NCBI RefSeq assembly: GCF_017643475.1
Contig: NZ_JAEPNI010000001.1
Span: 62,001 to 126,000 of the forward strand
Length of the DNA: 64,000 nucleotides
From: Maricaulis sp.
Lineage (GTDB): Bacteria > Pseudomonadota > Alphaproteobacteria > Caulobacterales > Maricaulaceae
Direction of reading: 5' to 3'
The notes under the pieces were generated by a model, which was given only the letters and a program-made list of their open reading frames with translations, did no database searches and was not told where the DNA came from. The translations under genes were made by a program, and so were the position numbers. Positions 1 through 64,000 of this stretch are shown piece by piece; within the stretch, counting starts at the first letter, position 1; each line of letters opens with the position of its first letter.

Positions 1-209
1 GCGGCCGCATCGATCGCCGCCGGATCCGTCACATCCATCATCAGGGGCGTAACCTTGTCACCAAAGGCGTCCGTCAGGCGCTTGGCGTCCTCATCCTTGC
101 GGACGGCGGCAAACACCTGCCAGCCCTTGCCAGTCAGTTTTTCAACGCAGGCATAGCCGATCCCGGTCGAAGCTCCGGTGACGACGGCGGTTTTTGGCTG
201 TTTGGACAT
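1..209 (-). CDS. Short-chain dehydrogenase/reductase, N-terminal part (runs off the left edge)
   Basis: The reverse strand from an ATG at 209 encodes about 69 residues before the window ends. They begin MSKQPKTAVVTGASTGIG, the TGxxxGIG dinucleotide-binding turn of classical SDR oxidoreductases, and go on to a VMDVTD-like second nucleotide-binding strand. The catalytic YxxxK lies outside the window, so the substrate cannot be guessed. The visible part is closely similar to the complete SDR just upstream on the same strand (265-1128), which suggests a tandem duplication and probably one transcription unit, with 55 bp between the genes. Confidence 0.85.
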   Translation of the reverse strand, partial: MSKQPKTAVVTGASTGIGYACVEKLTGKGWQVFAAVRKDEDAKRLTDAFGDKVTPLMMDVTDPAAIDAA

Positions 210-264
210 GGCGTTCTCCCTTTGCGGGCAAGCTAGTGTGTTTCCGGGCGAAAGCTATAGCGCT

Positions 265-1128
265 CTAGTCTTCGACAATCCCGGTGCGCTTGGCGATCAT
301 GCGATCAATCCATTTTTCCGGCAGGAGCTTGGGCAGGGTCCAGTTGGCGAAGCGCTGAGGAACAACCGCATAACGCAAGCGCGGCGCGGCCTCGGTCAGG
401 GCCTTGTAAATCCGGTCCGCGATCACTTCCGGCTCCAGCCCATTGGCGCCGATATGGCTAAGATAATCACGAAATCCGACCATCGGCTTGTAGAGCGGGG
501 AATTGTGATAGGGCGTGGCGTCCACCTCCTGGGCCTTTTCCCAGATCGGTGTCCGTACCGGCCCCGGCCCGACCATCACGACATCAATCCCGTAGTGCTG
601 AAGCTCGATCCGCAGGGATTTGCAGAGGCCCTCAACGGCGTGTTTCGACGCCACGTAAGGGGCCATGAAGGGCGCACCGAGCTGACCGGCCACCGAGGAC
701 AGCATGATGATCCGGCCCGGCTTGCCCTGGCGTTCCGGATCCATGCCCAGCAATCCGCCAAAAGCCTGGGTCACCCGCATCACACCGATGACATTGACCT
801 CCATCTGCCGCTGGAACTCCTCGATCGGCAATTCCATCGCGGGGCCGCCCAGGGCGATGCCGGCATTGTTGACGAGACCGGCAAGACGTTGCTCACCCAT
901 GGCGTCACGTACGGCGCGGGCCGCGTCAGCAACGGATTCCTCGTCGGTGACGTCCATGACCAGCGCCGTCACGCTGTCGCCAAAGGCATCGCTGACATCA
1001 TCCGCCTCCGCCTGGTCCAGCACGGTTGCAAAGACATGCCAGCCTTCGCGCACCAGCCGGGCGGTAGTCGCTCGACCAATACCGCTGACAGCGCCGGTAA
1101 CGACGCCGTGTCGCTTGGATTCAGACAT
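265..1128 (-). CDS. Short-chain dehydrogenase/reductase (SDR family)
   Basis: A 287-residue classical-SDR protein expected to be a cytosolic NAD(P)-dependent oxidoreductase. Visible motifs are TGAVSGIG near the N-terminus (cofactor binding), DVTD, NNAG around residue 88, a catalytic Ser in MLSSVAG and YVASK as the catalytic Tyr/Lys pair. The C-terminal extension resembles SDRs acting on lipid or hydroxysteroid-like substrates, but substrate is not determined. The ATG at 1128 is chosen over an in-frame GTG two codons earlier because AAAGGGG lies 5 nt upstream. It lies immediately upstream of a second, partial SDR gene of the same type and is divergent from sdhC. Confidence 0.88.
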   Translation of the reverse strand: MSESKRHGVVTGAVSGIGRATTARLVREGWHVFATVLDQAEADDVSDAFGDSVTALVMDVTDEESVADAARAVRDAMGEQRLAGLVNNAGIALGGPAMELPIEEFQRQMEVNVIGVMRVTQAFGGLLGMDPERQGKPGRIIMLSSVAGQLGAPFMAPYVASKHAVEGLCKSLRIELQHYGIDVVMVGPGPVRTPIWEKAQEVDATPYHNSPLYKPMVGFRDYLSHIGANGLEPEVIADRIYKALTEAAPRLRYAVVPQRFANWTLPKLLPEKWIDRMIAKRTGIVED

Positions 1129-1268
1129 GGTCACCCCTTTCTAGCCTGCCGGAGCTTAGGCCTGATTTGCGCGTCAGCCAAAACCGCCCGCCGCTGCGAC
1201 CCATTCGCAACAAAATGAGCGTTTTCCTAATTCTGTCGGTATGTTGTCAGCGGCTTGCTGCGCTTGCG

Positions 1269-1296
1269 TTGACCCTGACATAAAGCGGCCTATTGT
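1269..1296 (+). promoter_or_regulatory. Putative sigma70-type promoter of the sdhCDAB operon
   Basis: TTGACC (1269-1274) and TATTGT (1291-1296) are separated by 16 bp, close to the housekeeping -35/-10 consensus. The predicted transcript would start near 1303, giving a leader of about 70 nt before sdhC. This is assigned by eye only. Confidence 0.45.
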
Positions 1297-1370
1297 GCGC
1301 CTCAGACCCCTCTTAAACCGCAACGGGGCTTTGCGGTTACGTAAGCGGAACACTGAAGAAAGGCTGCCAC

Positions 1371-1763
1371 ATGTCTTCCGACTGGTCCGATCCGAGACCG
1401 ATGTCGCCACACCTGCAGGTCTGGCGCTGGCATGCGACCATGGCGTCGTCCATCCTCCACCGCGCAACCGGTATCGCCAATTATGTTGGTGCTGTCGCGA
1501 TTGCCATCTGGTTCATCCTGCTGGCGCTCGGCGCCGAGGGCGCTGTCGCCTTCCTGTTCGAGGGCTGGATGGCCTGGGTGACGCGCTTTGGCCTGATCGC
1601 CCTGACCTATTCGGTCAGCTATCACTGGCTCAATGGCCTGCGTCACCTATTATGGGATATCGGCAAGGGTTTTGATCCTAAAGGGTCGAACCGCCGCTCT
1701 GTCATGATCTTGCTCGGCGCGGTCATCCCGACCGCGCTGCTGTGGCTCAACCTGGGGAATTGA
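1371..1763 (+). CDS. sdhC: Succinate dehydrogenase cytochrome b556 subunit
   Basis: A 130-residue integral membrane subunit of complex II, anchoring the SdhAB catalytic pair and carrying haem b and part of the quinone site. Family signatures are RPMSPHLQVWRW near the N-terminus and SSILHRATG (Ser27 and Arg31 at the positions that line the ubiquinone pocket in E. coli SdhC). His85 in SYHWLNGLRHLLWD matches the haem ligand. Three hydrophobic segments follow the usual pattern. It is the first gene of sdhCDAB; its stop overlaps or abuts the start of sdhD. Confidence 0.96.
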   Translation: MSSDWSDPRPMSPHLQVWRWHATMASSILHRATGIANYVGAVAIAIWFILLALGAEGAVAFLFEGWMAWVTRFGLIALTYSVSYHWLNGLRHLLWDIGKGFDPKGSNRRSVMILLGAVIPTALLWLNLGN

Positions 1764-1765
1764 TG

Positions 1766-2143
1766 ATGTCTGATTATCGCACCCCGACTTCGAAAGTGCG
1801 CGGCCTCGGCGCCTCCGGCCACGGCGCCGGACACTGGATCGCCCACCGCGTTTCCTCTGTCGCCATGTTCCTGCTGGCGCCGGTCTTCGTATGGATGCTG
1901 GCCATGTCCGGCGCGCCGGACCCGGCTGCGACCCGGGAATTCCTGGCCTCGCCCGCCGGCGCCATTGTCACCCTGCTGACGTTGACTGCGGCCTTCTACC
2001 ACATGCGTATGGGTATGCAGGTGGTGATCGAGGACTACATCCATAAAGCTGGCATGAAATTCACCCTGCTGATCGGCAATACGCTGCTGACAGCGGGACT
2101 GTGGCTCGCCACGGTTTTCTGCCTCGTCAAGATTGCGCTGTAA
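1766..2143 (+). CDS. sdhD: Succinate dehydrogenase hydrophobic membrane anchor subunit
   Basis: The second membrane anchor of complex II, about 125 residues with three transmembrane helices. The N-terminal TPTSKVRGLG motif is typical of alphaproteobacterial SdhD. YHMRMGMQVVIEDY contains the second haem-ligand His and the Asp-Tyr pair used at the quinone site. Two adjacent ATGs (1763 and 1766) are possible; 1766 is preferred because it lies 7 nt after GGGGA, while 1763 would overlap the sdhC stop. Translational coupling with sdhC is likely. Confidence 0.94.
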   Translation: MSDYRTPTSKVRGLGASGHGAGHWIAHRVSSVAMFLLAPVFVWMLAMSGAPDPAATREFLASPAGAIVTLLTLTAAFYHMRMGMQVVIEDYIHKAGMKFTLLIGNTLLTAGLWLATVFCLVKIAL

Positions 2144-2155
2144 CGGACAACACAC

Positions 2156-3943
2156 ATGGCCGAATACAACTGGATTGATCACACCTATGACGTCGTGGTC
2201 GTTGGCGCTGGCGGCTCCGGCCTGCGCGCCGCTCTCGGTGCTTCCCAGGCCGGTCTGAAGACCGCCTGTATCACCAAGGTTTTCCCGACCCGCTCCCACA
2301 CGGTCGCAGCCCAGGGCGGCATTTCCGCCTCGCTCGGCAATATGGGTGAGGATGACTGGCGCTGGCACATGTACGACACCGTAAAGGGTTCGGACTGGCT
2401 GGGTGACCAGGACTCCATCGAATATCTCTGCCGTAACGCGCCGGACGCGGTCTACGAGCTGGAGCACTGGGGTGTGCCCTTCTCGCGCACCGAGGACGGC
2501 AAGATCTATCAGCGTGCCTTTGGCGGCATGACGCGCAATTTCGGCGAAGGCCCGGTCCAGCGGACCTGTGCAGCGGCAGACCGGACCGGTCACGCCATCC
2601 TGCACACGCTTTACGGCCAGTCCGTGCGCAATGAGACGGAATTCTTCATCGAGTATTTCGCCCTCGACCTGATCATGGACGATGACGGTGTCTGCCGCGG
2701 TATCACCGCCTGGAAGCTGGACGATGGAACGCTGCACCGTTTCCGCGCCCAGAAAGTGATCCTGGCGACCGGTGGTTACGGCCGTGCCTATTTCTCCGCG
2801 ACTTCGGCGCACACCTGTACCGGTGATGGCAATGCCATGGTCCTTCGCGCTGGCCTGCCGCTGCAGGACATGGAGTTCGTGCAATTCCACCCGACCGGCA
2901 TTTACGGCGCCGGCGTCCTCATCACCGAGGGGGCCCGCGGTGAAGGCGGTTATCTGACCAATTCCAATGGCGAGCGCTTCATGGAGCGTTATGCCCCGTC
3001 CGCGAAAGATCTCGCCTCCCGCGATGTCGTCTCACGCTCGATGACCGTCGAGATCCGCGAAGGTCGCGGTGTGGGCGCCAATGGCGATCACATCCACCTG
3101 CACCTGGATCACCTCGACCCGGCTATCCTGGCCGAGCGCCTGCCGGGCATCTCGGAAAGCGCCAAGGTCTTTGCCGGCGTTGATGTGACCAAGGCACCGA
3201 TCCCGGTCCTGCCGACGGTTCACTATAATATGGGCGGCATCCCGACCAATTATCACGGCGAGGTGCTGACCAAGAAGGGCGATGACCCGGATGCGGTCGT
3301 GCCGGGCCTGATGGCTGTCGGTGAAGCGGCCTGTGTCTCTGTCCATGGTGCCAACCGCCTGGGCTCCAACTCGCTGATCGACCTCGTGGTCTTCGGTCGT
3401 GCGGCAGGCCTGCGGGTCGGTGAGACCGTGACACCGGGCGCGACCCAGCCGGAATTCAAGGCTTCTGAAGGCCAGAACACGCTGGATCGCCTCGACCGCT
3501 TCCGTAACGCCAAGGGCTCGACTCCGACGGCGAAGATCCGCCTGGAAATGCAGCGTTCGATGCAGACCAATTGTGCCGTCTTCCGTACCGGCGAGGTCCT
3601 CGATGAGGGCGTCGAGGCAATGAAGAACGTCTATTCCGGCATGCCGGACATTGGCATCAATGACCGCAGCATGGTCTGGAACACGGATCTGATGGAAACG
3701 CTCGAGCTGGACAATCTGATCAGCCAGGCAGCCGTCACCGTCAACGGTGCGGCCAACCGTGAAGAAAGCCGCGGCGCACACGCCCGCGAAGACTTCCCGG
3801 ATCGCAATGATGATGAGTGGATGAAACACACGCTCGCCTGGTGTGACGAAAACGGCAAGGTCACCATCGACTACCGCCCGGTCCACACCTACACGATGTC
3901 CAACGACATTGCCTATATCGAGCCCAAGGCTCGGGTTTACTAG
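2156..3943 (+). CDS. sdhA: Succinate dehydrogenase flavoprotein subunit
   Basis: A full-length 595-residue catalytic subunit of succinate:quinone oxidoreductase, oxidising succinate to fumarate at the inner face of the membrane. It shows the FAD dinucleotide-binding motif [13 protein letters not shown] near residue 14 and [10 protein letters not shown] with His48, the expected covalent FAD attachment site. [21 protein letters not shown] forms part of the dicarboxylate site with the catalytic Arg region, and [11 protein letters not shown] is near residue 400. It begins 12 nt after sdhD and ends 12 nt before sdhB, within one operon. Confidence 0.98.
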
Positions 3944-3955
3944 GGGAAGATCACC

Positions 3956-4735
3956 ATGGTTCAGCTCACACTTCCCAAAGGCTCCCAGCCCAAGAAGGGC
4001 AAGTCCTGGCCCAAGCCGGACGGTGCCAAGAACACCCGCACTTTCCGGGTTTATCGATACGACCCGGAAAGCGAACAGGGCCCGTCCTGGGACACCTACA
4101 AGGTGGACATGGATGATTGCGGCCCGATGGTTCTCGATGCCCTGTTGTGGATCAAGAACAATGTCGATTCGACCCTGGCCTTCCGCCGCTCCTGTCGTGA
4201 GGGCGTGTGTGGCTCCTGTTCGATGAATATCGGCGGCCGCAACACCATCGCCTGCACCTCCGGCATCGAGGAGTATAACGGCACGATCACCGTCTCGCCG
4301 CTGCCGCACCAGCCGGTGGTTCGCGACCTGGTGCCGGATCTGACACAATTCTACGCCCAGCACGCGGCGGTGAAGCCGTATCTGAAGACCGATACGCCGG
4401 CACCGGAGAAGGAGTGGCAACAATCCCCCGAGGATCGTGAAAAGCTGGACGGTCTTTACGAGTGCATCATGTGCGCCTCGTGCTCGACCTCCTGCCCGTC
4501 CTATTGGTGGAATGGCGACAAATACATGGGCCCGGCAGCCCTGTTGCAGGCCTATCGCTGGCTGGCGGACAGCCGCGATGAAGCCACCGGCGAGCGCCTG
4601 GACGATCTCAACGACCCGTTCAAGCTCTATCGCTGCCACACCATCATGAACTGCGCCCAGGTCTGCCCGAAGGGTCTCAACCCGGCAGAGGCGATCGGCG
4701 AGATCAAGCAGATGATGGTCGAGCGGGAAAGCTAG
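3956..4735 (+). CDS. sdhB: Succinate dehydrogenase iron-sulfur subunit
   Basis: A 259-residue electron-transfer subunit linking SdhA flavin to the quinone site. The N-terminal ferredoxin-like domain holds the [2Fe-2S] cysteines C80, C85, C88 and C100 in the [16 protein letters not shown] region. The C-terminal domain holds C170/C173/C176 ([13 protein letters not shown]) and a second cluster motif [17 protein letters not shown] for the [4Fe-4S] and [3Fe-4S] centres. All ligands are present. A GGGGA Shine-Dalgarno sits before the ATG, and a strong terminator follows, so this is the last gene of the operon. Confidence 0.98.
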
Positions 4736-4759
4736 GCCTGCTGACTCAGCAGAACCAGA

Positions 4760-4789
4760 AAACCCCGCAGTGTCCGCTGCGGGGTTTTT
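4760..4789 (+). terminator. Rho-independent terminator of sdhCDAB
   Basis: The 11-bp stem AAACCCCGCAG / CTGCGGGGTTT (4760-4770 with 4777-4787) closes a 6-nt loop and ends in a T run to 4789. It lies 25 nt after the sdhB stop, and also near the 3' end of the convergent acyltransferase gene. Confidence 0.9.
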
Positions 4790-4801
4790 GCTGTGTGCCC
4801 T

Positions 4802-5641
4802 TTATTCCAAGGCGATACGTTCACAAATATCGCGGAGCATGAGTGTCAGTTCGGCGTCAGTCCCGCCGTGCTCCGCGACATCGACAGGCTTTGCAAAGTC
4901 CAGTCGATACTTCGCGCCCTTCTTGCCCATCAGACCGTGGAAGATGGTCATGTCCTTTAGCTCCTCGTTTATCTGGGCAAGCAGGTAATAGAGGAAGGGC
5001 ATGCGCTGGCGAACGGCGAGAGGGATAATCGGGGCCTTGAACTTGCGCGCCATGCTGACGGCCGTCGGGTGCCAGACCTTGTCCTTGAGCCGCCGCTCTT
5101 TCCAGTTCCACTCGGACATGCGTCCCGACGGAAAGATCACCACGCACTTGCCCGCCTTGAACTCGGCGAATGAACGCTTGAGCAATTCGCGTGACTGGGA
5201 GCGGTTTCGTTCATTGTCACGCCATTCGACCGGAATGATGCGCTCTTCCAGCCCGTGACAGACCTTGAGGGCATCGCGATTGGCGAAATAGACAGCATCC
5301 GGTCGCCGGGCCCTGATCGCATCCCAGAGCGCCAGGCCATCTGCAATCCCGCCGGGGTGATTGGCGACGATCACACATGCCCCCTCCTTGGGAATGTGCT
5401 CGAGCCCCGTCACATCCGTGTCCAGCGCGAGGAATTGGGACATCCATTCCAGGCATTGCGTGCCGGTCAGCCCGGCAATTTGGTCCGCCATCCACACCGC
5501 ACGCCTGTAGCCAAGCATGGGATATCCCACCGCCTTGATCATCGGCCACAGAGGCGTGTGGATCAGTTTCGGTGCCCGGTCCTCGATCAGCGCGTCAACG
5601 ACATGCTGCTCGGAAATGTAGACGGAATCAGTGTTTTCCAT
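4802..5641 (-). CDS. 1-acyl-glycerol-3-phosphate acyltransferase-like (PlsC superfamily) protein
   Basis: About 279 residues with the acyltransferase signature NHPGGIADG (NHx4D type, catalytic His/Asp) around residue 92. A second block, FPSGRMSEW, corresponds to the FPEGxRS substrate-binding block. A hydrophobic N-terminal half fits a membrane-associated enzyme transferring acyl groups to a lysophospholipid or similar acceptor; the exact acceptor is unknown. An ATG at 5641 is preferred to a start 20 codons earlier because similarity to the family only begins here, with GGGAG upstream. It is convergent with sdhB and divergent from 5786. Confidence 0.8.
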   Translation of the reverse strand: MENTDSVYISEQHVVDALIEDRAPKLIHTPLWPMIKAVGYPMLGYRRAVWMADQIAGLTGTQCLEWMSQFLALDTDVTGLEHIPKEGACVIVANHPGGIADGLALWDAIRARRPDAVYFANRDALKVCHGLEERIIPVEWRDNERNRSQSRELLKRSFAEFKAGKCVVIFPSGRMSEWNWKERRLKDKVWHPTAVSMARKFKAPIIPLAVRQRMPFLYYLLAQINEELKDMTIFHGLMGKKGAKYRLDFAKPVDVAEHGGTDAELTLMLRDICERIALE

Positions 5642-5785
5642 GCGTTGAACAAACTCCCAGCGCCTGTTTCGTGCAAGTCCGAACTGGCGATCGGGCCACA
5701 AAGGTTAACACGGTGTTTACAAACTGGCCCGGCATTTGCGTTGACCAGGGCAGGATTAACCGAGTGTTCACCATCGGGACGAGCC

Positions 5786-6352
5786 ATGACCAAGACAGAC
5801 ACCCTGCCTGCCGGAAGCTTAAGAAAACTCCCAACCCAGCGCGAAAACGCCCGCGACGATCTCGTTGCAGACTATGTCGGCCTTCTCATGGACGAGACCA
5901 GCCGAGCCTTACAGCTGGGGGAGAGCTGGATCGGCGCAGAGTGCGAGCGCCGCAAGGCTATTCTGGACACAACGGTGGGCGGTGACACAACTCCGCTCGA
6001 TCTGCTGATCCTCGGCGATAAACTGGGCTTCTCCACCATGGCAGAACACTGGGCCACGGCCAGTGCTCGTCTCAAGATTGGCGGAGTGCTGTTGGTGAGC
6101 GCCGCCTCCCAGGCACCTGCGGCGCGCCTGTGCGACACCCTGTTCATCGACCCCAACTGGGCCTTCGAGGACATGATCGGTGGCGAAGTCGCCGTATTCC
6201 GTCGCATCCGCAAACCGCGGACGCAGCCGGACACGCTCAAGCCTGTCACGACGGACACGCCTGCGGCCACGGAGAAACCGGCAGGGCTGATGTCCGGCGT
6301 CATGCGGACCTTGTTCAAGGATCGCTCAGCACCGCTAGACCGGACGCGCTAG
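5786..6352 (+). CDS. Uncharacterised protein resembling the C-terminal half of a class I SAM methyltransferase
   Basis: A 188-residue protein from ATG 5786. The central part, LGDKLGFSTMAEHWATAS followed by LKIGGVLLVSAA, resembles the late strands of small class I methyltransferases, where a D/E-H-W segment precedes a KPGGVLLV strand. The N-terminal SAM-binding glycine loop is not visible, so it may be a truncated or inactive relative. The C-terminal 40 residues are low-complexity. It sits between a PlsC-like gene (divergent) and arsR; no functional link is evident. Confidence 0.55.
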   Translation: MTKTDTLPAGSLRKLPTQRENARDDLVADYVGLLMDETSRALQLGESWIGAECERRKAILDTTVGGDTTPLDLLILGDKLGFSTMAEHWATASARLKIGGVLLVSAASQAPAARLCDTLFIDPNWAFEDMIGGEVAVFRRIRKPRTQPDTLKPVTTDTPAATEKPAGLMSGVMRTLFKDRSAPLDRTR

Positions 6353-6426
6353 TCACCCGTCGCGATGTCGCAAAACTTTCACGTAATTTCGATCTAACGG
6401 TCATGCTTACGCCTTAACAGGCAGAC

Positions 6427-6771
6427 ATGACTGACCGTTTGAGTATTTCCGGTTTCTCGGCGCTTTCGCACCCTGTTCGTCTGGCCCTGTTCCGGACGCT
6501 GTGCCAGCGCGCGCCCGATACCGTGTCCGCAGGCGAACTCGCCAGCGGTTTCGACATCCCGCCCTCGACGATGACGGGTCATCTCCAGGCGCTGGAACGC
6601 GCCGGCCTGATCCGGTCCCAGCGGCGCTCTCGCTTCATGCTGTACTCCCTGGATCATGACGGCACCCGGCAATTCCTGACATTCCTGCTCAAGGATTGCT
6701 GCGGTGATCAGCCGGATCTGCTAGCGGGTCTCGTTGAAAACAACGCAACCGTTCTCCAGGAAGCTTCATGA
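6427..6771 (+). CDS. arsR: ArsR-family metalloregulatory repressor
   Basis: A 114-residue winged-helix regulator: SALSHPVRLALFRTL opens the family domain, ELASGFDIPPSTMTGHLQAL is the helix-turn-helix and RSQRRSRFMLYSL the wing. A Cys pair KDCCGD near residue 90 may form the As(III) site, which is placed variably in this family. It is expected to repress this operon until arsenite binds. The stop overlaps the arsC start (ATGA), indicating coupling. Confidence 0.9.
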   Translation: MTDRLSISGFSALSHPVRLALFRTLCQRAPDTVSAGELASGFDIPPSTMTGHLQALERAGLIRSQRRSRFMLYSLDHDGTRQFLTFLLKDCCGDQPDLLAGLVENNATVLQEAS

Positions 6772-7265
6772 CCTCGCGCCCTCTGTCGGTACTTATTCTC
6801 TGCACCGGCAATTCAGCTCGATCCATTCTCGCCGAAGCGCTTCTGCAGGGCCTTGCCGGGGATCGCATCATAGCCCTGTCCGCGGGCTCGCAGCCGAAAG
6901 GCGAAGTACATCCGGCGGCGCTGGAGCTGCTGCGGGCGCGTGGTTTCGATATCGGCGGTTTCCGCTCGAAAAGCTGGGACGAGTTTGACGATGCCAGTTT
7001 TGGCGGCCAGCTGGACTTCGTCTTCACCGTTTGTGACAGCGCAGCGGCAGAGGCCTGCCCGGTCTGGCCGGGTCATCCAATGACCGTGCACTGGGGCATT
7101 CCGGACCCCGCTGCGGTCGAGGACGCGGGTCCAGAGCAGCGCCGGGCTTTTGAAATCGCCTACGATCAGCTTAAACAGCGCATTAAAGCCTTCCTGGCCA
7201 TCGACAACCTCGATCCGGCCCGCGAAGGCCTGAAGGCCGAGCTCCAGGCAATCGGTCGTCTCTGA
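6768..7265 (+). CDS. arsC: Arsenate reductase, low-molecular-weight phosphatase fold (thioredoxin type)
   Basis: A 165-residue protein reducing As(V) to As(III). The P-loop C-x5-R is LCTGNSARS (Cys12 nucleophile, Arg18). Cys89 and Cys97 in VCDSAAAEACP match the two further cysteines of the disulfide cascade in thioredoxin-coupled ArsC enzymes. WGIPDP supplies the catalytic Asp loop. It is translationally coupled to arsR and followed 13 nt later by an aquaporin gene, as in arsenic operons that extrude arsenite by a channel. Confidence 0.92.
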   Translation: MTSRPLSVLILCTGNSARSILAEALLQGLAGDRIIALSAGSQPKGEVHPAALELLRARGFDIGGFRSKSWDEFDDASFGGQLDFVFTVCDSAAAEACPVWPGHPMTVHWGIPDPAAVEDAGPEQRRAFEIAYDQLKQRIKAFLAIDNLDPAREGLKAELQAIGRL

Positions 7266-7278
7266 GGGACGCAGACAC

Positions 7279-7920
7279 ATGTTCGCACGCGCACTGGCCG
7301 AAGCCATCGGAACTTTCTTCCTGCTCGTCGCCGTCATCGGCAGCGGCATCATGGCAGAGAGTTCGACCAATGACATTGCCCTGGCCCTGCTGGCCAATGC
7401 CCTGGCAACAGGTGCAGCGCTGGTCGTGCTGATCACCACATTGGGTCCGGTCTCCGGCGCCCATTTCAACCCGGCCGTCTCGCTGGTGATGCTGCTGCGC
7501 GGAGAATTGAGGTCGAGCGAAATGGCGGTTTACATCGCCTCGCAGATTGGCGCCGGTCTGCTGGCAGTGCTCGTCACGCATTTCATGTTCGCACACAGCC
7601 TGCTCCAGTTCTCGACAACTTCACGCACCGGCCTGGCGCAATACGGATCGGAATTCCTCGCTACTTTTGGTCTGGTTTTCTTCATTCTCCTCGGTGTCAG
7701 GCACAATGCCCGCGCCGTGCCATGGATCGTCGGCCTATACATTACCGGCGCCTACTGGTTCACTTCTTCAACAAGCTTCGCGAATCCAGCCGTCACCATT
7801 GCCCGCAGCTTCACGGACACGTTTGCCGGCATAGATCCCGGCCACGCCCCGCTCTTCATCGTCATGCAGATTCTCGGTGCGATCGCGGCCTGGCTCGTAG
7901 CCAAACCGCTGACGCGCTAG
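7279..7920 (+). CDS. aqpS: MIP-family channel, AqpS-like arsenite exit channel
   Basis: A 213-residue major intrinsic protein with six hydrophobic segments and both pore motifs: HFNPAVS in the first half and FANPAVTIARS in the second, the Arg being the selectivity-filter residue. Directly after arsC this organisation matches the Sinorhizobium AqpS case, where arsenite made by ArsC leaks out down its gradient. No ArsB or Acr3 pump is present in the window. Its stop overlaps the end of the convergent lipoprotein gene by 3-4 nt. Confidence 0.88.
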   Translation: MFARALAEAIGTFFLLVAVIGSGIMAESSTNDIALALLANALATGAALVVLITTLGPVSGAHFNPAVSLVMLLRGELRSSEMAVYIASQIGAGLLAVLVTHFMFAHSLLQFSTTSRTGLAQYGSEFLATFGLVFFILLGVRHNARAVPWIVGLYITGAYWFTSSTSFANPAVTIARSFTDTFAGIDPGHAPLFIVMQILGAIAAWLVAKPLTR

Positions 7921-8660
7921 TCGATATCGGTTCCGATCCCCGGACCACCGCGGCCACCTGGACCACCTCGCCCGCGATTACCCCGACCGCCACGTCCCTG
8001 TCCGCGCTGGCGCGTTCCAGCACCAACCCTGCGGTCCTGTACCAGTTGAGCGCATTCCGGTGTCAGGGCTTCCGCCTGCATGGGCTCGACGACAAATATC
8101 GCCGCCTCCTCAAGAATCCCTGCCCGTTCAGACACGCTGACAGCAGCAAGCAGGTTGGCCTCCAACGTGTCGGGAATGCGGTTGATGCCATAGGCCCGAT
8201 CCCGCGAGTTTCGTGTATAGACGCTGGCCCAATAGACCCCGCGCTCGATCGCTTGCGGTGATCCGACATCCCAGTAGGCGCGCGCCAGCTCAGCCTGGGC
8301 CGCGCCCCAGCCGGCACTGGCCGCAATCTCGAGGCGCTCGAAACCCTCGGTCAGATGTTCCGGTCGCATGATGTCGGGCGTGGTCTCGGCATCCGCCAGA
8401 CGTATAAGGCTGTTTCCGGCCAGGTGTTGTGCGATCTCATACCCGTGACCTTGTCCAGCGACGCAGCGCAGGATCGGCAGGGCGGCGTCGTATCGTTCAC
8501 GGTCAACCAGGCGTGACGCCAGTGTAAATCCCGAAACCGGGCCCGCTCCGGCTTGCCCGGGCGCTTCTGCCCGACGTTCACCGCGTCGTCCTTCAGGCCC
8601 CGAGGTTGAACAGGCGGCCAGCAGAGTGACACTGGCGATGACTGAAATGGATCTAAACAC
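7917..8660 (-). CDS. Putative lipoprotein with Sel1/TPR-like middle and Gly-Arg-rich tail
   Basis: A 247-residue protein from a GTG start at 8660, preceded by GGAG at a good distance. The N-terminus has a lipobox, TLLAAC, so Cys17 is the probable lipidation site and the protein an envelope lipoprotein. The middle is helical, with pairs such as GWGAAQAELARAYWDVGS typical of Sel1-like repeats. The last 35 residues are strongly enriched in Arg and Gly (RGQGRGGRGNRGRGGPGG), an unusual basic, disordered tail. Function unknown; convergent with aqpS. Confidence 0.7.
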   Translation of the reverse strand: MFRSISVIASVTLLAACSTSGPEGRRGERRAEAPGQAGAGPVSGFTLASRLVDRERYDAALPILRCVAGQGHGYEIAQHLAGNSLIRLADAETTPDIMRPEHLTEGFERLEIAASAGWGAAQAELARAYWDVGSPQAIERGVYWASVYTRNSRDRAYGINRIPDTLEANLLAAVSVSERAGILEEAAIFVVEPMQAEALTPECAQLVQDRRVGAGTRQRGQGRGGRGNRGRGGPGGRGGPGIGTDID

Positions 8661-8726
8661 GCTTGTCTCCGGATCTGTGCCCCGCAGTTCTACGCAGGAA
8701 ACACAACAGTCCGTCGCGCAAAAAGA

Positions 8727-8752
8727 AACACCCGGCCGATTGGCCGGGTGTT
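8727..8752 (-). terminator. Rho-independent terminator of the autotransporter gene
   Basis: An 11-bp stem, AACACCCGGCC (8727-8737) with its complement at 8742-8752 and loop GATT, is followed on the reverse strand by TTTCTTTTT. It lies 24 bp beyond the stop codon of the reverse-strand gene at 8776. Confidence 0.85.
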
Positions 8753-8775
8753 CCCTTAAGACTCATGCATCGTGA

Positions 8776-11700
8776 TTAGAACGGCATGCTGATGCCGATG
8801 GATGCACCGCTGTGGTCAATCATCTTACGGCGGTCCTCAATAAAGGCGCCAAAGCTGAAGGTCAGTCCGTTTTCGAACTCACGCTCGACCCCGACGGAGA
8901 ACTCGTGCCAGGCCGAGTTCACATCGATGCGCTCCACAGCACCAAAGCTTACGCCCGGCGCGCCCTGGAAGGACGCAGAGTAGGACTCGATCTCGTCACC
9001 GTAATCCGTCGCCGCACCGATATAGGCAACCGGCGTGAAGCCAGCGAAGGTGCGCTGGGTGCTGAGATTGAAACCGATACGAGCGATAGAGCTGTCGACG
9101 GAACGACCGTCAATGATCAATGCTGGCGTGGATTGAACCGCCTGCACGCTATAGTCGAACGAAGTCGAGACATAGCTGGCAGTCGGAACAACCTGGATCG
9201 CCGCGTCTTCACCGGTCAGGCGGAAATCAGCGACGAGACCGAATGTGGTCGCCTCGCCGTCCATGTCCGCTGGAACAGCAGATGCCGCGGAACCAATGAG
9301 AACCGCACGATCCGCATCAATTTCATTGTCACCGAAGCTGTAGAAAGCGGACACGCCCATACGATCGCCCTGGTAACCACCAAAGAGGCTGTACTGCGTC
9401 GTCGTGGTCTTGCTCGTCAGCGACGGCAGGTTAGCCGGGTTGTCCATTTCAGAGCTGGCGAAACCGAACGCCGCACCGACCGACCAGCCGGAATCGAAGT
9501 TGGCTTCCAGACCGAACAGCGAGAACTCGCCGTCCAGCTCTGCAGTGCCGGCACCTTGGATGAGATCCACATCAGCGCCGATAACACCTACTTCTGCGAA
9601 GGCACGCAGGCCCGGACGGGTCGCCTCGTGATCACCACCATGGTTGTGGCGGAAGATCATCTTGGCACCAGCCTGCTGCAGCGGGTTGGTCGACCCGTCA
9701 CGCTGCATCTCGGCAGATTGCATGGCGACAGCAAGATCCATCGCCGTGGAACCGCCGCTGCTGCGGATCTGGCCCATCAGGGCTTCGCTGAGCGTGTCAG
9801 AATGCACGCGGGCGGAGCGATCAAACATCACGGATTCAAACGGAGACAGTGAGTTCAGAGCTGCCCCGAGCGAGTCACCGGACAGCAAGTCCAGACGGCC
9901 ATAGATGGCAGACAAGGCATCATAGTCCGTGTCACGAGCCGCATCCAACGCACCACCGAGGCTCGACTGGAAGGCGTTGGTATAGGTCACCTGCGTGCCG
10001 AAGCTATCAGCAGTGAGTTCAAGGTCGGCCTGACCGGCTGTGAGGTTCACCACCGGACGCAGAACACCCGGCAGATCAGCGACGCTTGCGAAGTTGCCGA
10101 TGATGGAATTCGCCGTCAGGAAGGTGAATGTGTCACCGTAGCGCGGCAGATAACCACCCAGCGGATTGAAGACCAGACCACCATCAAGCGATACATCACC
10201 CGTGACGTTCAGGGTCGAGGAATCGGTGCCGTCAACATTGATCACAAGCATGCCTGCGCTGGACTGAACGTAGTCACCCAAGACATCAAGCGTGCCCGTG
10301 GACGACGCGGTACCCGGCATGACAGCGCCACCAATATTCCAGAGCGTCATGGTGTTGAGCGTGCCGGTACCGGTCAGAAGACCACCGGTCAGCATGTATT
10401 CGCGCGCATTCACGCGACCGCGCAGATCCACAATACCAGCAGACTGGTTGAACGAGATCAGCGTGTTGAAGGTCCAATCGGCGCCGATGTCAAAGCGTGC
10501 ATTCGCATGCGACACGGTCATTGTGTCGACTTCGACATTCATATCGAGCGTCGTCGTACCTGCATTCGACAGATTCACGTTGAAGAAACGTGCGACGCTG
10601 GAGCTCGGATCATTGAAGGTGCCGTAGGTGCCGAAATGGTTGTTCGGAACCCAGGTACCCGGCGCGAGGTTCGAGGCAACACCGGTCAGACCGTCCTGGG
10701 TCGCAACAACACCACCGAAATTGGCGGCCAGATTAACATCCTGCACCTGGACTTCAGACGCTTTGTCACCCGGTGCCGTGGATACAGGCACGTTATTGTC
10801 CTGGACCTGTACGCCGGAACCCTTGCCAGTCAGACCCGGCAGATCCGCTACGCCGCGGAAATTGATGCCCAACCCAGCTGCAAGGGCATCGAGTTGCTCG
10901 GCGTTCGGAGCCTGCGGCGCCGGAGGATTGCGGTGTGCATTCACTTCCGTGTCGAAAATCGTGCCAAAAGCACCATCCGTTGCGGTCATCGCCTCGATGG
11001 CGCTGGTCGGAGCCGTCGTGGACAGGCCGTTGACCGCATTACCGTTCTCATCGAGCACGAAATAGTTCGGATCCAGAGTCTGTTGCCAACGCGATGTGTC
11101 AGACCAGACACCGTCGCCCTCAGCCGCGGACGCGTAGACGTTCGGATTCTGCGCGACGATCCAGTTCTGGTAGAGGAAGAGCGGATTATAATAGCTGATG
11201 TCGCCATAACCGCCATTCGGGCTGGTGAAGGTCCATCCGCCGGACAGAACGCCCAGGATCAGGTCCTGGCCGTTGAAGTTCGAGAAGAGCGCACTACCGG
11301 AATCACCGCCTGCCGTACCGGCCTCACGAGCGGTCGCATCACCCGGGAACCAGTCCATATGATCACCGATCGCGATCGCGGAAGTGAAATCGAAGGTGGT
11401 GACACCAGCGAAGGGCGGCGTTGCACAGGTGATGTCATTCGGGCCCAGGTAAACCGTGCCGCGCGTACAATCATTCGCATTGCGATCCGGGCGATCGAAA
11501 TCGGTATGATACATCATCTGCGAGCCAGACGGTCCGACGATGCTGGACCAGCTGCCCGGTGCAATACCGAACGTCGCGGTGAGGAAATCATCTTGGGAAA
11601 TCAGCGCGTCGACCATGTTCTCACCGGCGCGACGTTTCCAGTCGATACCACCGACCGGGACAGTGCTGCCCGTACCATTGCCGCCGTAACCGACCATGTC

Positions 11701-12222
11701 GACGTGACGCGCTTCGCTGATCGCGGAGAAGAGCATACCATAGGTCGGCAAGCCGATCGCCGGCGTGTCCAGCGTCGCCATAGCTACGTCGGCACCCGGG
11801 AAAGAAAATCCGGTGTCCAGAACAGTTTGATACTGGAGGACGTTATAGACATGCATGTCCGGGTTGGACTGGAAGCTGTTGGCGAACCAGTTCTGGAAAC
11901 CCGGCAGGGCATCCACGCCGAAGCTGAACGCCATCGGAATGGACCCGAACGTGCCGAACTGGGCATTCGGTGCGTTATCCGCACAGTGCGCAGCAAAAAT
12001 GACCGTCCGTGCGTTGACCAGCTGACCGGTACAGACAAATCCGCCCGCATACATCATGCCGACGCCGGACCATCTGTTTTCCGTATCGACCATTCCGTCG
12101 ACACCAACATCATCACGACCCGGCAGGGCGTGCGCGGTACTGGCGGCCATCGCCAGGATTGTTGCAGATGCAGTGATATTTAGAGCGCGCTTGAACGTGC
12201 TCCCGAAGCTCTTTTTGGACAA
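8776..12222 (-). CDS. Autotransporter with trypsin-like (S1) serine protease passenger
   Basis: About 1148 residues. A signal peptide (SKKSFGSTFKRALN, then a hydrophobic stretch ending AASTAHA) precedes an S1-type domain with AAHC (His79), GADVAMATL (Asp145) and GGDSGSAL (Ser309). A Gly/Thr/Ser-rich beta-helix-like passenger follows, then a C-terminal beta-barrel of about 270 residues ending in Phe, the usual outer-membrane terminal residue. It is thus a type Va secreted or surface protease. The start is taken as TTG 12222, because AAGGGGG lies 6 nt before it while the upstream ATG 12246 has no comparable site and would lengthen the signal peptide. A terminator follows. Confidence 0.85.
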   Translation of the reverse strand: MSKKSFGSTFKRALNITASATILAMAASTAHALPGRDDVGVDGMVDTENRWSGVGMMYAGGFVCTGQLVNARTVIFAAHCADNAPNAQFGTFGSIPMAFSFGVDALPGFQNWFANSFQSNPDMHVYNVLQYQTVLDTGFSFPGADVAMATLDTPAIGLPTYGMLFSAISEARHVDMVGYGGNGTGSTVPVGGIDWKRRAGENMVDALISQDDFLTATFGIAPGSWSSIVGPSGSQMMYHTDFDRPDRNANDCTRGTVYLGPNDITCATPPFAGVTTFDFTSAIAIGDHMDWFPGDATAREAGTAGGDSGSALFSNFNGQDLILGVLSGGWTFTSPNGGYGDISYYNPLFLYQNWIVAQNPNVYASAAEGDGVWSDTSRWQQTLDPNYFVLDENGNAVNGLSTTAPTSAIEAMTATDGAFGTIFDTEVNAHRNPPAPQAPNAEQLDALAAGLGINFRGVADLPGLTGKGSGVQVQDNNVPVSTAPGDKASEVQVQDVNLAANFGGVVATQDGLTGVASNLAPGTWVPNNHFGTYGTFNDPSSSVARFFNVNLSNAGTTTLDMNVEVDTMTVSHANARFDIGADWTFNTLISFNQSAGIVDLRGRVNAREYMLTGGLLTGTGTLNTMTLWNIGGAVMPGTASSTGTLDVLGDYVQSSAGMLVINVDGTDSSTLNVTGDVSLDGGLVFNPLGGYLPRYGDTFTFLTANSIIGNFASVADLPGVLRPVVNLTAGQADLELTADSFGTQVTYTNAFQSSLGGALDAARDTDYDALSAIYGRLDLLSGDSLGAALNSLSPFESVMFDRSARVHSDTLSEALMGQIRSSGGSTAMDLAVAMQSAEMQRDGSTNPLQQAGAKMIFRHNHGGDHEATRPGLRAFAEVGVIGADVDLIQGAGTAELDGEFSLFGLEANFDSGWSVGAAFGFASSEMDNPANLPSLTSKTTTTQYSLFGGYQGDRMGVSAFYSFGDNEIDADRAVLIGSAASAVPADMDGEATTFGLVADFRLTGEDAAIQVVPTASYVSTSFDYSVQAVQSTPALIIDGRSVDSSIARIGFNLSTQRTFAGFTPVAYIGAATDYGDEIESYSASFQGAPGVSFGAVERIDVNSAWHEFSVGVEREFENGLTFSFGAFIEDRRKMIDHSGASIGISMPF

Positions 12223-12564
12223 GGCTATCCCCCTTATGTTTTTCATGGTCCGCGGCAGGACGGAACATCGAGCACTAACCCTCGCGACCGGACAGGCAGA
12301 TCCCGGTAGCGCGACCGTCGGTTGCCGCATACTCATATTCTATAGACTTGTCGATATGGCACGTTCGTCAAGTCGAATTAACCATCCGCAATACTTCTTT
12401 TCACCAGGCGTTGTTCTGGTGCAACGATTACCGGTTTTCAGTCGATGACAAGATCGGGAAGTGCGGCTGCCTCTGCTCGACACAGGCTTCCAGCCGTATT
12501 AAGGGAGCCGCAAAGATCCTGCCCGTTCTGGGCACGTATTAGAACTATCAGGGGAGAGACGCGC
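12223..12564. other. Intergenic region between divergent autotransporter and mmsA genes
   Basis: About 340 bp without a convincing gene. It must contain the promoters of both divergent genes. An A/T-rich block at 12335-12395 is the best place for them, but no clear -35/-10 pair with correct spacing was found. A GGGGAGA ribosome-binding site for mmsA ends the region. Confidence 0.6.
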
Positions 12565-14064
12565 ATGAGCCGCGAGATTCATCACTTCGTGAACGGCAAA
12601 TCCCATACCGGCAATTCCGGTCGTTATGGCGATGTCTTCAATCCCAGCACTGGCGAGGTGCAGGCCCGCGTCCAGCTCGCGACGACCGACGAGGTTGCCA
12701 ATGCCGTGGAAGGTGCCAAGAAGGGCCAGGCGGTCTGGGCGGCCATGAACCCGCAGCGCCGCGCCCGCGTCCTGATGAAATACAAGATGCTCGTCGAAGC
12801 CGAGATGGACAGCCTGGCTGAACTCCTCTCCTCCGAGCACGGCAAGGTCATCGCCGACGCCAAGGGCGACCTGATCCGCGGTCTCGAGGTTGTCGAATTC
12901 GCCATGGGCGTGCCGCACCTGCTAAAGGGCGAATACACCGAGAGCGCCGGCACCGGTATTGACGTCTATTCCATGCGCCAGCCGCTGGGCGTGGTCGCTG
13001 GCATCTCGCCGTTCAACTTCCCGGCCATGATCCCGATGTGGTTCATGGGCATGGCGCTGTCCACCGGCAACGCCCTCGTGCTCAAGCCGTCGGAGAAGGA
13101 CCCGTCCGTTCCCGTCCGTCTCGCCGAGCTGTGGATGGAAGCGGGCCTGCCGGAGGGCGTGCTGCAGATCGTCCACGGCGACAAGGAAGCCGTCGACGCC
13201 CTCCTGCACCATGACGACATCAAGGCTGTCAGCTTCGTCGGCTCCTCCAACATCGCCCAGTACATAGCTGCAACCTGTGCTGCCAATGGCAAGCGCTTCC
13301 AAGCCATGGGCGGCGCCAAGAACCACGGCATCATCATGCCGGACGCGGACATGGACCAGGTGGTCAAGGACTTCCTCGGCGCGGCTTACGGGTCTGCCGG
13401 CGAACGCTGCATGGCGCTGCCGGTCGCGGTTCCGGTTGGCAAGGATACGGCGGATGAGTTCGTCGCCCGCATGAAGGAAGAGGCCCAGAAGCTGAACGTC
13501 GGCGTCTCTACTGATCCGGACGCACATTACGGTCCGGTTATCAGCGCGGCTCACAAGGCCAGCATCGAAAACTGGATCGGCAAGGGTGTCGAGGAAGGCG
13601 CGGACATGCTGCTCGACGGGCGCGGCTTCTCGCTACAGGGACACGAAAAGGGCTTCTTCATCGGTCCGACCCTGTTCGACCATGTCACCCCCGAGATGAC
13701 CTCCTACCAGGAAGAGATCTTCGGCCCGGTTCTGCAAGTGGTTCGCGCTGCCGATCTGGAAGAGGCCGCCGCTCTGCCAAGCCAGCACCAGTATGGCAAT
13801 GGCGTCGCCATCTTCACGCGCAACGGCCTGGCCGCGCGCGAGTTCGCTTCCAAGGTCAATGTCGGCATGGTCGGCATCAATGTGCCGATCCCGGTTCCGG
13901 TGGCCTACCACTCCTTTGGTGGCTGGAAGCGCTCCGCCTTCACCGACACCAACCAGTACGGTACGGATGGCATCCGCTTCTTCACCAAGATCAAGACGGT
14001 GACCCAGCGCTGGCCATCCGGCGAGATTGGGGACCAGGCCTTCGTCATTCCGACGATGCAGTAA
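12565..14064 (+). CDS. mmsA: CoA-acylating methylmalonate-semialdehyde dehydrogenase
   Basis: A 499-residue aldehyde dehydrogenase converting methylmalonate semialdehyde to propionyl-CoA (or malonate semialdehyde to acetyl-CoA) in valine, beta-alanine or inositol breakdown. It has the cofactor-binding SFVGSSNIAQYI, ALVLKPSEKDPS, and the active-site Cys282 in GSAGERCMALPVAV, a context typical of the MmsA/IolA subfamily. The ATG at 12565 follows GGGGAGA, so an upstream 40-codon extension is rejected. Single-gene unit with its own terminator. Confidence 0.94.
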   Translation: MSREIHHFVNGKSHTGNSGRYGDVFNPSTGEVQARVQLATTDEVANAVEGAKKGQAVWAAMNPQRRARVLMKYKMLVEAEMDSLAELLSSEHGKVIADAKGDLIRGLEVVEFAMGVPHLLKGEYTESAGTGIDVYSMRQPLGVVAGISPFNFPAMIPMWFMGMALSTGNALVLKPSEKDPSVPVRLAELWMEAGLPEGVLQIVHGDKEAVDALLHHDDIKAVSFVGSSNIAQYIAATCAANGKRFQAMGGAKNHGIIMPDADMDQVVKDFLGAAYGSAGERCMALPVAVPVGKDTADEFVARMKEEAQKLNVGVSTDPDAHYGPVISAAHKASIENWIGKGVEEGADMLLDGRGFSLQGHEKGFFIGPTLFDHVTPEMTSYQEEIFGPVLQVVRAADLEEAAALPSQHQYGNGVAIFTRNGLAAREFASKVNVGMVGINVPIPVPVAYHSFGGWKRSAFTDTNQYGTDGIRFFTKIKTVTQRWPSGEIGDQAFVIPTMQ

Positions 14065-14068
14065 CAAT

Positions 14069-14096
14069 AAAGCCGCCCCTAGAGGGCGGCTTTTTT
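14069..14096 (+). terminator. Rho-independent terminator of mmsA
   Basis: The 10-bp stem AAAGCCGCCC / GGGCGGCTTT (14069-14078 with 14084-14093) closes loop CTAGA and runs into six T residues. The loop also contains the stop codon of the convergent gene ending at 14079. Confidence 0.92.
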
Positions 14097-14489
14097 CTTG
14101 GCTTCTGCACGGCGGGCATTTGCGGCAGTTTGAAGCCAGTCCAGTGCAGCCGCCACTTCGTCAAACACCGCGACCTCGACATTGAGTTCCGGCATCTGTT
14201 TCCACACTGTCTCGTAATGCGCCTCGGTCCAGGCGTTCGGTGGCAAGAAGGCGATCGGCAGCTTGCGCTCGAGCGCAAACACAAAATTCTCGACGATCTC
14301 GGCCGAATAGGACGGCGTGCTGGTCACTTCGGTGACCCGCGCATCCACAAGCACACCTGTGGCATCGCCCCCCGCAACGAGCTCCCGTACAGTCTCATGA
14401 GCCCAACCGGCCTCCTGACGGCTGAGCACGCCCCAGCTTGTCATCGAGACAAACGGCCCCTCTTCGAGAAGCTCTACCTTCACAGCCAT
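14079..14489 (-). CDS. SpoIIAA/STAS-like small protein
   Basis: About 136 residues, cytosolic, alternating beta strands and helices like the STAS or Sec14-like SpoIIAA fold. Landmarks are GVLVDARVTEV in the core, AFLPPNAW in the next strand and a C-terminal AAALDWLQTA helix. The start ATG at 14489 follows GGTGG. It belongs to a local group with 14614-15006, 15003-15383 and 22821-23252, which share this layout though identities are low. Function unknown; such proteins often act as membrane-associated or regulatory modules. Its stop codon lies inside the mmsA terminator. Confidence 0.7.
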   Translation of the reverse strand: MAVKVELLEEGPFVSMTSWGVLSRQEAGWAHETVRELVAGGDATGVLVDARVTEVTSTPSYSAEIVENFVFALERKLPIAFLPPNAWTEAHYETVWKQMPELNVEVAVFDEVAAALDWLQTAANARRAEAKKKAAL

Positions 14490-14613
14490 ACGCACCACCA
14501 AACACTATTCGTCTTGTTTTTTGTCCCATCGGGACAGCGGAGACCTACAGGGCAGCGGCAGGCCTTGCCAGTATTTGAAAATTCGATTCACCTACCACAG
14601 AAGGCATTCCGGG

Positions 14614-15006
14614 CTAGCTGCACTTCTTTCGCGAGCTGGCGATTTCCGCGCTCAGCCAGTCGCGCGCCTCTTCCTCATCGCGGAAGGTCTCAAGGCGCAA
14701 ACCAAATGCTGAAACCGTTCCGAACAACAGGGCCACCTGCTCGTCGGGAAAGTCACTGGGCATGACCAGGGCTGCGGGGCGCGTCCCGATCATGGTCGCC
14801 GCGGTTTTCAGCGAACGCAGCCAGGTCTCGTGGGAGACATCCCAGCGGGCATGATCCATGACGTAGAGAAATCCGGAAGGATCAGTTTTCGCGACCTCGT
14901 CTGCCAGCATGCCTTCCTGGCTGCCCGCATCCGCTTCGGTGCGCTGTCCGGTCTGGTACACTAGGAGGATGCCGGTCTCGGCATCATACTCCAGCATCGC
15001 AATCAT
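14614..15006 (-). CDS. SpoIIAA/STAS-like small protein
   Basis: A 130-residue protein with the same pattern as its neighbours: an opening strand (LEYDAETGILLVYQTG), FLYVMDHARWD in the position of the central VVID strand, ALVMPSDFP, and a C-terminal EEARDWLSAEI helix. Its start overlaps the stop of 15003-15383 by 4 nt, so the two are cotranslated. No catalytic residues can be identified. Confidence 0.7.
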   Translation of the reverse strand: MIAMLEYDAETGILLVYQTGQRTEADAGSQEGMLADEVAKTDPSGFLYVMDHARWDVSHETWLRSLKTAATMIGTRPAALVMPSDFPDEQVALLFGTVSAFGLRLETFRDEEEARDWLSAEIASSRKKCS

Positions 15007-15383
15007 CGGCTTCGGGCGACCTTTGCGACCCAGTCCACGGCCTCCTCCAGCGTCGCAAAAACACGGACCGGCGTGCCATTGTTGAAGCCCGTCAGCTCCA
15101 GCAACATGGACTGGTCGGGTGTCACGCCACCATCGATGACATAGGCTGTTGGAACATGGGTGCCGATCTTTTCGAAATAGTCGGCAATCAGATCAATCCA
15201 GGCTTCCATGGGGATGTTGACCGTGTCGGCGCGTGTATCGATTACGACGCCGCGCGGATTGTTCGCGAAGACAGCGTCACGCGTGTCATCAATAGCCTGG
15301 TCGATATCTGCAGGTCGGATATCACCACTGCCAACCTGCAAAACGATGCGTTTCTCGGGCAGAAATCTGACACTGATCGGCAT
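15003..15383 (-). CDS. SpoIIAA/STAS-like small protein
   Basis: A 126-residue member of the cluster: LPEKRIVLQVGSGDIRPAD, then GVVIDTRADTVNIP as the core strand-helix unit, TAYVIDGG, and the final EEAVDWVAKV helix. It is the promoter-proximal gene of the pair 15003-15383 / 14614-15006 and divergent from the Fe-alcohol dehydrogenase. Function unknown. Confidence 0.72.
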   Translation of the reverse strand: MPISVRFLPEKRIVLQVGSGDIRPADIDQAIDDTRDAVFANNPRGVVIDTRADTVNIPMEAWIDLIADYFEKIGTHVPTAYVIDGGVTPDQSMLLELTGFNNGTPVRVFATLEEAVDWVAKVARSR

Positions 15384-15494
15384 GCAATCCCCGCGCGAAC
15401 GACTGCATGGCGTACAATATACGGAAGAAACTCCGGTTCAAGGCGCTTGCAGTAGTTTGCGGCTTTGGTCACCCTGTCCAGGAGGAGACTATTC

Positions 15495-16634
15495 ATGCCC
15501 GCGTACGACTTCCGGACCGTTCCGCACATCCATATTGGCCGCGGTGCTTCGCGCCATCTGGCGCGCATTTGCGCGCCGCTGATCGGTTCGGCGAAACGCA
15601 TCTTCCTGGTGACCGATAGCGGTGTTCGCGGCCACGGCCTCACAGATGCCGCTGTCACCAGCCTGCAAGCTGCCGGGCTTGAGGTCCTCATCTTCGATCA
15701 GGTGGTTGCTGATCCGCCCCGCGATGTGGTCCTAATGGCCGAGGACAAGGCCCGCGACTTTGGTGCTGAAATAGTCATCGGGCTTGGCGGTGGAAGCTCG
15801 ATGGACACGGCGAAACTGATCGCTCTATTGCTCGGCTCGACACAGACTCTGGAAGACATGTACGGCGTCAACAATGCCACCGGCCCGCGCCTGCCGCTGG
15901 TGTTGATCCCGACAACGGCGGGTACCGGTTCCGAAGTCACTCCGATTTCCGTCATCACGATTGGTGAAAGCACCAAGATGGGCGTCAACGCCCCGCCACT
16001 CTATGCCGACATTGCTGTCCTCGATGCCGAGCTGACCCTGGGTTTACCGCGAGCGGTCACAGCAGCGACGGGCATCGATGCCATGGTACACGCCATCGAG
16101 GGCTTCACCTCCAAAATCGAAAAGAACGCCGTCTCTGACAGCCTGGCGCTGGCCGGATTGAAGAAACTTCACGGTGCCATCGAACGAGCCTGTTCGAATG
16201 GGGACGATATCGAAGCACGTGAAGACATGCTGACGGGCGCCCTGCTGGCCGGCCAGGCCTTTGCCAATGCTCCCGTCGGGGCCGTGCACGCGCTCGCCTA
16301 TCCTCTGGGCGGGGTGTTTCACATCCCGCACGGACTATCCAATTCACTGATGCTGCCGCCGGTGCTGCGCTACAACGCTCAGGCCGCCGAACCTCTCTAC
16401 GCGGAACTCGCCGAACATCTCGGCTTGCATGCCTCGACCGACGGGCTGGTCACCGAGATGGAGCGCATCGCTGACGAAGTTGGCATCGAGACCCGGTTGT
16501 CCCAGCTGGGCATCAGCCATAACGACCTGCCGCGACTGGCACAGGAAGCGATGGAAGTGAAACGCCTGTTGGTGAACAATCCCCGCGAGATGACGCTGGA
16601 AGCCGCCCAGGCTTGTTACGAGGCCGTGCTGTGA
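15495..16634 (+). CDS. Iron-containing alcohol dehydrogenase (group III)
   Basis: A 379-residue Fe-ADH family protein. GLGGGSSMDTAK (residues 97-107) binds NAD(P), and PTTAGTGSEVTP is the second family block. Metal ligands are Asp195 and His199 (GIDAMVHAIEG), His265 and His279 (AVHALAYPLGGVFHIPHG), so activity is expected. Substrate is unclear: 1,3-propanediol, butanol or similar alcohol/aldehyde enzymes all belong here. AGGAGGAG precedes ATG 15495. It overlaps the following thioesterase gene (GTGA), hinting at joint acyl or aldehyde metabolism. Confidence 0.9.
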   Translation: MPAYDFRTVPHIHIGRGASRHLARICAPLIGSAKRIFLVTDSGVRGHGLTDAAVTSLQAAGLEVLIFDQVVADPPRDVVLMAEDKARDFGAEIVIGLGGGSSMDTAKLIALLLGSTQTLEDMYGVNNATGPRLPLVLIPTTAGTGSEVTPISVITIGESTKMGVNAPPLYADIAVLDAELTLGLPRAVTAATGIDAMVHAIEGFTSKIEKNAVSDSLALAGLKKLHGAIERACSNGDDIEAREDMLTGALLAGQAFANAPVGAVHALAYPLGGVFHIPHGLSNSLMLPPVLRYNAQAAEPLYAELAEHLGLHASTDGLVTEMERIADEVGIETRLSQLGISHNDLPRLAQEAMEVKRLLVNNPREMTLEAAQACYEAVL

Positions 16635-17059
16635 TCGAAAAACGCTTGCGCGAGGACTACCGCCACTGGCTCTCTCAGCCGACCCGCTGGGCCGACAATG
16701 ACATCTATGGCCATGTGAACAATGCGGCTTATTACGGGTTTTTCGACACCGCCGTGAATTGCTTCCTGATTGATGATGCCGGGCTGGATATCCATGCCGG
16801 TGCGGTGATCGGCCTGGTCGTGGAGACCGGCTGCAACTATTTCGCCCCGCTTGCCTATCCCCAGACGATCGAAACCGGGCTGCGCGTGGCGCGCATCGGC
16901 TCTTCGTCCGTGCAGTACGAACTTGGCCTCTTTGCGAAAGGCGAGAACGCCCCCGCCGCCCAGGGTCGGTTTGTCCATGTCTATGTTGATCGTGAAACCC
17001 GGCGCCCTGTGGTGCTTCCGGATGCCATGCGGTCCGCCCTGGAGAAAATCCATGCGTGA
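16631..17059 (+). CDS. 4-hydroxybenzoyl-CoA thioesterase-type (hotdog fold) acyl-CoA thioesterase
   Basis: A 142-residue hotdog protein with the 4HBT signature TRWADNDIYGHVNNAAYYG (catalytic Asp region) followed by FFDTAVN. It probably hydrolyses an acyl-CoA in the cytosol. The GTG start at 16631 overlaps the ADH stop, giving 1-nt offset coupling, and GAGG lies just upstream; a start 6 codons earlier is unsupported. The downstream end overlaps a tiny membrane ORF by 8 nt. Confidence 0.88.
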   Translation: MIEKRLREDYRHWLSQPTRWADNDIYGHVNNAAYYGFFDTAVNCFLIDDAGLDIHAGAVIGLVVETGCNYFAPLAYPQTIETGLRVARIGSSSVQYELGLFAKGENAPAAQGRFVHVYVDRETRRPVVLPDAMRSALEKIHA

Positions 17060-17147
17060 AGTCCGCCGCCCCGCCTTGCTTGCCGGGATCTGCACGCTGG
17101 CGCTGGCATTGATCATATTCGCCATCGTGCGCCACTGGCCGGGCTGA
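17052..17147 (+). CDS. Possible 31-residue single-pass membrane peptide
   Basis: An ATG within the last codons of the thioesterase gene opens a 31-residue frame: basic MREVRRP followed by about 18 hydrophobic residues (LLAGICTLALALIIFAIV) and RHWPG. The composition is that of a small transmembrane protein. Support is only the overlap with the upstream gene and the sequence pattern; it could be a chance ORF. Confidence 0.4.
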   Translation: MREVRRPALLAGICTLALALIIFAIVRHWPG

Positions 17148-17198
17148 TGTTACCAAGACCGATTGACGTTTACAGCGGACAGCGGCAAGAGGCCTGAC

Positions 17199-18338
17199 AT
17201 GCCTACGCCAATTGACATGTGGAAAGCGCGCGTGGCCGCCGGGGAGCTGTCCCCCGACGCGGCACAAGAACACGCGGCCGAGATTCTGACCATGTTGACC
17301 GTTCAGCTGGTCGAATGGAAATCCGGCCACAAACCGTTTTTTGGTCGCGCGAAACCTGCGCCCAAGGGCCTCTATCTCTGGGGTGGGGTGGGCCGGGGCA
17401 AATCCATGTTGATGGATTTGTTCTTCAAGGAGGCACCCGTTGCGAAAAAGCGCCGCGTTCACTTCCACGAATTCATGCAGGATGTGCACGCCCGGATCGG
17501 CGAGTGGCGTGGGCTGAAACCCGGCCAGCGCAAACGTCGCCCCGAATACGTGAAATCCGCCGGTGACGACCCGATTCCGCCGGTGGCCCGGGCGTTGGTC
17601 CGGAACGCAAAACTGCTGTGCTTCGATGAGTTCCAGGTCACCGATATCGCCGATGCGATGATCCTGGGTCGCTTGTTCGAAGCCATGTTTTCCGAAGGCA
17701 TCGTGGTCGTTTCGACATCGAATCGACACCCTGACGCGCTCTACAAGGACGGCATCAACCGCCAGCTCTTTCTGCCTTTCATCGACTTCCTCAAGGACAG
17801 TCTCGACGTCTGTGAGATGGGCGGCGACACCGACCATCGGCTACGCCAGCTCGAGGCCGCGCCGGTCTATTACTGCCCGCTGGACGCCGAGGCGCAACTG
17901 GCGATGGATGATGCCTGGGAGCGCCTGACCCAGGGAGCCGCACCGCAATCCTGCCAGATCGAAGTGAATGGCCGGGCCCTGAAAGTCGCGCGCGAAGCCG
18001 CGGGCGTTGCACGGTTCACCTTCAAGGAGTTATGCGCCCAACCCCTTGGACCCGCCGACTTCCTGGCCATCGCGGCACGCTTCCATACGGTGCTTGTGGA
18101 CAACACCCCGCGGCTCAGCCCCGACAAGCGTAACGAAGCCAAACGCTTCGTAACCTTGATCGACGCCCTCTACGAGGCTCGCACCAAACTGGTCATGAGC
18201 GCCGATGTAGAGCCCGTGGACCTCTATCCTGCCGGCGACGGAGCCTTTGAGTTCGAACGCACAGCGTCGCGCCTGATCGAAATGCGCACGCATGAATACC
18301 TGGCTGCTGAACGACAAGGCCCTGATCTTCAAAGCTGA
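17199..18338 (+). CDS. zapE: Cell division ATPase ZapE (AFG1 family)
   Basis: A 379-residue AFG1/ZapE P-loop ATPase linked to Z-ring constriction and membrane-protein quality control in other bacteria. It shows Walker A GGVGRGKSM (62-70), the family block VHFHEFMQDVH, Walker B LLCFDEFQVTD (139-149), STSNRHPDALY and the C-terminal RFVTLIDALYE. The length is normal. ATG 17199 with AGAGG 7 nt upstream is preferred to a TTG 12 codons earlier. In many alphaproteobacteria zapE lies upstream of mdh; here mdh is about 3 kb further on. Confidence 0.92.
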   Translation: MPTPIDMWKARVAAGELSPDAAQEHAAEILTMLTVQLVEWKSGHKPFFGRAKPAPKGLYLWGGVGRGKSMLMDLFFKEAPVAKKRRVHFHEFMQDVHARIGEWRGLKPGQRKRRPEYVKSAGDDPIPPVARALVRNAKLLCFDEFQVTDIADAMILGRLFEAMFSEGIVVVSTSNRHPDALYKDGINRQLFLPFIDFLKDSLDVCEMGGDTDHRLRQLEAAPVYYCPLDAEAQLAMDDAWERLTQGAAPQSCQIEVNGRALKVAREAAGVARFTFKELCAQPLGPADFLAIAARFHTVLVDNTPRLSPDKRNEAKRFVTLIDALYEARTKLVMSADVEPVDLYPAGDGAFEFERTASRLIEMRTHEYLAAERQGPDLQS

Positions 18339-18354
18339 CCTGACCGCATTTTAA

Positions 18355-18425
18355 CCCCCTGACCATGTATCGAAAATCCCGACCTGCCACTGTCTCCTCG
18401 GGCGGCAGATCACCACGTCAGGGGG
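18355..18425 (+). promoter_or_regulatory. Inverted repeat that could mask a ribosome-binding site
   Basis: CCCCCTGAC (18355-18363) is exactly complementary to GTCAGGGGG (18417-18425), 53 nt apart. The right arm contains the SD-like AGGGGGAT before the small ORF at 18433. In an RNA the pairing would hide that site. It may be chance; recorded because a second SD-masking hairpin follows at 18583. Confidence 0.35.
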
Positions 18426-18432
18426 ATAGACC

Positions 18433-18540
18433 ATGATCATCAAAAACCGGCTGACGGGCCTGACCGTCGGCTTCGCCACTTGTACTTTGGCCCCATACCG
18501 GAACCGACTGGAGCGAGGCCGCCCTGCGCGAATGGATTGA
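18433..18540 (+). CDS. Small ORF with excellent SD, possibly the start of a frameshifted gene
   Basis: ATG 18433 follows AGGGGGAT at ideal spacing. The frame gives 35 residues beginning MIIKNRLTGLTVGFATCTLA, which looks like a signal peptide. After it the zero frame turns Arg-rich and ends at 18540, whereas the +1 frame continues HTGTDWSEAALREWIDAQP to a stop at 18553, a more protein-like sequence. Either a short peptide or a remnant with a one-base indel. Confidence 0.35.
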   Translation: MIIKNRLTGLTVGFATCTLAPYRNRLERGRPARMD

Positions 18541-18582
18541 TGCACAGCCCTGAGCTGGCTCACCCTGAAAAGCATGATAGAT

Positions 18583-18608
18583 CTCCCGAAGTTTTCCGGG
18601 AGGTTTTT
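18583..18608 (+). promoter_or_regulatory. Hairpin overlapping the O-methyltransferase ribosome-binding site
   Basis: CTCCCG (18583-18588) pairs with CGGGAG (18597-18602), loop of 8 nt, followed by GTTTTT. The right arm is the SD (GGGAGG) of the gene starting at 18610, so the structure could act as a weak terminator and as an SD mask at once. Confidence 0.45.
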
Positions 18609-18609
18609 C

Positions 18610-19287
18610 ATGTCTCGCTCTATCGGTCTTGATGAAACGCTGACGGCCTATGTTCGCGGTGCCAATCGCCAGGAACATCCGGCGCTGGCAGCCTGCCGCG
18701 AGTTTACTGCCAATATGGGTCAGATCGCGCGCATGCAGATCTCACCCGAACAAGGCGCCTTTCTGCAACTCTGCGCCCGTCTGGCCAATGCCCGTACCGT
18801 GGTCGAGATCGGCGTTTTCACCGGCTATTCCTCGCTGGCGACCTTGCTGGTCATGCAGGAACTGCACGGTGACATGGCCAGGCTTTATGCCTGTGACATC
18901 AATGCGGACTATTTTCGCCAGTCAAAGCGCTTCTGGGACCAGGCTGGCGTGACCGGGCTGATCGACATGCGCCAGGGCGATGCCGTCGAGACCGCCAACA
19001 CGCTCGTCGGTGAAATCCCGGGCGAGGTGGACATGATGTTCATCGATGCCGACAAGGCGAATTACGACACATATTACGAAGCTGGCCTGAAACTGCTGCG
19101 CTCAGGCGGGCTGATGCTACTGGACAATGTATTGTGGTCCGGCGACGTGGCCGACGAACGCAAGCGCGAAGGCGATCGCGACACACGCGCGCTTTACGAC
19201 ATTGCGGAGAAAATCCGCGAGGATGACCGCGTAGACATGGCCTTCACCGCCATCGGCGACGGCATTCTCATGGTCATCAAGCGCTAG
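18610..19287 (+). CDS. SAM-dependent O-methyltransferase (catechol/caffeoyl-CoA type)
   Basis: A 225-residue class I O-methyltransferase of the family that methylates caffeoyl-CoA or catechols. VVEIGVFTGYSSLA is the SAM-binding motif I; FIDADKANYDTYYE carries the metal and substrate residues; LLDNVLWSG is the Asp-Asn metal-binding block. All expected motifs are intact and length is normal. Natural acceptor unknown. It ends 11 nt into the convergent LysR gene. Confidence 0.9.
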   Translation: MSRSIGLDETLTAYVRGANRQEHPALAACREFTANMGQIARMQISPEQGAFLQLCARLANARTVVEIGVFTGYSSLATLLVMQELHGDMARLYACDINADYFRQSKRFWDQAGVTGLIDMRQGDAVETANTLVGEIPGEVDMMFIDADKANYDTYYEAGLKLLRSGGLMLLDNVLWSGDVADERKREGDRDTRALYDIAEKIREDDRVDMAFTAIGDGILMVIKR

Positions 19288-20146
19288 TCAGCCGCCCTTC
19301 AAACAGGTTCTTGCGAGCCCGCAGGCCATCGGCCAGGAAGTTGAACAGGCTGCGAATGCGCGGCGAGGACAACAAGTCCTTGTGCGTCAACACCCAGACA
19401 TCCCGGCTCGGCCAGGTCTGGTCCGGGATTATCCTCGCCAGGTCCGGCTGGGTGTCGGCCAGGGCACAGGGAAGAACGGCCATTCCAAGTCCTTGTCGGA
19501 CAAGAGCTAATTGGCCCTCCATGCTTTCCGTGTTCCAGATCCGCGAATTGATCGACAGGCCACGATCCCGCGCCCAGGTTTCAAGCTCGCCCGGCTCACC
19601 CCAGCCGATCCACGGCAGGCTCATCCCCTGCGCCGCCAGGTCCTTGCGCGCATACAACGTCATGTGGAACGTGCCCGCGCGTCGCCCGATCAGGTGTTCC
19701 GGCGGCGTGTTGGAGCCGCGCACGGCGATGTCCGCCTCGCGCTTGGTCAGATTGGCCTCGGTCATCGAGACATCGATATCGAGATGCACATCGGGGTGGC
19801 TCTGGTGATACTCCGCCAGGATATCGCCGAGAAAGCCGCTCAGCATGTAAGGCGGGACAGTCAGACGAACCTCACCTTCCAGCTCCTCGCCGCCACCGAT
19901 CAGGCGTCGCTCCAGCGAGTGCACATCCGTTTCGACCTTGCGCGCTGTGTCCAGCATCTGCTCGCCTGCAGGTGTCAGGATCAACCCGGTCGGCAAACGC
20001 TCGAACAGGCGCTGTCCAATGCGTTTTTCGAACGAGGCAATACGACGCGAAATCGTGCTCTGGTCCAGGCCCAGATCAGCCGATGCTGCCTGGGTGGAGC
20101 CGGCCTCGGCAGTTGCGAGGAAGGTTTGCAGGTCTCTCCAGTCCAT
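19277..20146 (-). CDS. LysR-family transcriptional regulator
   Basis: A 289-residue LysR regulator: the N-terminal HTH (DLQTFLATAEAGSTQAASAD, then LDQSTISRRIASFEKRIG) is followed by a periplasmic-binding-like effector domain (about 88-289). The HTH serine in QSTISRRI and the FERLPTGLILTPAGE linker are typical. It lies divergent to 20308 and convergent to the O-methyltransferase, so its target may be either neighbour; effector unknown. Confidence 0.92.
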   Translation of the reverse strand: MDWRDLQTFLATAEAGSTQAASADLGLDQSTISRRIASFEKRIGQRLFERLPTGLILTPAGEQMLDTARKVETDVHSLERRLIGGGEELEGEVRLTVPPYMLSGFLGDILAEYHQSHPDVHLDIDVSMTEANLTKREADIAVRGSNTPPEHLIGRRAGTFHMTLYARKDLAAQGMSLPWIGWGEPGELETWARDRGLSINSRIWNTESMEGQLALVRQGLGMAVLPCALADTQPDLARIIPDQTWPSRDVWVLTHKDLLSSPRIRSLFNFLADGLRARKNLFEGRLTSA

Positions 20147-20307
20147 AAAGGCAATCTAGTGTATGCCTCAGCGCATCACCACCCTGACGCGCGACTGATA
20201 ACAGATGCGATTTTGCATGATAGACGTGATGGGTTCGAGAGTCCGATCAGCGTGTTTTCTCAAGTGAAGATCTTGAGCCAATCCGCCCGGCGGTCCAAAA
20301 GACGAGC

Positions 20308-20916
20308 ATGCAGGCTCGATTGATTTTCTCGCACCAGGAGGGTTTTCCCTCGCCTCAAGCCCTCGCGGATTTCGTGAAACGGGACGGTCGTGGCGGACTT
20401 ACGCCCCGCGATGCAGGCATGTTCGCCTATGCGATCGAACACGGCGCACTGATCGCCATACTGGACGAGGGCGATGAGTTGATCGCCATGGCCGGCATCC
20501 TGCCCCTGGACGAAGGCAAGTTCGAATTGGGTGGCGCGCTCGTCCGTCCGGACATGACAGGTTTCGGCCTGCAGAAATTCATGGTCCAGGCGCGGCTGGC
20601 GGTCTTTCTGGCCCGTAAGATCGCGCCCTGGACCAGCCTCTACACAGGCGCGGCGCACGCGGATTACGGCGCGGGGTCCCGCAAGGCGCTCACAGGAGCC
20701 GGCTTCGCAAGCATTCCCTACGCAGATGGCCCGCGGGAATTGCGTGAGGAATGCCAGACCTGCACCAAGGCCGTACCGGAGGGGCAGGTCTGTTGTTACC
20801 AGTTCTACCGCGCCCCGGACGTCGGGATGCCGATTGCCTATGAAGCCGGATTGGTCTCCATCACCAATTCCCGCGATGGCCGCCAGCTGGAACTGGCGCT
20901 GTCGGCGCTGGCCTAG
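20308..20916 (+). CDS. Uncharacterised protein with GNAT-like central part and Cys-rich segment
   Basis: A 202-residue protein. ALVRPDMTGFGLQKFMVQ has the look of the acetyl-CoA-binding strand-loop-helix of N-acetyltransferases (RPxxxGxGL), and IAILDEGDELIAMAGI fits the preceding strands. A cysteine cluster ECQTCTKA and VCCYQFY lies near residues 150-170 and could bind a metal. No closer family was recognised. The stop overlaps the convergent DUF3291 gene by 4 nt. Confidence 0.6.
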   Translation: MQARLIFSHQEGFPSPQALADFVKRDGRGGLTPRDAGMFAYAIEHGALIAILDEGDELIAMAGILPLDEGKFELGGALVRPDMTGFGLQKFMVQARLAVFLARKIAPWTSLYTGAAHADYGAGSRKALTGAGFASIPYADGPRELREECQTCTKAVPEGQVCCYQFYRAPDVGMPIAYEAGLVSITNSRDGRQLELALSALA

Positions 20917-21401
20917 CCGTCCATCGACAATTCAAACGCTACCGGCTCGCCTTCCGGCGAATAAAACTTGCCGAAGGTAAAGGCCGCAGCGCCAGGCCCT
21001 TCGCGGTCGAGCTGTTCCAGTTTCGTCTTGGCCTCGGCAAGGTCCGGAGTGTGGCCGGCGGGCACCCACCACAAGACCAGGTGATGGCTTTCCATCGCGG
21101 CAAACCACTCCTTGCGACGATTCATCACGCGGGCGTGGACCGTCTTGTTGACGAAGGTCAGCAGGCTTTCGAGATCTTCCCAGACACTGAGATTGACGAG
21201 CAGGCGCGGATCATCGAATGCCTTGATATCCATCGTGCCGACACCTTCCTTGTCGACCAGGCGCCAGACATAGCCCGGCATGCGCTCGGCCATGGTGTTG
21301 ACGGGCTCGACCATGTCGACGAAATCCTTGAAACGCGGATCATCATCCTCGTAACGGGCGCGGGCAATATTGAGTTCGGCAAGGTGATATTGGGTCGACA
21401 T
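20913..21401 (-). CDS. DUF3291-family protein
   Basis: A 162-residue protein starting MSTQYHLAELNIAR, then VWRLVDKEG, LLVNLSVWEDLESLLTFV, HLVLWWVPAGHTPDLAEA, the recognisable blocks of DUF3291, a ferredoxin-like alpha/beta domain of unknown role related to dimeric alpha-beta barrel monooxygenases. ATG 21401 has GGAGGAG in front; a 43-codon upstream extension is rejected. Divergent from mdh. Confidence 0.85.
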   Translation of the reverse strand: MSTQYHLAELNIARARYEDDDPRFKDFVDMVEPVNTMAERMPGYVWRLVDKEGVGTMDIKAFDDPRLLVNLSVWEDLESLLTFVNKTVHARVMNRRKEWFAAMESHHLVLWWVPAGHTPDLAEAKTKLEQLDREGPGAAAFTFGKFYSPEGEPVAFELSMDG

Positions 21402-21521
21402 CAGGCTCTCCTCCGGTCCGTCTGCAATGTGGGGAGGGGTCTGCGTCGGCGCAATGGCCCGAAGCGCTGCATCAACGGCGTGACGCGATGTGCACTTGCA
21501 GCATGGATCAAGCGGCGCTAG

Positions 21522-22538
<1,017 letters not shown>

Positions 22539-22562
22539 TCCAGCGGGCATCTGCCAGAAAGC

Positions 22563-22593
22563 AAAGAGCGGGAGCCAGGCTCCCGCTCTTTTT
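22563..22593 (+). terminator. Rho-independent terminator of mdh
   Basis: A 13-bp perfect stem, AAAGAGCGGGAGC (22563-22575) with its complement at 22579-22591, closes a 3-nt loop and ends in TTTTT. It begins 25 nt after the mdh stop. Confidence 0.93.
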
Positions 22594-22820
22594 GTTTGTG
22601 CCTGTTGCGCACTAGACGCCTAATCAGTTTTCAAGGCGCAGGACCAGTATCCAGTTCATCACTCCACCCGTTGGTCTGCTAATGAAACCAGAGGATGCGG
22701 GAGAATGGCTAATATCCGGTAACTCGAAACCTCAAATGCATTTTGAACGAAGGATGCCTAGACGATATTCTTCAAATTCACCCTGAGCTTGCATTTCGGG
22801 TAGAATGGTCCAGCTTTTGC

Positions 22821-23252
22821 ATGAATATTCTAGAACTCAAGCAAAAGCGGTTGAACGGATACACAAGATTCGTGTCTAGGGACGAAGACATAAAATCATT
22901 TGTCACTCATGTTGAAGTGACGTTGTCCGGGGAAATCGACCCTCGGCGCCTGCTCACGCTCGCGCGCGACATTGCCAAACGCGATGGCTGGTACAGACGA
23001 AATCCTTTGATCGTGGATGCCAGCGCCGGCCGCTTTCACACGTCGCTGGCGGAACTGAATGAGCTACCCGACCCGACTGCGACTGATGGTGATACCATCA
23101 GCAAGACGGTGTGGATCGGCAATTCAAGTCATTGCGCCGAGGCTGCGCAAATGCTGGAGCTCTTGCTCAGCCGTTGCGGCAGGTCGGCTGTCACCTTTGC
23201 TGACAGTCGAGAAGAAGCCCGGGCAGCGTTGATGGAAGAGATCGAGGCCTAG
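22821..23252 (+). CDS. Uncharacterised SpoIIAA/STAS-like protein
   Basis: About 143 residues from ATG 22821; a TTG at 22743 would add 26 residues and the start is uncertain because neither has a good SD. The segment VEVTLSGEIDPRRLLTLARD followed by PLIVDASAGRFHTSLAELNE and the final DSREEARAALMEEIE follow the layout of the three small proteins at 14079-15383, so it is probably a distant member of that group. The upstream 200 bp is more AT-rich than its surroundings. Function unknown. Confidence 0.6.
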   Translation: MNILELKQKRLNGYTRFVSRDEDIKSFVTHVEVTLSGEIDPRRLLTLARDIAKRDGWYRRNPLIVDASAGRFHTSLAELNELPDPTATDGDTISKTVWIGNSSHCAEAAQMLELLLSRCGRSAVTFADSREEARAALMEEIEA

Positions 23253-23755
23253 AGCCCGCCGATTACGCCGACATTCAGACGCATCAGCTCGAAACTGACT
23301 GTCAGATTGAATGTGTGCCAGGCGAAAACCGGCCAGAAGAGATATCCGGCTGCGCGCGAACACCGTCCGACAATCCCGGTCACAAACAGAATATAGACCC
23401 AGCTGCCCAGTTGGGCGACGAAGCCCAGTGCCACATCACGCGCGCCGAAGAAAAACAGCGTATGGCCGATGATGACGACCAGCGCGCCCGCAATCAGGAG
23501 TGAGCACAGAAAGCGCATGCCGTCACGGCCACTTCTCTGACACAGCCACAGGGCAATCGCGATCGGGGGGATCATCAGGACACCGATGAGGACGGACAGG
23601 TCCGTACCCACCGTCCAGTTCGGCGCGTCCAGCCCCGAGGCCCAGTCACCACCGCCGGTCGACTGCACCCATCCTGCCAGCCCGCCAGCAAGGCCAGCGG
23701 CCGCTATTAGATAGATCAAAAACCGTATCACTCCGGGACGCTTTGTCTCGTCCAT
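23249..23755 (-). CDS. TspO/MBR-like integral membrane protein
   Basis: A 168-residue protein with five hydrophobic segments. LDAPNWTVG, FFGARDVALGF and the terminal YLFWPVFAWHTFNLTVSFELMRLN correspond to the WxxP, aromatic-rich and W-P-Y-L-A-W blocks of TspO tryptophan-rich sensory proteins, with several aromatic substitutions. TspO proteins bind porphyrins and affect stress responses; whether binding residues are retained is unclear. It overlaps the convergent gene by 4 nt. Confidence 0.65.
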   Translation of the reverse strand: MDETKRPGVIRFLIYLIAAAGLAGGLAGWVQSTGGGDWASGLDAPNWTVGTDLSVLIGVLMIPPIAIALWLCQRSGRDGMRFLCSLLIAGALVVIIGHTLFFFGARDVALGFVAQLGSWVYILFVTGIVGRCSRAAGYLFWPVFAWHTFNLTVSFELMRLNVGVIGGL

Positions 23756-23940
23756 GGTGTGTACTACCCCACTGCTTTACCCCTGGGCCTGTCCAAGCAA
23801 GACCTGCGCCAGCGGCTACCCCTCAGCACTCATATCATATTCAATCGGCACACAGAGCAACTTCGCCGCTCATAAAGCATGAGCGTTGCAGGTGCGCCGA
23901 TTTGACCCTTTGCAATTCATCCGGTTCAGGAGTGCCATCC

Positions 23941-24477
23941 ATGGAAAGACCCATCATTGAAACCGAACGCCTGCTTCTGCGTTACCCTGAAGAGCGCGAT
24001 TTCGAGCCGCTCGCCGAAATGATGCAGGACGAGGAAACAGCCCGTTTTATCGGCGGCAAACAGGAGCCGGCCATTACCTGGCGTGCCTTCTGTGGCCTCC
24101 TTGGGCACTGGCAATTGCGCGGTTTCGGTTTCTTCTCCGTCGTCGACAAAAAGACTGATGAATGGCTTGGCCGTGTCGGTCCGTGGTATCCGCATCAATG
24201 GCCACAGCCAGAAGTCGGCTGGACCATCAAGCGACAGGCCTGGGGAAAAGGCTATGCGCCCGAAGCTGCTGCCGCCTGCCTCGACCACGTGTTCAACACG
24301 CTGGAATGGCCATCCGTCATTCATCTCATCCATGTCGACAACACGCCCAGCCAGGCCGTTGCCGCCAAGCTCGGCTCCAGCGACAGCGGCCGCGAAGTCG
24401 AGGTCCCCGGCTTCGGGATGATGGTGAATGTATGGGGGCAAACCGCTGAGGAGTGGCGTGCCCGTCGAGACAACTAG
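23941..24477 (+). CDS. GNAT-family N-acetyltransferase (RimJ/RimL type)
   Basis: A 178-residue acetyltransferase starting ERPIIETERLLLRYPEERD, the usual opening of the RimJ/RimL-like group. VGWTIKRQAWGKGYAPEAAA contains the acetyl-CoA pyrophosphate loop (Q/RxxGxGYA) and IHVDNTPSQAVAAKLG the next conserved block. Acceptor unknown. AGGAG precedes ATG 23941. The universal-stress gene starts 13 nt later. Confidence 0.88.
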   Translation: MERPIIETERLLLRYPEERDFEPLAEMMQDEETARFIGGKQEPAITWRAFCGLLGHWQLRGFGFFSVVDKKTDEWLGRVGPWYPHQWPQPEVGWTIKRQAWGKGYAPEAAAACLDHVFNTLEWPSVIHLIHVDNTPSQAVAAKLGSSDSGREVEVPGFGMMVNVWGQTAEEWRARRDN

Positions 24478-24490
24478 GAAAGGCTTTCGC

Positions 24491-25330
24491 ATGAAACTCC
24501 GTCGCGTTATCGCCGTGCTCTCCGGCAGTGAGGAAGACACCCCGCTGCTGTCCAGGTCCTATGCGATCTGCGCCGATTACGAGGCGCGCCTGGACGCGCT
24601 CTTCGTCCGACGAAACGCAGCCAGCGGCGGAGATTTCCTGGGTGATGCCTTCTCAACCTACGGCATGGAAGCCGTGCTGGAAGCGCTGGATGACGCCGCG
24701 GCGATTGCGGCCCGGAAGGCCCGCCAGAGCTATGACCAGCGCGCTGACGACGCAGCCCCGGACCATATCGGACGGTTTGTCGAATACATCGGCCTGCCAC
24801 GCAGCGCGATGAGTCGTGAAGGTCGCCTGTCCGACCTCATCATCATGCCCAAACCCTCCAGCAAGGACTTGCGCAACAAGCTCAACTCCATCGAAACCGC
24901 CGCATTTGAATCCGGTCGTCCGGTTCTCGTCCTCCCGACCGCGCGCGCATGTACCGGCCATTTCAACGATATCGTCATCGCCTGGGATGGCTCGCTGGAA
25001 GCGATGCACGCGGTTGTTGGCGCCGTGCCTTTCCTGCAGGCCGCCGAGAACGTGACAATTACCCATGCTGGTACCGAGAGCGAAGCAGCCAACCAGCTCG
25101 CGGAACTCTCCGATTATCTGGAACTGCACGATGTGCGCGCTGCCACCCGCTCGGTGGATCTGGACGGGCGCAGCGTGGCGCGGGCGTTGATCGAGACATC
25201 CTCCCAGAACGGTGCTGATCTTCTGGTCATGGGCGGGTTCGGAGCCCCGGGCTGGCAGCGTTCCCTGGGTCGCGACGAGACCACCTGCCTGATCAAGGAC
25301 GTACCGTTCGCCATCCTGCTGGCGCACTAA
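24491..25330 (+). CDS. Universal stress protein family
   Basis: A 279-residue protein made of two USP-like halves. The second half has NDIVIAWDGSLEAMHAV and the ending ADLLVMGGFGAPGW...KDVPFAILL, which carries the G-x2-G-x9 phosphate-binding pattern only partly. The N-terminal half is more divergent. Such proteins support survival under stress; no ligand is shown. SD AGGAAAGG before ATG 24491; likely cotranscribed with the upstream acetyltransferase. Confidence 0.82.
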   Translation: MKLRRVIAVLSGSEEDTPLLSRSYAICADYEARLDALFVRRNAASGGDFLGDAFSTYGMEAVLEALDDAAAIAARKARQSYDQRADDAAPDHIGRFVEYIGLPRSAMSREGRLSDLIIMPKPSSKDLRNKLNSIETAAFESGRPVLVLPTARACTGHFNDIVIAWDGSLEAMHAVVGAVPFLQAAENVTITHAGTESEAANQLAELSDYLELHDVRAATRSVDLDGRSVARALIETSSQNGADLLVMGGFGAPGWQRSLGRDETTCLIKDVPFAILLAH

Positions 25331-26061
25331 TACCAGCCCGCCTCGCGTAGTTTCGGCGCATAGGTCCGGCTGACCGGCGCGGTGATGTCATTCTTGAGCG
25401 TGAGCTGGGCGCGGCCCTGGCCACGCTCGACCTCGACCACCGCGGCCTTGGCGACCCACCAGGACCGATGCGTCTGTTCGCCCGTACCGTCCGGCAGCGC
25501 GGCAATCGCATCACGCAGGCGCATCAGGATCAGCGCATCCCCGCCCTCGCAATGCACACGCAGATAGTGATCCTCGGATTCCAGAGCCAGGATCGGCGAG
25601 CTGCGCAGGCCGATCGGCAAGAGATCCAGAAGGCTGGACCCGACCGTGGCTTCCGCCTCGTCAGCGCGTTCGGCCTCCTGTTTGCGGCTGGTCAGCCAGC
25701 CGATGACGGTCACACCTGCCGAGATCACCCATACGAGCCCGAACACGACCGGAACCGCCGATAGCGGAAAGCCCGGACCCCACGCACCCTGAATAAGCAC
25801 CACACCGGCTGTCACCGGAATACTCACCGACAGCGACAGCGCCAGCATGTGCGCCCAGTCCGGCAGGTCCGGCGCATGCTTGCGCATGAACGGCTGGATC
25901 AGCGACGCCGACCCCCAGCCGACAGCCATGAGGATGGTCCAGTAGAAATAGCGCAGCCATAGCGGCAGCTGATCGGTGTCATAGGGCGCCAACACGGTCA
26001 TGAAAGCGCCAATCACGAGGACCGAAACAATTTCCGAACGGTTTTTCCGAAGCCAGTTCAT
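25327..26061 (-). CDS. LytTR-domain transcriptional regulator with membrane-spanning N-terminus
   Basis: About 244 residues. Four hydrophobic segments lie within residues 10-140 (for example IVSVLVIGAFMTVLA), followed by a C-terminal LytTR DNA-binding domain: ILALESEDHYLRVHC, the core LMRLRDAIAALP, HRSWWVAKAAV. This is a membrane-bound one-component regulator as often found in this order. The signal sensed is unknown. The start at 26061 is preferred over one 40 codons upstream since the hydrophobic segment begins shortly after it. Overlaps the USP gene end by 4 nt. Confidence 0.85.
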   Translation of the reverse strand: MNWLRKNRSEIVSVLVIGAFMTVLAPYDTDQLPLWLRYFYWTILMAVGWGSASLIQPFMRKHAPDLPDWAHMLALSLSVSIPVTAGVVLIQGAWGPGFPLSAVPVVFGLVWVISAGVTVIGWLTSRKQEAERADEAEATVGSSLLDLLPIGLRSSPILALESEDHYLRVHCEGGDALILMRLRDAIAALPDGTGEQTHRSWWVAKAAVVEVERGQGRAQLTLKNDITAPVSRTYAPKLREAGWY

Positions 26062-26221
26062 GTGCCACTCACGATACGTGAACCGACATCTAGCGCGTTT
26101 CGCGAAGCCTGGCAGCCCTTTCACGCAATCTCGCTCGAAAAGCGCCGCAGCCTGCCGCATCACCAATCCAGATCCCGCCAAACAACAAGAGCGGGGCGCT
26201 TAAAGAGATTGGACCAAGACA

Positions 26222-26653
26222 ATGAAAAACATCACCACAGCACTCTTCACCCTCGGCCTCCTCGCTGCTTCTGGTGCACAAGCCCACGCCGCCGACACCG
26301 AGCTGACCCTGACTGTCACCTCGATTGACAACCACCAGGGCACGCTGATGGTCGCCGTCTTTGACAGCGCGGATGCCTGGAGCGGTGGATCACCGGTCGC
26401 CGGCGCCCGCATCGACGTGTCCTCCGACACCGCCTCTGCCTCGCTGGGCGCGCTGCCGGCCGGCCAGTACGCCATCCGCATGTATCACGACGTCAATGGC
26501 AATGGTGAGCTGGACACCAATCTGATGGGCATCCCCAGCGAACCCTTCGCTTTCTCCAACAATGCCCGCGGCAGCTTCGGCCCGGCCTCCTGGGAAGACT
26601 CCGCCTTCGAGGTGTCCGGCGACACGGCCACGCATTCGGTTCGCCTGGACTAG
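26222..26653 (+). CDS. Secreted DUF2141-family protein
   Basis: A 143-residue protein with a clear signal peptide (MKNITTALFTLGLLAASGAQAHA) and a single DUF2141 beta-sandwich: TLMVAVFDSADAW, ALPAGQYAIRMYHDVNGNGE, LDTNLMGIPSEPFAFSNNA. The DVNGNGELD segment looks calcium-binding. Function in the periplasm unknown; in other genomes DUF2141 genes sit near carotenoid or light-related genes, and here a carotenoid-oxygenase-family gene follows after 10 nt. Confidence 0.88.
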   Translation: MKNITTALFTLGLLAASGAQAHAADTELTLTVTSIDNHQGTLMVAVFDSADAWSGGSPVAGARIDVSSDTASASLGALPAGQYAIRMYHDVNGNGELDTNLMGIPSEPFAFSNNARGSFGPASWEDSAFEVSGDTATHSVRLD

Positions 26654-26663
26654 GGAGAGCATC

Positions 26664-28175
26664 ATGAAGCTGGATCGTCGCGAGACCCTGAAAGTCATGC
26701 TGGCCGGCACGGGCATGGCCGGCCTGTCCTCCGCCCTTTTTGCCCAGTCCATGGACCCGGTTTATGCCGCCTATGAGGCCGCGAGCCAGAATGATCCGTG
26801 GACGCTGATCACCCGTGACGCTCCGGCCGAGGGATTTGACGGCGAGGCTGTTCGTCTGCACGGCCGCATTCCCGACGGTCTGCGCGGAACGCTGTTCCGC
26901 AATGGCCCCGGGCGCTTCAGCCGCCAGGAGTACCGCTATCGCCACTGGTTTGACGGCGACGGTTTCATCCAGTCCTGGAACATCACTGATGACGGCATCC
27001 GCCACCGCGGGCGTTTCGTCCAGACTGACAAATGGCGCAATGAGGAGGCAGCGGGCCGTTTCCTGGTTCCGGCCCTTGGCTCCGTTCCCCCCAATCCCGG
27101 CGGTTTGACCGGGCCGGACGACATGAATGTCGCCAATACCTCGGTGATGATGCTCGGCGATGAATTGCTGGCCCTTTGGGAAGGCGGTTCTGCCTGGTCG
27201 CTCGATCCCGACACGCTGGAAAGCAATGGCGCGCGTCGTTGGGGCAACGGGCTGGACGGCGTTCCCTTCTCGGCCCACCCCAAGCGCGAGCCGGATACCG
27301 GCATCGTCTGGAATTTTGGCCAGGACGCCATCAATGACCGCCTCATCGTGTGGAAGATCTCCCCCGAAGGCGAGCTGCTCCAGGCCGGCCTGGTCAATGA
27401 CATCCCCGGCGGCATGATCCACGACTTCGTGATCACGGAGCGCTCGCTGGTCTTCCTGGTCGGTAGTTTCCGTTTCGAGGAAATGCGCCTGCCCTTCATC
27501 GAGAGTTTCCGCTTCCAGTCGGAAACCCCGATGTATGCCGTCGCGATCGACAAGAATGACTGGACGCAAAAACGGGTCTGGGAAATGGATCCGGGTTTCC
27601 TCTTCCACTTCGGCAGTGCCTGGGAAGACGTTGAGGGCACGATCCGCCTGGACGCGGCGCTGTCTCAGGATGCGGGTTTCGCAGACGGCGGTGCCTATGC
27701 CGTCATGCGCGGCGAAACCCAGTCGGAAAGCGATAGCCAGACCCGTCACAGCGAGGTGACCTTGCGCACCGGACGGCCGGTCGAAATCCGACTTCTCGGA
27801 CCGGACTTCGCGGAATTCCCTCAAGTCGACATGCGTTTCACCGGGCGTCGGCGGACCCGCAGCTGGTCGATTTCCTGGCGGCCGGACCAGATCCGCAGTG
27901 CCACAACAATCGACTGCCGCAATCTGGAGACCGGTTCCCTGGATCGGTTTGATCACGGCCCGGGCATTTATGTAGAAGAGCCGCTGTTTATTCCTGCGCC
28001 CGGGCGCTCCCGCGAAGGCGAGGGCTGGATCATCCACACCGCGCTCAATGCCCATGAGCGACGGACCGAAATGCACATCTTCGATGCGCTGCACTTGTCC
28101 GACGGACCGTTGACGTCCTGGCGCCTGGGCTATTCCGGTCCGTTCGGCTTCCACGGCACCTGGCGTCAGGCCTAG
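26664..28175 (+). CDS. Carotenoid cleavage oxygenase family protein with export signal
   Basis: A 503-residue RPE65/CCD family enzyme, a seven-blade propeller with a non-haem Fe(II). The four iron ligands are visible: His205 (FSAHPKRE), His253 (MIHDFVIT), a His in FLFHFGSAWED and a terminal GFHGTW. The N-terminus MKLDRRETLKVMLAGTGMAG resembles a Tat-type signal (RR, then hydrophobic stretch, AQS), unusual for a cytosolic family. Substrate may be an apocarotenoid or a phenylpropanoid-type stilbene. AGGGAG lies before ATG 26664. It is in an operon with 26222 and 28185. Confidence 0.88.
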   Translation: MKLDRRETLKVMLAGTGMAGLSSALFAQSMDPVYAAYEAASQNDPWTLITRDAPAEGFDGEAVRLHGRIPDGLRGTLFRNGPGRFSRQEYRYRHWFDGDGFIQSWNITDDGIRHRGRFVQTDKWRNEEAAGRFLVPALGSVPPNPGGLTGPDDMNVANTSVMMLGDELLALWEGGSAWSLDPDTLESNGARRWGNGLDGVPFSAHPKREPDTGIVWNFGQDAINDRLIVWKISPEGELLQAGLVNDIPGGMIHDFVITERSLVFLVGSFRFEEMRLPFIESFRFQSETPMYAVAIDKNDWTQKRVWEMDPGFLFHFGSAWEDVEGTIRLDAALSQDAGFADGGAYAVMRGETQSESDSQTRHSEVTLRTGRPVEIRLLGPDFAEFPQVDMRFTGRRRTRSWSISWRPDQIRSATTIDCRNLETGSLDRFDHGPGIYVEEPLFIPAPGRSREGEGWIIHTALNAHERRTEMHIFDALHLSDGPLTSWRLGYSGPFGFHGTWRQA

Positions 28176-28184
28176 GAGAACACG

Positions 28185-28577
28185 ATGAATCCGAGTGTTT
28201 TCTTCGAAGCCCCTTTGGTTATCCAGGTGCACGCTGTCGCCGCGATCCTGTCCTTGTTGATCGGGCTACTTCAGTTCTTCGGCCCCAAGGGAACGCTGCC
28301 ACACCGGACGCTCGGCTTCGCTTTTGTCATCGGCATGGTCGTCACGGCCACGACGGCGGTCTTTATTCGCCAGATCAATGACGGCAATTTTTCGCCGATC
28401 CATATCTTCGTGCCGCTGACCTTTCTCGGTCTTTATGGCCTGGTCCGGCATGCGATGGCCCATCGCGGGATGCGTCACGGAAAGGAAGCAAGGGGGCTGT
28501 TGTTCGGCGCCCTGCTCATTCCCGGCGTTCTCGCCTTTCTGCCTGGACGGCTGATGTGGATGGTCGTCTTCGGTTGA
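28185..28577 (+). CDS. DUF2306-like integral membrane protein
   Basis: A 130-residue four-helix membrane protein: VIQVHAVAAILSLLIGLLQF, PHRTLGFAFVIGMVV, SPIHIFVPLTFLGLYGL and a fourth hydrophobic segment ending the protein. Conserved His residues at VHAVAA, PHRTLG and PIHIF in the membrane suggest a haem- or metal-binding site, as in cytochrome-like DUF2306 families. It starts 9 nt after the carotenoid-oxygenase-family gene, hence probably the same operon; a redox partner role is possible but unproven. Confidence 0.75.
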   Translation: MNPSVFFEAPLVIQVHAVAAILSLLIGLLQFFGPKGTLPHRTLGFAFVIGMVVTATTAVFIRQINDGNFSPIHIFVPLTFLGLYGLVRHAMAHRGMRHGKEARGLLFGALLIPGVLAFLPGRLMWMVVFG

Positions 28578-28626
28578 TCTCAACTCCTGGAGGTTGCAGA
28601 TTCGTCTGCAGTCTCCGGGGATTTTC

Positions 28627-29487
28627 ATGAAACACCTGCTTGTTCTTCTTGCCGCGCTTGTCCTCCTGCCCGCAGCCCGAGCACAGGCACCACGCGATGT
28701 CCTGCTTGATGTCTGTAACGACACCGGATTTGCCGTCGCCACCGCGGCGGCCTATCGCACCTCGCCCACGCCGGACCAGACGCTGCGCAGCTGGTTCCTG
28801 GTTGAGCCCGGCGAATGCTTGCAGGGAGCGCTTAACAGTGTCGTCGGTGAGACTCTGGACTTGCATGTGATGTCCGGCAGTTTCCACTGGCCGGCCGGCG
28901 AGGGCGACAAGCAGATCTGTGTGCCCGCAGGATCAGGAATGCAATTCGCGTCCGCGCCGCCGTGTTCGTTGAGCCAGGAAACTCGCAGCTTCCGCACCCA
29001 TCCCATCACCAGCTCCGGACGTCGAGGAGCGGGAAATCGCATGATGGGGCAGATTTCGGCTCGCATTTCCTGTCACGATCTTGAAAGCCAAGACGCCCGG
29101 CTTTGCCTCCAGGCCCCGCGGGATGAACGCGGACTGGCCCAGCTCACGCGGACACTGGAGGTGTGTAACTCCTATTCGAGCGATCTCCGGGTGGCGGCGT
29201 TCGAACCGCAACCGGATGGAAGCCTGCACACCGGTGAAAACGCCTTCCTGGCACAAACCAACTGTCTTGACCTGTATCGTGGCTTTCCATCGCAGCAGCG
29301 TGTGCTGGTTGGTTTCGAGGTCTCCCGGCTGCCACGTAATGGCGGGATTTGCTGGTTCGAGGACAGCACGAGCGCGACCCTGACGACGGAACGCCGCTGC
29401 CCTGACGGAGCCACCCCGATGGAAACCCGCGAAGCGGTTTTCGGCAGTTTCACCGACAGATACACGGTCTACATCGCTCGCAATTGA
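28627..29487 (+). CDS. Secreted protein with two DUF1036-like modules
   Basis: A 286-residue exported protein: signal peptide MKHLLVLLAALVLLPAARAQ, then a DUF1036-like module (VCNDTGFAVATAAAYR...LVEPGECLQ) and a second weaker copy from about residue 185 (EVCNSYSSDLRVAAFEP, NCLDLYRGF). Many Cys pairs suggest disulfides in the periplasm. Function unknown. A hairpin with a UUCG loop (28595-28610, TGCAGA/TCTGCA) lies just upstream in the leader. Confidence 0.7.
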   Translation: MKHLLVLLAALVLLPAARAQAPRDVLLDVCNDTGFAVATAAAYRTSPTPDQTLRSWFLVEPGECLQGALNSVVGETLDLHVMSGSFHWPAGEGDKQICVPAGSGMQFASAPPCSLSQETRSFRTHPITSSGRRGAGNRMMGQISARISCHDLESQDARLCLQAPRDERGLAQLTRTLEVCNSYSSDLRVAAFEPQPDGSLHTGENAFLAQTNCLDLYRGFPSQQRVLVGFEVSRLPRNGGICWFEDSTSATLTTERRCPDGATPMETREAVFGSFTDRYTVYIARN

Positions 29488-29557
29488 AGCACATCATGTC
29501 CTCGAATTAAGTAGGCACCCCGGGCGCGACGATTATGGTACGGCCCGGGAGTGCGGC

Positions 29558-29595
29558 GCTAATTGGGGAAATCCATGCTAATTGGGGAAATCCAT
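29558..29595 (+). repeat. 19-bp perfect tandem duplication covering a ribosome-binding site and start codon
   Basis: GCTAATTGGGGAAATCCAT occurs twice without a gap (29558-29576 and 29577-29595). Each copy carries GGGGA and the AT of an ATG. The first ATG (29575) lies out of frame with the second (29594), which starts the downstream gene; 19 bp is not a multiple of 3. Confidence 0.9.
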
Positions 29596-30115
29596 GTTCA
29601 GATCTGTTCTGGCAGCCGCTGCCGCCATGGCCAGTTGCACCACCGCGTCCGCACAGGAAATCAACTTCGTCGACCGTATCGATATCCGCTTCCATTCCGG
29701 CCTCGACATTTTCGACTTCGATGTTGATTTCTCCGAGAGCTCCGTCTCCAACACCATCACAACGACCCGCCCCCGCGGTCAGAGCGGCGTGCAGCCGCTG
29801 TCAGCGCCGCTGCCGGACGATGCACTCGCCCGGGTCACGGCCTTTGTCATTCCGGCCACGATGGAAATGGCGGTCGGTGAAAGCCTGCCACTGACCTGGT
29901 ATGCCCCGCTGACGCACACCGTGTCCGACGTCACCCTCTCGGCAATGGAGACCGTCGACATCGAGACGCCCGCCGGCCCCTACACCACCACCCGTATCGA
30001 ACTGCGTGGTGGTTCGCCTGAGAATGATATCTTCGTCGATCAGGAAACCGGTGACATCGTTCGTATTGACGTCCTCGGCCAGGACATGCGCGTCCTGCGT
30101 ATGTCCAACGACTAG
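29594..30115 (+). CDS. Exported protein of unknown function
   Basis: A 173-residue protein beginning with a signal peptide (MFRSVLAAAAAMASCTTASA, cleaved before QEI). The remainder is beta-rich with a repeated Thr/Val pattern; no family recognised. The second copy of a 19-bp duplication provides GGGGA and the ATG. Spacing to the next gene is 60 nt. The upstream gene-free gap of 106 bp may hold its promoter. Confidence 0.6.
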   Translation: MFRSVLAAAAAMASCTTASAQEINFVDRIDIRFHSGLDIFDFDVDFSESSVSNTITTTRPRGQSGVQPLSAPLPDDALARVTAFVIPATMEMAVGESLPLTWYAPLTHTVSDVTLSAMETVDIETPAGPYTTTRIELRGGSPENDIFVDQETGDIVRIDVLGQDMRVLRMSND

Positions 30116-30175
30116 ACGAGCATCGCCCTGTCACACAGCTCGTTTATATCGGTCGGCAGTCTGAAGGAGAATTTC

Positions 30176-31321
30176 ATGCGCAAATTCGTTATCACTGTGT
30201 CCGCTATTGCCCTGGGGGCTTGTCAGCCGGAGACCGAGCCAGCCGCTCCCAACAATATAGTCGCTGCATTGGCGCCGTATTATGAGCAGCTGGATGTGGA
30301 ACGACCACAAGCGCTTCCCGGCGCTGGCGAACCGGCAGCCGACACATTGTTGCAGACCATCCTGTTTGGATCCTGCCACAGCACAGACCGGCCGCTGGAC
30401 ATCCTCGACACGATTGTCGGCCAACAGGGCGATTTATTCATCTACACGGGCGATAACGTCTATGGCGACGCCTATTCCTGGGACCCTTCCCTTCCCGAAC
30501 TACGCTCTGCCTACTCAAGTCTGGCCGCCTCAGAACCTTTTCGGAACCTGCGCCAGTCCACGCCAATTCTGGCGACGTGGGATGACCATGATTACGGCAT
30601 GAATGACTTCGGCGCCCAATTCCCGTTCAAGGGATTTGCCGAAGAGCTCTTCCTGGAGTTCTGGGGTGTCGCCGAGGAGGACGAACGCCGCTCGCGACCT
30701 GGCATCTATACCAGTCGCACGTATGGCCCGGACGGCCAACGGGTTCAGATTATCCTTCTCGATACCCGTTACTTCCGCGGCGCCCTCGCACGTACACCCC
30801 AGCGCAATGCCGTCGGCATGGAGCGCTATGTTCCGACGGAGGATACAAATGTTACCATGCTGGGCGAGGAACAGTGGAGTTGGCTCGCTGAAACCCTGCG
30901 GGAGCCGGCCGATGTTCGCCTAGTAGTTTCCTCCATCCAAGTGCTGGCGGATGGTCATGGCTGGGAAGCCTGGCGTACCATGCCTCACGAGCGTGACCGT
31001 CTTTTTGAGACCATCGAGGCTTCCGGAGCGGACGGCGTGGTCCTGGTTTCCGGCGATCGTCACTCATCAGGCCTATATCTACGCGATGATGTGATCGGTT
31101 ATCCTCTCTACGAAATCACCTCGTCGGCTCTGAACATGTCCTATGGCGATGAAAACAATGAGCCAGGCCCCAATCGCATAGGCGAGATGTATGCGCCGGC
31201 GAATTTCGGCGCCATCGAAGTGGACTGGGCAAACCGCAATCTGTCGCTGGAAATCCGGGATGGTAGCGGTGAAACCGTCCGACAGCAGAGCATTGCTCTC
31301 GACACGCTCACACGCAACTGA
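30176..31321 (+). CDS. PhoD-like phosphatase/phosphodiesterase lipoprotein
   Basis: A 381-residue protein. Lipobox IALGAC at residue 16 marks an outer or periplasmic lipoprotein. The metallophosphatase blocks FGSC, GDNVYGD, TWDDHDYGMND and SGDRHSSG place it in the PhoD alkaline phosphatase group with a binuclear or Fe-Ca site. Expected substrates are phosphomonoesters or diesters in the periplasm. A phosphate-starvation box was not found. It precedes the bufferin operon by 146 nt, but function gives no obvious link. Confidence 0.88.
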   Translation: MRKFVITVSAIALGACQPETEPAAPNNIVAALAPYYEQLDVERPQALPGAGEPAADTLLQTILFGSCHSTDRPLDILDTIVGQQGDLFIYTGDNVYGDAYSWDPSLPELRSAYSSLAASEPFRNLRQSTPILATWDDHDYGMNDFGAQFPFKGFAEELFLEFWGVAEEDERRSRPGIYTSRTYGPDGQRVQIILLDTRYFRGALARTPQRNAVGMERYVPTEDTNVTMLGEEQWSWLAETLREPADVRLVVSSIQVLADGHGWEAWRTMPHERDRLFETIEASGADGVVLVSGDRHSSGLYLRDDVIGYPLYEITSSALNMSYGDENNEPGPNRIGEMYAPANFGAIEVDWANRNLSLEIRDGSGETVRQQSIALDTLTRN

Positions 31322-31467
31322 ACGTGATCTGACGCGCGATAACACGATGGTGACGGCGCGTCGGGCGGACGTTACTGGAAATTTATCTTCTTCCTCGCCT
31401 AGTTTGAGCTGGTCAGGTCGGGCCATCCTGTCCCCCGCTCGACCTCTCAACAAGGAGACACTGAGAG

Positions 31468-31758
31468 ATGAAATCTGAAACCAAGTTCGCTGCCGTAGCT
31501 TCCACGGCCCTGGCACTGTCCCTCGCCACGGCCGCTGCTAATGCCGAAGCCGCAAGTGCGGCAGAGGAAATGGAACAGTGCTACGGCGTATCCCTCGCGG
31601 GTGAAAACGACTGCGCTGCTGGTCCGGGCACGTCCTGTGCCGGCACCTCTACTGTCGATTACCAAGGCAATGCCTGGACCTACGTACCGGAAGGCACGTG
31701 TGAAAGCATTGAAACCCCTTACGGCAACGGTTCTCTCGAGCCGGTTGAACGTCCGTAA
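31468..31758 (+). CDS. bufA1: Bufferin-type RiPP precursor (BufA1, DUF2282)
   Basis: A 96-residue precursor. The N-terminal 25 residues form a signal peptide ([21 protein letters not shown]). The mature part carries four conserved cysteines, C38, C49, C57 and C78, in [35 protein letters not shown] and GTCES, the DUF2282/BufA1 signature. In Caulobacter the corresponding gene product is modified by an MNIO enzyme at Cys and acts as a copper-binding peptide in the periplasm. AAGGAGA precedes the ATG. It is followed by the modifying genes in the same order as known bufferin operons. Confidence 0.92.
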
Positions 31759-31809
31759 CTCTCTCAGCCCTGGCGCCAACCTCGTGTTTGCGCCGGGGGT
31801 GTTCCCGTG

Positions 31810-32661
31810 ATGACCGAACTCCCCGATTCCGCAGGGCTTGCCCTCAAGCCAGAACATTTCCGGCAAGCGCTGGAAACGCCCGCTGAGGGAATGTGGTTCG
31901 AAGTCCATCCGGAAAACTACATGGCTCCGGGCGGTCCGCGGCTGAGCTGGCTCGACGCGTTTGCCGAGAAATTTCCGATATCCCTGCACGGGGTCGGCAT
32001 GTCGCTGGGCGGCATGGATGCCCCGGCCCCGCAACATCTCGATCGCTGGGCACAGCTGATTGACCGCTACAAGCCCGCAGCAATATCCGAACACCTGGCC
32101 TGGACGTCCCATCAGGGAACGCACTTCAACGACCTCTTGCCCGTCCCGGCGACCAGGGCTGCGCTCTCCCGTTTTGTCGAGCATGTGAACATCATGCAGG
32201 ACCGGCTCGGTCGACAGGTATTGATCGAGAACCCCTCGATCTATGTCGCCCTGAAATCAGAGATGAGCGAAGTGGAATTTCTTCGGGAAACCGTCGCTCG
32301 AACAGGCTGCGGCCTGTTGCTGGACGTCAATAATGTGCATGTCAGCTGTCACAATCTCGGTCTCGATGCGATCGCCTATCTCGATGCCTTTCCGCACCAT
32401 GCTATCGGTGAAATCCATATTGCCGGTCATGAAGAAGACACGGCGCTAGGCGGAGAATTGCTGATCGACACTCATAGTGCGCCTATCGTTGAAAGTGTCT
32501 GGTCGCTGCTGGACTACACGCTGGCGCTGACCGGACCACGACCGGTCCTCATCGAGCGCGACACGAACATTCCCACTTTCGAGACATTGTTGACCGACCA
32601 TGTCCGTGCACAGGGTTACATCGATGCAGCCCGTGTTCGGGAGGCAGCCCATGCCAGCTGA
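31810..32661 (+). CDS. bufB: MNIO-family peptide-modifying oxidase (BufB, DUF692)
   Basis: A 283-residue multinuclear non-haem iron oxidase of the DUF692 family, a TIM barrel. Metal and catalytic blocks are MWFEVHPENYM, SLHGVGMSLGG, SEHLAW, LIENPS, LLLDVNNVHVS, EIHIAGHEED and IERDTN. It is expected to oxidise Cys of BufA1 to thiooxazole-type groups with help of BufC. Start: ATG 31810 has GGGGG at good distance; GTG 31807 is possible too. Overlaps bufC by 11 nt. Confidence 0.93.
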   Translation: MTELPDSAGLALKPEHFRQALETPAEGMWFEVHPENYMAPGGPRLSWLDAFAEKFPISLHGVGMSLGGMDAPAPQHLDRWAQLIDRYKPAAISEHLAWTSHQGTHFNDLLPVPATRAALSRFVEHVNIMQDRLGRQVLIENPSIYVALKSEMSEVEFLRETVARTGCGLLLDVNNVHVSCHNLGLDAIAYLDAFPHHAIGEIHIAGHEEDTALGGELLIDTHSAPIVESVWSLLDYTLALTGPRPVLIERDTNIPTFETLLTDHVRAQGYIDAARVREAAHAS

Positions 32662-33412
32662 GTTCAACCAGGCATTCGCGGGCACACTGCTCGGACGAGG
32701 TGACCAGGACCTGCTGGAACACCTCGCAAACCCGGCCCACGCCAAGCGGCTCAATGTCTATCGCAACAACGTTGCCCGCGGTGCGATCGAAGCTCTTCGC
32801 GCGGCCTATCCCGCTGTGAACCGCATCGCGGGCGCGAATTTCTTTTCCCCTATGGCACGACAGTATTGGCTTGATCACCCGCCAACAGACGCGCCGCTCT
32901 TTCTTTATGGCAAGGGTTTCGACCAGCACGTCGCGACCTATGAACCGGCGCGCAGCTTGCCATATCTGCCAACGATCGCCCGCCTCGACCGGGCCTGGCT
33001 GGAAGCACATCACGCTGCTGATACTCCTGCACTCAACCCGTCAGACGTTACAGGCATGAATCCGGAAAGCCTGCCCGAACTCCGCCCGGGCCTGACAGCC
33101 AGCGTTCAATTGTTGACATTGCATCACTCCGCGCACGCGGCCTGGCTGGCCAATCGGCAGGAAGCCGCCGCCGAAGACATGCAGATCGGCGAGAGCGCTG
33201 AACATGTTCTCGTCTGGCGACATCGCGGCACTGTTCAGTCCGCCAGCATCCCGGTTCAACATTTCGACTTTCTGACCCGGATCGCCCGGGGCGACAGCCT
33301 CGGCAGCGCGATGGAAGACGCCAACGATGGCGGCATTGATCCGTCACAATTTTTCTCCCACGGTCTGACCAGCGGCCTGTTCGCTGCAAACCGCCAAAGC
33401 GAGACCCTTTAA
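32651..33412 (+). CDS. bufC: MNIO partner protein (BufC, DUF2063)
   Basis: A 253-residue DUF2063-type protein that binds the precursor and delivers it to BufB. Start ATG 32651 follows GGGAGG and precedes MPAEFNQAFAGTLL. KRLNVYRNNVARGAIEALRA and YPAVNRIAGANFF are family-typical at 40-75, DNA-binding-like helices. A C-terminal half binds the peptide leader by inference. Starts inside bufB and ends on the TAATG junction with bufD, so translation is coupled across the operon. Confidence 0.9.
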   Translation: MPAEFNQAFAGTLLGRGDQDLLEHLANPAHAKRLNVYRNNVARGAIEALRAAYPAVNRIAGANFFSPMARQYWLDHPPTDAPLFLYGKGFDQHVATYEPARSLPYLPTIARLDRAWLEAHHAADTPALNPSDVTGMNPESLPELRPGLTASVQLLTLHHSAHAAWLANRQEAAAEDMQIGESAEHVLVWRHRGTVQSASIPVQHFDFLTRIARGDSLGSAMEDANDGGIDPSQFFSHGLTSGLFAANRQSETL

Positions 33413-33957
33413 TGTCCTCATTCCTGAGCCGGGCCCATGGCCTCTACACCGGCGTCTTTGCCGCGATTGAGAAATCCCTGGGCGGTGATGTCCTGGCCGT
33501 GCTCGCACGCCTGACCCTCGCCGGGATTTTCTGGCGCTCACTCCTGACCAAGGTCGAAACGGTCAAACTGTTCAAATACACCGAGTACATCAACGACTTC
33601 CCGGTCGAGCGTGCGCATGTGCGGCTGCCTGATTTCCCGCTACAGATCCGTCCGGCCACCTATCACCAGTTCAATGGCGATTTCGCGCTACCGCTCATTC
33701 CGGGCGAGCTCGCTGCCCTGATGGCTACCGTGGGGGAGTTCATTCTCCCCATCCTGCTGGTACTGGGCCTGGCGACCCGTTTTGCGGCTGCCGGCCTGAT
33801 GGTGATGACGCTGGTCATCCAGTTCTTTGTCTATCCGGAAGCCTGGTGGGGAACCCATGCGATGTGGGCTGTCATCGCCCTCTATCTGATGGCTAAGGGA
33901 CCCGGGCGGTTGTCTCTCGATCACATGTTCGGAAATAGATTCGCCTCAAAGGCTTAA
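33412..33957 (+). CDS. bufD: DoxX-family membrane protein (BufD)
   Basis: A 181-residue DoxX protein with four membrane helices: AVLARLTLAGIFWRSLLTKV, VGEFILPILLVLGLATRFAA, MVMTLVIQFFVYP and AMWAVIALYLMAKGPGRLS. DoxX proteins occur as last genes of bufferin operons; the role is unknown, perhaps redox or quinone linked. TAATG overlap with bufC. Confidence 0.88.
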   Translation: MSSFLSRAHGLYTGVFAAIEKSLGGDVLAVLARLTLAGIFWRSLLTKVETVKLFKYTEYINDFPVERAHVRLPDFPLQIRPATYHQFNGDFALPLIPGELAALMATVGEFILPILLVLGLATRFAAAGLMVMTLVIQFFVYPEAWWGTHAMWAVIALYLMAKGPGRLSLDHMFGNRFASKA

Positions 33958-34023
33958 TCGGTTGCACGCTTCTCTCCCGCACGTCATCTTGGCTGATACG
34001 GATGGGGATCCGGGGGGATAAAG

Positions 34024-34470
34024 ATGAACAAGGTCTCGGTCGTGTCGACCCAGATTTCGAACAAGCCTGATCGTTTCATGCCGGACTGGGTGCTGGGCCT
34101 GATCGTGCGCCTGTCCATCGTTCCGGGCCTGTGGAGCTGGGGCCGCGCCAATGCCGGTGAAGACTGGCTTGAAGTCTCTCCGGGCATTCTCTCCGCGGTC
34201 GGATACTGGAATATCCCGCTTCTGCCCGATGCCCTTGTCGCCCAGATCGCGGTCTGGGGCGCGCATCTCGCGGCCATCACGCTTCTGCTCGGCTTCCTGA
34301 GCCGCGTGGTCGGATTCGTGCTGGTTCTGGCCGGAGCCGCCTACATATTCTGGATCGCTCCGGATGCCTGGCAATCGGCTGTCGTGTTCGAGGCCATCGC
34401 CTTCTACCTGTTCGCACGAGGCAGCGGAGCCTTGTCGATCGACGGCGCGCTGGCTGCAACAACCCGCTAG
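34024..34470 (+). CDS. Second DoxX-like membrane protein of the bufferin operon
   Basis: A 148-residue DoxX relative: ILSAVGYWNIPLLPDALVAQ precedes AAITLLLGFLSRVVGFVLVL and the terminal FYLFARGSGALSIDGALAA echoes the end of BufD. It is probably a duplicate DoxX gene. GGGGGG lies before the ATG and the gap from bufD is 66 nt with no terminator. Confidence 0.78.
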   Translation: MNKVSVVSTQISNKPDRFMPDWVLGLIVRLSIVPGLWSWGRANAGEDWLEVSPGILSAVGYWNIPLLPDALVAQIAVWGAHLAAITLLLGFLSRVVGFVLVLAGAAYIFWIAPDAWQSAVVFEAIAFYLFARGSGALSIDGALAATTR

Positions 34471-34581
34471 GCACGCTCGTTTTTCAACGGAATCTCATTT
34501 GCGAATTACCGTTTCTCAACCTATGCATCTAAAGGCTATGTCTTAGTCCCTTCTTGCATCGGTCAGGAGAGCGTCGGCCGC

Positions 34582-35964
34582 ATGTCGCCCGATCTCAAAC
34601 AAAAACTCAAAAAGGCCCTCGCCGGGAAGTCCGCGGTCGAGATGGGCCAGTTCCAGTTCGTGAACCTGGATGAGATCCGCTCGCAGGCCGGTGACGAGTG
34701 GCCGGAGATCCGTGACAAGACCTATGAGGTCTCGGGTCATTTCATCGAGAAACGCCTGGCCGACGATGACGTCTTCATTCGTTGCCAGGGCGGTTTCCTG
34801 ATCATTTTCTCCACAATGGGCGGTGTCGAGGCTGAAGCTCATGTCGAGGAGATCAACGAGGAACTCAACGAGTTTTTCCTCGGCGAGCGCTGGCTGGAGA
34901 AGCTGCGCTCCCATGCCGAGGCTCGCCGAGTTCCAACAGACGAATTCCTGAGCATTGTCGCGCGCACGCAGGTTGAGGGCGAGCCCGCCGGTGAGGCGCG
35001 TCCGGAACCTGAGAAAGCCCAGGAAGCCGCTGCAGAGGCCGCGGCCGGCTGGGAAAAGAAACCAGAGTCTGGTGAAGGCCCGAAAGGCGCCAAGGGCGGT
35101 CGCTGGGAGAAGACCACCCAGTCCAAATCGCGTTCCGACAAGGAAGGCGTTCTAGAATGGCCAGACGAGGTCTACGAGGCCAAGGCGTGGGACGAGATCA
35201 TCTTCCAACCGGTCTGGGACAGCCGCACCAACGCCGTCCTGCACCACGTCTGCCAGGTCCGGCGCACAGTCGGCGATCGTCATGTCTATGGTCGCGACAC
35301 ATTGATGGGCATCGATGAAGCCCAAGCGCTGCGAGCACTTGATCGCGAAGTTGCACTCGCGGCGCAGCGCGGTTTCCAATCCGTGTTTTCCAAGGGCGGA
35401 AAGTGCGGGATCACTATCCCGGTACACTACGAGACATTGTCCGCCGTCTCCCATCGCATGGAGTATTTTTCCATCCTGCAGGCGGTTCCCAAACCCATTC
35501 GCAAATACTTCCAGATCCGAGTGGATTCAGTCCCTTCCGGCGCACCGGTGACGCAGATGCAGGAAGTCTTCCGCTCAATGCGCCATTTCGGCTCCAACAT
35601 CCTCGCCGAAATCAGCTACGCCAATAAATGGGATCTCGCCCGCTTTGAAGGCTGCGGGATCAGTGTATTCGGCGCGGCCCTGCCGCAAACACTCAGCATT
35701 CGGGAACCCGGCGACGAGGCCGTAATGGGCTTCATGCAGCTGGTCACACAGGCCAGGGAGCTGCAAGGCGAGGCCTTCCTGAACAATATGGGCAATCCGG
35801 ACCTGCTGAACGCCGCCATTTCCACTGGCATCCGGCTTTTCTCGGGACCTGTGATCGCCAATGACGAGGATGCCCCTCAACCGGCGAGATCGCTTGATTT
35901 TGCCGGCATCGCCAACCGATTACGCAAATCCGGGCCGGATACCGATGTCTTTGAAATCGACTGA
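34582..35964 (+). CDS. Uncharacterised protein with degenerate GGDEF-EAL-like architecture
   Basis: A 460-residue cytosolic protein. Residues 1-120 end with [16 protein letters not shown]...[13 protein letters not shown], the spacing of a GGDEF domain end, with no GGDEF motif. A linker of about 70 residues is Glu/Ala/Lys rich. Residues 200-430 resemble an EAL domain fold: [20 protein letters not shown] (EAL enzymes have QPI.D..G...EAL), but the catalytic EAL glutamate and other metal residues are absent. It could be a c-di-GMP receptor or protein-interaction module. Located between bufferin genes and sucCD. Confidence 0.45.
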
Positions 35965-35998
35965 TTGATTATGTTGTAAACGCTCACAGCGCACGCCG

Positions 35999-36026
35999 TT
36001 GCGCTGCGGGCAACCAGTGTTATAAG
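35999..36026 (+). promoter_or_regulatory. Putative promoter of sucCD
   Basis: TATAAG (36021-36026) is a near-consensus -10, with TTGCGC (35999-36004) 16 bp upstream as a weak -35. It lies 51 bp before the sucC start. Confidence 0.4.
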
Positions 36027-36077
36027 GCGAACTCCACCTGGATTTCCTCCGCTGATTCCTCCCGCGAGGCCCATTAC

Positions 36078-37277
36078 ATGAATATCCACGAGCATCAGGC
36101 TAAAGCTGTCCTGAAATCCTTCGGCGCACCCGTCGCAGACGGCGTAGCCATTTTCTCTGCAGACGACGCAGCCGCCGCTGCGGATCAACTTCCCGGCCCG
36201 CTCTGGGTTGTGAAGTCACAGATCCATGCCGGCGGTCGCGGCAAGGGCAAGTTCAAGGAACTTGGTCCCGACGCCAAGGGCGGCGTCCGCCTCGCCTTTT
36301 CCAAGGACGAGGTCATTTCCCACGCCAGGGAAATGCTGGGCAATACACTGGTCACGCACCAGACCGGCCCGGACGGCAAACAGGTCAACCGCCTCTATAT
36401 CGAGGACGGCGCTGACATCGAGACCGAGCTCTATTGCTCGCTGCTCGTCAATCGCGAAACCGGCCGCGTTTCCTTTGTCGTCTCCACCGAGGGCGGCATG
36501 GACATCGAGGCTGTCGCCGAGGAGACCCCGGAAAAGATCCACACGATCGATATCGATCCGGAGACCGGCGTAACCCCGGCTGATGCGGCCAAGATCGCCG
36601 ACGCTTTCGAGCTTTCCGGCTCGGCACGCGACGACATGCTGTCGCTGGCAGGCATCCTCTACAAGGCCTTCACCGAGAAGGACATGGCGCTTTTGGAAGT
36701 GAACCCGCTGATCGTCATGAAAGACGGCCATATGCGTGTTCTCGACGCCAAGGTCTCCTTCGACGGCAATGCCCTCTTCCGCCATGACGACATCATGGAA
36801 CTGCGCGACGAGACCGAGGAAGACGCCAAGGAAATCGAAGCGTCCAAATACGACCTCGCCTATGTCGCTCTCGACGGCAATATCGGCTGTATGGTCAATG
36901 GCGCTGGCCTGGCCATGGCGACGATGGACATCATCAAGCTGTATGGCGCAGAGCCGGCCAACTTCCTCGATGTGGGTGGTGGCGCGACCAAGGAAAAGGT
37001 CACCGCAGCCTTCAAGATCATCACCGCTGACGAGAACGTCAAAGGCATTCTGGTCAATATCTTCGGTGGCATCATGCGCTGTGACATCATCGCCGAAGGC
37101 GTGGTTGCCGCGGTGAAAGAGGTCGGCCTCCAGGTCCCGCTGGTGGTTCGCCTGGAAGGCACCAATGTCCAGCTGGGCAAGGACATCATCAATAATTCCG
37201 GCCTCAACGTGATCGCTGCTGACGATCTCGACGATGCTGCCCAGAAGATTGTCGCCGCTGTAAAGGGGGCTGAATAA
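36078..37277 (+). CDS. sucC: Succinate-CoA ligase (ADP-forming) subunit beta
   Basis: A 399-residue ATP-grasp beta subunit. It makes ATP or GTP from succinyl-CoA in the TCA cycle, with SucD. The opening [16 protein letters not shown] and [17 protein letters not shown] are family marks. [28 protein letters not shown] and [16 protein letters not shown] form the C-terminal ligase domain. The stop overlaps sucD's start (TAATG), so the two subunits are made in equal amounts. Confidence 0.97.
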
Positions 37278-38185
37278 TGTCTGTGATCGTCAATAAAGAC
37301 ACCAAGATCATCGTTCAGGGCCTGACGGGTAAAACCGGCACCTTCCACACGGAACAGGCACTGGAATATTACGGCACCAAGATGGTCGCCGGCGTGCACC
37401 CGAAAAAGGGCGGCACCACCTGGTCTTCCGGCCTGGAAAGCTCTGCCGAGCTGCCGATCTACACTTCCGTGGGTGAAGCCCGGGAAGCCACCGGGGCCGA
37501 CGCGTCCGTGATCTATGTTCCGCCGGCCGGCGCTGGTGCAGCGATCATCGAGGCGATCGATGCCGAGATCCCGTTCATCGTCTGCATCACCGAAGGCATT
37601 CCGGTCATGGACATGGTCAAGGTGAAAGCCAAGCTGGAGAAATCCAGCTCCATGCTGCTCGGTCCGAACTGCCCGGGCATCCTGACGCCGGAAGAGTGCA
37701 AGATCGGCATCATGCCGGGCTCCATCTTCAAGAAGGGCTCGGTCGGCGTGGTCTCCCGCTCCGGCACGCTCACCTATGAAGCGGTTTACCAGACCTCCCA
37801 GGTTGGCCTCGGCCAGACCACCGCGGTCGGTATCGGCGGTGACCCGGTCAAGGGCACGGAATTCATCGACGTGCTGGAGAAATTCCTCGCCGACGACGAG
37901 ACCGAGTCCATCATCATGATCGGTGAGATCGGCGGTTCTGCCGAGGAAGACGCCGCACAATTCCTGGCGGACGAAGCCAAGAAGGGCCGCTCCAAGCCGA
38001 CCGTCGGCTTCATCGCCGGCCGCACCGCACCTCCGGGCCGCACGATGGGCCATGCCGGCGCCATCGTCTCCGGCGGCAAGGGCGGCGCAGAAGACAAGAT
38101 CGCAGCCATGGAAGCCGCGGGCATCCGCGTCTCCCCGTCCCCGGCACGCCTGGGCGTAACGCTGGAAGACCTGCTCAAGGGCTAG
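37277..38185 (+). CDS. sucD: Succinate-CoA ligase subunit alpha
   Basis: A 302-residue alpha subunit binding CoA and carrying the phospho-His. [19 protein letters not shown]-like N-terminus is the CoA-binding Rossmann part; [19 protein letters not shown] and [14 protein letters not shown] are conserved; the active His is in [13 protein letters not shown] near residue 248. Full length; last gene of sucCD. A GC-rich intergenic stretch with a TTCCCC/GGGGAA hairpin follows. Confidence 0.97.
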
Positions 38186-38331
38186 GGGTTTCTTTCCCCT
38201 TCAGGGGGAAGTCCCGAGCATGCGAGGGGAAGGGGGCGTCGCCTTCGGCTCAGCCACCTCCCGTTAAGGGTGAGAAGAAGTTCAACCGTGCTCCGGGAAA
38301 CCGGGGCGCGGTTGTCCATTTGGGCATGCCA

Positions 38332-38937
38332 TTACTCGGCGCAGGAAACCTCAGGCGGGGCGTCGAGCGTGACAGGGCCATCTTCCACGAACACAAATTC
38401 GATGGTCGTTTCGCGGCTGTCATCACCTCGGCGGCGCGTGAATTGCCATTTCTCGATCGCGTCAGCAATCTCCTCACCGAAGCGATCGGACGCAAGGTCC
38501 GGCGTGCAACTGGTGCAGATATCGCGCGCCCTGCCATTGTGAACCGTATAACGCGTTCGGCAGGCAACAGCAGGCACGTCCTCCTCCAACCCTTCGTATG
38601 CACGATAGATGTAAGGCTCGACCCGGTGCGCGATTGTCGTGAGTTCCGGCTCCCAAACCTCTCCGCTTCCTGTGGCCAGACGATGGAAAGTGATGCTGCC
38701 CGACTGCGGATAACTGTGATATCGAGCCCAGTTTGTTGTCCTATTATTGGAGCGTCGATTGGCGAATTGCTCCTCGGCCGCACGATAGAGCCCTGGCAGA
38801 TCTACGGGAGCCTCACAGCTGAGCTCCACATTGCGAGCTCGACCATTCCGCCATGTATAGGAGTAATCACAATGCCCAACCACATCGTCGCCCAAGACCG
38901 ACGCACCTGAGAGCAAAAGAACGCCAAAAATGTCCAT
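38332..38937 (-). CDS. Exported protein with TonB C-terminal-like modules
   Basis: A 201-residue protein with a hydrophobic N-terminus (MDIFGVLLLSGASVLG) as signal. Two similar parts, CDYSYTWRNGRARNVELSC and CRTRYTVHNGRARDICTSC, look like the V.Y.V..NGR...v.v beginning of TonB_C domains, each followed by a helix, and RRRGDDSRETTIEFVFV ends the second. It is convergent with sucD and divergent from sucA. Function unknown; no TonB transmembrane anchor pattern beyond the signal. Confidence 0.55.
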   Translation of the reverse strand: MDIFGVLLLSGASVLGDDVVGHCDYSYTWRNGRARNVELSCEAPVDLPGLYRAAEEQFANRRSNNRTTNWARYHSYPQSGSITFHRLATGSGEVWEPELTTIAHRVEPYIYRAYEGLEEDVPAVACRTRYTVHNGRARDICTSCTPDLASDRFGEEIADAIEKWQFTRRRGDDSRETTIEFVFVEDGPVTLDAPPEVSCAE

Positions 38938-39156
38938 CTGTTTCCCCCGGACTCACACCACGGCAAAATTCGCCCAATAATTGTTCTTCTGTCAAACACC
39001 CCTTCGAACTGCGTCACCAGATCGCTCTTTGTCACCTTCTTGTCAGCAGACCGGCGCGCAAACCTTCTGTTTGTCGCAAAAGGGGCATATCTCCTTTTTT
39101 AACCATATGGGCTTACGCCCACTCCAGACACACTCCTGACTCAGGTCTTCCCCCCA

Positions 39157-42141
39157 ATGTCTGACAACAACCGATCTTCCGAAAACCAGGCTTTCCTGGA
39201 CACGTCATTCCTGCAGGGCGCCAACGCCCTCTATCTCGAACAGATGGCCGCCGCCTACTCCAAGGACCCGTTCTCAGTTCCGGAAAGCTGGCGCAATTTC
39301 TTCGCGGCCATGGGCGATGCACCCGCCGAGACTGCACATGCAGCCACCGGCCCGGCCTGGAAACGCTCCGACTGGCCGCGCCAGGCCAATGGCGAGATGG
39401 TCAGCGCGCTGGGCGATATTGGCCCGGACGAGGCGGCCATGGTCGACAAGGTCGCCGCTCACGTCGGGAAGACCAAGCCGGAAGCGGCCCCAGAGGATGT
39501 CCGCGCTGCCACCCAGGCCTCGATCCGCGCCATCATGATGATCCGTGCCTATCGCATGCGCGGCCACCTGGCCGCTGATATGGACCCGCTGGGCCTGACG
39601 GATTTTGGCCCGCAACCGGAACTCGACCCGGCCACGTACGGCTTTGCCGGCGCTGCAATGGACGAGGAAGTCTTCATCGACGGCTATCTGGGGCTGGAGA
39701 CGGCAACGCCGCGCCAGATGCTGGATATTCTCAAGCGCACCTATTGCGGACCGGTGGGCGTGGAGTTCATGCATATCTCCAATCCGCAGGAGAAGGCCTG
39801 GCTGCAGGAGCGCTTCGAGGGCCCGGACAAGGACATTTCGTTCACTGCCGAAGGCAAGAAAGCGATCCTGTCCAAGCTGATCGAGACCGAGCGTTTCGAG
39901 CAATTCCTGCACAAGCGCTATCCGGGCACCAAGCGATTTGGCGCCGACGGTGCCGAAGCCATGGTTCCGGCGCTGGAACAGGTGATCAAGCGCGGTGGCG
40001 CGATGGGTGTCGAGGACATCATCATCGGCATGCCTCACCGCGGCCGTCTGAACATTCTCGCTGCCGTGATGGGCAAGCCGTACCACCAGATTTTCCATGA
40101 GTTCCAGGGTGGCAATACCCAGGGCGAGGACGAGTTCGGTTCCGGTGATGTGAAGTATCACCTGGGCGCCTCTTCCGACCGCGAGTTTGATGGCAATACC
40201 GTCCACCTGTCGCTGACCGCCAACCCGTCTCACCTCGAAGCCGTTGACCCGGTTGTCCTGGGCAAGGCGCGCGCCAAGCAGGAAGAGAATTGCCGCAAGG
40301 AACCGGGCACGCCGCGCATGAATGTGCTGCCCCTGCTGCTGCATGGTGATGCGGCCTTCGCTGGCCAGGGCATCGTGACCGAATGTCTGGGCCTGTCCGG
40401 ACTGCGCGGACACAAGACGGGCGGCGCCATCCACTTCATCGTCAACAACCAGATCGGTTTCACAACCGATCCCAAGGACAGTCGCTCAAGCCCTTATCCG
40501 TCAGATGTGGCGTTGATGGTGCAGGCCCCGATTTTCCACGTGAACGGGGATGATCCGGAAGCCGTGGTCCACGCAACCAAGATCGCCACGGAATATCGCC
40601 AGCTGTTCGGCAAGGACGTGGTCATCGACATGATCTGTTATCGCCGCTACGGCCATAACGAAGGCGATGATCCGACATTCACCCAGCCGATCATGTACCG
40701 GATCATCAAGGACCTGCCACCGGTCAAGAAGAAGTACCAGGATCGCCTGATCGCCGAGGGCACCATCAGCGCTGCGGAAGCAGAGGCGATGGAAAACGAG
40801 TTCGACACCTTCCTCGACAAGGAGTTCGAGGCGGGCAAGGAATTCGAACCCAAGAGCGCGGACTGGCTGGATGGACGCTGGTCGGGCCTGGGCCTGCCGG
40901 AAGGTGACGATCGCCGCGGCGAGACCAGTGCGACGACCGAGAGCCTGACCGCCGTTGGTATGGCGATGACCGAGATCCCGGACGGTGTGAACATCCACCG
41001 CACGCTCAAGCGCGTCATCGACAATCGCCGCAAGATGATCGAGACCGGCAAGGGGATTGACTGGGCCACGGCCGAACACCTCGCCTTTGGCACGCTTGTC
41101 ACTGAGGGCTTCCCGGTGCGCCTGTCGGGCCAGGATTGTGGTCGCGGGACGTTCTCGCAGCGCCATTCCCACATCATCGATCAGCAGACCGAAGAGCGCT
41201 ACACGCCGCTCAACCATCTGTCGGACGATCAAAAGAAGTATGAAGTCATCGACTCCATGCTGTCCGAAGAAGCCGTGCTCGGTTTCGAGTATGGCTACTC
41301 GCTGTCTGCTCCGAACACGCTGACCATGTGGGAGGCACAATTTGGTGACTTCACCAATGGCGCCCAGGTGATCATCGACCAGTTCATTTCCTCCGGTGAG
41401 CGCAAATGGCTGCGCATGTCCGGCCTGGTGATGCTGTTGCCGCATGGCTATGAGGGCCAGGGACCGGAACACTCCTCCGCGCGCCCGGAGCGCTTCCTGC
41501 AGCTGTGTGCCGAAGACAATATGCAGGTCGCGAACTGTTCGACCCCGGCCAATTACTTCCACATCCTGCGTCGTCAGATTCACCGCAATTTCCGCAAGCC
41601 GCTCGTCATCATGACGCCGAAGAGCCTGCTGCGTCACAAGCGCTGCGTCTCTTCGCTCAAGGCCATGGGGCCGGGCTCTACCTTCCACCGCGTGCTGTGG
41701 GATGATGCGGATCCGGTGAAGAAGAACCAGGGCGAAATCTCGCACACCGAGATGACGCTGAAGCCGGATGACCAGATCCGCCGCGTCGTCCTGTGTACGG
41801 GCAAGGTCTATTACGACCTGCTCGAGCGCCGCGAGGAAAAGGGCGTCGACGACGTCTACATCCTGCGCACCGAACAGCTCTACCCGTTCCCGTTCAAGGC
41901 GCTGCTGGAAGAGATGGCGCGTTTCCCGAACGCGGAAATCGTCTGGTGCCAGGAAGAGCCGCGAAATATGGGCTACTGGACCTTCATGGAGCCGAATATC
42001 GAATTCGTGCTGACCAAGGTCGCCGGCGAAACCAAGCGCCCGTCCTATGTCGGCCGGCCGCCGACCGCATCAACCGCCACCGGCATCGCCTCGAAACACA
42101 AAGAACAGCAAGACGCGCTCGTCGAAGAAGCGCTGTCCTAA
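39157..42141 (+). CDS. sucA: 2-oxoglutarate dehydrogenase E1 component
   Basis: A 994-residue thiamine-diphosphate enzyme decarboxylating 2-oxoglutarate and passing succinyl to SucB. The N-terminal NQAFLDTSFLQGANALYLEQ peptide binds E2. The ThDP site includes IGMPHRGRLNILAAVMGKP and GDAAFAGQGIVTECL; INRHxxGHNEGDDP-type ligands appear as RRYGHNEGDDP. LPHGYEGQGPEHSSARPERF is typical of OdhA/SucA. It has no visible SD, and its start is set by the conserved N-terminus. Confidence 0.97.
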   Translation: MSDNNRSSENQAFLDTSFLQGANALYLEQMAAAYSKDPFSVPESWRNFFAAMGDAPAETAHAATGPAWKRSDWPRQANGEMVSALGDIGPDEAAMVDKVAAHVGKTKPEAAPEDVRAATQASIRAIMMIRAYRMRGHLAADMDPLGLTDFGPQPELDPATYGFAGAAMDEEVFIDGYLGLETATPRQMLDILKRTYCGPVGVEFMHISNPQEKAWLQERFEGPDKDISFTAEGKKAILSKLIETERFEQFLHKRYPGTKRFGADGAEAMVPALEQVIKRGGAMGVEDIIIGMPHRGRLNILAAVMGKPYHQIFHEFQGGNTQGEDEFGSGDVKYHLGASSDREFDGNTVHLSLTANPSHLEAVDPVVLGKARAKQEENCRKEPGTPRMNVLPLLLHGDAAFAGQGIVTECLGLSGLRGHKTGGAIHFIVNNQIGFTTDPKDSRSSPYPSDVALMVQAPIFHVNGDDPEAVVHATKIATEYRQLFGKDVVIDMICYRRYGHNEGDDPTFTQPIMYRIIKDLPPVKKKYQDRLIAEGTISAAEAEAMENEFDTFLDKEFEAGKEFEPKSADWLDGRWSGLGLPEGDDRRGETSATTESLTAVGMAMTEIPDGVNIHRTLKRVIDNRRKMIETGKGIDWATAEHLAFGTLVTEGFPVRLSGQDCGRGTFSQRHSHIIDQQTEERYTPLNHLSDDQKKYEVIDSMLSEEAVLGFEYGYSLSAPNTLTMWEAQFGDFTNGAQVIIDQFISSGERKWLRMSGLVMLLPHGYEGQGPEHSSARPERFLQLCAEDNMQVANCSTPANYFHILRRQIHRNFRKPLVIMTPKSLLRHKRCVSSLKAMGPGSTFHRVLWDDADPVKKNQGEISHTEMTLKPDDQIRRVVLCTGKVYYDLLERREEKGVDDVYILRTEQLYPFPFKALLEEMARFPNAEIVWCQEEPRNMGYWTFMEPNIEFVLTKVAGETKRPSYVGRPPTASTATGIASKHKEQQDALVEEALS

Positions 42142-42171
42142 CGCCCGAAGATCAACAGGAAAGATATACTC

Positions 42172-43671
42172 ATGACCGACATCATCGTTCCCGTACTCGG
42201 TGAGTCCGTAACCGAAGCAACCGTTGGCGGCTGGATGGTCAAGGCTGGCGACAGCGTCTCCAAGGACGACGTTCTGGTCGAGCTTGAAACCGACAAGGTT
42301 GCCGTGGAAGTCCGCGCCGAAGCTGATGGCGTCATAACGGCCATCGTCGCCGAGGAAGGCGACACGGTAGAAATCGGTGCCAAACTGGCAGAGATGGGCG
42401 GCGCTGGCGCTGCTGCTGCCGAAGCTCCGGCCGTCGAGGAAACCGCGCCTGCAGCTCCGGCCTCCGGGTCCACGACTGACGCAACCGTTCCCCAGATGGG
42501 CGAGAGCGTCACTGAGGGCACGATTGGCGGCTGGCTGGTCAATGTCGGCGATGCGGTCGAAATCGACCAGGCACTCGTCGAGATCGAGACCGACAAGGTG
42601 GCGGTTGAGGTGCCCTCACCCGTTGCAGGCACGGTCACCGAGCTGCTGGTTGGCGAGGGTGACAGCGTGGCACCTGGTGACGCCGTCGCGCGCATCGCGG
42701 AAGGCGCGGGTGGCGTTTCAGCGCCCGCTGCTGCCCCGGCCGCGGCGCCTGCAGCTGCGGCGTCGGCGGCGACCGGTGGCATCGCCATGCCGTCAGCCCA
42801 GCGCGTCATCGAAGAGAACAAGCTGGACGCCGGATCCATCAGCGGGACTGGCAAGGATGGCCGCATTACCAAGGGTGACGCCAAGGCTGCAGCAGCGGCA
42901 CCGGCGGCTGTCCCGGCGACGTCAGCGCCTGCGGCTGCCCCCGCAGCTCCGGCCGCTCCGCGTGAAACCGGGCCGCGCGAGGAACGTGTTCGCATGACAC
43001 GCCTGCGCCAGACGATCGCCAAGCGCCTGAAGGATGCGCAGAATTCTGCCGCGATCCTGACCACCTACAACGAAGCGGACATGTCCGCGATCATGAAGGC
43101 CCGCAAGGCCCACCAGGAAGCCTTCGTGGCCAAACACGGTGTGAAGCTCGGCTTCATGTCCTTCTTCGTTAAGGCCTGCGTCAATGCGCTGAAAGAGATC
43201 CCGGCCGTCAATGCCGAGATCGATGGCACCGACATCATCTACAAGAATTACTATGATATGGGCGTTGCCGTCGGCACGGATCGTGGCCTGGTGGTTCCGG
43301 TTGTGCGTGATGCGGACCAGATGTCTCTCGCTGATATCGAGAAGGAGATCATCTCCCTCGGCAAGAAGGCCCGCGACGGCAAGCTGACCATCGAGGACAT
43401 GCAGGGCGCCACATTCACCCTGTCCAATGGAGGCGTCTATGGATCCCTGATGTCCATGCCGATCCTCAATGCCCCGCAATCGGGCATTCTCGGCATGCAC
43501 AAGATCCAAGAACGTCCGGTGGCCGAGAACGGTCAAGTCGTCATCAAGCCGATGATGTATCTGGCGCTGTCCTACGACCACCGCATTGTCGACGGCAAGG
43601 AAGCAGTGACCTTCCTCGTCCGCGTCAAGGAAAACCTCGAAGATCCTCAGCGCATGCTCTTTGATCTTTGA
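42172..43671 (+). CDS. sucB: Dihydrolipoyllysine-residue succinyltransferase (E2) with two lipoyl domains
   Basis: A 499-residue E2 of the 2-oxoglutarate dehydrogenase complex. Two lipoyl domains carry lipoylated Lys42 and Lys142, both in ETDKVAVEV, exactly 100 residues apart. Ala/Pro linkers surround them; the peripheral subunit-binding domain ([20 protein letters not shown]) begins near 206. The catalytic core ends with SYDHRIVDG (His470, Asp474). Most SucB proteins have a single lipoyl domain. It is 30 nt after sucA and precedes five membrane genes and lpd. Confidence 0.95.
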
Positions 43672-44108
43672 TCGACCTCACGCGTGATAGATTGCGTTTG
43701 CTCCGCTGGATAGCAGCGGGGCTCGCAATCGTACGTGTGGGCATTTCCATTCGCCATTTCCTGGTCGCCTGGCTGTTGCACCTGGGATTGCTCTCCGCGG
43801 AAGGCGATTCCATCCGGCTGATTCTGCTGAACCTGCCCGCAACACAGATGACGGCCTGGACCGTCTATATGCTGTGTTACGGTCTAACCGCGTATTTCCT
43901 GTTCCGCGGACAACGCTGGGCCATCGTCAGCGCTTCAATCGCCTTCCTGGCGGATTTCGGCTTCTGGGCCGCTTTGGTCATCATGCCAGCCTATGACAGC
44001 GTGTATGATTTCAACTTCACCATCGGCGACATCCTGATCAATTCGCTGGCCATGCTGGTTCTGCTCGGGAGTCTGACATTGAACCTGCTCCCGAAATTCA
44101 CCCGCTAG
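43668..44108 (+). CDS. Small integral membrane protein, copy 1 of a five-member local family
   Basis: A 146-residue four-helix protein. Shared family core: [20 protein letters not shown], then [19 protein letters not shown], and a conserved last helix. TTG 43668 overlaps the sucB stop (TTGA); no strong SD was found, so translation may be coupled to sucB. No known domain was recognised. Confidence 0.65.
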
Positions 44109-44186
44109 GGGTCTAGTTTCCACCTTCGATTGGTAGAACTGCCGCCGATACGCCCTAGAATATTTGCAGGACCAACGGGGGCGAGC

Positions 44187-44621
44187 TTGCAAAAACTCAC
44201 CACAGCGACAGCCATTCTGGCGGCGGGACGCGCCGCATACAGTTTTTGGTACATTGCCGTTGGGCTTCTGGCAGCGGTCGGGATGGAAAAACCGCTGTGG
44301 TCCACGCCGATGGAAGCCAACAGCCTGGGGCAACTGGACCTTTTGCAGTATCTGATCTGGTTCAGCTATGCCGCAGGCTACGCGCTGACCGCCTACCTGC
44401 TGATCAACAGATCACGCTGGGCCATGGTGACGGCGGGCTACGCGTTCGCGGTCGATATGAGTTATTGGGTGACCATGGCCACACACGAGAGTTATGTGAG
44501 TCTGATGTCCCTTGCGGACGGCTATCTCGATCTTGTGGTGAACTCGGTGAACTTCCTCATCCTGATTGGGACGGCCTTGGTCACGGCCCGCCAATGGCTC
44601 CTGCCGGTCGACAGGGTATGA
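44187..44621 (+). CDS. Small integral membrane protein, copy 2 of the local family
   Basis: About 144 residues: LIWFSYAAGYALTAYLLI, then RSRWAMVTAGYAFAVDMSYW, matching copy 1 block by block. The start is taken as TTG 44187, six nt after GGGGG; an earlier TTG at 44130 would add a charged 19-residue piece. Four hydrophobic segments. Function unknown. Confidence 0.65.
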   Translation: MQKLTTATAILAAGRAAYSFWYIAVGLLAAVGMEKPLWSTPMEANSLGQLDLLQYLIWFSYAAGYALTAYLLINRSRWAMVTAGYAFAVDMSYWVTMATHESYVSLMSLADGYLDLVVNSVNFLILIGTALVTARQWLLPVDRV

Positions 44622-44699
44622 CTGGCGAACTGCTTGTTAACGGTCCAACTTTTAAAACCCCCTGCGACCGGCTTGGGCCGCCGGTCCTTGGGGGGGGCC

Positions 44700-45137
44700 A
44701 TGTCCTATATTCGTTACGCTGTACTTCTGGTGTGCGCCTTGCGGGTCATTCACAGCCTGCCCTTCTACCTTACCGCGATGACGCATGACTGGGTCCTGCC
44801 GCCCTGGGGCGCACCGGATCCAACTGTCCTGCACGTTCTCAGCGAGGTCGGACCGCTTCAGCTCGTTCTGTGGACGGCTTACATGATCGGGTATTCCACG
44901 ACGGCGATCGCACTCCTGATCCACAGGCCCGGATCTGTCCTCCTATCGCTGGTCGCCGCGGGAACCGCTGTCCTCAGCGATTTTGGATACTGGATCTGGG
45001 TGACCTAGCAGACCAGTTATCTTGCCGTCGAAAAACCGTCCTTCTCGATTGAAGACACGTTGATGAATATCGCCAGCCTTCTGGTGCTGCTCGGTGTCAG
45101 CCTTATGTTCTTCGACGAACGCAAACGGAGGATCTGA
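44700..45137 (+). pseudogene. Membrane protein, copy 3, interrupted by an in-frame TAG
   Basis: ATG 44700 follows a run of 8 G residues. The frame codes 102 residues to TAG (45006-45008), then continues uninterrupted with QTSYLAVEKPSFSIEDTLMN and IASLLVLLGVSLMFFDERKR to TGA at 45135-45137. The joined product would have 145 residues, the length of copies 1, 2 and 5, and its late part matches copy 1 ([19 protein letters not shown]). The truncated form lacks the last helix. Read as a fresh nonsense mutation, CAG to TAG being one candidate change; readthrough is the alternative. Confidence 0.75.
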
Positions 45138-45235
45138 AGGGGTCTTGAGCGAGAACACTTTCGATGTATGTCGTTTATCCAAAATCACCCCGCTTCATCG
45201 TCCATCGACCGTAGCCTGGCTGGGGAGCTAACCCG

Positions 45236-45712
45236 ATGATCAACTGGAACAGTCATACCGCACGTTCTCCGCTTTTTCGGTGGATCTCTCTCGCCTCTAT
45301 CCTGCTCGGTCTCTACAGCCTGCGCTTCCTGCTCGTAGGCTGGACCGCGCCGATGAACGGTCATGTTTTCTTCCTCAGCTCACCGGCAGTGGCCCCTGAT
45401 CTTGCCACCGTGCCCTGGATTTCTCAGTTACTGCGCTCGCTGGTAGTTATCGGCGATTTCGCGCTGCCAGTATTGATCCCGCGCAAACCACTCTGGGCGC
45501 TCTACCTAGCACCGACTCTCCTGGTCGCCGCGCAGGCCGGCTGGATCAAAGCAACATTTTCTGGCGGCAGTTATGCTGCCCATGCGGACGTAACAGATGG
45601 TAACAGCCTGGACTGGGCAGAGCTGCTTGACTGGCTCAAGCTGATCCTGCGCCTTCTCGTCGTCGGCGGGGTCTTTTATTTCGTGCTTTCCAACAACGCA
45701 AAATCTCGCTAA
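45236..45712 (+). CDS. Small integral membrane protein, copy 4 (divergent) of the local family
   Basis: A 158-residue protein, start ATG 45236 after GGGGAG. LASILLGLYSLRFLLVGWT resembles the first helix of copies 1 and 3, and PRKPLWALYLAPTLLVAAQAGW the third. It is less alike than copies 1, 2, 3 and 5. Four hydrophobic segments; no recognised domain. Confidence 0.65.
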   Translation: MINWNSHTARSPLFRWISLASILLGLYSLRFLLVGWTAPMNGHVFFLSSPAVAPDLATVPWISQLLRSLVVIGDFALPVLIPRKPLWALYLAPTLLVAAQAGWIKATFSGGSYAAHADVTDGNSLDWAELLDWLKLILRLLVVGGVFYFVLSNNAKSR

Positions 45713-45752
45713 CTGCTTTGTCTCAACAGCAAAATATGTTTATGTTGCCCCT

Positions 45753-46193
45753 ATGCAAACGCTTGTAAAGGCCCTCACTCTTCGATGGATGATGATGCTC
45801 GCGATTGCGGGTTGGGCCTCTGTTCAGGCCACGTCTGCCATTTCGATTTTGCTCGTAATGATGGGTCAGGGCACAGCCATCGGGCTGGACCCGAACCGGA
45901 TCGTCGTCCTGACATCACTTCATAGCTGGGAAATTGCCGCGGCCTTCATCAATGCACTGGCCTATTGGGCATCCGTAGTCGGCTTGTATCTGCGCCGCCA
46001 TTGGGCCTTCTACACTTATTGTCTGGCTGTATTTGTCGATCTGGCCGTCTGGCTCTCCTATTCCGCAGATCCATCCTATGACCAGATTGCCGGCGGCCAG
46101 AATATCTGGCTCGACTGGCTGGTGAACATAGCCCTCCTGTCCGGCATTCTCGGCTTCATCTTCCTGCGCACTCGAAAGCCCGTGCGCTGGTAG
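45753..46193 (+). CDS. Small integral membrane protein, copy 5 of the local family
   Basis: A 146-residue protein starting MQTLVKALTLRWMMMLAIAG. The core ALAYWASVVGLYLRRHWAFY and CLAVFVDLAVWLSYSADPSY align with copies 1 and 2, including the D...W pair at the start of the last loop. The last helix NIALLSGILGFIFLRTRKP ends the protein. No good SD. It is separated by 103 bp from lpd. Confidence 0.65.
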   Translation: MQTLVKALTLRWMMMLAIAGWASVQATSAISILLVMMGQGTAIGLDPNRIVVLTSLHSWEIAAAFINALAYWASVVGLYLRRHWAFYTYCLAVFVDLAVWLSYSADPSYDQIAGGQNIWLDWLVNIALLSGILGFIFLRTRKPVRW

Positions 46194-46296
46194 TGCAATC
46201 CGGCCTTGCGCAGCCGGGACATATTGGCCCTTACCTTGTCTTCATATCCCGGGCATATAGGGACACATCCCTTCCTTCCCCAATCACGAGGCAAAC

Positions 46297-47703
46297 ATGT
46301 CGGATAGCTTTGACGTCGTCATCATCGGTGGTGGCCCGGGCGGATATAACTGCGCGATCCGCGCCGGACAGCTCGGCCTCAGGGTGGCCTGTATCGAAAT
46401 GCGTGGCACGCTTGGCGGCACCTGCCTGAATGTCGGCTGCATCCCGTCCAAGGCTCTGCTACACGCCTCCGAACTCTACGAAGCCGCAAATACCGAGTTT
46501 GCCAAGCTCGGAATCAAGACCTCCGGTGTCGAAGTCGACCTTCCCGCCATGCTGGCCCAGAAGGACGACGCGGTTGACGGTCTGACCAAGGGCGTCGAAT
46601 TCCTGTTCAAGAAAAACGGTGTTGAATACATCAAGGGCAAAGGTCGCATCGCCAGTGCCGGTCAGGTCGAGGTCGAGCTCGCCGAGGGCGGCAGCCAGAC
46701 CCTTTCGACCAAACATATTGTCATAGCCACAGGCTCTGAAGTCACGCCGCTGCCCGGCGTGGAGATCGACGAGAAACGGGTTGTGTCCTCAACCGGAGCG
46801 CTTTCACTGGAGAAGATCCCGGGCAAACTTGTTCTCATTGGCGCTGGCGTGATCGGTCTGGAGCTGGGCTCGGTCTGGCGCCGCCTGGGCGCAGAGGTCA
46901 CCGTGGTCGAGTATCTCGATCGCATCCTGCCCGGCATGGACAGCGAGCTCGCCAAAACGGCTCAGCGCACGCTCAAGAAACAGGGCATGGAGTTCAAGCT
47001 GGGAACCAAGGTCACCGGTATCGACAGCTCTGATCCGGACTCGCTGAAAGTCGCCATCGAACCCGCTGCCGGCGGCGATGCCGAAACAATCGAAGCCGAT
47101 ACGGTTCTCGTCTGTATCGGTCGCCGTCCCTACACGGAAGGCCTTGGCCTGGAGAATGTCGGCGTCCAGCCGGATCAACGCGGCGTCATTGCCAATAATC
47201 ACTTCCAGACCTCCGCCGAGAATGTATGGGTCGTCGGCGATTGCACCCATGGCCCGATGCTGGCGCACAAGGCCGAGGATGAAGGGGTCGCCTGTGCCGA
47301 ACGCATCGCGGGCAAGGCCGGACATGTGAACTATGGTGTCATTCCCGGCGTGGTCTACACAGCACCGGAGATCGCCTCCGTTGGGCTGACCGAGGACGAG
47401 CTCAAGGAAAGCGGCCGCAAGTACAAGAAGGGCAAATTCCCCTTCCAGGCCAATTCCCGCGCCCGTACCAACCACACGACAGACGGTTTTGTGAAAATCC
47501 TCGCTGATGCGGAAACGGACGAGATCCTGGGCGCTCACATGATCGGCGCCAATGTCGGCGAGATGATCGCCGAGGTCTGCATCGCAATGGAATTCCGCGC
47601 AGCCTCGGAGGACCTGGCCCGCACCTGCCACCCGCACCCAACCCTGACGGAAGCTGTCCGACAGGCGGCCATGGGTGTCGAGGGCTGGACCATGCAGGCC
47701 TGA
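46297..47703 (+). CDS. lpd: Dihydrolipoyl dehydrogenase (E3)
   Basis: A 468-residue flavoprotein reoxidising lipoyl groups on SucB and other E2s. FAD motif [19 protein letters not shown], redox-active disulfide Cys43-Cys48 in [16 protein letters not shown]-binding [35 protein letters not shown], and the catalytic His447/Glu452 in HPHPTLTEA. All active residues present. It closes the suc cluster. A 12-bp stem hairpin with UUCG loop follows. Confidence 0.97.
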
Positions 47704-47716
47704 CCCGAAAATCCGG

Positions 47717-47744
47717 ATACATGGCGCCTTCGGGTGCCATGTAT
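47717..47744. other. Strong hairpin with UUCG tetraloop after lpd
   Basis: ATACATGGCGCC (47717-47728) pairs with GGTGCCATGTAT (47733-47744) with one G-U pair and the loop TTCG. No T run follows, so it is more likely an mRNA 3' stabiliser or Rho-linked end than an intrinsic terminator. Confidence 0.6.
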
Positions 47745-47878
47745 TCACAGCCTTTCGTCACAAAATTCGATTGTGACGCGAAATTGAGCGGACAACCGGG
47801 AACGGATCAGGCATATAGCTGGTCCGGTGAGTGCCCCGATCGGGCACCCTCGGCTTTGGGGGCCTTTGGACCGGTATC

Positions 47879-48424
47879 ATGACGCTCGAGATTGCATCTT
47901 CCCGCTTGCGACTGATCGCACTCGACGCCGAGCTTGCCCGCCTGCAGCTCGACGACCGGCTGGCCTTTTTCAAGGCTCTGGGCGTCGAAATCGAACCCAG
48001 CTGGCCGCCGGAACTCATGGATAAAAACGCCCTGCACTGGGCAGCCGACCGGCTGAGTGACGAGCCGGGTCAGCAAGGCTGGCACGCCTGGGTCTATATC
48101 TCCCCCGTGCTCAATCGCCTGGTGGGGTGCGCCGGCTACAAGGGACCACCGGATGCGAACGGCTCCGTCGAGATCGGCTATTCCATGCTGCAATCCTATC
48201 GTGAACAGGGCCTGGCGACCGAAGGAGTCATGACACTTCTGGAATGGGCCTACAGACACGAGACTGTCAAATCGATCACCGCCGTGACACGCGCCGATCG
48301 CGATGCCTCTCACCGCGTGCTCGAAAAAGCCGGTTTCCAGCTGGTGGGCACGCGTTTCGATGAAGCCGAGGATTGCGACGTCGTCGAGTGGGAACACCAT
48401 CCAGCCCGCGAAGTTGCGGCCTGA
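47879..48424 (+). CDS. GNAT-family N-acetyltransferase (RimJ/RimL-like)
   Basis: A 181-residue acetyltransferase. MTLEIASSRLRLIALDAE opens, VGCAGYKGPPDANGSVEIGY and SYREQGLATEGVMTLLEW include the acetyl-CoA loop (QGLAT), AVTRADRDASHRVLEKAGF is the last conserved block. ATG 47879 follows GGGGGCC. The upstream 175-bp gap also holds the lpd-end hairpin and a short GTGCCC/GGGCAC palindrome at 47831-47847. Target unknown. Confidence 0.85.
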   Translation: MTLEIASSRLRLIALDAELARLQLDDRLAFFKALGVEIEPSWPPELMDKNALHWAADRLSDEPGQQGWHAWVYISPVLNRLVGCAGYKGPPDANGSVEIGYSMLQSYREQGLATEGVMTLLEWAYRHETVKSITAVTRADRDASHRVLEKAGFQLVGTRFDEAEDCDVVEWEHHPAREVAA

Positions 48425-48444
48425 CCTCGTGTCACATTCCTGAA

Positions 48445-48744
48445 CTAGTCGCCCAGCAAGGTCCGGATATGATCGAGATAGGCCTGCCAGGCCTTGCGTC
48501 CCGTTGCAGTCAGGCTGGCGCGGGTGTGCGGTTTTCGATCGACAAACTGTTTCTCGATTCCGACATATCCCGCACCTTCCAGCTTGCGCAGGTGCACTGA
48601 CAAATTGCCGTCACTGGCCCCGGTCTTGTCCTTGAGCTCGTTGAAACTGGCACTCTCCACCGAGGAGAGATAGGCCATAAGACCCAGTCTCAACTTGCCA
48701 TGGATGACATCATCCAGGCCGGACGCGTCAAACTCGTCTGCCAT
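48445..48744 (-). CDS. Winged-helix transcriptional regulator (HTH_34-like)
   Basis: A 99-residue winged-helix protein of the short type: GLDDVIHGKLRLGLMAYL, FNELKDKTGASDGNLSVHLR (recognition helix), EGAGYVGIEKQFVDRKPHT (wing), LTATGRKAWQAYLDHI. It starts 2 nt after the membrane gene stop upstream. Expected to repress its own operon through the palindrome at 49373-49391. Confidence 0.88.
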   Translation of the reverse strand: MADEFDASGLDDVIHGKLRLGLMAYLSSVESASFNELKDKTGASDGNLSVHLRKLEGAGYVGIEKQFVDRKPHTRASLTATGRKAWQAYLDHIRTLLGD

Positions 48745-48746
48745 GA

Positions 48747-49358
48747 TTAGCTCTCTGCGGCGGGTTCAGCGCGCAACAAAAGCACACCCGGCACGACCGC
48801 GACCAGCAGCACACTCAACACACAGAAAAGATAGAGTCCCGCGGTGCCGATGAAACTGGTGCCCACAGCGCAAAGTATCCAGCTGATCCAGGCCATGACT
48901 TTCATCCAGCGCGGGCCACCGAGCGCGGCAACCGTGGTGAAGGCAATGCCATAAGACGCCAGCGAAAACAGCGGGATAGTGTCGAAGAGCGTCTGTTCAA
49001 TCCGCCCCATGGAAAGAGCTGCGACCAGACCTAGCGTATAGGCCACAATGGAGATGAACATGGCGTGCCAGACAGCACGGTCGCCGCGGTTTCCAGCTGA
49101 TCCGGAACCCGGCTTCACGCTCATGCCCTTGCGCAACACCCCCGACCCGATTGAACCGACAACTCCAAAACTCAGCCAGACGAGGCCCACCTGTTCGATC
49201 GGCAGGCCGGCGCGCCCCGTCAGAATGAACCAGTGTGCCAACAGGGCCAGCGAGGCCAAGCTGCCCCACCAGATAAAAAAGCGTCCGGACAGGATGGGTG
49301 CACGCTCGCCGGCTTCCGCCATTTCACGCAAATAAGACAGGTCAGCATCGCTGCTCAT
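48747..49358 (-). CDS. Integral membrane protein cotranscribed with a HTH regulator
   Basis: A 203-residue protein with about six hydrophobic segments, such as SLASLALLAHWFILTG, FISIVAYTLGLVAALSM, and LYLFCVLSVLLVAVVPGVLL. The charged start (SYLREMAEAGERAPILSGR) and FFIWWGSLASL are seen in proteins encoded next to HTH_34 regulators. It may be a sensor or partner of that regulator; function unknown. Confidence 0.75.
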   Translation of the reverse strand: MSSDADLSYLREMAEAGERAPILSGRFFIWWGSLASLALLAHWFILTGRAGLPIEQVGLVWLSFGVVGSIGSGVLRKGMSVKPGSGSAGNRGDRAVWHAMFISIVAYTLGLVAALSMGRIEQTLFDTIPLFSLASYGIAFTTVAALGGPRWMKVMAWISWILCAVGTSFIGTAGLYLFCVLSVLLVAVVPGVLLLRAEPAAES

Positions 49359-49372
49359 AATATCTCTCCAAG

Positions 49373-49391
49373 TACTTTATAGTTCAAAGTA
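49373..49391 (-). promoter_or_regulatory. Palindromic operator near the membrane protein-HTH operon start
   Basis: TACTTT (49373-49378) and AAAGTA (49386-49391) are an inverted repeat with a 7-bp spacer, 15 bp upstream of the start codon at 49358. TATAAA on the reverse strand overlaps it and could be the -10. The symmetric site fits a dimeric winged-helix repressor such as 48445. Confidence 0.6.
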
Positions 49392-49474
49392 GAAGCTTTC
49401 CATCGCTCTGTCAATTACGGACCCTGCATCACAGGATGCGTGTTCAGTCACGGACGCAAATTGACCGGGGAAGA

Positions 49475-50407
49475 TCAGCCCTGGCTGCGCGGATGTGCCT
49501 TGTCGTAAAGCTTCAGCAGATTGTCGGCCTCCACCTCGGCATAGACCTGGGTCGTGGAAAGACTGGCATGACCCAACAATTCCTGGATGGCCCTCAGATC
49601 TCCACCATGTGCCAGAAGGTGGGTGGCAAAGGCATGGCGCAAAGCATGCGGCGTCGCACTGGGCGCCAGCCCCAGCGCGAGACGCATGTCCTCGACCAGT
49701 TTCTGCACTGGCCTCGGGCCCAGCGGACCGCCGCGCACGCCGCGGAAAAGCGCGACTTCCGGCTCGAGATCAAAAGGGGCCAGCGCGGCATATTTACGAA
49801 CAGCCTCTGCCACATTCGGCAAAACCGGGACCAGCCGGGTCTTTCCGCCCTTGCCGGTCACACGCAAGCCCTCGCCCAGCGACCGGTCCCGCCCGGTCAA
49901 GGACAGGGCCTCGGAGATGCGAAGACCGCAGCCGTACAACAGCAGCAGAACCGCGACATCGCGCGCGGCGACCCAGTCGGGCACATCCCGCTCGCCAACC
50001 TGTTCGACCAGGTCCCGCGCGGCTGTCTCACTGATCGGTTTGGGTTTGGATCGCGGCACCTTGGGTAGCTCCACCAGCAACAAGGCCGTGCTCGACACCT
50101 CCCAGCGACGCTCGAGATAGGTGTAGAAGGAGCGCAGCGCCGACATCTCACGCGCCAGCGAACGCGCCGCCAGGCCCGTCTTGCGCCGCGCAGCCATGAA
50201 GGCCCGGAAGTCACGCGCACTCACTTCACTGAGCGTTTGCAGCGAAACAGCCTCGCCGAGATGACCGGTCAGGAAGGCCACAAAGCCCGAAATGTCCCGT
50301 TGATAGGCATCCACCGTCCTGAGGCTCAGCCGGCGTTCACCCGCAAGGTGCTGGAGGAAGGCTGTCAGCGCGTCCGAGGCGCTGGTCTTCAGCGCTGATG
50401 CATCCAT
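49475..50407 (-). CDS. xerC: Tyrosine recombinase XerC
   Basis: A 310-residue recombinase resolving chromosome dimers at dif. The N-terminal SAM-like DNA-binding half is followed by the catalytic half with Arg163 (CGLRISEAL), Lys186 (TGKGGKTR), His254/Arg257 (HALRHAFATH), His280 (LGHASLSTTQVY) and the nucleophile Tyr289. All catalytic residues are in place. It overlaps the DUF484 gene by 19 nt, an arrangement usual for xerC in Proteobacteria, so it is called xerC rather than xerD. Confidence 0.93.
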   Translation of the reverse strand: MDASALKTSASDALTAFLQHLAGERRLSLRTVDAYQRDISGFVAFLTGHLGEAVSLQTLSEVSARDFRAFMAARRKTGLAARSLAREMSALRSFYTYLERRWEVSSTALLLVELPKVPRSKPKPISETAARDLVEQVGERDVPDWVAARDVAVLLLLYGCGLRISEALSLTGRDRSLGEGLRVTGKGGKTRLVPVLPNVAEAVRKYAALAPFDLEPEVALFRGVRGGPLGPRPVQKLVEDMRLALGLAPSATPHALRHAFATHLLAHGGDLRAIQELLGHASLSTTQVYAEVEADNLLKLYDKAHPRSQG

Positions 50408-51075
50408 TGCACAATCAGTCGTTCGGTCACGCGGGCCAGGAAGTTGAGCAATTCCGTACCCTGTCCGAACTGGAAGAGTTGCGGATCCCGCGCTGCCAGC
50501 GCGAACAGCCCGTCATGTCCATGAAAGTCCAGACGCACAATGGCCTGGGACCGCATGCGGGCTCCCTGCTGGCCATAGATTTCATGCGCACGCTCTGCAT
50601 CGACCGGGCCGACTATTTCCACCCGCTCGTCCATCACACTGGAGACCATACCCTCGGACGCGCCCAGAATGGATTCCGCGCTCTTGAGCGGCGCATGGCC
50701 CTCGATCAGCACCCGGCAGACATCCACGCCCAGCGCCCCGGTGAGGCGGCTGGAAATCTTGCGGTCCAGGCCGGCAAGACTGTCCACTTCAAGCAAGCCC
50801 AGCACGGCAGCATGGATCTGGGACTGGATGGCCAGATTGGCGCGGGCCGTTTCGACAATGCTTTCATTCATCGCCTTGTACTGGCGCAGTTCGCCCATCA
50901 GCTTTTCGCGTGCGGCATTGCCGATATCGATCACACCCTCGGTCGACGGGCTCTCGGTGACGCGCGCAAAGAGCTCGGCGTCCTCGCGGACAAAATCCGG
51001 ATTGCGCATCAGGAACTCCCGGATCATCTCGATATCGAGCTGGCCGGACCGGGTTTCGTCAGTGGTCGTGGACAT
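50389..51075 (-). CDS. DUF484-family protein
   Basis: A 228-residue protein with the DUF484 features: IREFLMRNPDFVREDAELFA at the start, a coiled-coil helix (EKLMGELRQYKAMNESIVET) and a GAF-like C-terminal part. ATG 51075 follows AGAGG. It is coupled to xerC; role unknown, divergent from priA. Confidence 0.9.
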   Translation of the reverse strand: MSTTTDETRSGQLDIEMIREFLMRNPDFVREDAELFARVTESPSTEGVIDIGNAAREKLMGELRQYKAMNESIVETARANLAIQSQIHAAVLGLLEVDSLAGLDRKISSRLTGALGVDVCRVLIEGHAPLKSAESILGASEGMVSSVMDERVEIVGPVDAERAHEIYGQQGARMRSQAIVRLDFHGHDGLFALAARDPQLFQFGQGTELLNFLARVTERLIVQWMHQR

Positions 51076-51150
51076 AGGCTTTGCCTCTTCTGGCGCTGAC
51101 GGGCAATTTGAGGGCCCGTACAAACCGAATCATTTTTGACATTCTGCCCT

Positions 51151-53325
51151 GTGACCGAGCCGAAAGTGAAATCGCAAAGCCGAGCCGCGGTACTTTTTCC
51201 GATGCCGCTGCCGGAGGCGTTTGACTATTGGGTGCCCGAGGGCCTGGAGCTCCACCCGGGTGATCATGTGATTGCCCCGCTCGGTCAGCGCCGCGCCCAC
51301 GGCGTGGTCTGGGCCATCAAGGACGGCCCCGGCGAACGGGAACTCAAATCGGTGGAAAGCCGCATGGATGGCGCACCCATCCCCGAAGGCACACGCAATC
51401 TCGTCGACTGGGCCGCGAAGTATCTGGTCCAGCCGCCCGGCATCCTCCTGCGGTCGGTCCTGCGCAGCCAGGACGCACTAAAACCCTCGCCGACCGAGAC
51501 ACTCTATGTCCGCGGTGATGCGGAACCTCCGCGCATGACTGCCGCGCGCGAAAAAGTGCTCGATGCGGTGGAAAGCCTTGGAGAAGCCAGTGCCGCCGAT
51601 ATCGCTCGCGAGGCCGGGGTCAGCTCCGGTGTTGTAAAGGGCCTGGCCGAGGCGGGGGCCCTGCACTCGATCATCAAGCTGGTTGATCCACCCTTCGACA
51701 GGCCGGATCCGGAGCTGGAAGGGTTGCCGCTGACACAGCTCCAGGCAGAAGCCGCCGGTGTGCTCCGACGCCTGGTGAAGACAGGGGGCTTCCAGTCTGC
51801 CCTGCTGGACGGTGTCACCGGTTCGGGCAAGACGGAGGTCTATTTCGAAGCCATCGCCGAGATCCTGCGCCAGGACGAGCGGGCCCAGATCCTGATCATG
51901 CTGCCGGAGATCGCGCTGACCGAGGCCGTGCTCAGCCGGTTCGAGAAACGCTTCGGCGCGCAGCCGGCCCTCTGGCATTCCGGTGCCGGGCCGAAGAACC
52001 GCCGCCGCGCCTGGCGCGAAATCGCGGAAGGTCGCGCCCGTATCGTTGTCGGCGCGCGATCCGCGCTGTTCCTGCCCTTCCCCAATCTCAAGATGATCAT
52101 CGTCGATGAGGAGCATGACCCCACCTACAAACAGGGAGAGGGGTTGCATTACCAGGCGCGTGATCTGGCCGTGGTCCGGGCCAAGCTGGAAGGTGCCAAT
52201 GTCATCCTGGCTTCGGCGACGCCGTCGCTGGAGAGCCTGACCAATGCCCAGGCCGGGCGTTATGTGCATGTCCGCCTGCCAGCCCGTCCCGGTGCGGCTA
52301 TCCTGCCGGCGGTTGATACAATTGACCTGCGCGAGACCCCGGCCGAGGACGGTCGCTGGCTCTCCCCGCCGCTGATCGAGGCCATGCGCGATACGCTGGA
52401 GCGCGGCGAACAGAGCCTGCTCTATCTCAACCGCCGCGGTTACGCGCCGCTGGTCCTGTGCCGCAAGTGCGGACACCGCATGGTTTCGCCGGACACCCAG
52501 TCCTATCTGGTCGAACACCGTTATACCGGCCGCCTGGTCTGTCACGTCACCGGCTTTTCCATGCCCAAACCCAAGCTGTGCCCGAACTGCAAGGCCGAGG
52601 ACAGCCTGACCTCTGTAGGGCCCGGCGTGGAACGGGTCGCCGAGGAAGCGCGCCATCTTTTCCCCGAAGCCCGGGTCGAGATCTATTCCTCGGACAGCTC
52701 CTCCGGTGCCGACATTGTCGAGCGCATGGAAAACAGCGAGATCGATATCCTGGTCGGCACCCAGATTGCCGCCAAGGGACACAACTTCCCCAACCTGACC
52801 CTGGTCGGCGTGATCGACGCGGATCTGGGCCTGGCGGGCGGTGATCCACGTGCAGGCGAGCGCACCTATCAGACCCTGGTCCAGGTGGCGGGCCGGGCCG
52901 GCCGTGCCGAACGCCCGGGACGCGCCCTCCTGCAAACCCACCAGCCCGAACACGAAGCCATCCAGGCCCTTGTCGCAGGGGACCGGGACGCTTTCCTGGA
53001 AACCGAAATCATGGCGCGTGAAATGCTAGGCCTGCCGCCGTTCGGGCGCATGGCCTCGATCGGTTTCATGGCCATGAACCCCAAGGCCGTCGAGGACGCG
53101 GCGGCCAATTTCGCAGCAGCAGCGCCCGTCACTGACGGTGTGGAAATCTGGGGCCCGGCCGAACCCCCGCTCGCCATCGTGCGCGGCTGGCACCGCCGGC
53201 GCGTTCTCGTGCGCGCTGACAAGACCATCGACATGTCCGCCTATGTCCGCGCCTGGCGCAAGCGCATCAAGACGCCGCCCTCGGTACGGGTGTCGGTGGA
53301 TATCGATCCCTACAGCTTCCTCTAG
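51151..53325 (+). CDS. priA: Primosomal replication protein N' (PriA helicase), zinc site 2 degenerate
   Basis: A 724-residue replication-restart helicase: 3'-DNA-binding domain (1-105), helicase lobe 1 with GVTGSGKTEVYFEA (Walker A) and VDEEHDPTYKQ (DEEH box), zinc domain and lobe 2 with ATPSLESL, LLYLNRRGYAPLV, GTQIAAKGHNFPN, VAGRAGRAERPG. Zinc site 1 ligands C437, C440, C477 and C480 are kept; site 2 has Ser446, Thr449 and Thr467 in place of Cys, with only C464 left. Start GTG 51151 is chosen by alignment, as no SD is visible. Confidence 0.94.
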   Translation: MTEPKVKSQSRAAVLFPMPLPEAFDYWVPEGLELHPGDHVIAPLGQRRAHGVVWAIKDGPGERELKSVESRMDGAPIPEGTRNLVDWAAKYLVQPPGILLRSVLRSQDALKPSPTETLYVRGDAEPPRMTAAREKVLDAVESLGEASAADIAREAGVSSGVVKGLAEAGALHSIIKLVDPPFDRPDPELEGLPLTQLQAEAAGVLRRLVKTGGFQSALLDGVTGSGKTEVYFEAIAEILRQDERAQILIMLPEIALTEAVLSRFEKRFGAQPALWHSGAGPKNRRRAWREIAEGRARIVVGARSALFLPFPNLKMIIVDEEHDPTYKQGEGLHYQARDLAVVRAKLEGANVILASATPSLESLTNAQAGRYVHVRLPARPGAAILPAVDTIDLRETPAEDGRWLSPPLIEAMRDTLERGEQSLLYLNRRGYAPLVLCRKCGHRMVSPDTQSYLVEHRYTGRLVCHVTGFSMPKPKLCPNCKAEDSLTSVGPGVERVAEEARHLFPEARVEIYSSDSSSGADIVERMENSEIDILVGTQIAAKGHNFPNLTLVGVIDADLGLAGGDPRAGERTYQTLVQVAGRAGRAERPGRALLQTHQPEHEAIQALVAGDRDAFLETEIMAREMLGLPPFGRMASIGFMAMNPKAVEDAAANFAAAAPVTDGVEIWGPAEPPLAIVRGWHRRRVLVRADKTIDMSAYVRAWRKRIKTPPSVRVSVDIDPYSFL

Positions 53326-53430
53326 GACACTTGCCGAAGCTTCAGCGAAGGCGAGACCGAGATCGCGGATGACATCACACCCGCAGCACGTTAGGAGTGC
53401 ACAAAGACCCTACAACCGGGACGACCATTC

Positions 53431-54240
53431 ATGATCGAATTTCTCACCTCGCCTGCCGTCTGGATGTCCTTGCTGACGCTGACCTTCCTGGAAGTCGTGC
53501 TGGGTGTGGACAATGTGGTCTTTGTTTCGGTTGCCTCGCAGCGACTGCCCGAGGAAAAACAGGCCAAGGGCCGCGATATCGGCATCTGGTCCGGCGCGGC
53601 AATGCGCATCCTCTTGCTGTTTGCCCTGGTCTGGCTGACCGGGCTGACCCACGCCACGCTCTTCACCCTGCCAGAGATGTTTGCCGGCCTGGCGGATCCG
53701 GACCATCCCGAAGTGCTGATGGATATCACGCTGGAGGATGTGATCCTGTTTGGCGGCGGTCTCTTCCTGTTGTGGAAGGGCACCGAGGAAATCCACGACA
53801 CGATCGAGGGCGAGCATCACGGCACTGGCGGCGGCAAGGTCTCTTCCATGTTCATCGTGGTCGCCCAGATGACCGCCATCAACATGGTCTTCTCGCTGGA
53901 CAGTGTGCTGACCGCCGTGGGCATGACCCGCGATCTGGGCGGTGACGGCGCCGAAGGCATCCGCCTGGCCGTCATGGTCCTGGCCGTGGTCATCTCGACC
54001 ATCATCATGGTCGCCTCGGCCAAGTCGGTTGCCGGTTTCCTGGAGAAATACGCCACCGCGAAAATGCTGGCCCTGTGTTTCATCCTGCTGGTCGGCATGG
54101 CCCTGGTCGCCGACGGTCTCGGCTTCCACATCCCGCGCGGCTATCTCTACTTCGCCATCGCCTTCTCCCTCTTCGTGGAGACGCTGAACATCCTGGCCCG
54201 CAACAAGCGCGAGGCGGACAAGGCAGCGGAGGGGCATTAG
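53431..54240 (+). CDS. TerC-family integral membrane protein
   Basis: A 269-residue TerC protein with about seven membrane helices. TFLEVVLGVDNVVFVSV and INMVFSLDSVLTAVGM contain the two conserved Asp clusters, and SAKSVAGFLEKY is another conserved block. Family members export metals (Mn, Ca) or protect from tellurite. No Mn riboswitch pattern was seen upstream. The stop overlaps the convergent gene end by 4 nt. Confidence 0.88.
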   Translation: MIEFLTSPAVWMSLLTLTFLEVVLGVDNVVFVSVASQRLPEEKQAKGRDIGIWSGAAMRILLLFALVWLTGLTHATLFTLPEMFAGLADPDHPEVLMDITLEDVILFGGGLFLLWKGTEEIHDTIEGEHHGTGGGKVSSMFIVVAQMTAINMVFSLDSVLTAVGMTRDLGGDGAEGIRLAVMVLAVVISTIIMVASAKSVAGFLEKYATAKMLALCFILLVGMALVADGLGFHIPRGYLYFAIAFSLFVETLNILARNKREADKAAEGH

Positions 54241-54968
54241 CCTTCCGGGAAATGCCCCAGCAGCCCCGTGCTCTTGTCCAGATCCTCGCGATCCTCCAGC
54301 AAGTCCGGATTGAAGCTCCAGAGCTCAGCCACGCGCAGGTGATCATCCTCGGCCGGGGTCAGGTCCTGCATCTCCTCCGGTTCACGTCCGGTGAGGTCGC
54401 CAAAGCCCAGTTCGATCTCTTCCGGCGTGGTCTCTCCGAAATTGTCTAGGAAACCATCGCCCTGACCCACATAGGTGAGGCCGCGGGTCAGCTTGCCGTC
54501 GCGGGCGCGATACCAGGCGATGTAGCCTGCGCCGGGAAAGGCGCCGAAATACTGGGCCTCGCCGAAGTTTGCGGAGAGCTGTTCCAGCACCTCTTCCACC
54601 TCGACAACCGACAATTCATCGACCGGGCCGAGATGCCGCGTCGTGACCGCGACCCAGCCATCAATCACCGGCGTCACAAAGGCTGCCGGATTGATCGCCA
54701 GCTTGCCAAACCCCGCCGCGCTCATCTCCTGCGTCATCTTGAGGCCCGAGGCCCAGTTGCTGGCCTGGACATCTTCCAGACCCAACGCATCGACCACGGC
54801 CTGCGGATCAGCAGAACGCACAGCGAGCCAGTTGGCACTGCGGCCGAACTTCGCGGGCCGGTCAGGGCGGTCGGAGACCGGGTGCGCCAGGCGCACGAAT
54901 TGCGGCGCGGTGTTCTCACCCGCGCCCTGCGCACCCCCAAACAATCGCGCCAGAAACTCCACCAGCAT
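54237..54968 (-). CDS. Uncharacterised conserved-looking protein
   Basis: A 243-residue soluble protein starting MLVEFLARLFGG after AAGGGA. It has a well-defined alpha/beta sequence with NWLAVRSADPQAVVDALGLE, WVAVTTRHLGP, YFGAFPGAGYIAWYRARDG and an acidic C-terminus with LGFGDLTGREPEEM. The composition is that of a real gene, but no family was recognised. Longer upstream starts run through a repeat element and are rejected. Confidence 0.65.
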   Translation of the reverse strand: MLVEFLARLFGGAQGAGENTAPQFVRLAHPVSDRPDRPAKFGRSANWLAVRSADPQAVVDALGLEDVQASNWASGLKMTQEMSAAGFGKLAINPAAFVTPVIDGWVAVTTRHLGPVDELSVVEVEEVLEQLSANFGEAQYFGAFPGAGYIAWYRARDGKLTRGLTYVGQGDGFLDNFGETTPEEIELGFGDLTGREPEEMQDLTPAEDDHLRVAELWSFNPDLLEDREDLDKSTGLLGHFPEG

Positions 54969-55063
54969 GTCGGATCCCTTCTCGAACTGGCGGCAGCATG
55001 CATGTCTGGAGGTGAAGGTCCAGCGGGTGGTGGACGTGGAAAGCGGGCGAGCCACAAAATCAT

Positions 55064-55182
55064 CCGTCATCCCTGCGAAGGCAGGGACCCAGTTCGTAAG
55101 GCTGGGGCCTGCTCCAGAAGGCACCCTTCTCTGAAACACCCTCGCTCGACGAACTGGGCCCCGATCTTCATCGGGGTGACGG
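55064..55182. repeat. REP-like pair of facing repeat units
   Basis: CCGTCATCCCTGCGAAGGCAGG and the following CCAGTTCGT (55064-55097) face their near complement (ACGAACTGGG, CCCC, then GGGGTGACGG; 55149-55182) across 51 bp. Each unit has an internal stem. This matches the short intergenic repeats of alphaproteobacteria beginning CCGTCAT and ending CCCAG. Confidence 0.65.
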
Positions 55183-55198
55183 TGAGTTTGAGCGGCGG

Positions 55199-56434
55199 TT
55201 ATTCGCCTAGGAAACAGGCGGAGGGTTCCGGACGAGGAAGAGGTTCTTCGAAAATGGGGAGATAAAGGGCCTGAAACTCCTCGCCCGTCAGGCTGGCCCC
55301 CAGCTGATCACGCAGACCACATGCGTGTTGGGCCACCGCGTCATTGCCAGACAAGGAGGCTGCGACACACTGAAAATGATACCAGTCGTGATCATTGGCG
55401 AGATACCGATCCTCAGGACGCTCAAACGCCGCTGGCAAATCCTCGCCGATCGGCAAGGCATCCGCGATTGCGGCGGCCTCATCGCAGCGGTCCAGCTGCC
55501 CGAGAAGCGCAAGCGTCAATCTCAACGCCCGAAGATTCTCGCCCCCGGAATAGACTGTGGGATCGGAAAGTCGCTCGATGTCGCGATCAACAATCGGGCG
55601 CCAGTATGCCAGGGCGGCTTCGAGCCGCGCTCGATCATCTAGCGCGTCCCCGAGCATAGAATTCATCGCGGCGTGATGCTCAGTCAGATCGAACCGTCCC
55701 GACACGAAAGGCTCTTGCGCATAGAGGTCGTCCAAAACCTTCACGGCCTCTTCGACTCGCCCATCTGCAACTAGAGCTGCGACAACCATTTCCGCTATTG
55801 AGAGTCGCGTCCACGCCCAGTTGGGTATTCGCTGACCATTGATAGTCTGGTGAATCGTATTTGTGTGGCTAACAGCAGCCAGCGCCGTGTCCCAGAACGG
55901 GTGTGCCGCAACGCGCTCGGCAAACTCCCGCGATGAGAGAGTCGCCAGAGCTTCGCGGCCCAGGCGGACGACGAGCGCGGGATCATCCATCCGCGTGGCC
56001 GACCAGATGGCGGCGTGCCATGCTTCTGCATTGTCACTTTCCGGTCCAAACGTAAATGCAATGTCCTCGGATCGCGCGATCTGCAGCCAGCCTGAGAGCG
56101 CCTCGGCATCTCGGCCTGAGAAATTCAGGTAAGTCAGCCATTGTTCCTGAATGCGCGGCCCCGTCCGGTGATTGGGAGAGTGCAAACGGCGCACAATGGA
56201 CAAGCATTGATGCGCCCGATCGAGACGGTCGGAACCTCCCTTGAACGCGTATTGAATCCCGTTCAACTCGCCCTGCTCTCGGGCACAATGCATGCCCCAC
56301 TGTGCGGCAAAATCGACGGGATGCAGCTGTATCGCGATGCCCAACGGCCCGTCCTGCATGCGTTTTGGCACAAAATACGCGCCCACCAGCCAGACCAGCA
56401 AAAGGACCAGAAATCCGCGGAACAAGAGCTTCAT
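55199..56434 (-). CDS. Exported or membrane-anchored repeat protein
   Basis: A 411-residue protein. MKLLFRGFLVLLLVWLVGAY is an N-terminal anchor or uncleaved signal; GGGGGAAG lies before ATG 56434. The rest is helical with TPR-like pairs (DAEALSGWLQIARSEDIAFT, RVEEAVKVLDDLYAQEP, RLEAALAYWRPIVDRDIER) but no canonical repeat count. Function unknown. Confidence 0.65.
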   Translation of the reverse strand: MKLLFRGFLVLLLVWLVGAYFVPKRMQDGPLGIAIQLHPVDFAAQWGMHCAREQGELNGIQYAFKGGSDRLDRAHQCLSIVRRLHSPNHRTGPRIQEQWLTYLNFSGRDAEALSGWLQIARSEDIAFTFGPESDNAEAWHAAIWSATRMDDPALVVRLGREALATLSSREFAERVAAHPFWDTALAAVSHTNTIHQTINGQRIPNWAWTRLSIAEMVVAALVADGRVEEAVKVLDDLYAQEPFVSGRFDLTEHHAAMNSMLGDALDDRARLEAALAYWRPIVDRDIERLSDPTVYSGGENLRALRLTLALLGQLDRCDEAAAIADALPIGEDLPAAFERPEDRYLANDHDWYHFQCVAASLSGNDAVAQHACGLRDQLGASLTGEEFQALYLPIFEEPLPRPEPSACFLGE

Positions 56435-56990
56435 GACTTCCCCCAACGCAACTCCTGCGCACGCTAACAGTTGGCGCACGTGCTGTCTGTGGTGATTGAC
56501 CCGGGCGCTGTCCCCCCTCGGCCTTGATGGGCCAGTCGGCCCTGGATCTCGCTGCGCTCGTCCGGGGGAGATGGGGTTTCGGCGTGCAAGGCGGGCAATG
56601 ACACGGCGGGGTGACGCAACGGGGGTTGAGCCCCCCTTTTCCCCTTAAGCCTCATGCCGAGATGGGGCCTTGCAGGGTTATTCAGGTCAAGGGTGTAACC
56701 GCGAAGCGGCGCTGTGCGCCCTTGACCTGAATAACCCTGTAAGGCGAACTGCCTGGATGAGATTCAAGCTCCGGACCCTCCCCACCGGGGAGGTGATCCG
56801 GAACGCGGAAATCAGCTCGCTACGCTCGTCCCCTTCGACCTCACCTTCGCCAAGGCTTCGGCGAGCCCACTTCCCCAGAGGGGAAGATAAAATCCCTCCA
56901 GCCCCCCACTGTCAGCAATCTCAGCAGCTTGGCATTCTCCCGGCAGGCGACGCGCGCTAGTGTTTGGCGACTCAAACGAGGGGAAGCGGA
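56435..56990. other. 556-bp gene-free region before polA
   Basis: No convincing coding region. It holds a GGGGG-TTGAG-CCCCC stem ending in TTTT (about 56621-56640), the 26-bp inverted repeat at 56668-56744, an imperfect hairpin 56771-56801 (CCGGA...TCCGG around CTCCCC/GGGGAG), a CTTCCCC-AGA-GGGGAAG hairpin at 56870-56886 and the polA SD (GGGGAAGCGG). The last two resemble short GC-rich repeats common in intergenic DNA of this class. Confidence 0.6.
56668..56744. repeat. 26-bp inverted repeat with 25-bp loop
   Basis: Left arm 56668-56693 starts CCTTGCAGGGTT and ends GTCAAGGG; the right arm 56719-56744 starts CCCTTGACC and ends TGTAAGG. All 26 positions pair, one as G-U. The loop holds a small CCGC-GAA-GCGG stem. 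No T run follows. Confidence 0.85.
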
Positions 56991-59777
56991 ATGGCCATCA
57001 CGAAACCGGTCGACGAGAACAGTCATATCTATCTGATCGACGGGTCAGGCTATATCTTCCGCGCCTATCACGCCCTGCCGCCGCTGACCCGGTCAGACGG
57101 TACGCCGGTGGGGGCTGTGCAGGGCTTTTGCAACATGTTGTGGAAGCTGCTGGAGGACCTCAAGGGTGAGGACCAGCCCTCGCACCTGGCGGTGATCTTT
57201 GATCATTCCGGCAAGTCCTTCCGCAATGACATGTACCCGCAATACAAGGCCCACCGCCCGCCCGCACCGGAGGACCTGGTGCCGCAATTCTCCATCATCC
57301 GCGATGCGACGCGCGCCTTTGGCACGCCCTCGATCGAGAAGGAAGGCTTTGAGGCGGATGACCTGATCGCGACCTATGCCCGCCAGGCCGAGGCCAAGGG
57401 CGCGGACGTCACCATCGTCTCCTCGGACAAGGATCTGATGCAGCTGGTCTCGGACAAGATCACCATGTTCGACGCCATGAAAAACAAGCGCATCCAGGCC
57501 CCGGAAGTGCACGAGAAGTTCGGCGTCGGTCCGGACAAGGTGATCGATATCCAGTCCCTGGCCGGCGACAGTGTCGACAATGTTCCGGGTGTCCCCGGCA
57601 TCGGTGTGAAAACCGCGGCCCTGTTGATCAATGAATATGGCGATCTCGATACGCTGCTCGCGCGGGCCGAGGAGATCAAGCAGAAGGGCCGCCGCGAGAA
57701 ACTGCTCAATCATGCCGATGATGCGCGCATTTCCCGTGACCTGGTGACGCTGAAGGTCGACACGCCCATCGATACGCCGCTGGAAGAGTTCGGCATGTCC
57801 GACCCGGATCCGGAAACCCTGGTCGGCTTTCTCAAGGGCATGGAATTCCGCACATTCACTCGCAAGGTCGAGGAGGCCTTGGGCGGCCCAGTCGCCGACG
57901 AGACGGGTGACGCCACCGCACCAATTGATCGCTCCAAATATGAGTGCGTGACCACGATGGCCGATCTGGAACGCTGGATCGCACGCTGTGAAGAGGTGGG
58001 CATTGTCGCGGTGGATTGTGAGACGGACGCGCTCTCGGCCACCGCCTCCGGCCTGGTCGGTGTCAGCCTGGCCACTGCGCCGGGCGAAGCCTGTTACATC
58101 CCGCTCGCCCACGTCGACCCACAGGGCTCGGGCGACATGTTCGATACCGGTGCGGCGCCGGAACAGATCGACATGCAGGCCGCCCTCGATGTGCTGCGCC
58201 CGATGCTGGAAAACCCGGCCATCCTGAAAGTCGGCCAGAACTTCAAATATGACCTCGCCGTTTTTGGTCGTTATGACATCACCGTCGCGCCCTATGACGA
58301 CACGATGCTGATTTCCTATGTCATGGCGGCGGGGCTGGAAAAACATGGCATGGACGCCATGGCCGAGCGCCATCTGGGCCATACCTGCCTGTCCTTCAAG
58401 GATGTCTGCGGCACCGGCAAATCCCAGATCTCCTTCGACAAGGTCGCCCTCGACAAGGCCACGGAATACGCGGCGGAAGACGCCGATGTGACCCTGCGCC
58501 TGTGGGAGATCCTGAAACCGGCCATGGTCGCCAAGAAAAAGGCCACCGTCTACGAGACGCTGGAACGGCCCATGCCGCAGGTGCTGTCCGACATGGAACG
58601 CGCCGGCATCAAGGTCGATCCGGACCAGCTGCATCGCCTCTCTTCCGACTTCGCCCAGAAGATGATGGCCGCCGAGGCCACCGCCCACGAAGCGGCAGGC
58701 CGCGAATTCAATCTCGGCTCGCCCAAACAGATTGGCGAGATCCTGTTCGGCGAGATGGGCCTGCCGGGGGGCAAGAAAACCAAGACGGGCGCCTGGTCCA
58801 CCGATGCCGCCGTGCTCGACAGCCTGGCCGCCGAAGGACATGCCCTGCCGGTCGCGCTGCTGGAATATCGCCAGTTCCAGAAGCTCAAATCCACCTATGC
58901 CGACGCGCTGATCTCGCACATCAATCCGCTGACCAAGCGGGTGCATGGTTCGTTCTCGCTGGCCTCGACCACGACGGGGCGCCTGTCCTCAACCGATCCG
59001 AACCTGCAGAACATCCCGATCCGCACCGAGGAAGGCCGCAAGATCCGCGAAGTCTTCATCGCCGAGCCGGGCAATGTCCTGGTCGCAGCCGACTATTCCC
59101 AGGTCGAGCTGCGCCTGCTCGCACATATCGCCGGTGTGGGTGCCCTGAAAGACGCCTTCCGGAATGGTGTCGACATCCATGCCATGACGGCGTCGGAAGT
59201 CTTTGACACGCCCATCGAGGGCATGGACCCGATGGTTCGCCGCAAGGCCAAGGCGATCAATTTCGGCGTCATCTATGGTATTTCAGCCTTTGGCCTGGCC
59301 AACCAGATCGATGTCTCGCGTGAGGAAGCCAAGGCCTTCATCGATGCCTATTTCGAGAAATTCCCGGGCATTGCCGATTATATGGAGCGCATGAAAACCG
59401 AGGCCAAGGAGACCGGCTTTGTCGAGACGATCTTTGGTCGTCGCGCCCATTTCCCGTCCATCCGCGACAAGAATCCCAACATGCGCATGTTTGCCGAACG
59501 CCAGGCCATCAACGCTCCGATCCAGGGTTCGGCCGCAGATGTCATCCGCCGCGCCATGATCCGCATGCCCGACGCCATCAACCGGGCCAATCTGGACGCT
59601 CGCATGCTGTTGCAGGTGCATGACGAACTGGTCTTTGAGGTCCCGGAAAACCAGGCCGATGACCTCATCGCCCTGACCAAAAAAGTCATGTCAGAAGCCT
59701 GCCGCCCGGCGCTGCAACTCTCCGTCCCGCTGGAGGTCGACGCCAAGGCCGGCGCGACCTGGGGCGAGGCGCACTAG
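56991..59777 (+). CDS. polA: DNA polymerase I
   Basis: A 928-residue three-domain enzyme. The 5'-3' exonuclease (about 1-300) shows LIDGSGYIFRAYHAL and the helix-hairpin region DNVPGVPGIGVKTAALLINE. The proofreading domain keeps VDCETDAL (exo I), GQNFKYDLAVF (exo II) and YAAEDADVTLRLW (exo III), so 3'-5' activity is expected. The polymerase domain has ADYSQVELRLLAHI (motif A), RRKAKAINFGVIYGIS (motif B) and LQVHDELVFEV (motif C). ATG 56991 follows GGGGAAGCGG. Convergent overlap with the next gene. Confidence 0.97.
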   Translation: MAITKPVDENSHIYLIDGSGYIFRAYHALPPLTRSDGTPVGAVQGFCNMLWKLLEDLKGEDQPSHLAVIFDHSGKSFRNDMYPQYKAHRPPAPEDLVPQFSIIRDATRAFGTPSIEKEGFEADDLIATYARQAEAKGADVTIVSSDKDLMQLVSDKITMFDAMKNKRIQAPEVHEKFGVGPDKVIDIQSLAGDSVDNVPGVPGIGVKTAALLINEYGDLDTLLARAEEIKQKGRREKLLNHADDARISRDLVTLKVDTPIDTPLEEFGMSDPDPETLVGFLKGMEFRTFTRKVEEALGGPVADETGDATAPIDRSKYECVTTMADLERWIARCEEVGIVAVDCETDALSATASGLVGVSLATAPGEACYIPLAHVDPQGSGDMFDTGAAPEQIDMQAALDVLRPMLENPAILKVGQNFKYDLAVFGRYDITVAPYDDTMLISYVMAAGLEKHGMDAMAERHLGHTCLSFKDVCGTGKSQISFDKVALDKATEYAAEDADVTLRLWEILKPAMVAKKKATVYETLERPMPQVLSDMERAGIKVDPDQLHRLSSDFAQKMMAAEATAHEAAGREFNLGSPKQIGEILFGEMGLPGGKKTKTGAWSTDAAVLDSLAAEGHALPVALLEYRQFQKLKSTYADALISHINPLTKRVHGSFSLASTTTGRLSSTDPNLQNIPIRTEEGRKIREVFIAEPGNVLVAADYSQVELRLLAHIAGVGALKDAFRNGVDIHAMTASEVFDTPIEGMDPMVRRKAKAINFGVIYGISAFGLANQIDVSREEAKAFIDAYFEKFPGIADYMERMKTEAKETGFVETIFGRRAHFPSIRDKNPNMRMFAERQAINAPIQGSAADVIRRAMIRMPDAINRANLDARMLLQVHDELVFEVPENQADDLIALTKKVMSEACRPALQLSVPLEVDAKAGATWGEAH

Positions 59778-59787
59778 AGCGCCTCGC
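59764..59787. other. Hairpin spanning the two convergent stop codons (polA and DUF1254)
   Basis: GCGAGGCGC (59764-59772) and GCGCCTCGC (59779-59787) form a perfect 9-bp stem with loop ACTAGA, which contains both stop codons. There is no T run; it could slow transcription from both sides. Confidence 0.6.
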
Positions 59788-60319
59788 AGCCAAACTGCCG
59801 GCGGTGAGCGTCGGCGTCCTCCACAGACACGCCACCCGAAAGCACCCGCCGCAACAGCACAAGTCCGGTCGATGTCGGGGCCAGCACGCTCTCGTCGTAA
59901 TCGGCATAACCCGGGTCGGTATGAGTATGGTCCGGCGCGGGGCCATGCAGCAGGATCTCGGCCGCCGCGCCACCGAAATCACGATTGTTGAAGGCCGCGA
60001 AATTATTCGTCCGGGCGTCAAAGAAGCTGACCGAGACATAGCTCTCGCCTTCCAGCGCCGGCAGGGTGATCGCGACCGCGCCGTTGGAAACATCATACAT
60101 GCAACCGGAATAGATGATGTCCGGGCTGGGCCGGACCACAGTGCGGGCCGTCTCGTCGATGGGCGGGAAATGGCCTGCTTGATTGGCCTCGCCGCCCAGC
60201 GTCTCGAACCGCTCCATCGCCTTGCCCATGATAAAGCCCGGCAAGAGGCCCAGCATTGCCTGGAAACCCAGGACGAGGCCGACGAGACCGGCGCCGACCG
60301 GGATCAGGATCTGTTTCAT
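59774..60319 (-). CDS. DUF1254-family membrane-anchored protein
   Basis: A 181-residue protein from ATG 60319 (GGAGGTGGGGC upstream). An N-terminal helix (ILIPVGAGLVGLVLGFQAML) anchors it; VVRPSPDIIYSGCMYDVSNG and YVSVSFFDARTNNFA are DUF1254 blocks. The paired DUF1214 gene overlaps its start by 4 nt. Function unknown. Confidence 0.85.
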   Translation of the reverse strand: MKQILIPVGAGLVGLVLGFQAMLGLLPGFIMGKAMERFETLGGEANQAGHFPPIDETARTVVRPSPDIIYSGCMYDVSNGAVAITLPALEGESYVSVSFFDARTNNFAAFNNRDFGGAAAEILLHGPAPDHTHTDPGYADYDESVLAPTSTGLVLLRRVLSGGVSVEDADAHRRQFGCEAL

Positions 60320-60894
60320 GCCCCACCTCCGCACGCCAGGCGCTCCACCACCGGAAGGACAGCGGTCGCTGGATCCTCTACGATGGCCTCTCCCGGATTA
60401 TAGAGACGCAGTGTGAGGTTGAAGGCCCCCGCATTTTCCGGGCTCATCCAGTGGCCGATGGCCGGACGCTCCGAGACTGACACCACAAAACCGGTTTCTT
60501 CCGCGCCAATAGCATCGGCGGAAATCGAATAGGCTCCGGGCCCGCCCACCGGCAGGAAATCATCCTCGGCATACAGCGTCAGGCTCCACCAGCGGGCATC
60601 AGGCCGGTCAGTGAAGAGAATTCGATAGTCGCAAGCCTGTTCCAGCGGGCGACCCTCGCTGTCCGCATCGGCCGAGAAGTAGATCGTCTCCGACCGGTTC
60701 AGCGCCAGCAGACCGCGGCGCGCGACAACAGCGCGGACGATATCCGGCGCGTCCGGTGACCCGACATGGATATTGGTCCGCCATGGCCCAACACTGACAC
60801 CGCCAAAATCAGCCGGCCCGAACACCAGGAACACGGCCGCCGCAGCGCCCAGCACCAGACCGCCCAGGCCAGCAAGAAGAGATCGTATAATCAT
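60316..60894 (-). CDS. DUF1214-family membrane-anchored protein
   Basis: A 192-residue protein with an N-terminal anchor (IIRSLLAGLGGLVLGAAAAV) and the DUF1214 core: LNRSETIYFSADADSEG, YRILFTDRPDARWWSLTLY, SENAGAFNLTLRLYNPG-like end. It is translated upstream of the DUF1254 gene with ATGA overlap. The two domains are often fused in one protein elsewhere. No good SD is visible for 60894. Confidence 0.82.
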   Translation of the reverse strand: MIIRSLLAGLGGLVLGAAAAVFLVFGPADFGGVSVGPWRTNIHVGSPDAPDIVRAVVARRGLLALNRSETIYFSADADSEGRPLEQACDYRILFTDRPDARWWSLTLYAEDDFLPVGGPGAYSISADAIGAEETGFVVSVSERPAIGHWMSPENAGAFNLTLRLYNPGEAIVEDPATAVLPVVERLACGGGA

Positions 60895-60950
60895 GCGCGG
60901 AGTGTAGGCGGGTGGCCAGTTAGAAGGAAGTCCGCTTCCGCCTCTCGGCC

Positions 60951-62120
60951 CTAACTGCAAGTCAGGGATTCGCGGCGCTGTGGACGCAAACGCGGGAGCG
61001 GCGAATGGACACCTGGACTGTCCACAAAGCCAGCGCGCGCCTGATCCCACATCGCATCACGCCGGGAGCAGAAGTGTTCGGCACTCGCGATGCCATGAAA
61101 GCTGGCATTTTCACAGACGGAGTGAAGCGTTTCCCAGTCCGTAACGTCGGCAAGCTCTTCACGGTTCAACCAGTCCTGGGTTGGCGCCGCCAATCGGTCA
61201 AACGCCTCACAATCGCCGAGCCGGGCATAAAGCCCCATCGTGACGGGCGGCACCGGTGGCCCCCAGTCCAGCTCGGAGGCAGTAAAACTCCACCACCCAT
61301 TGTCGGCTTGCCATTGTGCGAGAGGTGCCAGAAACATCCCCATCTGCTCCAGATCCGATTGGGCAACCTGCGCACCGTCAGCCATGGCTGCGGCAGCTGC
61401 CAACGTAGAGCGGATCTGCCCCGAACCGTATATCCGCTCGGCCGACACCAGCGCCAGCGCTTGGTCCGGATAGCGGTGTTTGAGCAGGGTATGAACGTTG
61501 AGCCAGCGAACGGCATAATCTCCACCGCTGCTCCAATAGGCGTCGGAATGCCACTCCGGAAACCGCTCGGCCACATAGGGCTCACCCTCATAGGCATCAA
61601 ATCCGAGCGTTGCTTGCCATTCAACGATGCGCCCCCGGTTCGACGCCATCATCGCCTCTGCAGCGGACAATTCGGCTATCGCTATCTCCGAGCCATGCAG
61701 GATAAGCCGAGCTTCAAAGGCGAGCCTCAAGTCATCCGCAAGCCGATCCTCAAAGACGATGAGAATCTGATCCGCGAGCGCTTCCGCCGCGGCAAATTCC
61801 TGTAGTGCGCGTTCGTATTCCCCTAGTACCATAGACGCCCGGGCGGACATGCTGTGCAGGTTCCATTCAATCAATGGGTCGGAGGCTCCGATAATCTGGA
61901 GCATTTCCCAGATCCGCCGGTGACGCCGCGCGCGCTCCTCCGCGCCGAGGCTTTCATAAGCCCCCACACCCAGTCCGCCCTCGCGCTGCCCATACCATTG
62001 AAGGACATGCCAGACCGCCGCATGCCGGGGCAGCCAGCGCACGTCCCCAAATCCCAACGGCCGCGCAAAAGCGTCCATCAATCCGATGGTCAGCAGAAGG
62101 AGAACAAGAAATCGACGCAT
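60951..62120 (-). CDS. Exported helical-repeat protein
   Basis: A 389-residue protein: signal peptide MRRFLVLLLLTIGLMDAFA, then an all-helical body with TPR-like turns (MVLGEYERALQEFAAAEALA, RYPDQALALVSAERIYGSG). The C-terminus contains Cys-rich and Trp-rich segments. SD GGGGG. Function unknown; similar in plan to 55199-56434. Confidence 0.65.
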   Translation of the reverse strand: MRRFLVLLLLTIGLMDAFARPLGFGDVRWLPRHAAVWHVLQWYGQREGGLGVGAYESLGAEERARRHRRIWEMLQIIGASDPLIEWNLHSMSARASMVLGEYERALQEFAAAEALADQILIVFEDRLADDLRLAFEARLILHGSEIAIAELSAAEAMMASNRGRIVEWQATLGFDAYEGEPYVAERFPEWHSDAYWSSGGDYAVRWLNVHTLLKHRYPDQALALVSAERIYGSGQIRSTLAAAAAMADGAQVAQSDLEQMGMFLAPLAQWQADNGWWSFTASELDWGPPVPPVTMGLYARLGDCEAFDRLAAPTQDWLNREELADVTDWETLHSVCENASFHGIASAEHFCSRRDAMWDQARAGFVDSPGVHSPLPRLRPQRRESLTCS

Positions 62121-62214
62121 GCCAGCACCCCCAGTCAGGGCGATGCTGACACGTGCTATCCGGGGCCGCTAGCGGGACGGCGGGTTCGGCTGTCCACCAT
62201 CCGGTCGTACCTAC

Positions 62215-63111
62215 CTAGCCCTCCGAGCTGATGATCAGCTGGCTGTTGGCGCGATCGAAGATGATGCGGCGGTCTTCGAACATGGGCAGGCCCATGAACA
62301 TCGCCGGGGTGTCGCCATGACCGAGCATTCGGAAGACCGCGCTGTCCATATAGGTAACATGAACATCGTCGAGCCTCAGATTTCCCATGCCCAGATCGAT
62401 ATCGCTGATAATCGGCGCGCGAACTTGTTCACCCGAAAAACCACGCAGGCGGCGGGTCTCGTCGAACTCATCGTCCTCGCTATAGCCAAGCGCCTCGAAG
62501 CTCGGGGCATTGATCACATGGTGAGCGGCGCCCAGATCTAGAATGGCGTGCGCTTCAACCCCGCTGATGCTCACCGGAAAGGTCGCAAATCCGACTTCGT
62601 TGAGCTCGTAGTCAGCGCGGCTCCAACCCGTCGTAACAGCCGAGAAATCCGCGTCTGCGTCGTAGAGGACAAAGCGGTTGTCGGCGAAATCGAACTCTAC
62701 GCCATAGGCGTTGAGCAGGTCCGCACCGAGCATGCCATAGGTCCGGAAACGCGCCAGGCCACGGGAAAGACCGGCCGGCCCCTCAACGACACGCACATCG
62801 CTGACACTGGCCTCGTCGACGCGCAATTCCTCGAGATTGTAGAAATAGCTCTCCTGCGGACCGGAAGCGCCCTGCACCGTCACACTGTCCGACGGCTCAA
62901 GGTCCAGCTCTTCGATCAGGCTGTCGAACACAACACTGGTCTGCGCGCCGGTGTCCACGACAAAGGCGTAAGGCCCCTGCCCATTGACCTCGACATCGAT
63001 AATGATGTGGCCGCTGCGACCGAACCGGATGTCTTCTTCAGCCAGAACCAGCGGCTCGCTCGCCAGAACGGACGTGGCGCTCAACACCGCCGCAATGCCC
63101 AACCCAAACAT
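62215..63111 (-). CDS. Exported retropepsin-like aspartic protease
   Basis: A 298-residue protein: signal peptide MFGLGIAAVLSATSVLA, then a double retropepsin-like fold. The first half has FVVDTGAQTSVV (catalytic Asp-Thr-Gly-Ala) and YGMLGADLL; the second half has AILDLGAAHHVI, with DLG in the place of DTG. GGAGG sits 6 nt before ATG 63111. Expected to be a periplasmic protease; both Asp residues are present, although the second motif has changed. Confidence 0.82.
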   Translation of the reverse strand: MFGLGIAAVLSATSVLASEPLVLAEEDIRFGRSGHIIIDVEVNGQGPYAFVVDTGAQTSVVFDSLIEELDLEPSDSVTVQGASGPQESYFYNLEELRVDEASVSDVRVVEGPAGLSRGLARFRTYGMLGADLLNAYGVEFDFADNRFVLYDADADFSAVTTGWSRADYELNEVGFATFPVSISGVEAHAILDLGAAHHVINAPSFEALGYSEDDEFDETRRLRGFSGEQVRAPIISDIDLGMGNLRLDDVHVTYMDSAVFRMLGHGDTPAMFMGLPMFEDRRIIFDRANSQLIISSEG

Positions 63112-63218
63112 TCTAAACCTCCATAATGGTCACGACATCTATCGCATGCACGGGCGGCCAGTGCATCTGAAGGTGCAGTCATGTCGAGGTCAGGCTGGGT
63201 TAATCCAACAGACAGAAA

Positions 63219-63244
63219 ACCCGGCCACCATCAGGCAGCCGGGT
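63219..63244 (-). terminator. Rho-independent terminator of gyrB
   Basis: On the reverse strand, ACCCGGC and GCCGGGT form a 7-bp stem with a 12-nt loop, followed by TTTTCTGTCT. It lies 29 bp after the gyrB stop. Confidence 0.75.
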
Positions 63245-63272
63245 CTCGAAAATCCTGTCATGCAAGGCGGGT

Positions 63273-64000
63273 CTAGGCGTCCACCTCGGCATCGAGGGCG
63301 TTTTCGGTGATGAAGTCGCGGCGCGGTTCCACCACATCGCCCATCAGTTTGGAGAACAGCTCGTCAGCCGTATCGGCATGGGTCACGGAGACCTGCAGCA
63401 GGGAACGCGCATCTGCGTCCAGCGTGGTCTCGCGCAGCTGATCCGGGTTCATCTCGCCCAGACCCTTGTAGCGCTGGATCTTCATACCCTTGGCACCGGC
63501 GGTGACCACGGCATCGATCAGCTGGGTCGGGCTGGTGATGTCCACCGAGCCGGATTTCGGCTGATAAAGCGCGCGGCCTTCATAATCCGAGGCAATAGCC
63601 AGGCCACGCTCGCTGAGGCGGCGTGCATCCGGTGTCTCTCGCAAGTGGGCGTCCAGCACGACTGTCTCGGTAACACCGCGCACATCGCGCGAGAAGACCA
63701 GCGCATGTTCGTCATTGAGATGACCGGACCAGGTGTCCTCGCCTTCATCCGCATAGCGGTTGAGGCGAACAACCGTATCTTCGACAGACGCTGAGCTCGG
63801 CTCATCAACCAGGGCGCCAGCCAGAGCCGCCGCTTCCAGCGCAAATGCCGGAGCACGGGCCTTCAGACGCTCGGTCGACAGCTTGACCAGGCGCGCCGCT
63901 TCCACGCGTTCGGCCAGGTCTGCCCCCATAATGACTTCACCATTTGCCAGGGTCAGACGTGCATCATTGACGCCTTCCTCGACCAGATAGGCATCCATTT
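63273..64000 (-). CDS. gyrB: DNA gyrase subunit B, C-terminal part (runs off the right edge)
   Basis: About 242 C-terminal residues of a type II topoisomerase B subunit. [40 protein letters not shown] and [19 protein letters not shown] are the conserved GyrB ending. An insertion-like stretch precedes the QRYKGLGEM block, as in long alphaproteobacterial GyrB. ParE is unlikely because of the VEPRRDFI ending. The N-terminal ATPase lies outside the window. Confidence 0.95.

Follow-up and report, generated by a model that had tools for sequence, protein, structure and literature searches.

Among the closest described systems is the buf1 operon of Caulobacter vibrioides/crescentus (CC3254-CC3257; CCNA_03363-03366), which encodes a DUF2282 precursor, an MNIO (DUF692) enzyme, a DUF2063 protein, and a DoxX protein (PMC3511200 and PMC8224329, in excerpt) in the same bufA-bufB-bufC-bufD order as the locus described here. 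Buf1 precursors have four conserved cysteines (PMC12452194, in excerpt). The Caulobacter operon is driven by sigma-F from a GTAACC-N16-CGAA promoter, with CC3253 as sigF and CC3252 as nrsF. For the gig operons, sections of PMC5413113 report a gold- and copper-responsive promoter and suggest an influence of RpoS in Legionella. Bufferins, oxazolin, and fontiphorin are together termed captophorins, or thiooxazole metallophores (PMC13097082, in excerpt). The same source reports an 8-Da mass loss for a peptide with two repeats, and absorbance near 305 nm. Here, we analyzed a 64,000-nt stretch of Maricaulis DNA, referred to as the window. With a probability of roughly 0.8, we read it from sequence as containing a four-gene Buf1 operon in a recurrent slot, an independent DoxX gene (DoxX2) with its own promoter, and an upstream element at which a regulator probably acts in place of sigma-F/NrsF (Table 1).

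Table 1. Features of the bufferin locus and its flanks, in window coordinates
Feature	Position	Strand	Description
PhoD-like phosphatase	30176..31321	+	Pfam PF09423; borders the slot on its left side in several genomes (synteny)
Three-half-site element	31340..31378	+	TMAC-N6-GTKA, then GTKA.T[AG]G ~20 nt on; putative regulator-binding site
Candidate -35/-10 (weak)	31375..31403	+	Overlaps third half-site; 17-nt spacer; position only, hexamers poorly conserved
bufA1	31468..31758	+	DUF2282 precursor; Pfam PF10048, 8.6e-26
bufA-bufB gap	31759..31806	+	Predicted RNA hairpin, -23.8 kcal/mol, z -3.71
bufB	31810..32661	+	MNIO maturase by homology; alternative start GTG 31807
bufC	32651..33412	+	DUF2063 partner protein, PME type 1; Pfam PF09836, 4.7e-18
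bufD	33412..33957	+	DoxX protein of the operon; Pfam PF07681, 9.1e-15
DoxX2 promoter-like element	33940..33990 (core 33962-33990)	+	TTCGC ... TTGC-N17-CATCTT; overlaps bufD end
DoxX2	34024..34470	+	DoxX/DoxD-like membrane protein flanking the operon, not a member; 14/14 Maricaulis, own clade
sucC-sucD (presumed)	36078..38185	+	Right-hand anchor of the slot (synteny)

An earlier note on this DNA proposed a contiguous bufA1-bufB-bufC-bufD operon with all four precursor cysteines and the BufB metal-ligand motifs intact, and each of these points was confirmed. Pfam and NCBIfam searches assigned the four genes to the expected families. The DUF2282 profile scored 90.1 bits on BufA (cut-off, 22.4), which carries the four cysteines of a Buf1 precursor at positions 38, 49, 57, and 78 behind a hydrophobic, putatively Sec-type leader ending in ANA (by eye from the sequence). 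BufB scored 353 bits with NCBIfam MNIO_BufB (NF050167; cut-off, 310) and 322 bits with MbnB_TglH_ChrH; its motifs LDVNN, IHIAGH, DTH, and ERD, the ligand set of a BufB-type MNIO, are identical to those of the solved MNIO 3bww and partly common to MbnB (7dz9). In the active site of HvfB, N, D, and H residues are essential (PMC13419390, in excerpt), and we infer from the 3bww alignment that the same positions are present in BufB. As in other Buf1 clusters, a DUF2063 (PME type 1) partner gene (bufC) and a DoxX gene (bufD) lie within the cluster; the predicted structure of BufD (pLDDT 89) has an extra beta-hairpin in the model. By these profiles and motifs, the locus is a known kind of RiPP operon, a Buf1-type bufferin (captophorin) cluster, and an ordinary four-gene operon of a Maricaulis bacterium, with a copper-binding peptide as its probable product. 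By homology, BufB and BufC would convert the two central cysteines of BufA1 to thiooxazoles ahead of Sec export, the mature peptide would bind excess copper in the periplasm, and BufD would serve as an accessory membrane protein. The modified residues of BufA1 would be C49 and C57, each losing about 4 Da.

Translational coupling, which had been claimed for the whole operon, was found for two of its junctions. The bufB-bufC pair overlaps by 11 nt and the bufC-bufD pair by 1 nt (TAATG), so both are coupled, but bufA and bufB are uncoupled, with 48 nt between them (51 nt when ATG 31810 is taken as the bufB start). The hairpin predicted in this gap was also strong in one relative (G093; z -3.46). 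A conserved hairpin was rejected, with z values of -0.85, -1.21, and -0.17 in three other relatives folded with the control.

The earlier note further took DoxX2 for an extra operon member, perhaps arisen by local duplication and contributing a membrane function. DoxX2 does lie on the same strand, 66 nt beyond bufD, and it adjoins the operon in 8 of the 9 bufferin-bearing Maricaulis. However, it was present in all 14 Maricaulis genomes searched, compared to 9 for bufB, and DUF2282 was missing from the same five genomes that lack bufB. All five bufferin-less genomes keep DoxX2 at the same place, before two genes that we take, from their sequences, to be sucC and sucD (sucCD). In G054, bufferin is located elsewhere, yet DoxX2 remains at its usual place before sucCD. 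The same arrangement, DoxX2 upstream of sucC with no bufferin between, was seen in other genera at all 11 loci fetched around DoxX2 hits. Gene order in relatives, which the earlier note had offered as a check, thus shows DoxX2 to be conserved independently of bufferin. A single clade for DoxX2 and Maricaulis bufD was rejected (AU test; p = 1.88e-05), and Lys47 and Glu109 of BufD occur in 33/33 BufD but 0/25 DoxX2 proteins. We therefore consider a fifth bufferin gene derived from bufD highly improbable.

DoxX2 instead has its own promoter-like element, found in 14/14 Maricaulis genomes (a random-stretch control, in which the true sites were included, matched at 230 of 28,000). The observation that no terminator precedes DoxX2 was borne out by a scan of the window, which found no terminator-like site between bufD and DoxX2, but the gap carries this conserved element. 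A sigma-70 promoter scan of 31200-34700 returned a single match, at chance level. These comparisons indicate that DoxX2 is an older, independent gene beside the operon with its own promoter-like site. Read-through from the operon could also have recruited an independent DoxX2, giving partial co-induction with bufferin in genomes where they are neighbors; the lack of a terminator and the short bufD-DoxX2 gaps (66 to 101 nt in eight genomes, the 101 nt of G103 being counted to an internal DoxX2 codon and falling to 68 nt at the first ATG) favor this idea. Nevertheless, we consider it unlikely, since the sequences show no sign of dependence: in genus g3 the slot operon occurs without DoxX2 in all three such loci read (G009, G148, and G198), and G168 has DoxX2 but no bufB match.

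By family, DoxX2 scored 29.8 bits with the Pfam DoxD profile (cut-off, 22.7), and a PF07681 (DoxX) match was not found in the Pfam search of the window protein. It is a helix bundle whose best PDB match was NACHO/TMEM35A (Foldseek E 0.18; probability 1.00), with no PDB match at E ≤ 0.001. In the DoxX tree, DoxX2 groups with the BufD proteins of two genomes of family f3 (G022 and G057) via a long branch, a sister relation that we do not trust.

The bufferin operon itself is present or absent as a unit at a fixed slot, which is bordered by PhoD or other genes on one side and by the DoxX2-sucCD neighborhood on the other. Eight of nine Maricaulis bufferin operons occupy this slot adjoining DoxX2, and in a comparison of bufferin-positive G226 with bufferin-negative G113, homology resumes at the end of bufD. 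Such patchy presence, together with the SigF-linked copy elsewhere in G054, could reflect horizontal gain at the slot in some Maricaulis rather than loss in others. We consider gain distinctly unlikely. All nine Maricaulis BufB proteins form one clade (98/97) in a tree of 34 rows, from which G042, G116, G146, G136, G002, G204, G169, and G199 were left out, among others, and in which further genomes with a BufB match were unused. The slot is also used in genus g3 and in genus g2, where the operon of G004 has neither promoter type. Losses are simpler than gains because of this single clade and shared slot, and the placement of the G054 operon on the tree was left at p-AU 0.13.

Upstream of bufA, the earlier comparison with Caulobacter holds for gene content but not for control. 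The window has no GTAACC-N16-CGAA match before bufA; the host genome (G000) has no NrsF match and no SigF orthologue, its best SigF-like match being 26% identical (47.8 bits). A SigF orthologue was found at 43-55% in the six other sigma-F-type genomes tested, and the best ECF match was at most 34% in the 12 remaining genomes. The three-half-site pattern, by contrast, has its sole match in the window, on either strand, before bufA. Of the 41 operons read, 12 have it 125-175 bp ahead of bufA, a count made on the same sequences from which the pattern was derived and including G182. Fifteen of the 41 have neither sigma-F motif nor three-half-site element; this promoter-type count includes two genomes, G080 and G199, with an uncertain bufA start. 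NrsF scored above cut-off in 14/14 genomes with the sigma-F motif and in 0/12 with the element; G067 has NrsF and a variant sigma-F motif outside the strict pattern used. On the BufB tree, across the 20 rows whose promoter type is known, three changes of type are required, so the history is not simple.

Judged by promoter sequence and gene content, expression of the operon thus appears to depend on a factor other than the sigma factor used in Caulobacter, a probable second mode of bufferin regulation that the earlier note missed. In this lineage the sigma-F/NrsF circuit either was lost from the operon or was never part of it, and control probably lies with a DNA-binding regulator recognizing the three-half-site element. 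The element could alternatively be a degenerate promoter, or one for an ECF sigma other than sigma-F. The half-sites GTKA/TMAC resemble ECF -35 cores, and a loose sigma-F-like match overlaps the element in two g3 operons (G148 and G182). Against this, inverted and direct repeats at near-fixed spacing are in our judgment more typical of a transcription factor, and the hexamers 17 nt past the third half-site vary, making a sigma-factor promoter somewhat unlikely. Returning to the regulator, we give about even odds to the broader proposal that the bufferin 1 operons in Maricaulis and one related genus were rewired, with sigma-F/NrsF replaced by a dedicated regulator that binds DNA at the element and might sense metal or redox state, and that promoter type and sigF-nrsF presence change together across the order.

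These results remove a false lead, the idea that the second DoxX belongs to bufferin biology, and point to the same peptide under two alternative control modules. Related Maricaulis that differ in whether this single slot holds the operon constitute a clean natural experiment, and the identity of the regulator would reveal the signal, copper or other, for a sigma-F-free bufferin operon.

Among known systems, the gig operons of Cupriavidus metallidurans and Legionella pneumophila share the same four families (PMC5413113, in excerpt). Captophorin clusters, as described in parts of PMC13097082, combine an MNIO with a PME1 partner and frequently a DoxX, and the Maricaulis operon resembles them in gene content. 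DoxX2 fits the DoxX/DoxD family by its DoxD profile match but, compared to BufD, lacks the invariant Lys and Glu and is linked to sucCD rather than bufferin. Finally, compared to Caulobacter buf1, the Maricaulis operon is without the sigma-F motif, NrsF, and a SigF orthologue and carries another conserved upstream element.

The earlier note described a complete bufferin operon, bufA1-bufB-bufC-bufD, and this description held. All four expected families exceeded their Pfam cut-offs, and BufB scored 353 bits against the NCBIfam MNIO_BufB cut-off of 310. The bufB gene, the only MNIO gene matched in a Pfam search of the window genome, encodes a protein 80% identical to BufB of the MAG Maricaulis sp. 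HCUG1438-2 (JAEPND010000001.1). The precursor retains all four Cys as claimed (positions 38, 49, 57, and 78); since PMC12452194 places Buf1 modification on the two central Cys, with a disulphide between the outer two, C49 and C57 are the expected modification sites. BufB matched seven PDB sequences. In the alignments inspected (3bww and two 7dz9 chains), the motifs LDVNN, IHIAGH, DTH, and ERD were identical in 3bww and in part common to 7dz9, consistent with retained metal ligands; HvfB, which is closely related to 3bww, requires N175, D242, and H244 (PMC13419390). Translational coupling was supported in part: bufB-bufC and bufC-bufD overlap, but bufA-bufB do not. The bufA-bufB gap contains a strong predicted RNA hairpin (z = −3.71), also predicted in G093, of the same genus, but not significant in three other relatives, which might set the precursor-to-enzyme ratio. 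By analogy with known relatives, BufBC would modify BufA1, which would be exported and bind copper. Genome G009 (genus g3) carries a second DUF2282 gene (C1:581304-581465, locus L209); its single MNIO gene in the BufB search lies near the first.

Features of the bufferin locus in the window
Feature	Position	Remark
New element	31340-31378	three half-sites upstream of bufA
bufA	31468-31758	DUF2282 above Pfam cut-off
bufA-bufB gap	31759-31806	predicted RNA hairpin
bufB	31810-32661	MbnB_TglH_ChrH above Pfam cut-off
bufC	32651-33412	DUF2063 above Pfam cut-off
bufD	33412-33957	DoxX above Pfam cut-off
DoxX2 element, core	33962-33990	TTGCAC-N17-CATCTT
DoxX2	34024-34470 (+)	
460-aa gene	34582-35964	no Pfam match

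For 41 operons from the order, we inspected up to 240 bases of sequence ahead of bufA. A sigma-F motif, searched as GTAAC[CG]-N15-17-CG[AT]A, was found in 14 operons, and a new element, TMAC-N6-GTKA-N14-18-GTKA.T[AG]G, was found in 12, comprising the window operon, seven from other Maricaulis, and four from g3 genomes (G009, G148, G198, and G182). None of the 41 carried both, and 15 carried neither, including G004 (genus g2), whose operon occupies the same slot. NrsF exceeded its cut-off in 14/14 sigma-F-motif genomes, 0/12 new-element genomes, and 1/15 of the remainder (G067, with a variant motif). For 23 of the 41, the NrsF search followed motif assignment and to that extent tests it independently. 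The nrsF gene and the operon lie on different contigs in G080 and G117. With SigF of G054 as query, orthologues of 43 to 55% identity were recovered in the six other sigma-F-type genomes searched, and matches in the 12 new-element genomes reached at most 34%. G054 is the sole Maricaulis with a displaced operon (1 of 9 bufferin-bearing genomes); at this separate site (L069), sigF-nrsF adjoin the operon and the sigma-F motif is present. The NrsF of Maricaulis maris in the alignment of PMC3511200 fits G054-like strains.

Across 42 partly overlapping stretches (1.63 million strand positions, or 0.82 Mb on both strands), all 12 occurrences of the new element lay upstream of bufA (11 genomes, one present twice), counts that are descriptive since the pattern was shaped on the same sequences. 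Its distance to the start codon (125 to 135 bp in 11 of 12; 175 in Maricaulis genome G231) and the NrsF exclusion were not built into the pattern. Promoter type changed at least three times on the BufB tree, among 20 rows of known type. The third half-site might coincide in part with a −35 region (17-nt spacer), but the hexamers that follow it are poor. We infer that control at the new element is exerted by some regulator distinct from sigma-F.

The second DoxX gene, DoxX2, had been proposed as a possible local duplication. This origin was rejected: a grouping of Maricaulis BufD with DoxX2 gave a p-AU of 1.9 × 10−5, on a tree with long branches, and among the 14 Maricaulis of 119 family genomes surveyed, themselves taken from a larger group, DoxX2 occurred in 14 versus 9 for BufB. 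The five without BufB (G049, G068, G113, G143, and G219) also lacked DUF2282. In a tree of 33 BufD, 25 DoxX2, and 12 other DoxX proteins, DoxX2 formed a single clade (support 100/100). Lys47 and Glu109 of BufD, invariant in 33/33, were each absent from all 25 DoxX2 and each present in 10/12 other DoxX proteins. Both proteins were modeled as helix bundles, with a predicted beta-hairpin (residues 50 to 73) in BufD but not DoxX2; this region is a gap in BufD of two family f3 genomes (G022 and G057). The closest PDB fold to DoxX2 was NACHO/TMEM35A (E = 0.18; probability 1.00).

DoxX2 is a neighbour of the bufferin operon. We compared the DoxX2 loci of all 13 other Maricaulis and the separate bufferin locus of G054. 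The operon lies immediately upstream of DoxX2 in 8 of 9 bufferin-bearing Maricaulis, window included, and about 0.9 Mb away in G054. In G054 and the five bufferin-less genomes, DoxX2 keeps its place upstream of a 460-aa gene, single or doubled, and of genes that, from their sequences, we take to be sucC-sucD. This 460-aa gene occupies the DoxX2-sucC interval in Maricaulis, as two tandem copies in G088 and G143 (L071, 12046-15093; L076, 10391-13243). In other genera, the distance from DoxX2 to a downstream sucC was 1.7 to 2.9 kb in 11/11 loci, with bufferin genes in the interval in 0/11; these loci were picked from 29 non-Maricaulis genomes matching the DoxX2 query, some of whose matches are BufD. 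By eye, two of the other genera's loci (L077 and L133) have a transporter-like ORF in place of the 460-aa gene. Conversely, G009, G148, G198, and G004 have the order PhoD-bufABCD-sucC with no DoxX2 match. The lasting link to sucCD suggests, as a guess, a DoxX2 role near the respiratory membrane.

A 60-column block upstream of DoxX2 aligned without gaps in all 14 Maricaulis, bufferin present or not, with TTCGC (TTCTC in G231), TTG, about 20 nt, and CA in order; this pattern begins within the last bufD codons. The pattern, shaped on the same sequences, matched 14/14 true upstream regions versus 230 of 28,000 random 130-base stretches from the same loci, a control that contains the true sites. 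The element is a putative promoter. Between G226 (with the operon) and G113 (without it), DNA similarity ends before bufA and returns at the end of bufD. Together, the kept element and these break points indicate that the operon was gained or lost in one piece, next to a DoxX2 unit that stayed whole.

The nine Maricaulis BufB formed one clade (98/97) that includes the G054 copy; grouping this copy with G123 and G226 gave a p-AU of 0.13. Mapped onto the best SucC-SucD tree, presence of the slot operon requires four changes, of which well-supported branches force at least two. Use of the same slot in g2 (G004) and g3 makes several losses look likelier than several gains.

Among the open-licence matches listed, titles and abstract starts yielded no sigma-F-free bufferin control in Maricaulis. 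Buf1 clusters are reported to include sigma and anti-sigma genes and, at extremely low frequency, further conserved genes (PMC12452194). In Caulobacter crescentus, the operon is read by sigma-F from GTAACC-N16-CGAA, with NrsF holding sigma-F (PMC3511200), and copper induces sigma-F and its regulon (PMC8224329). Whereas the C. crescentus operon uses a sigma-F promoter, the window operon carries the new element instead.
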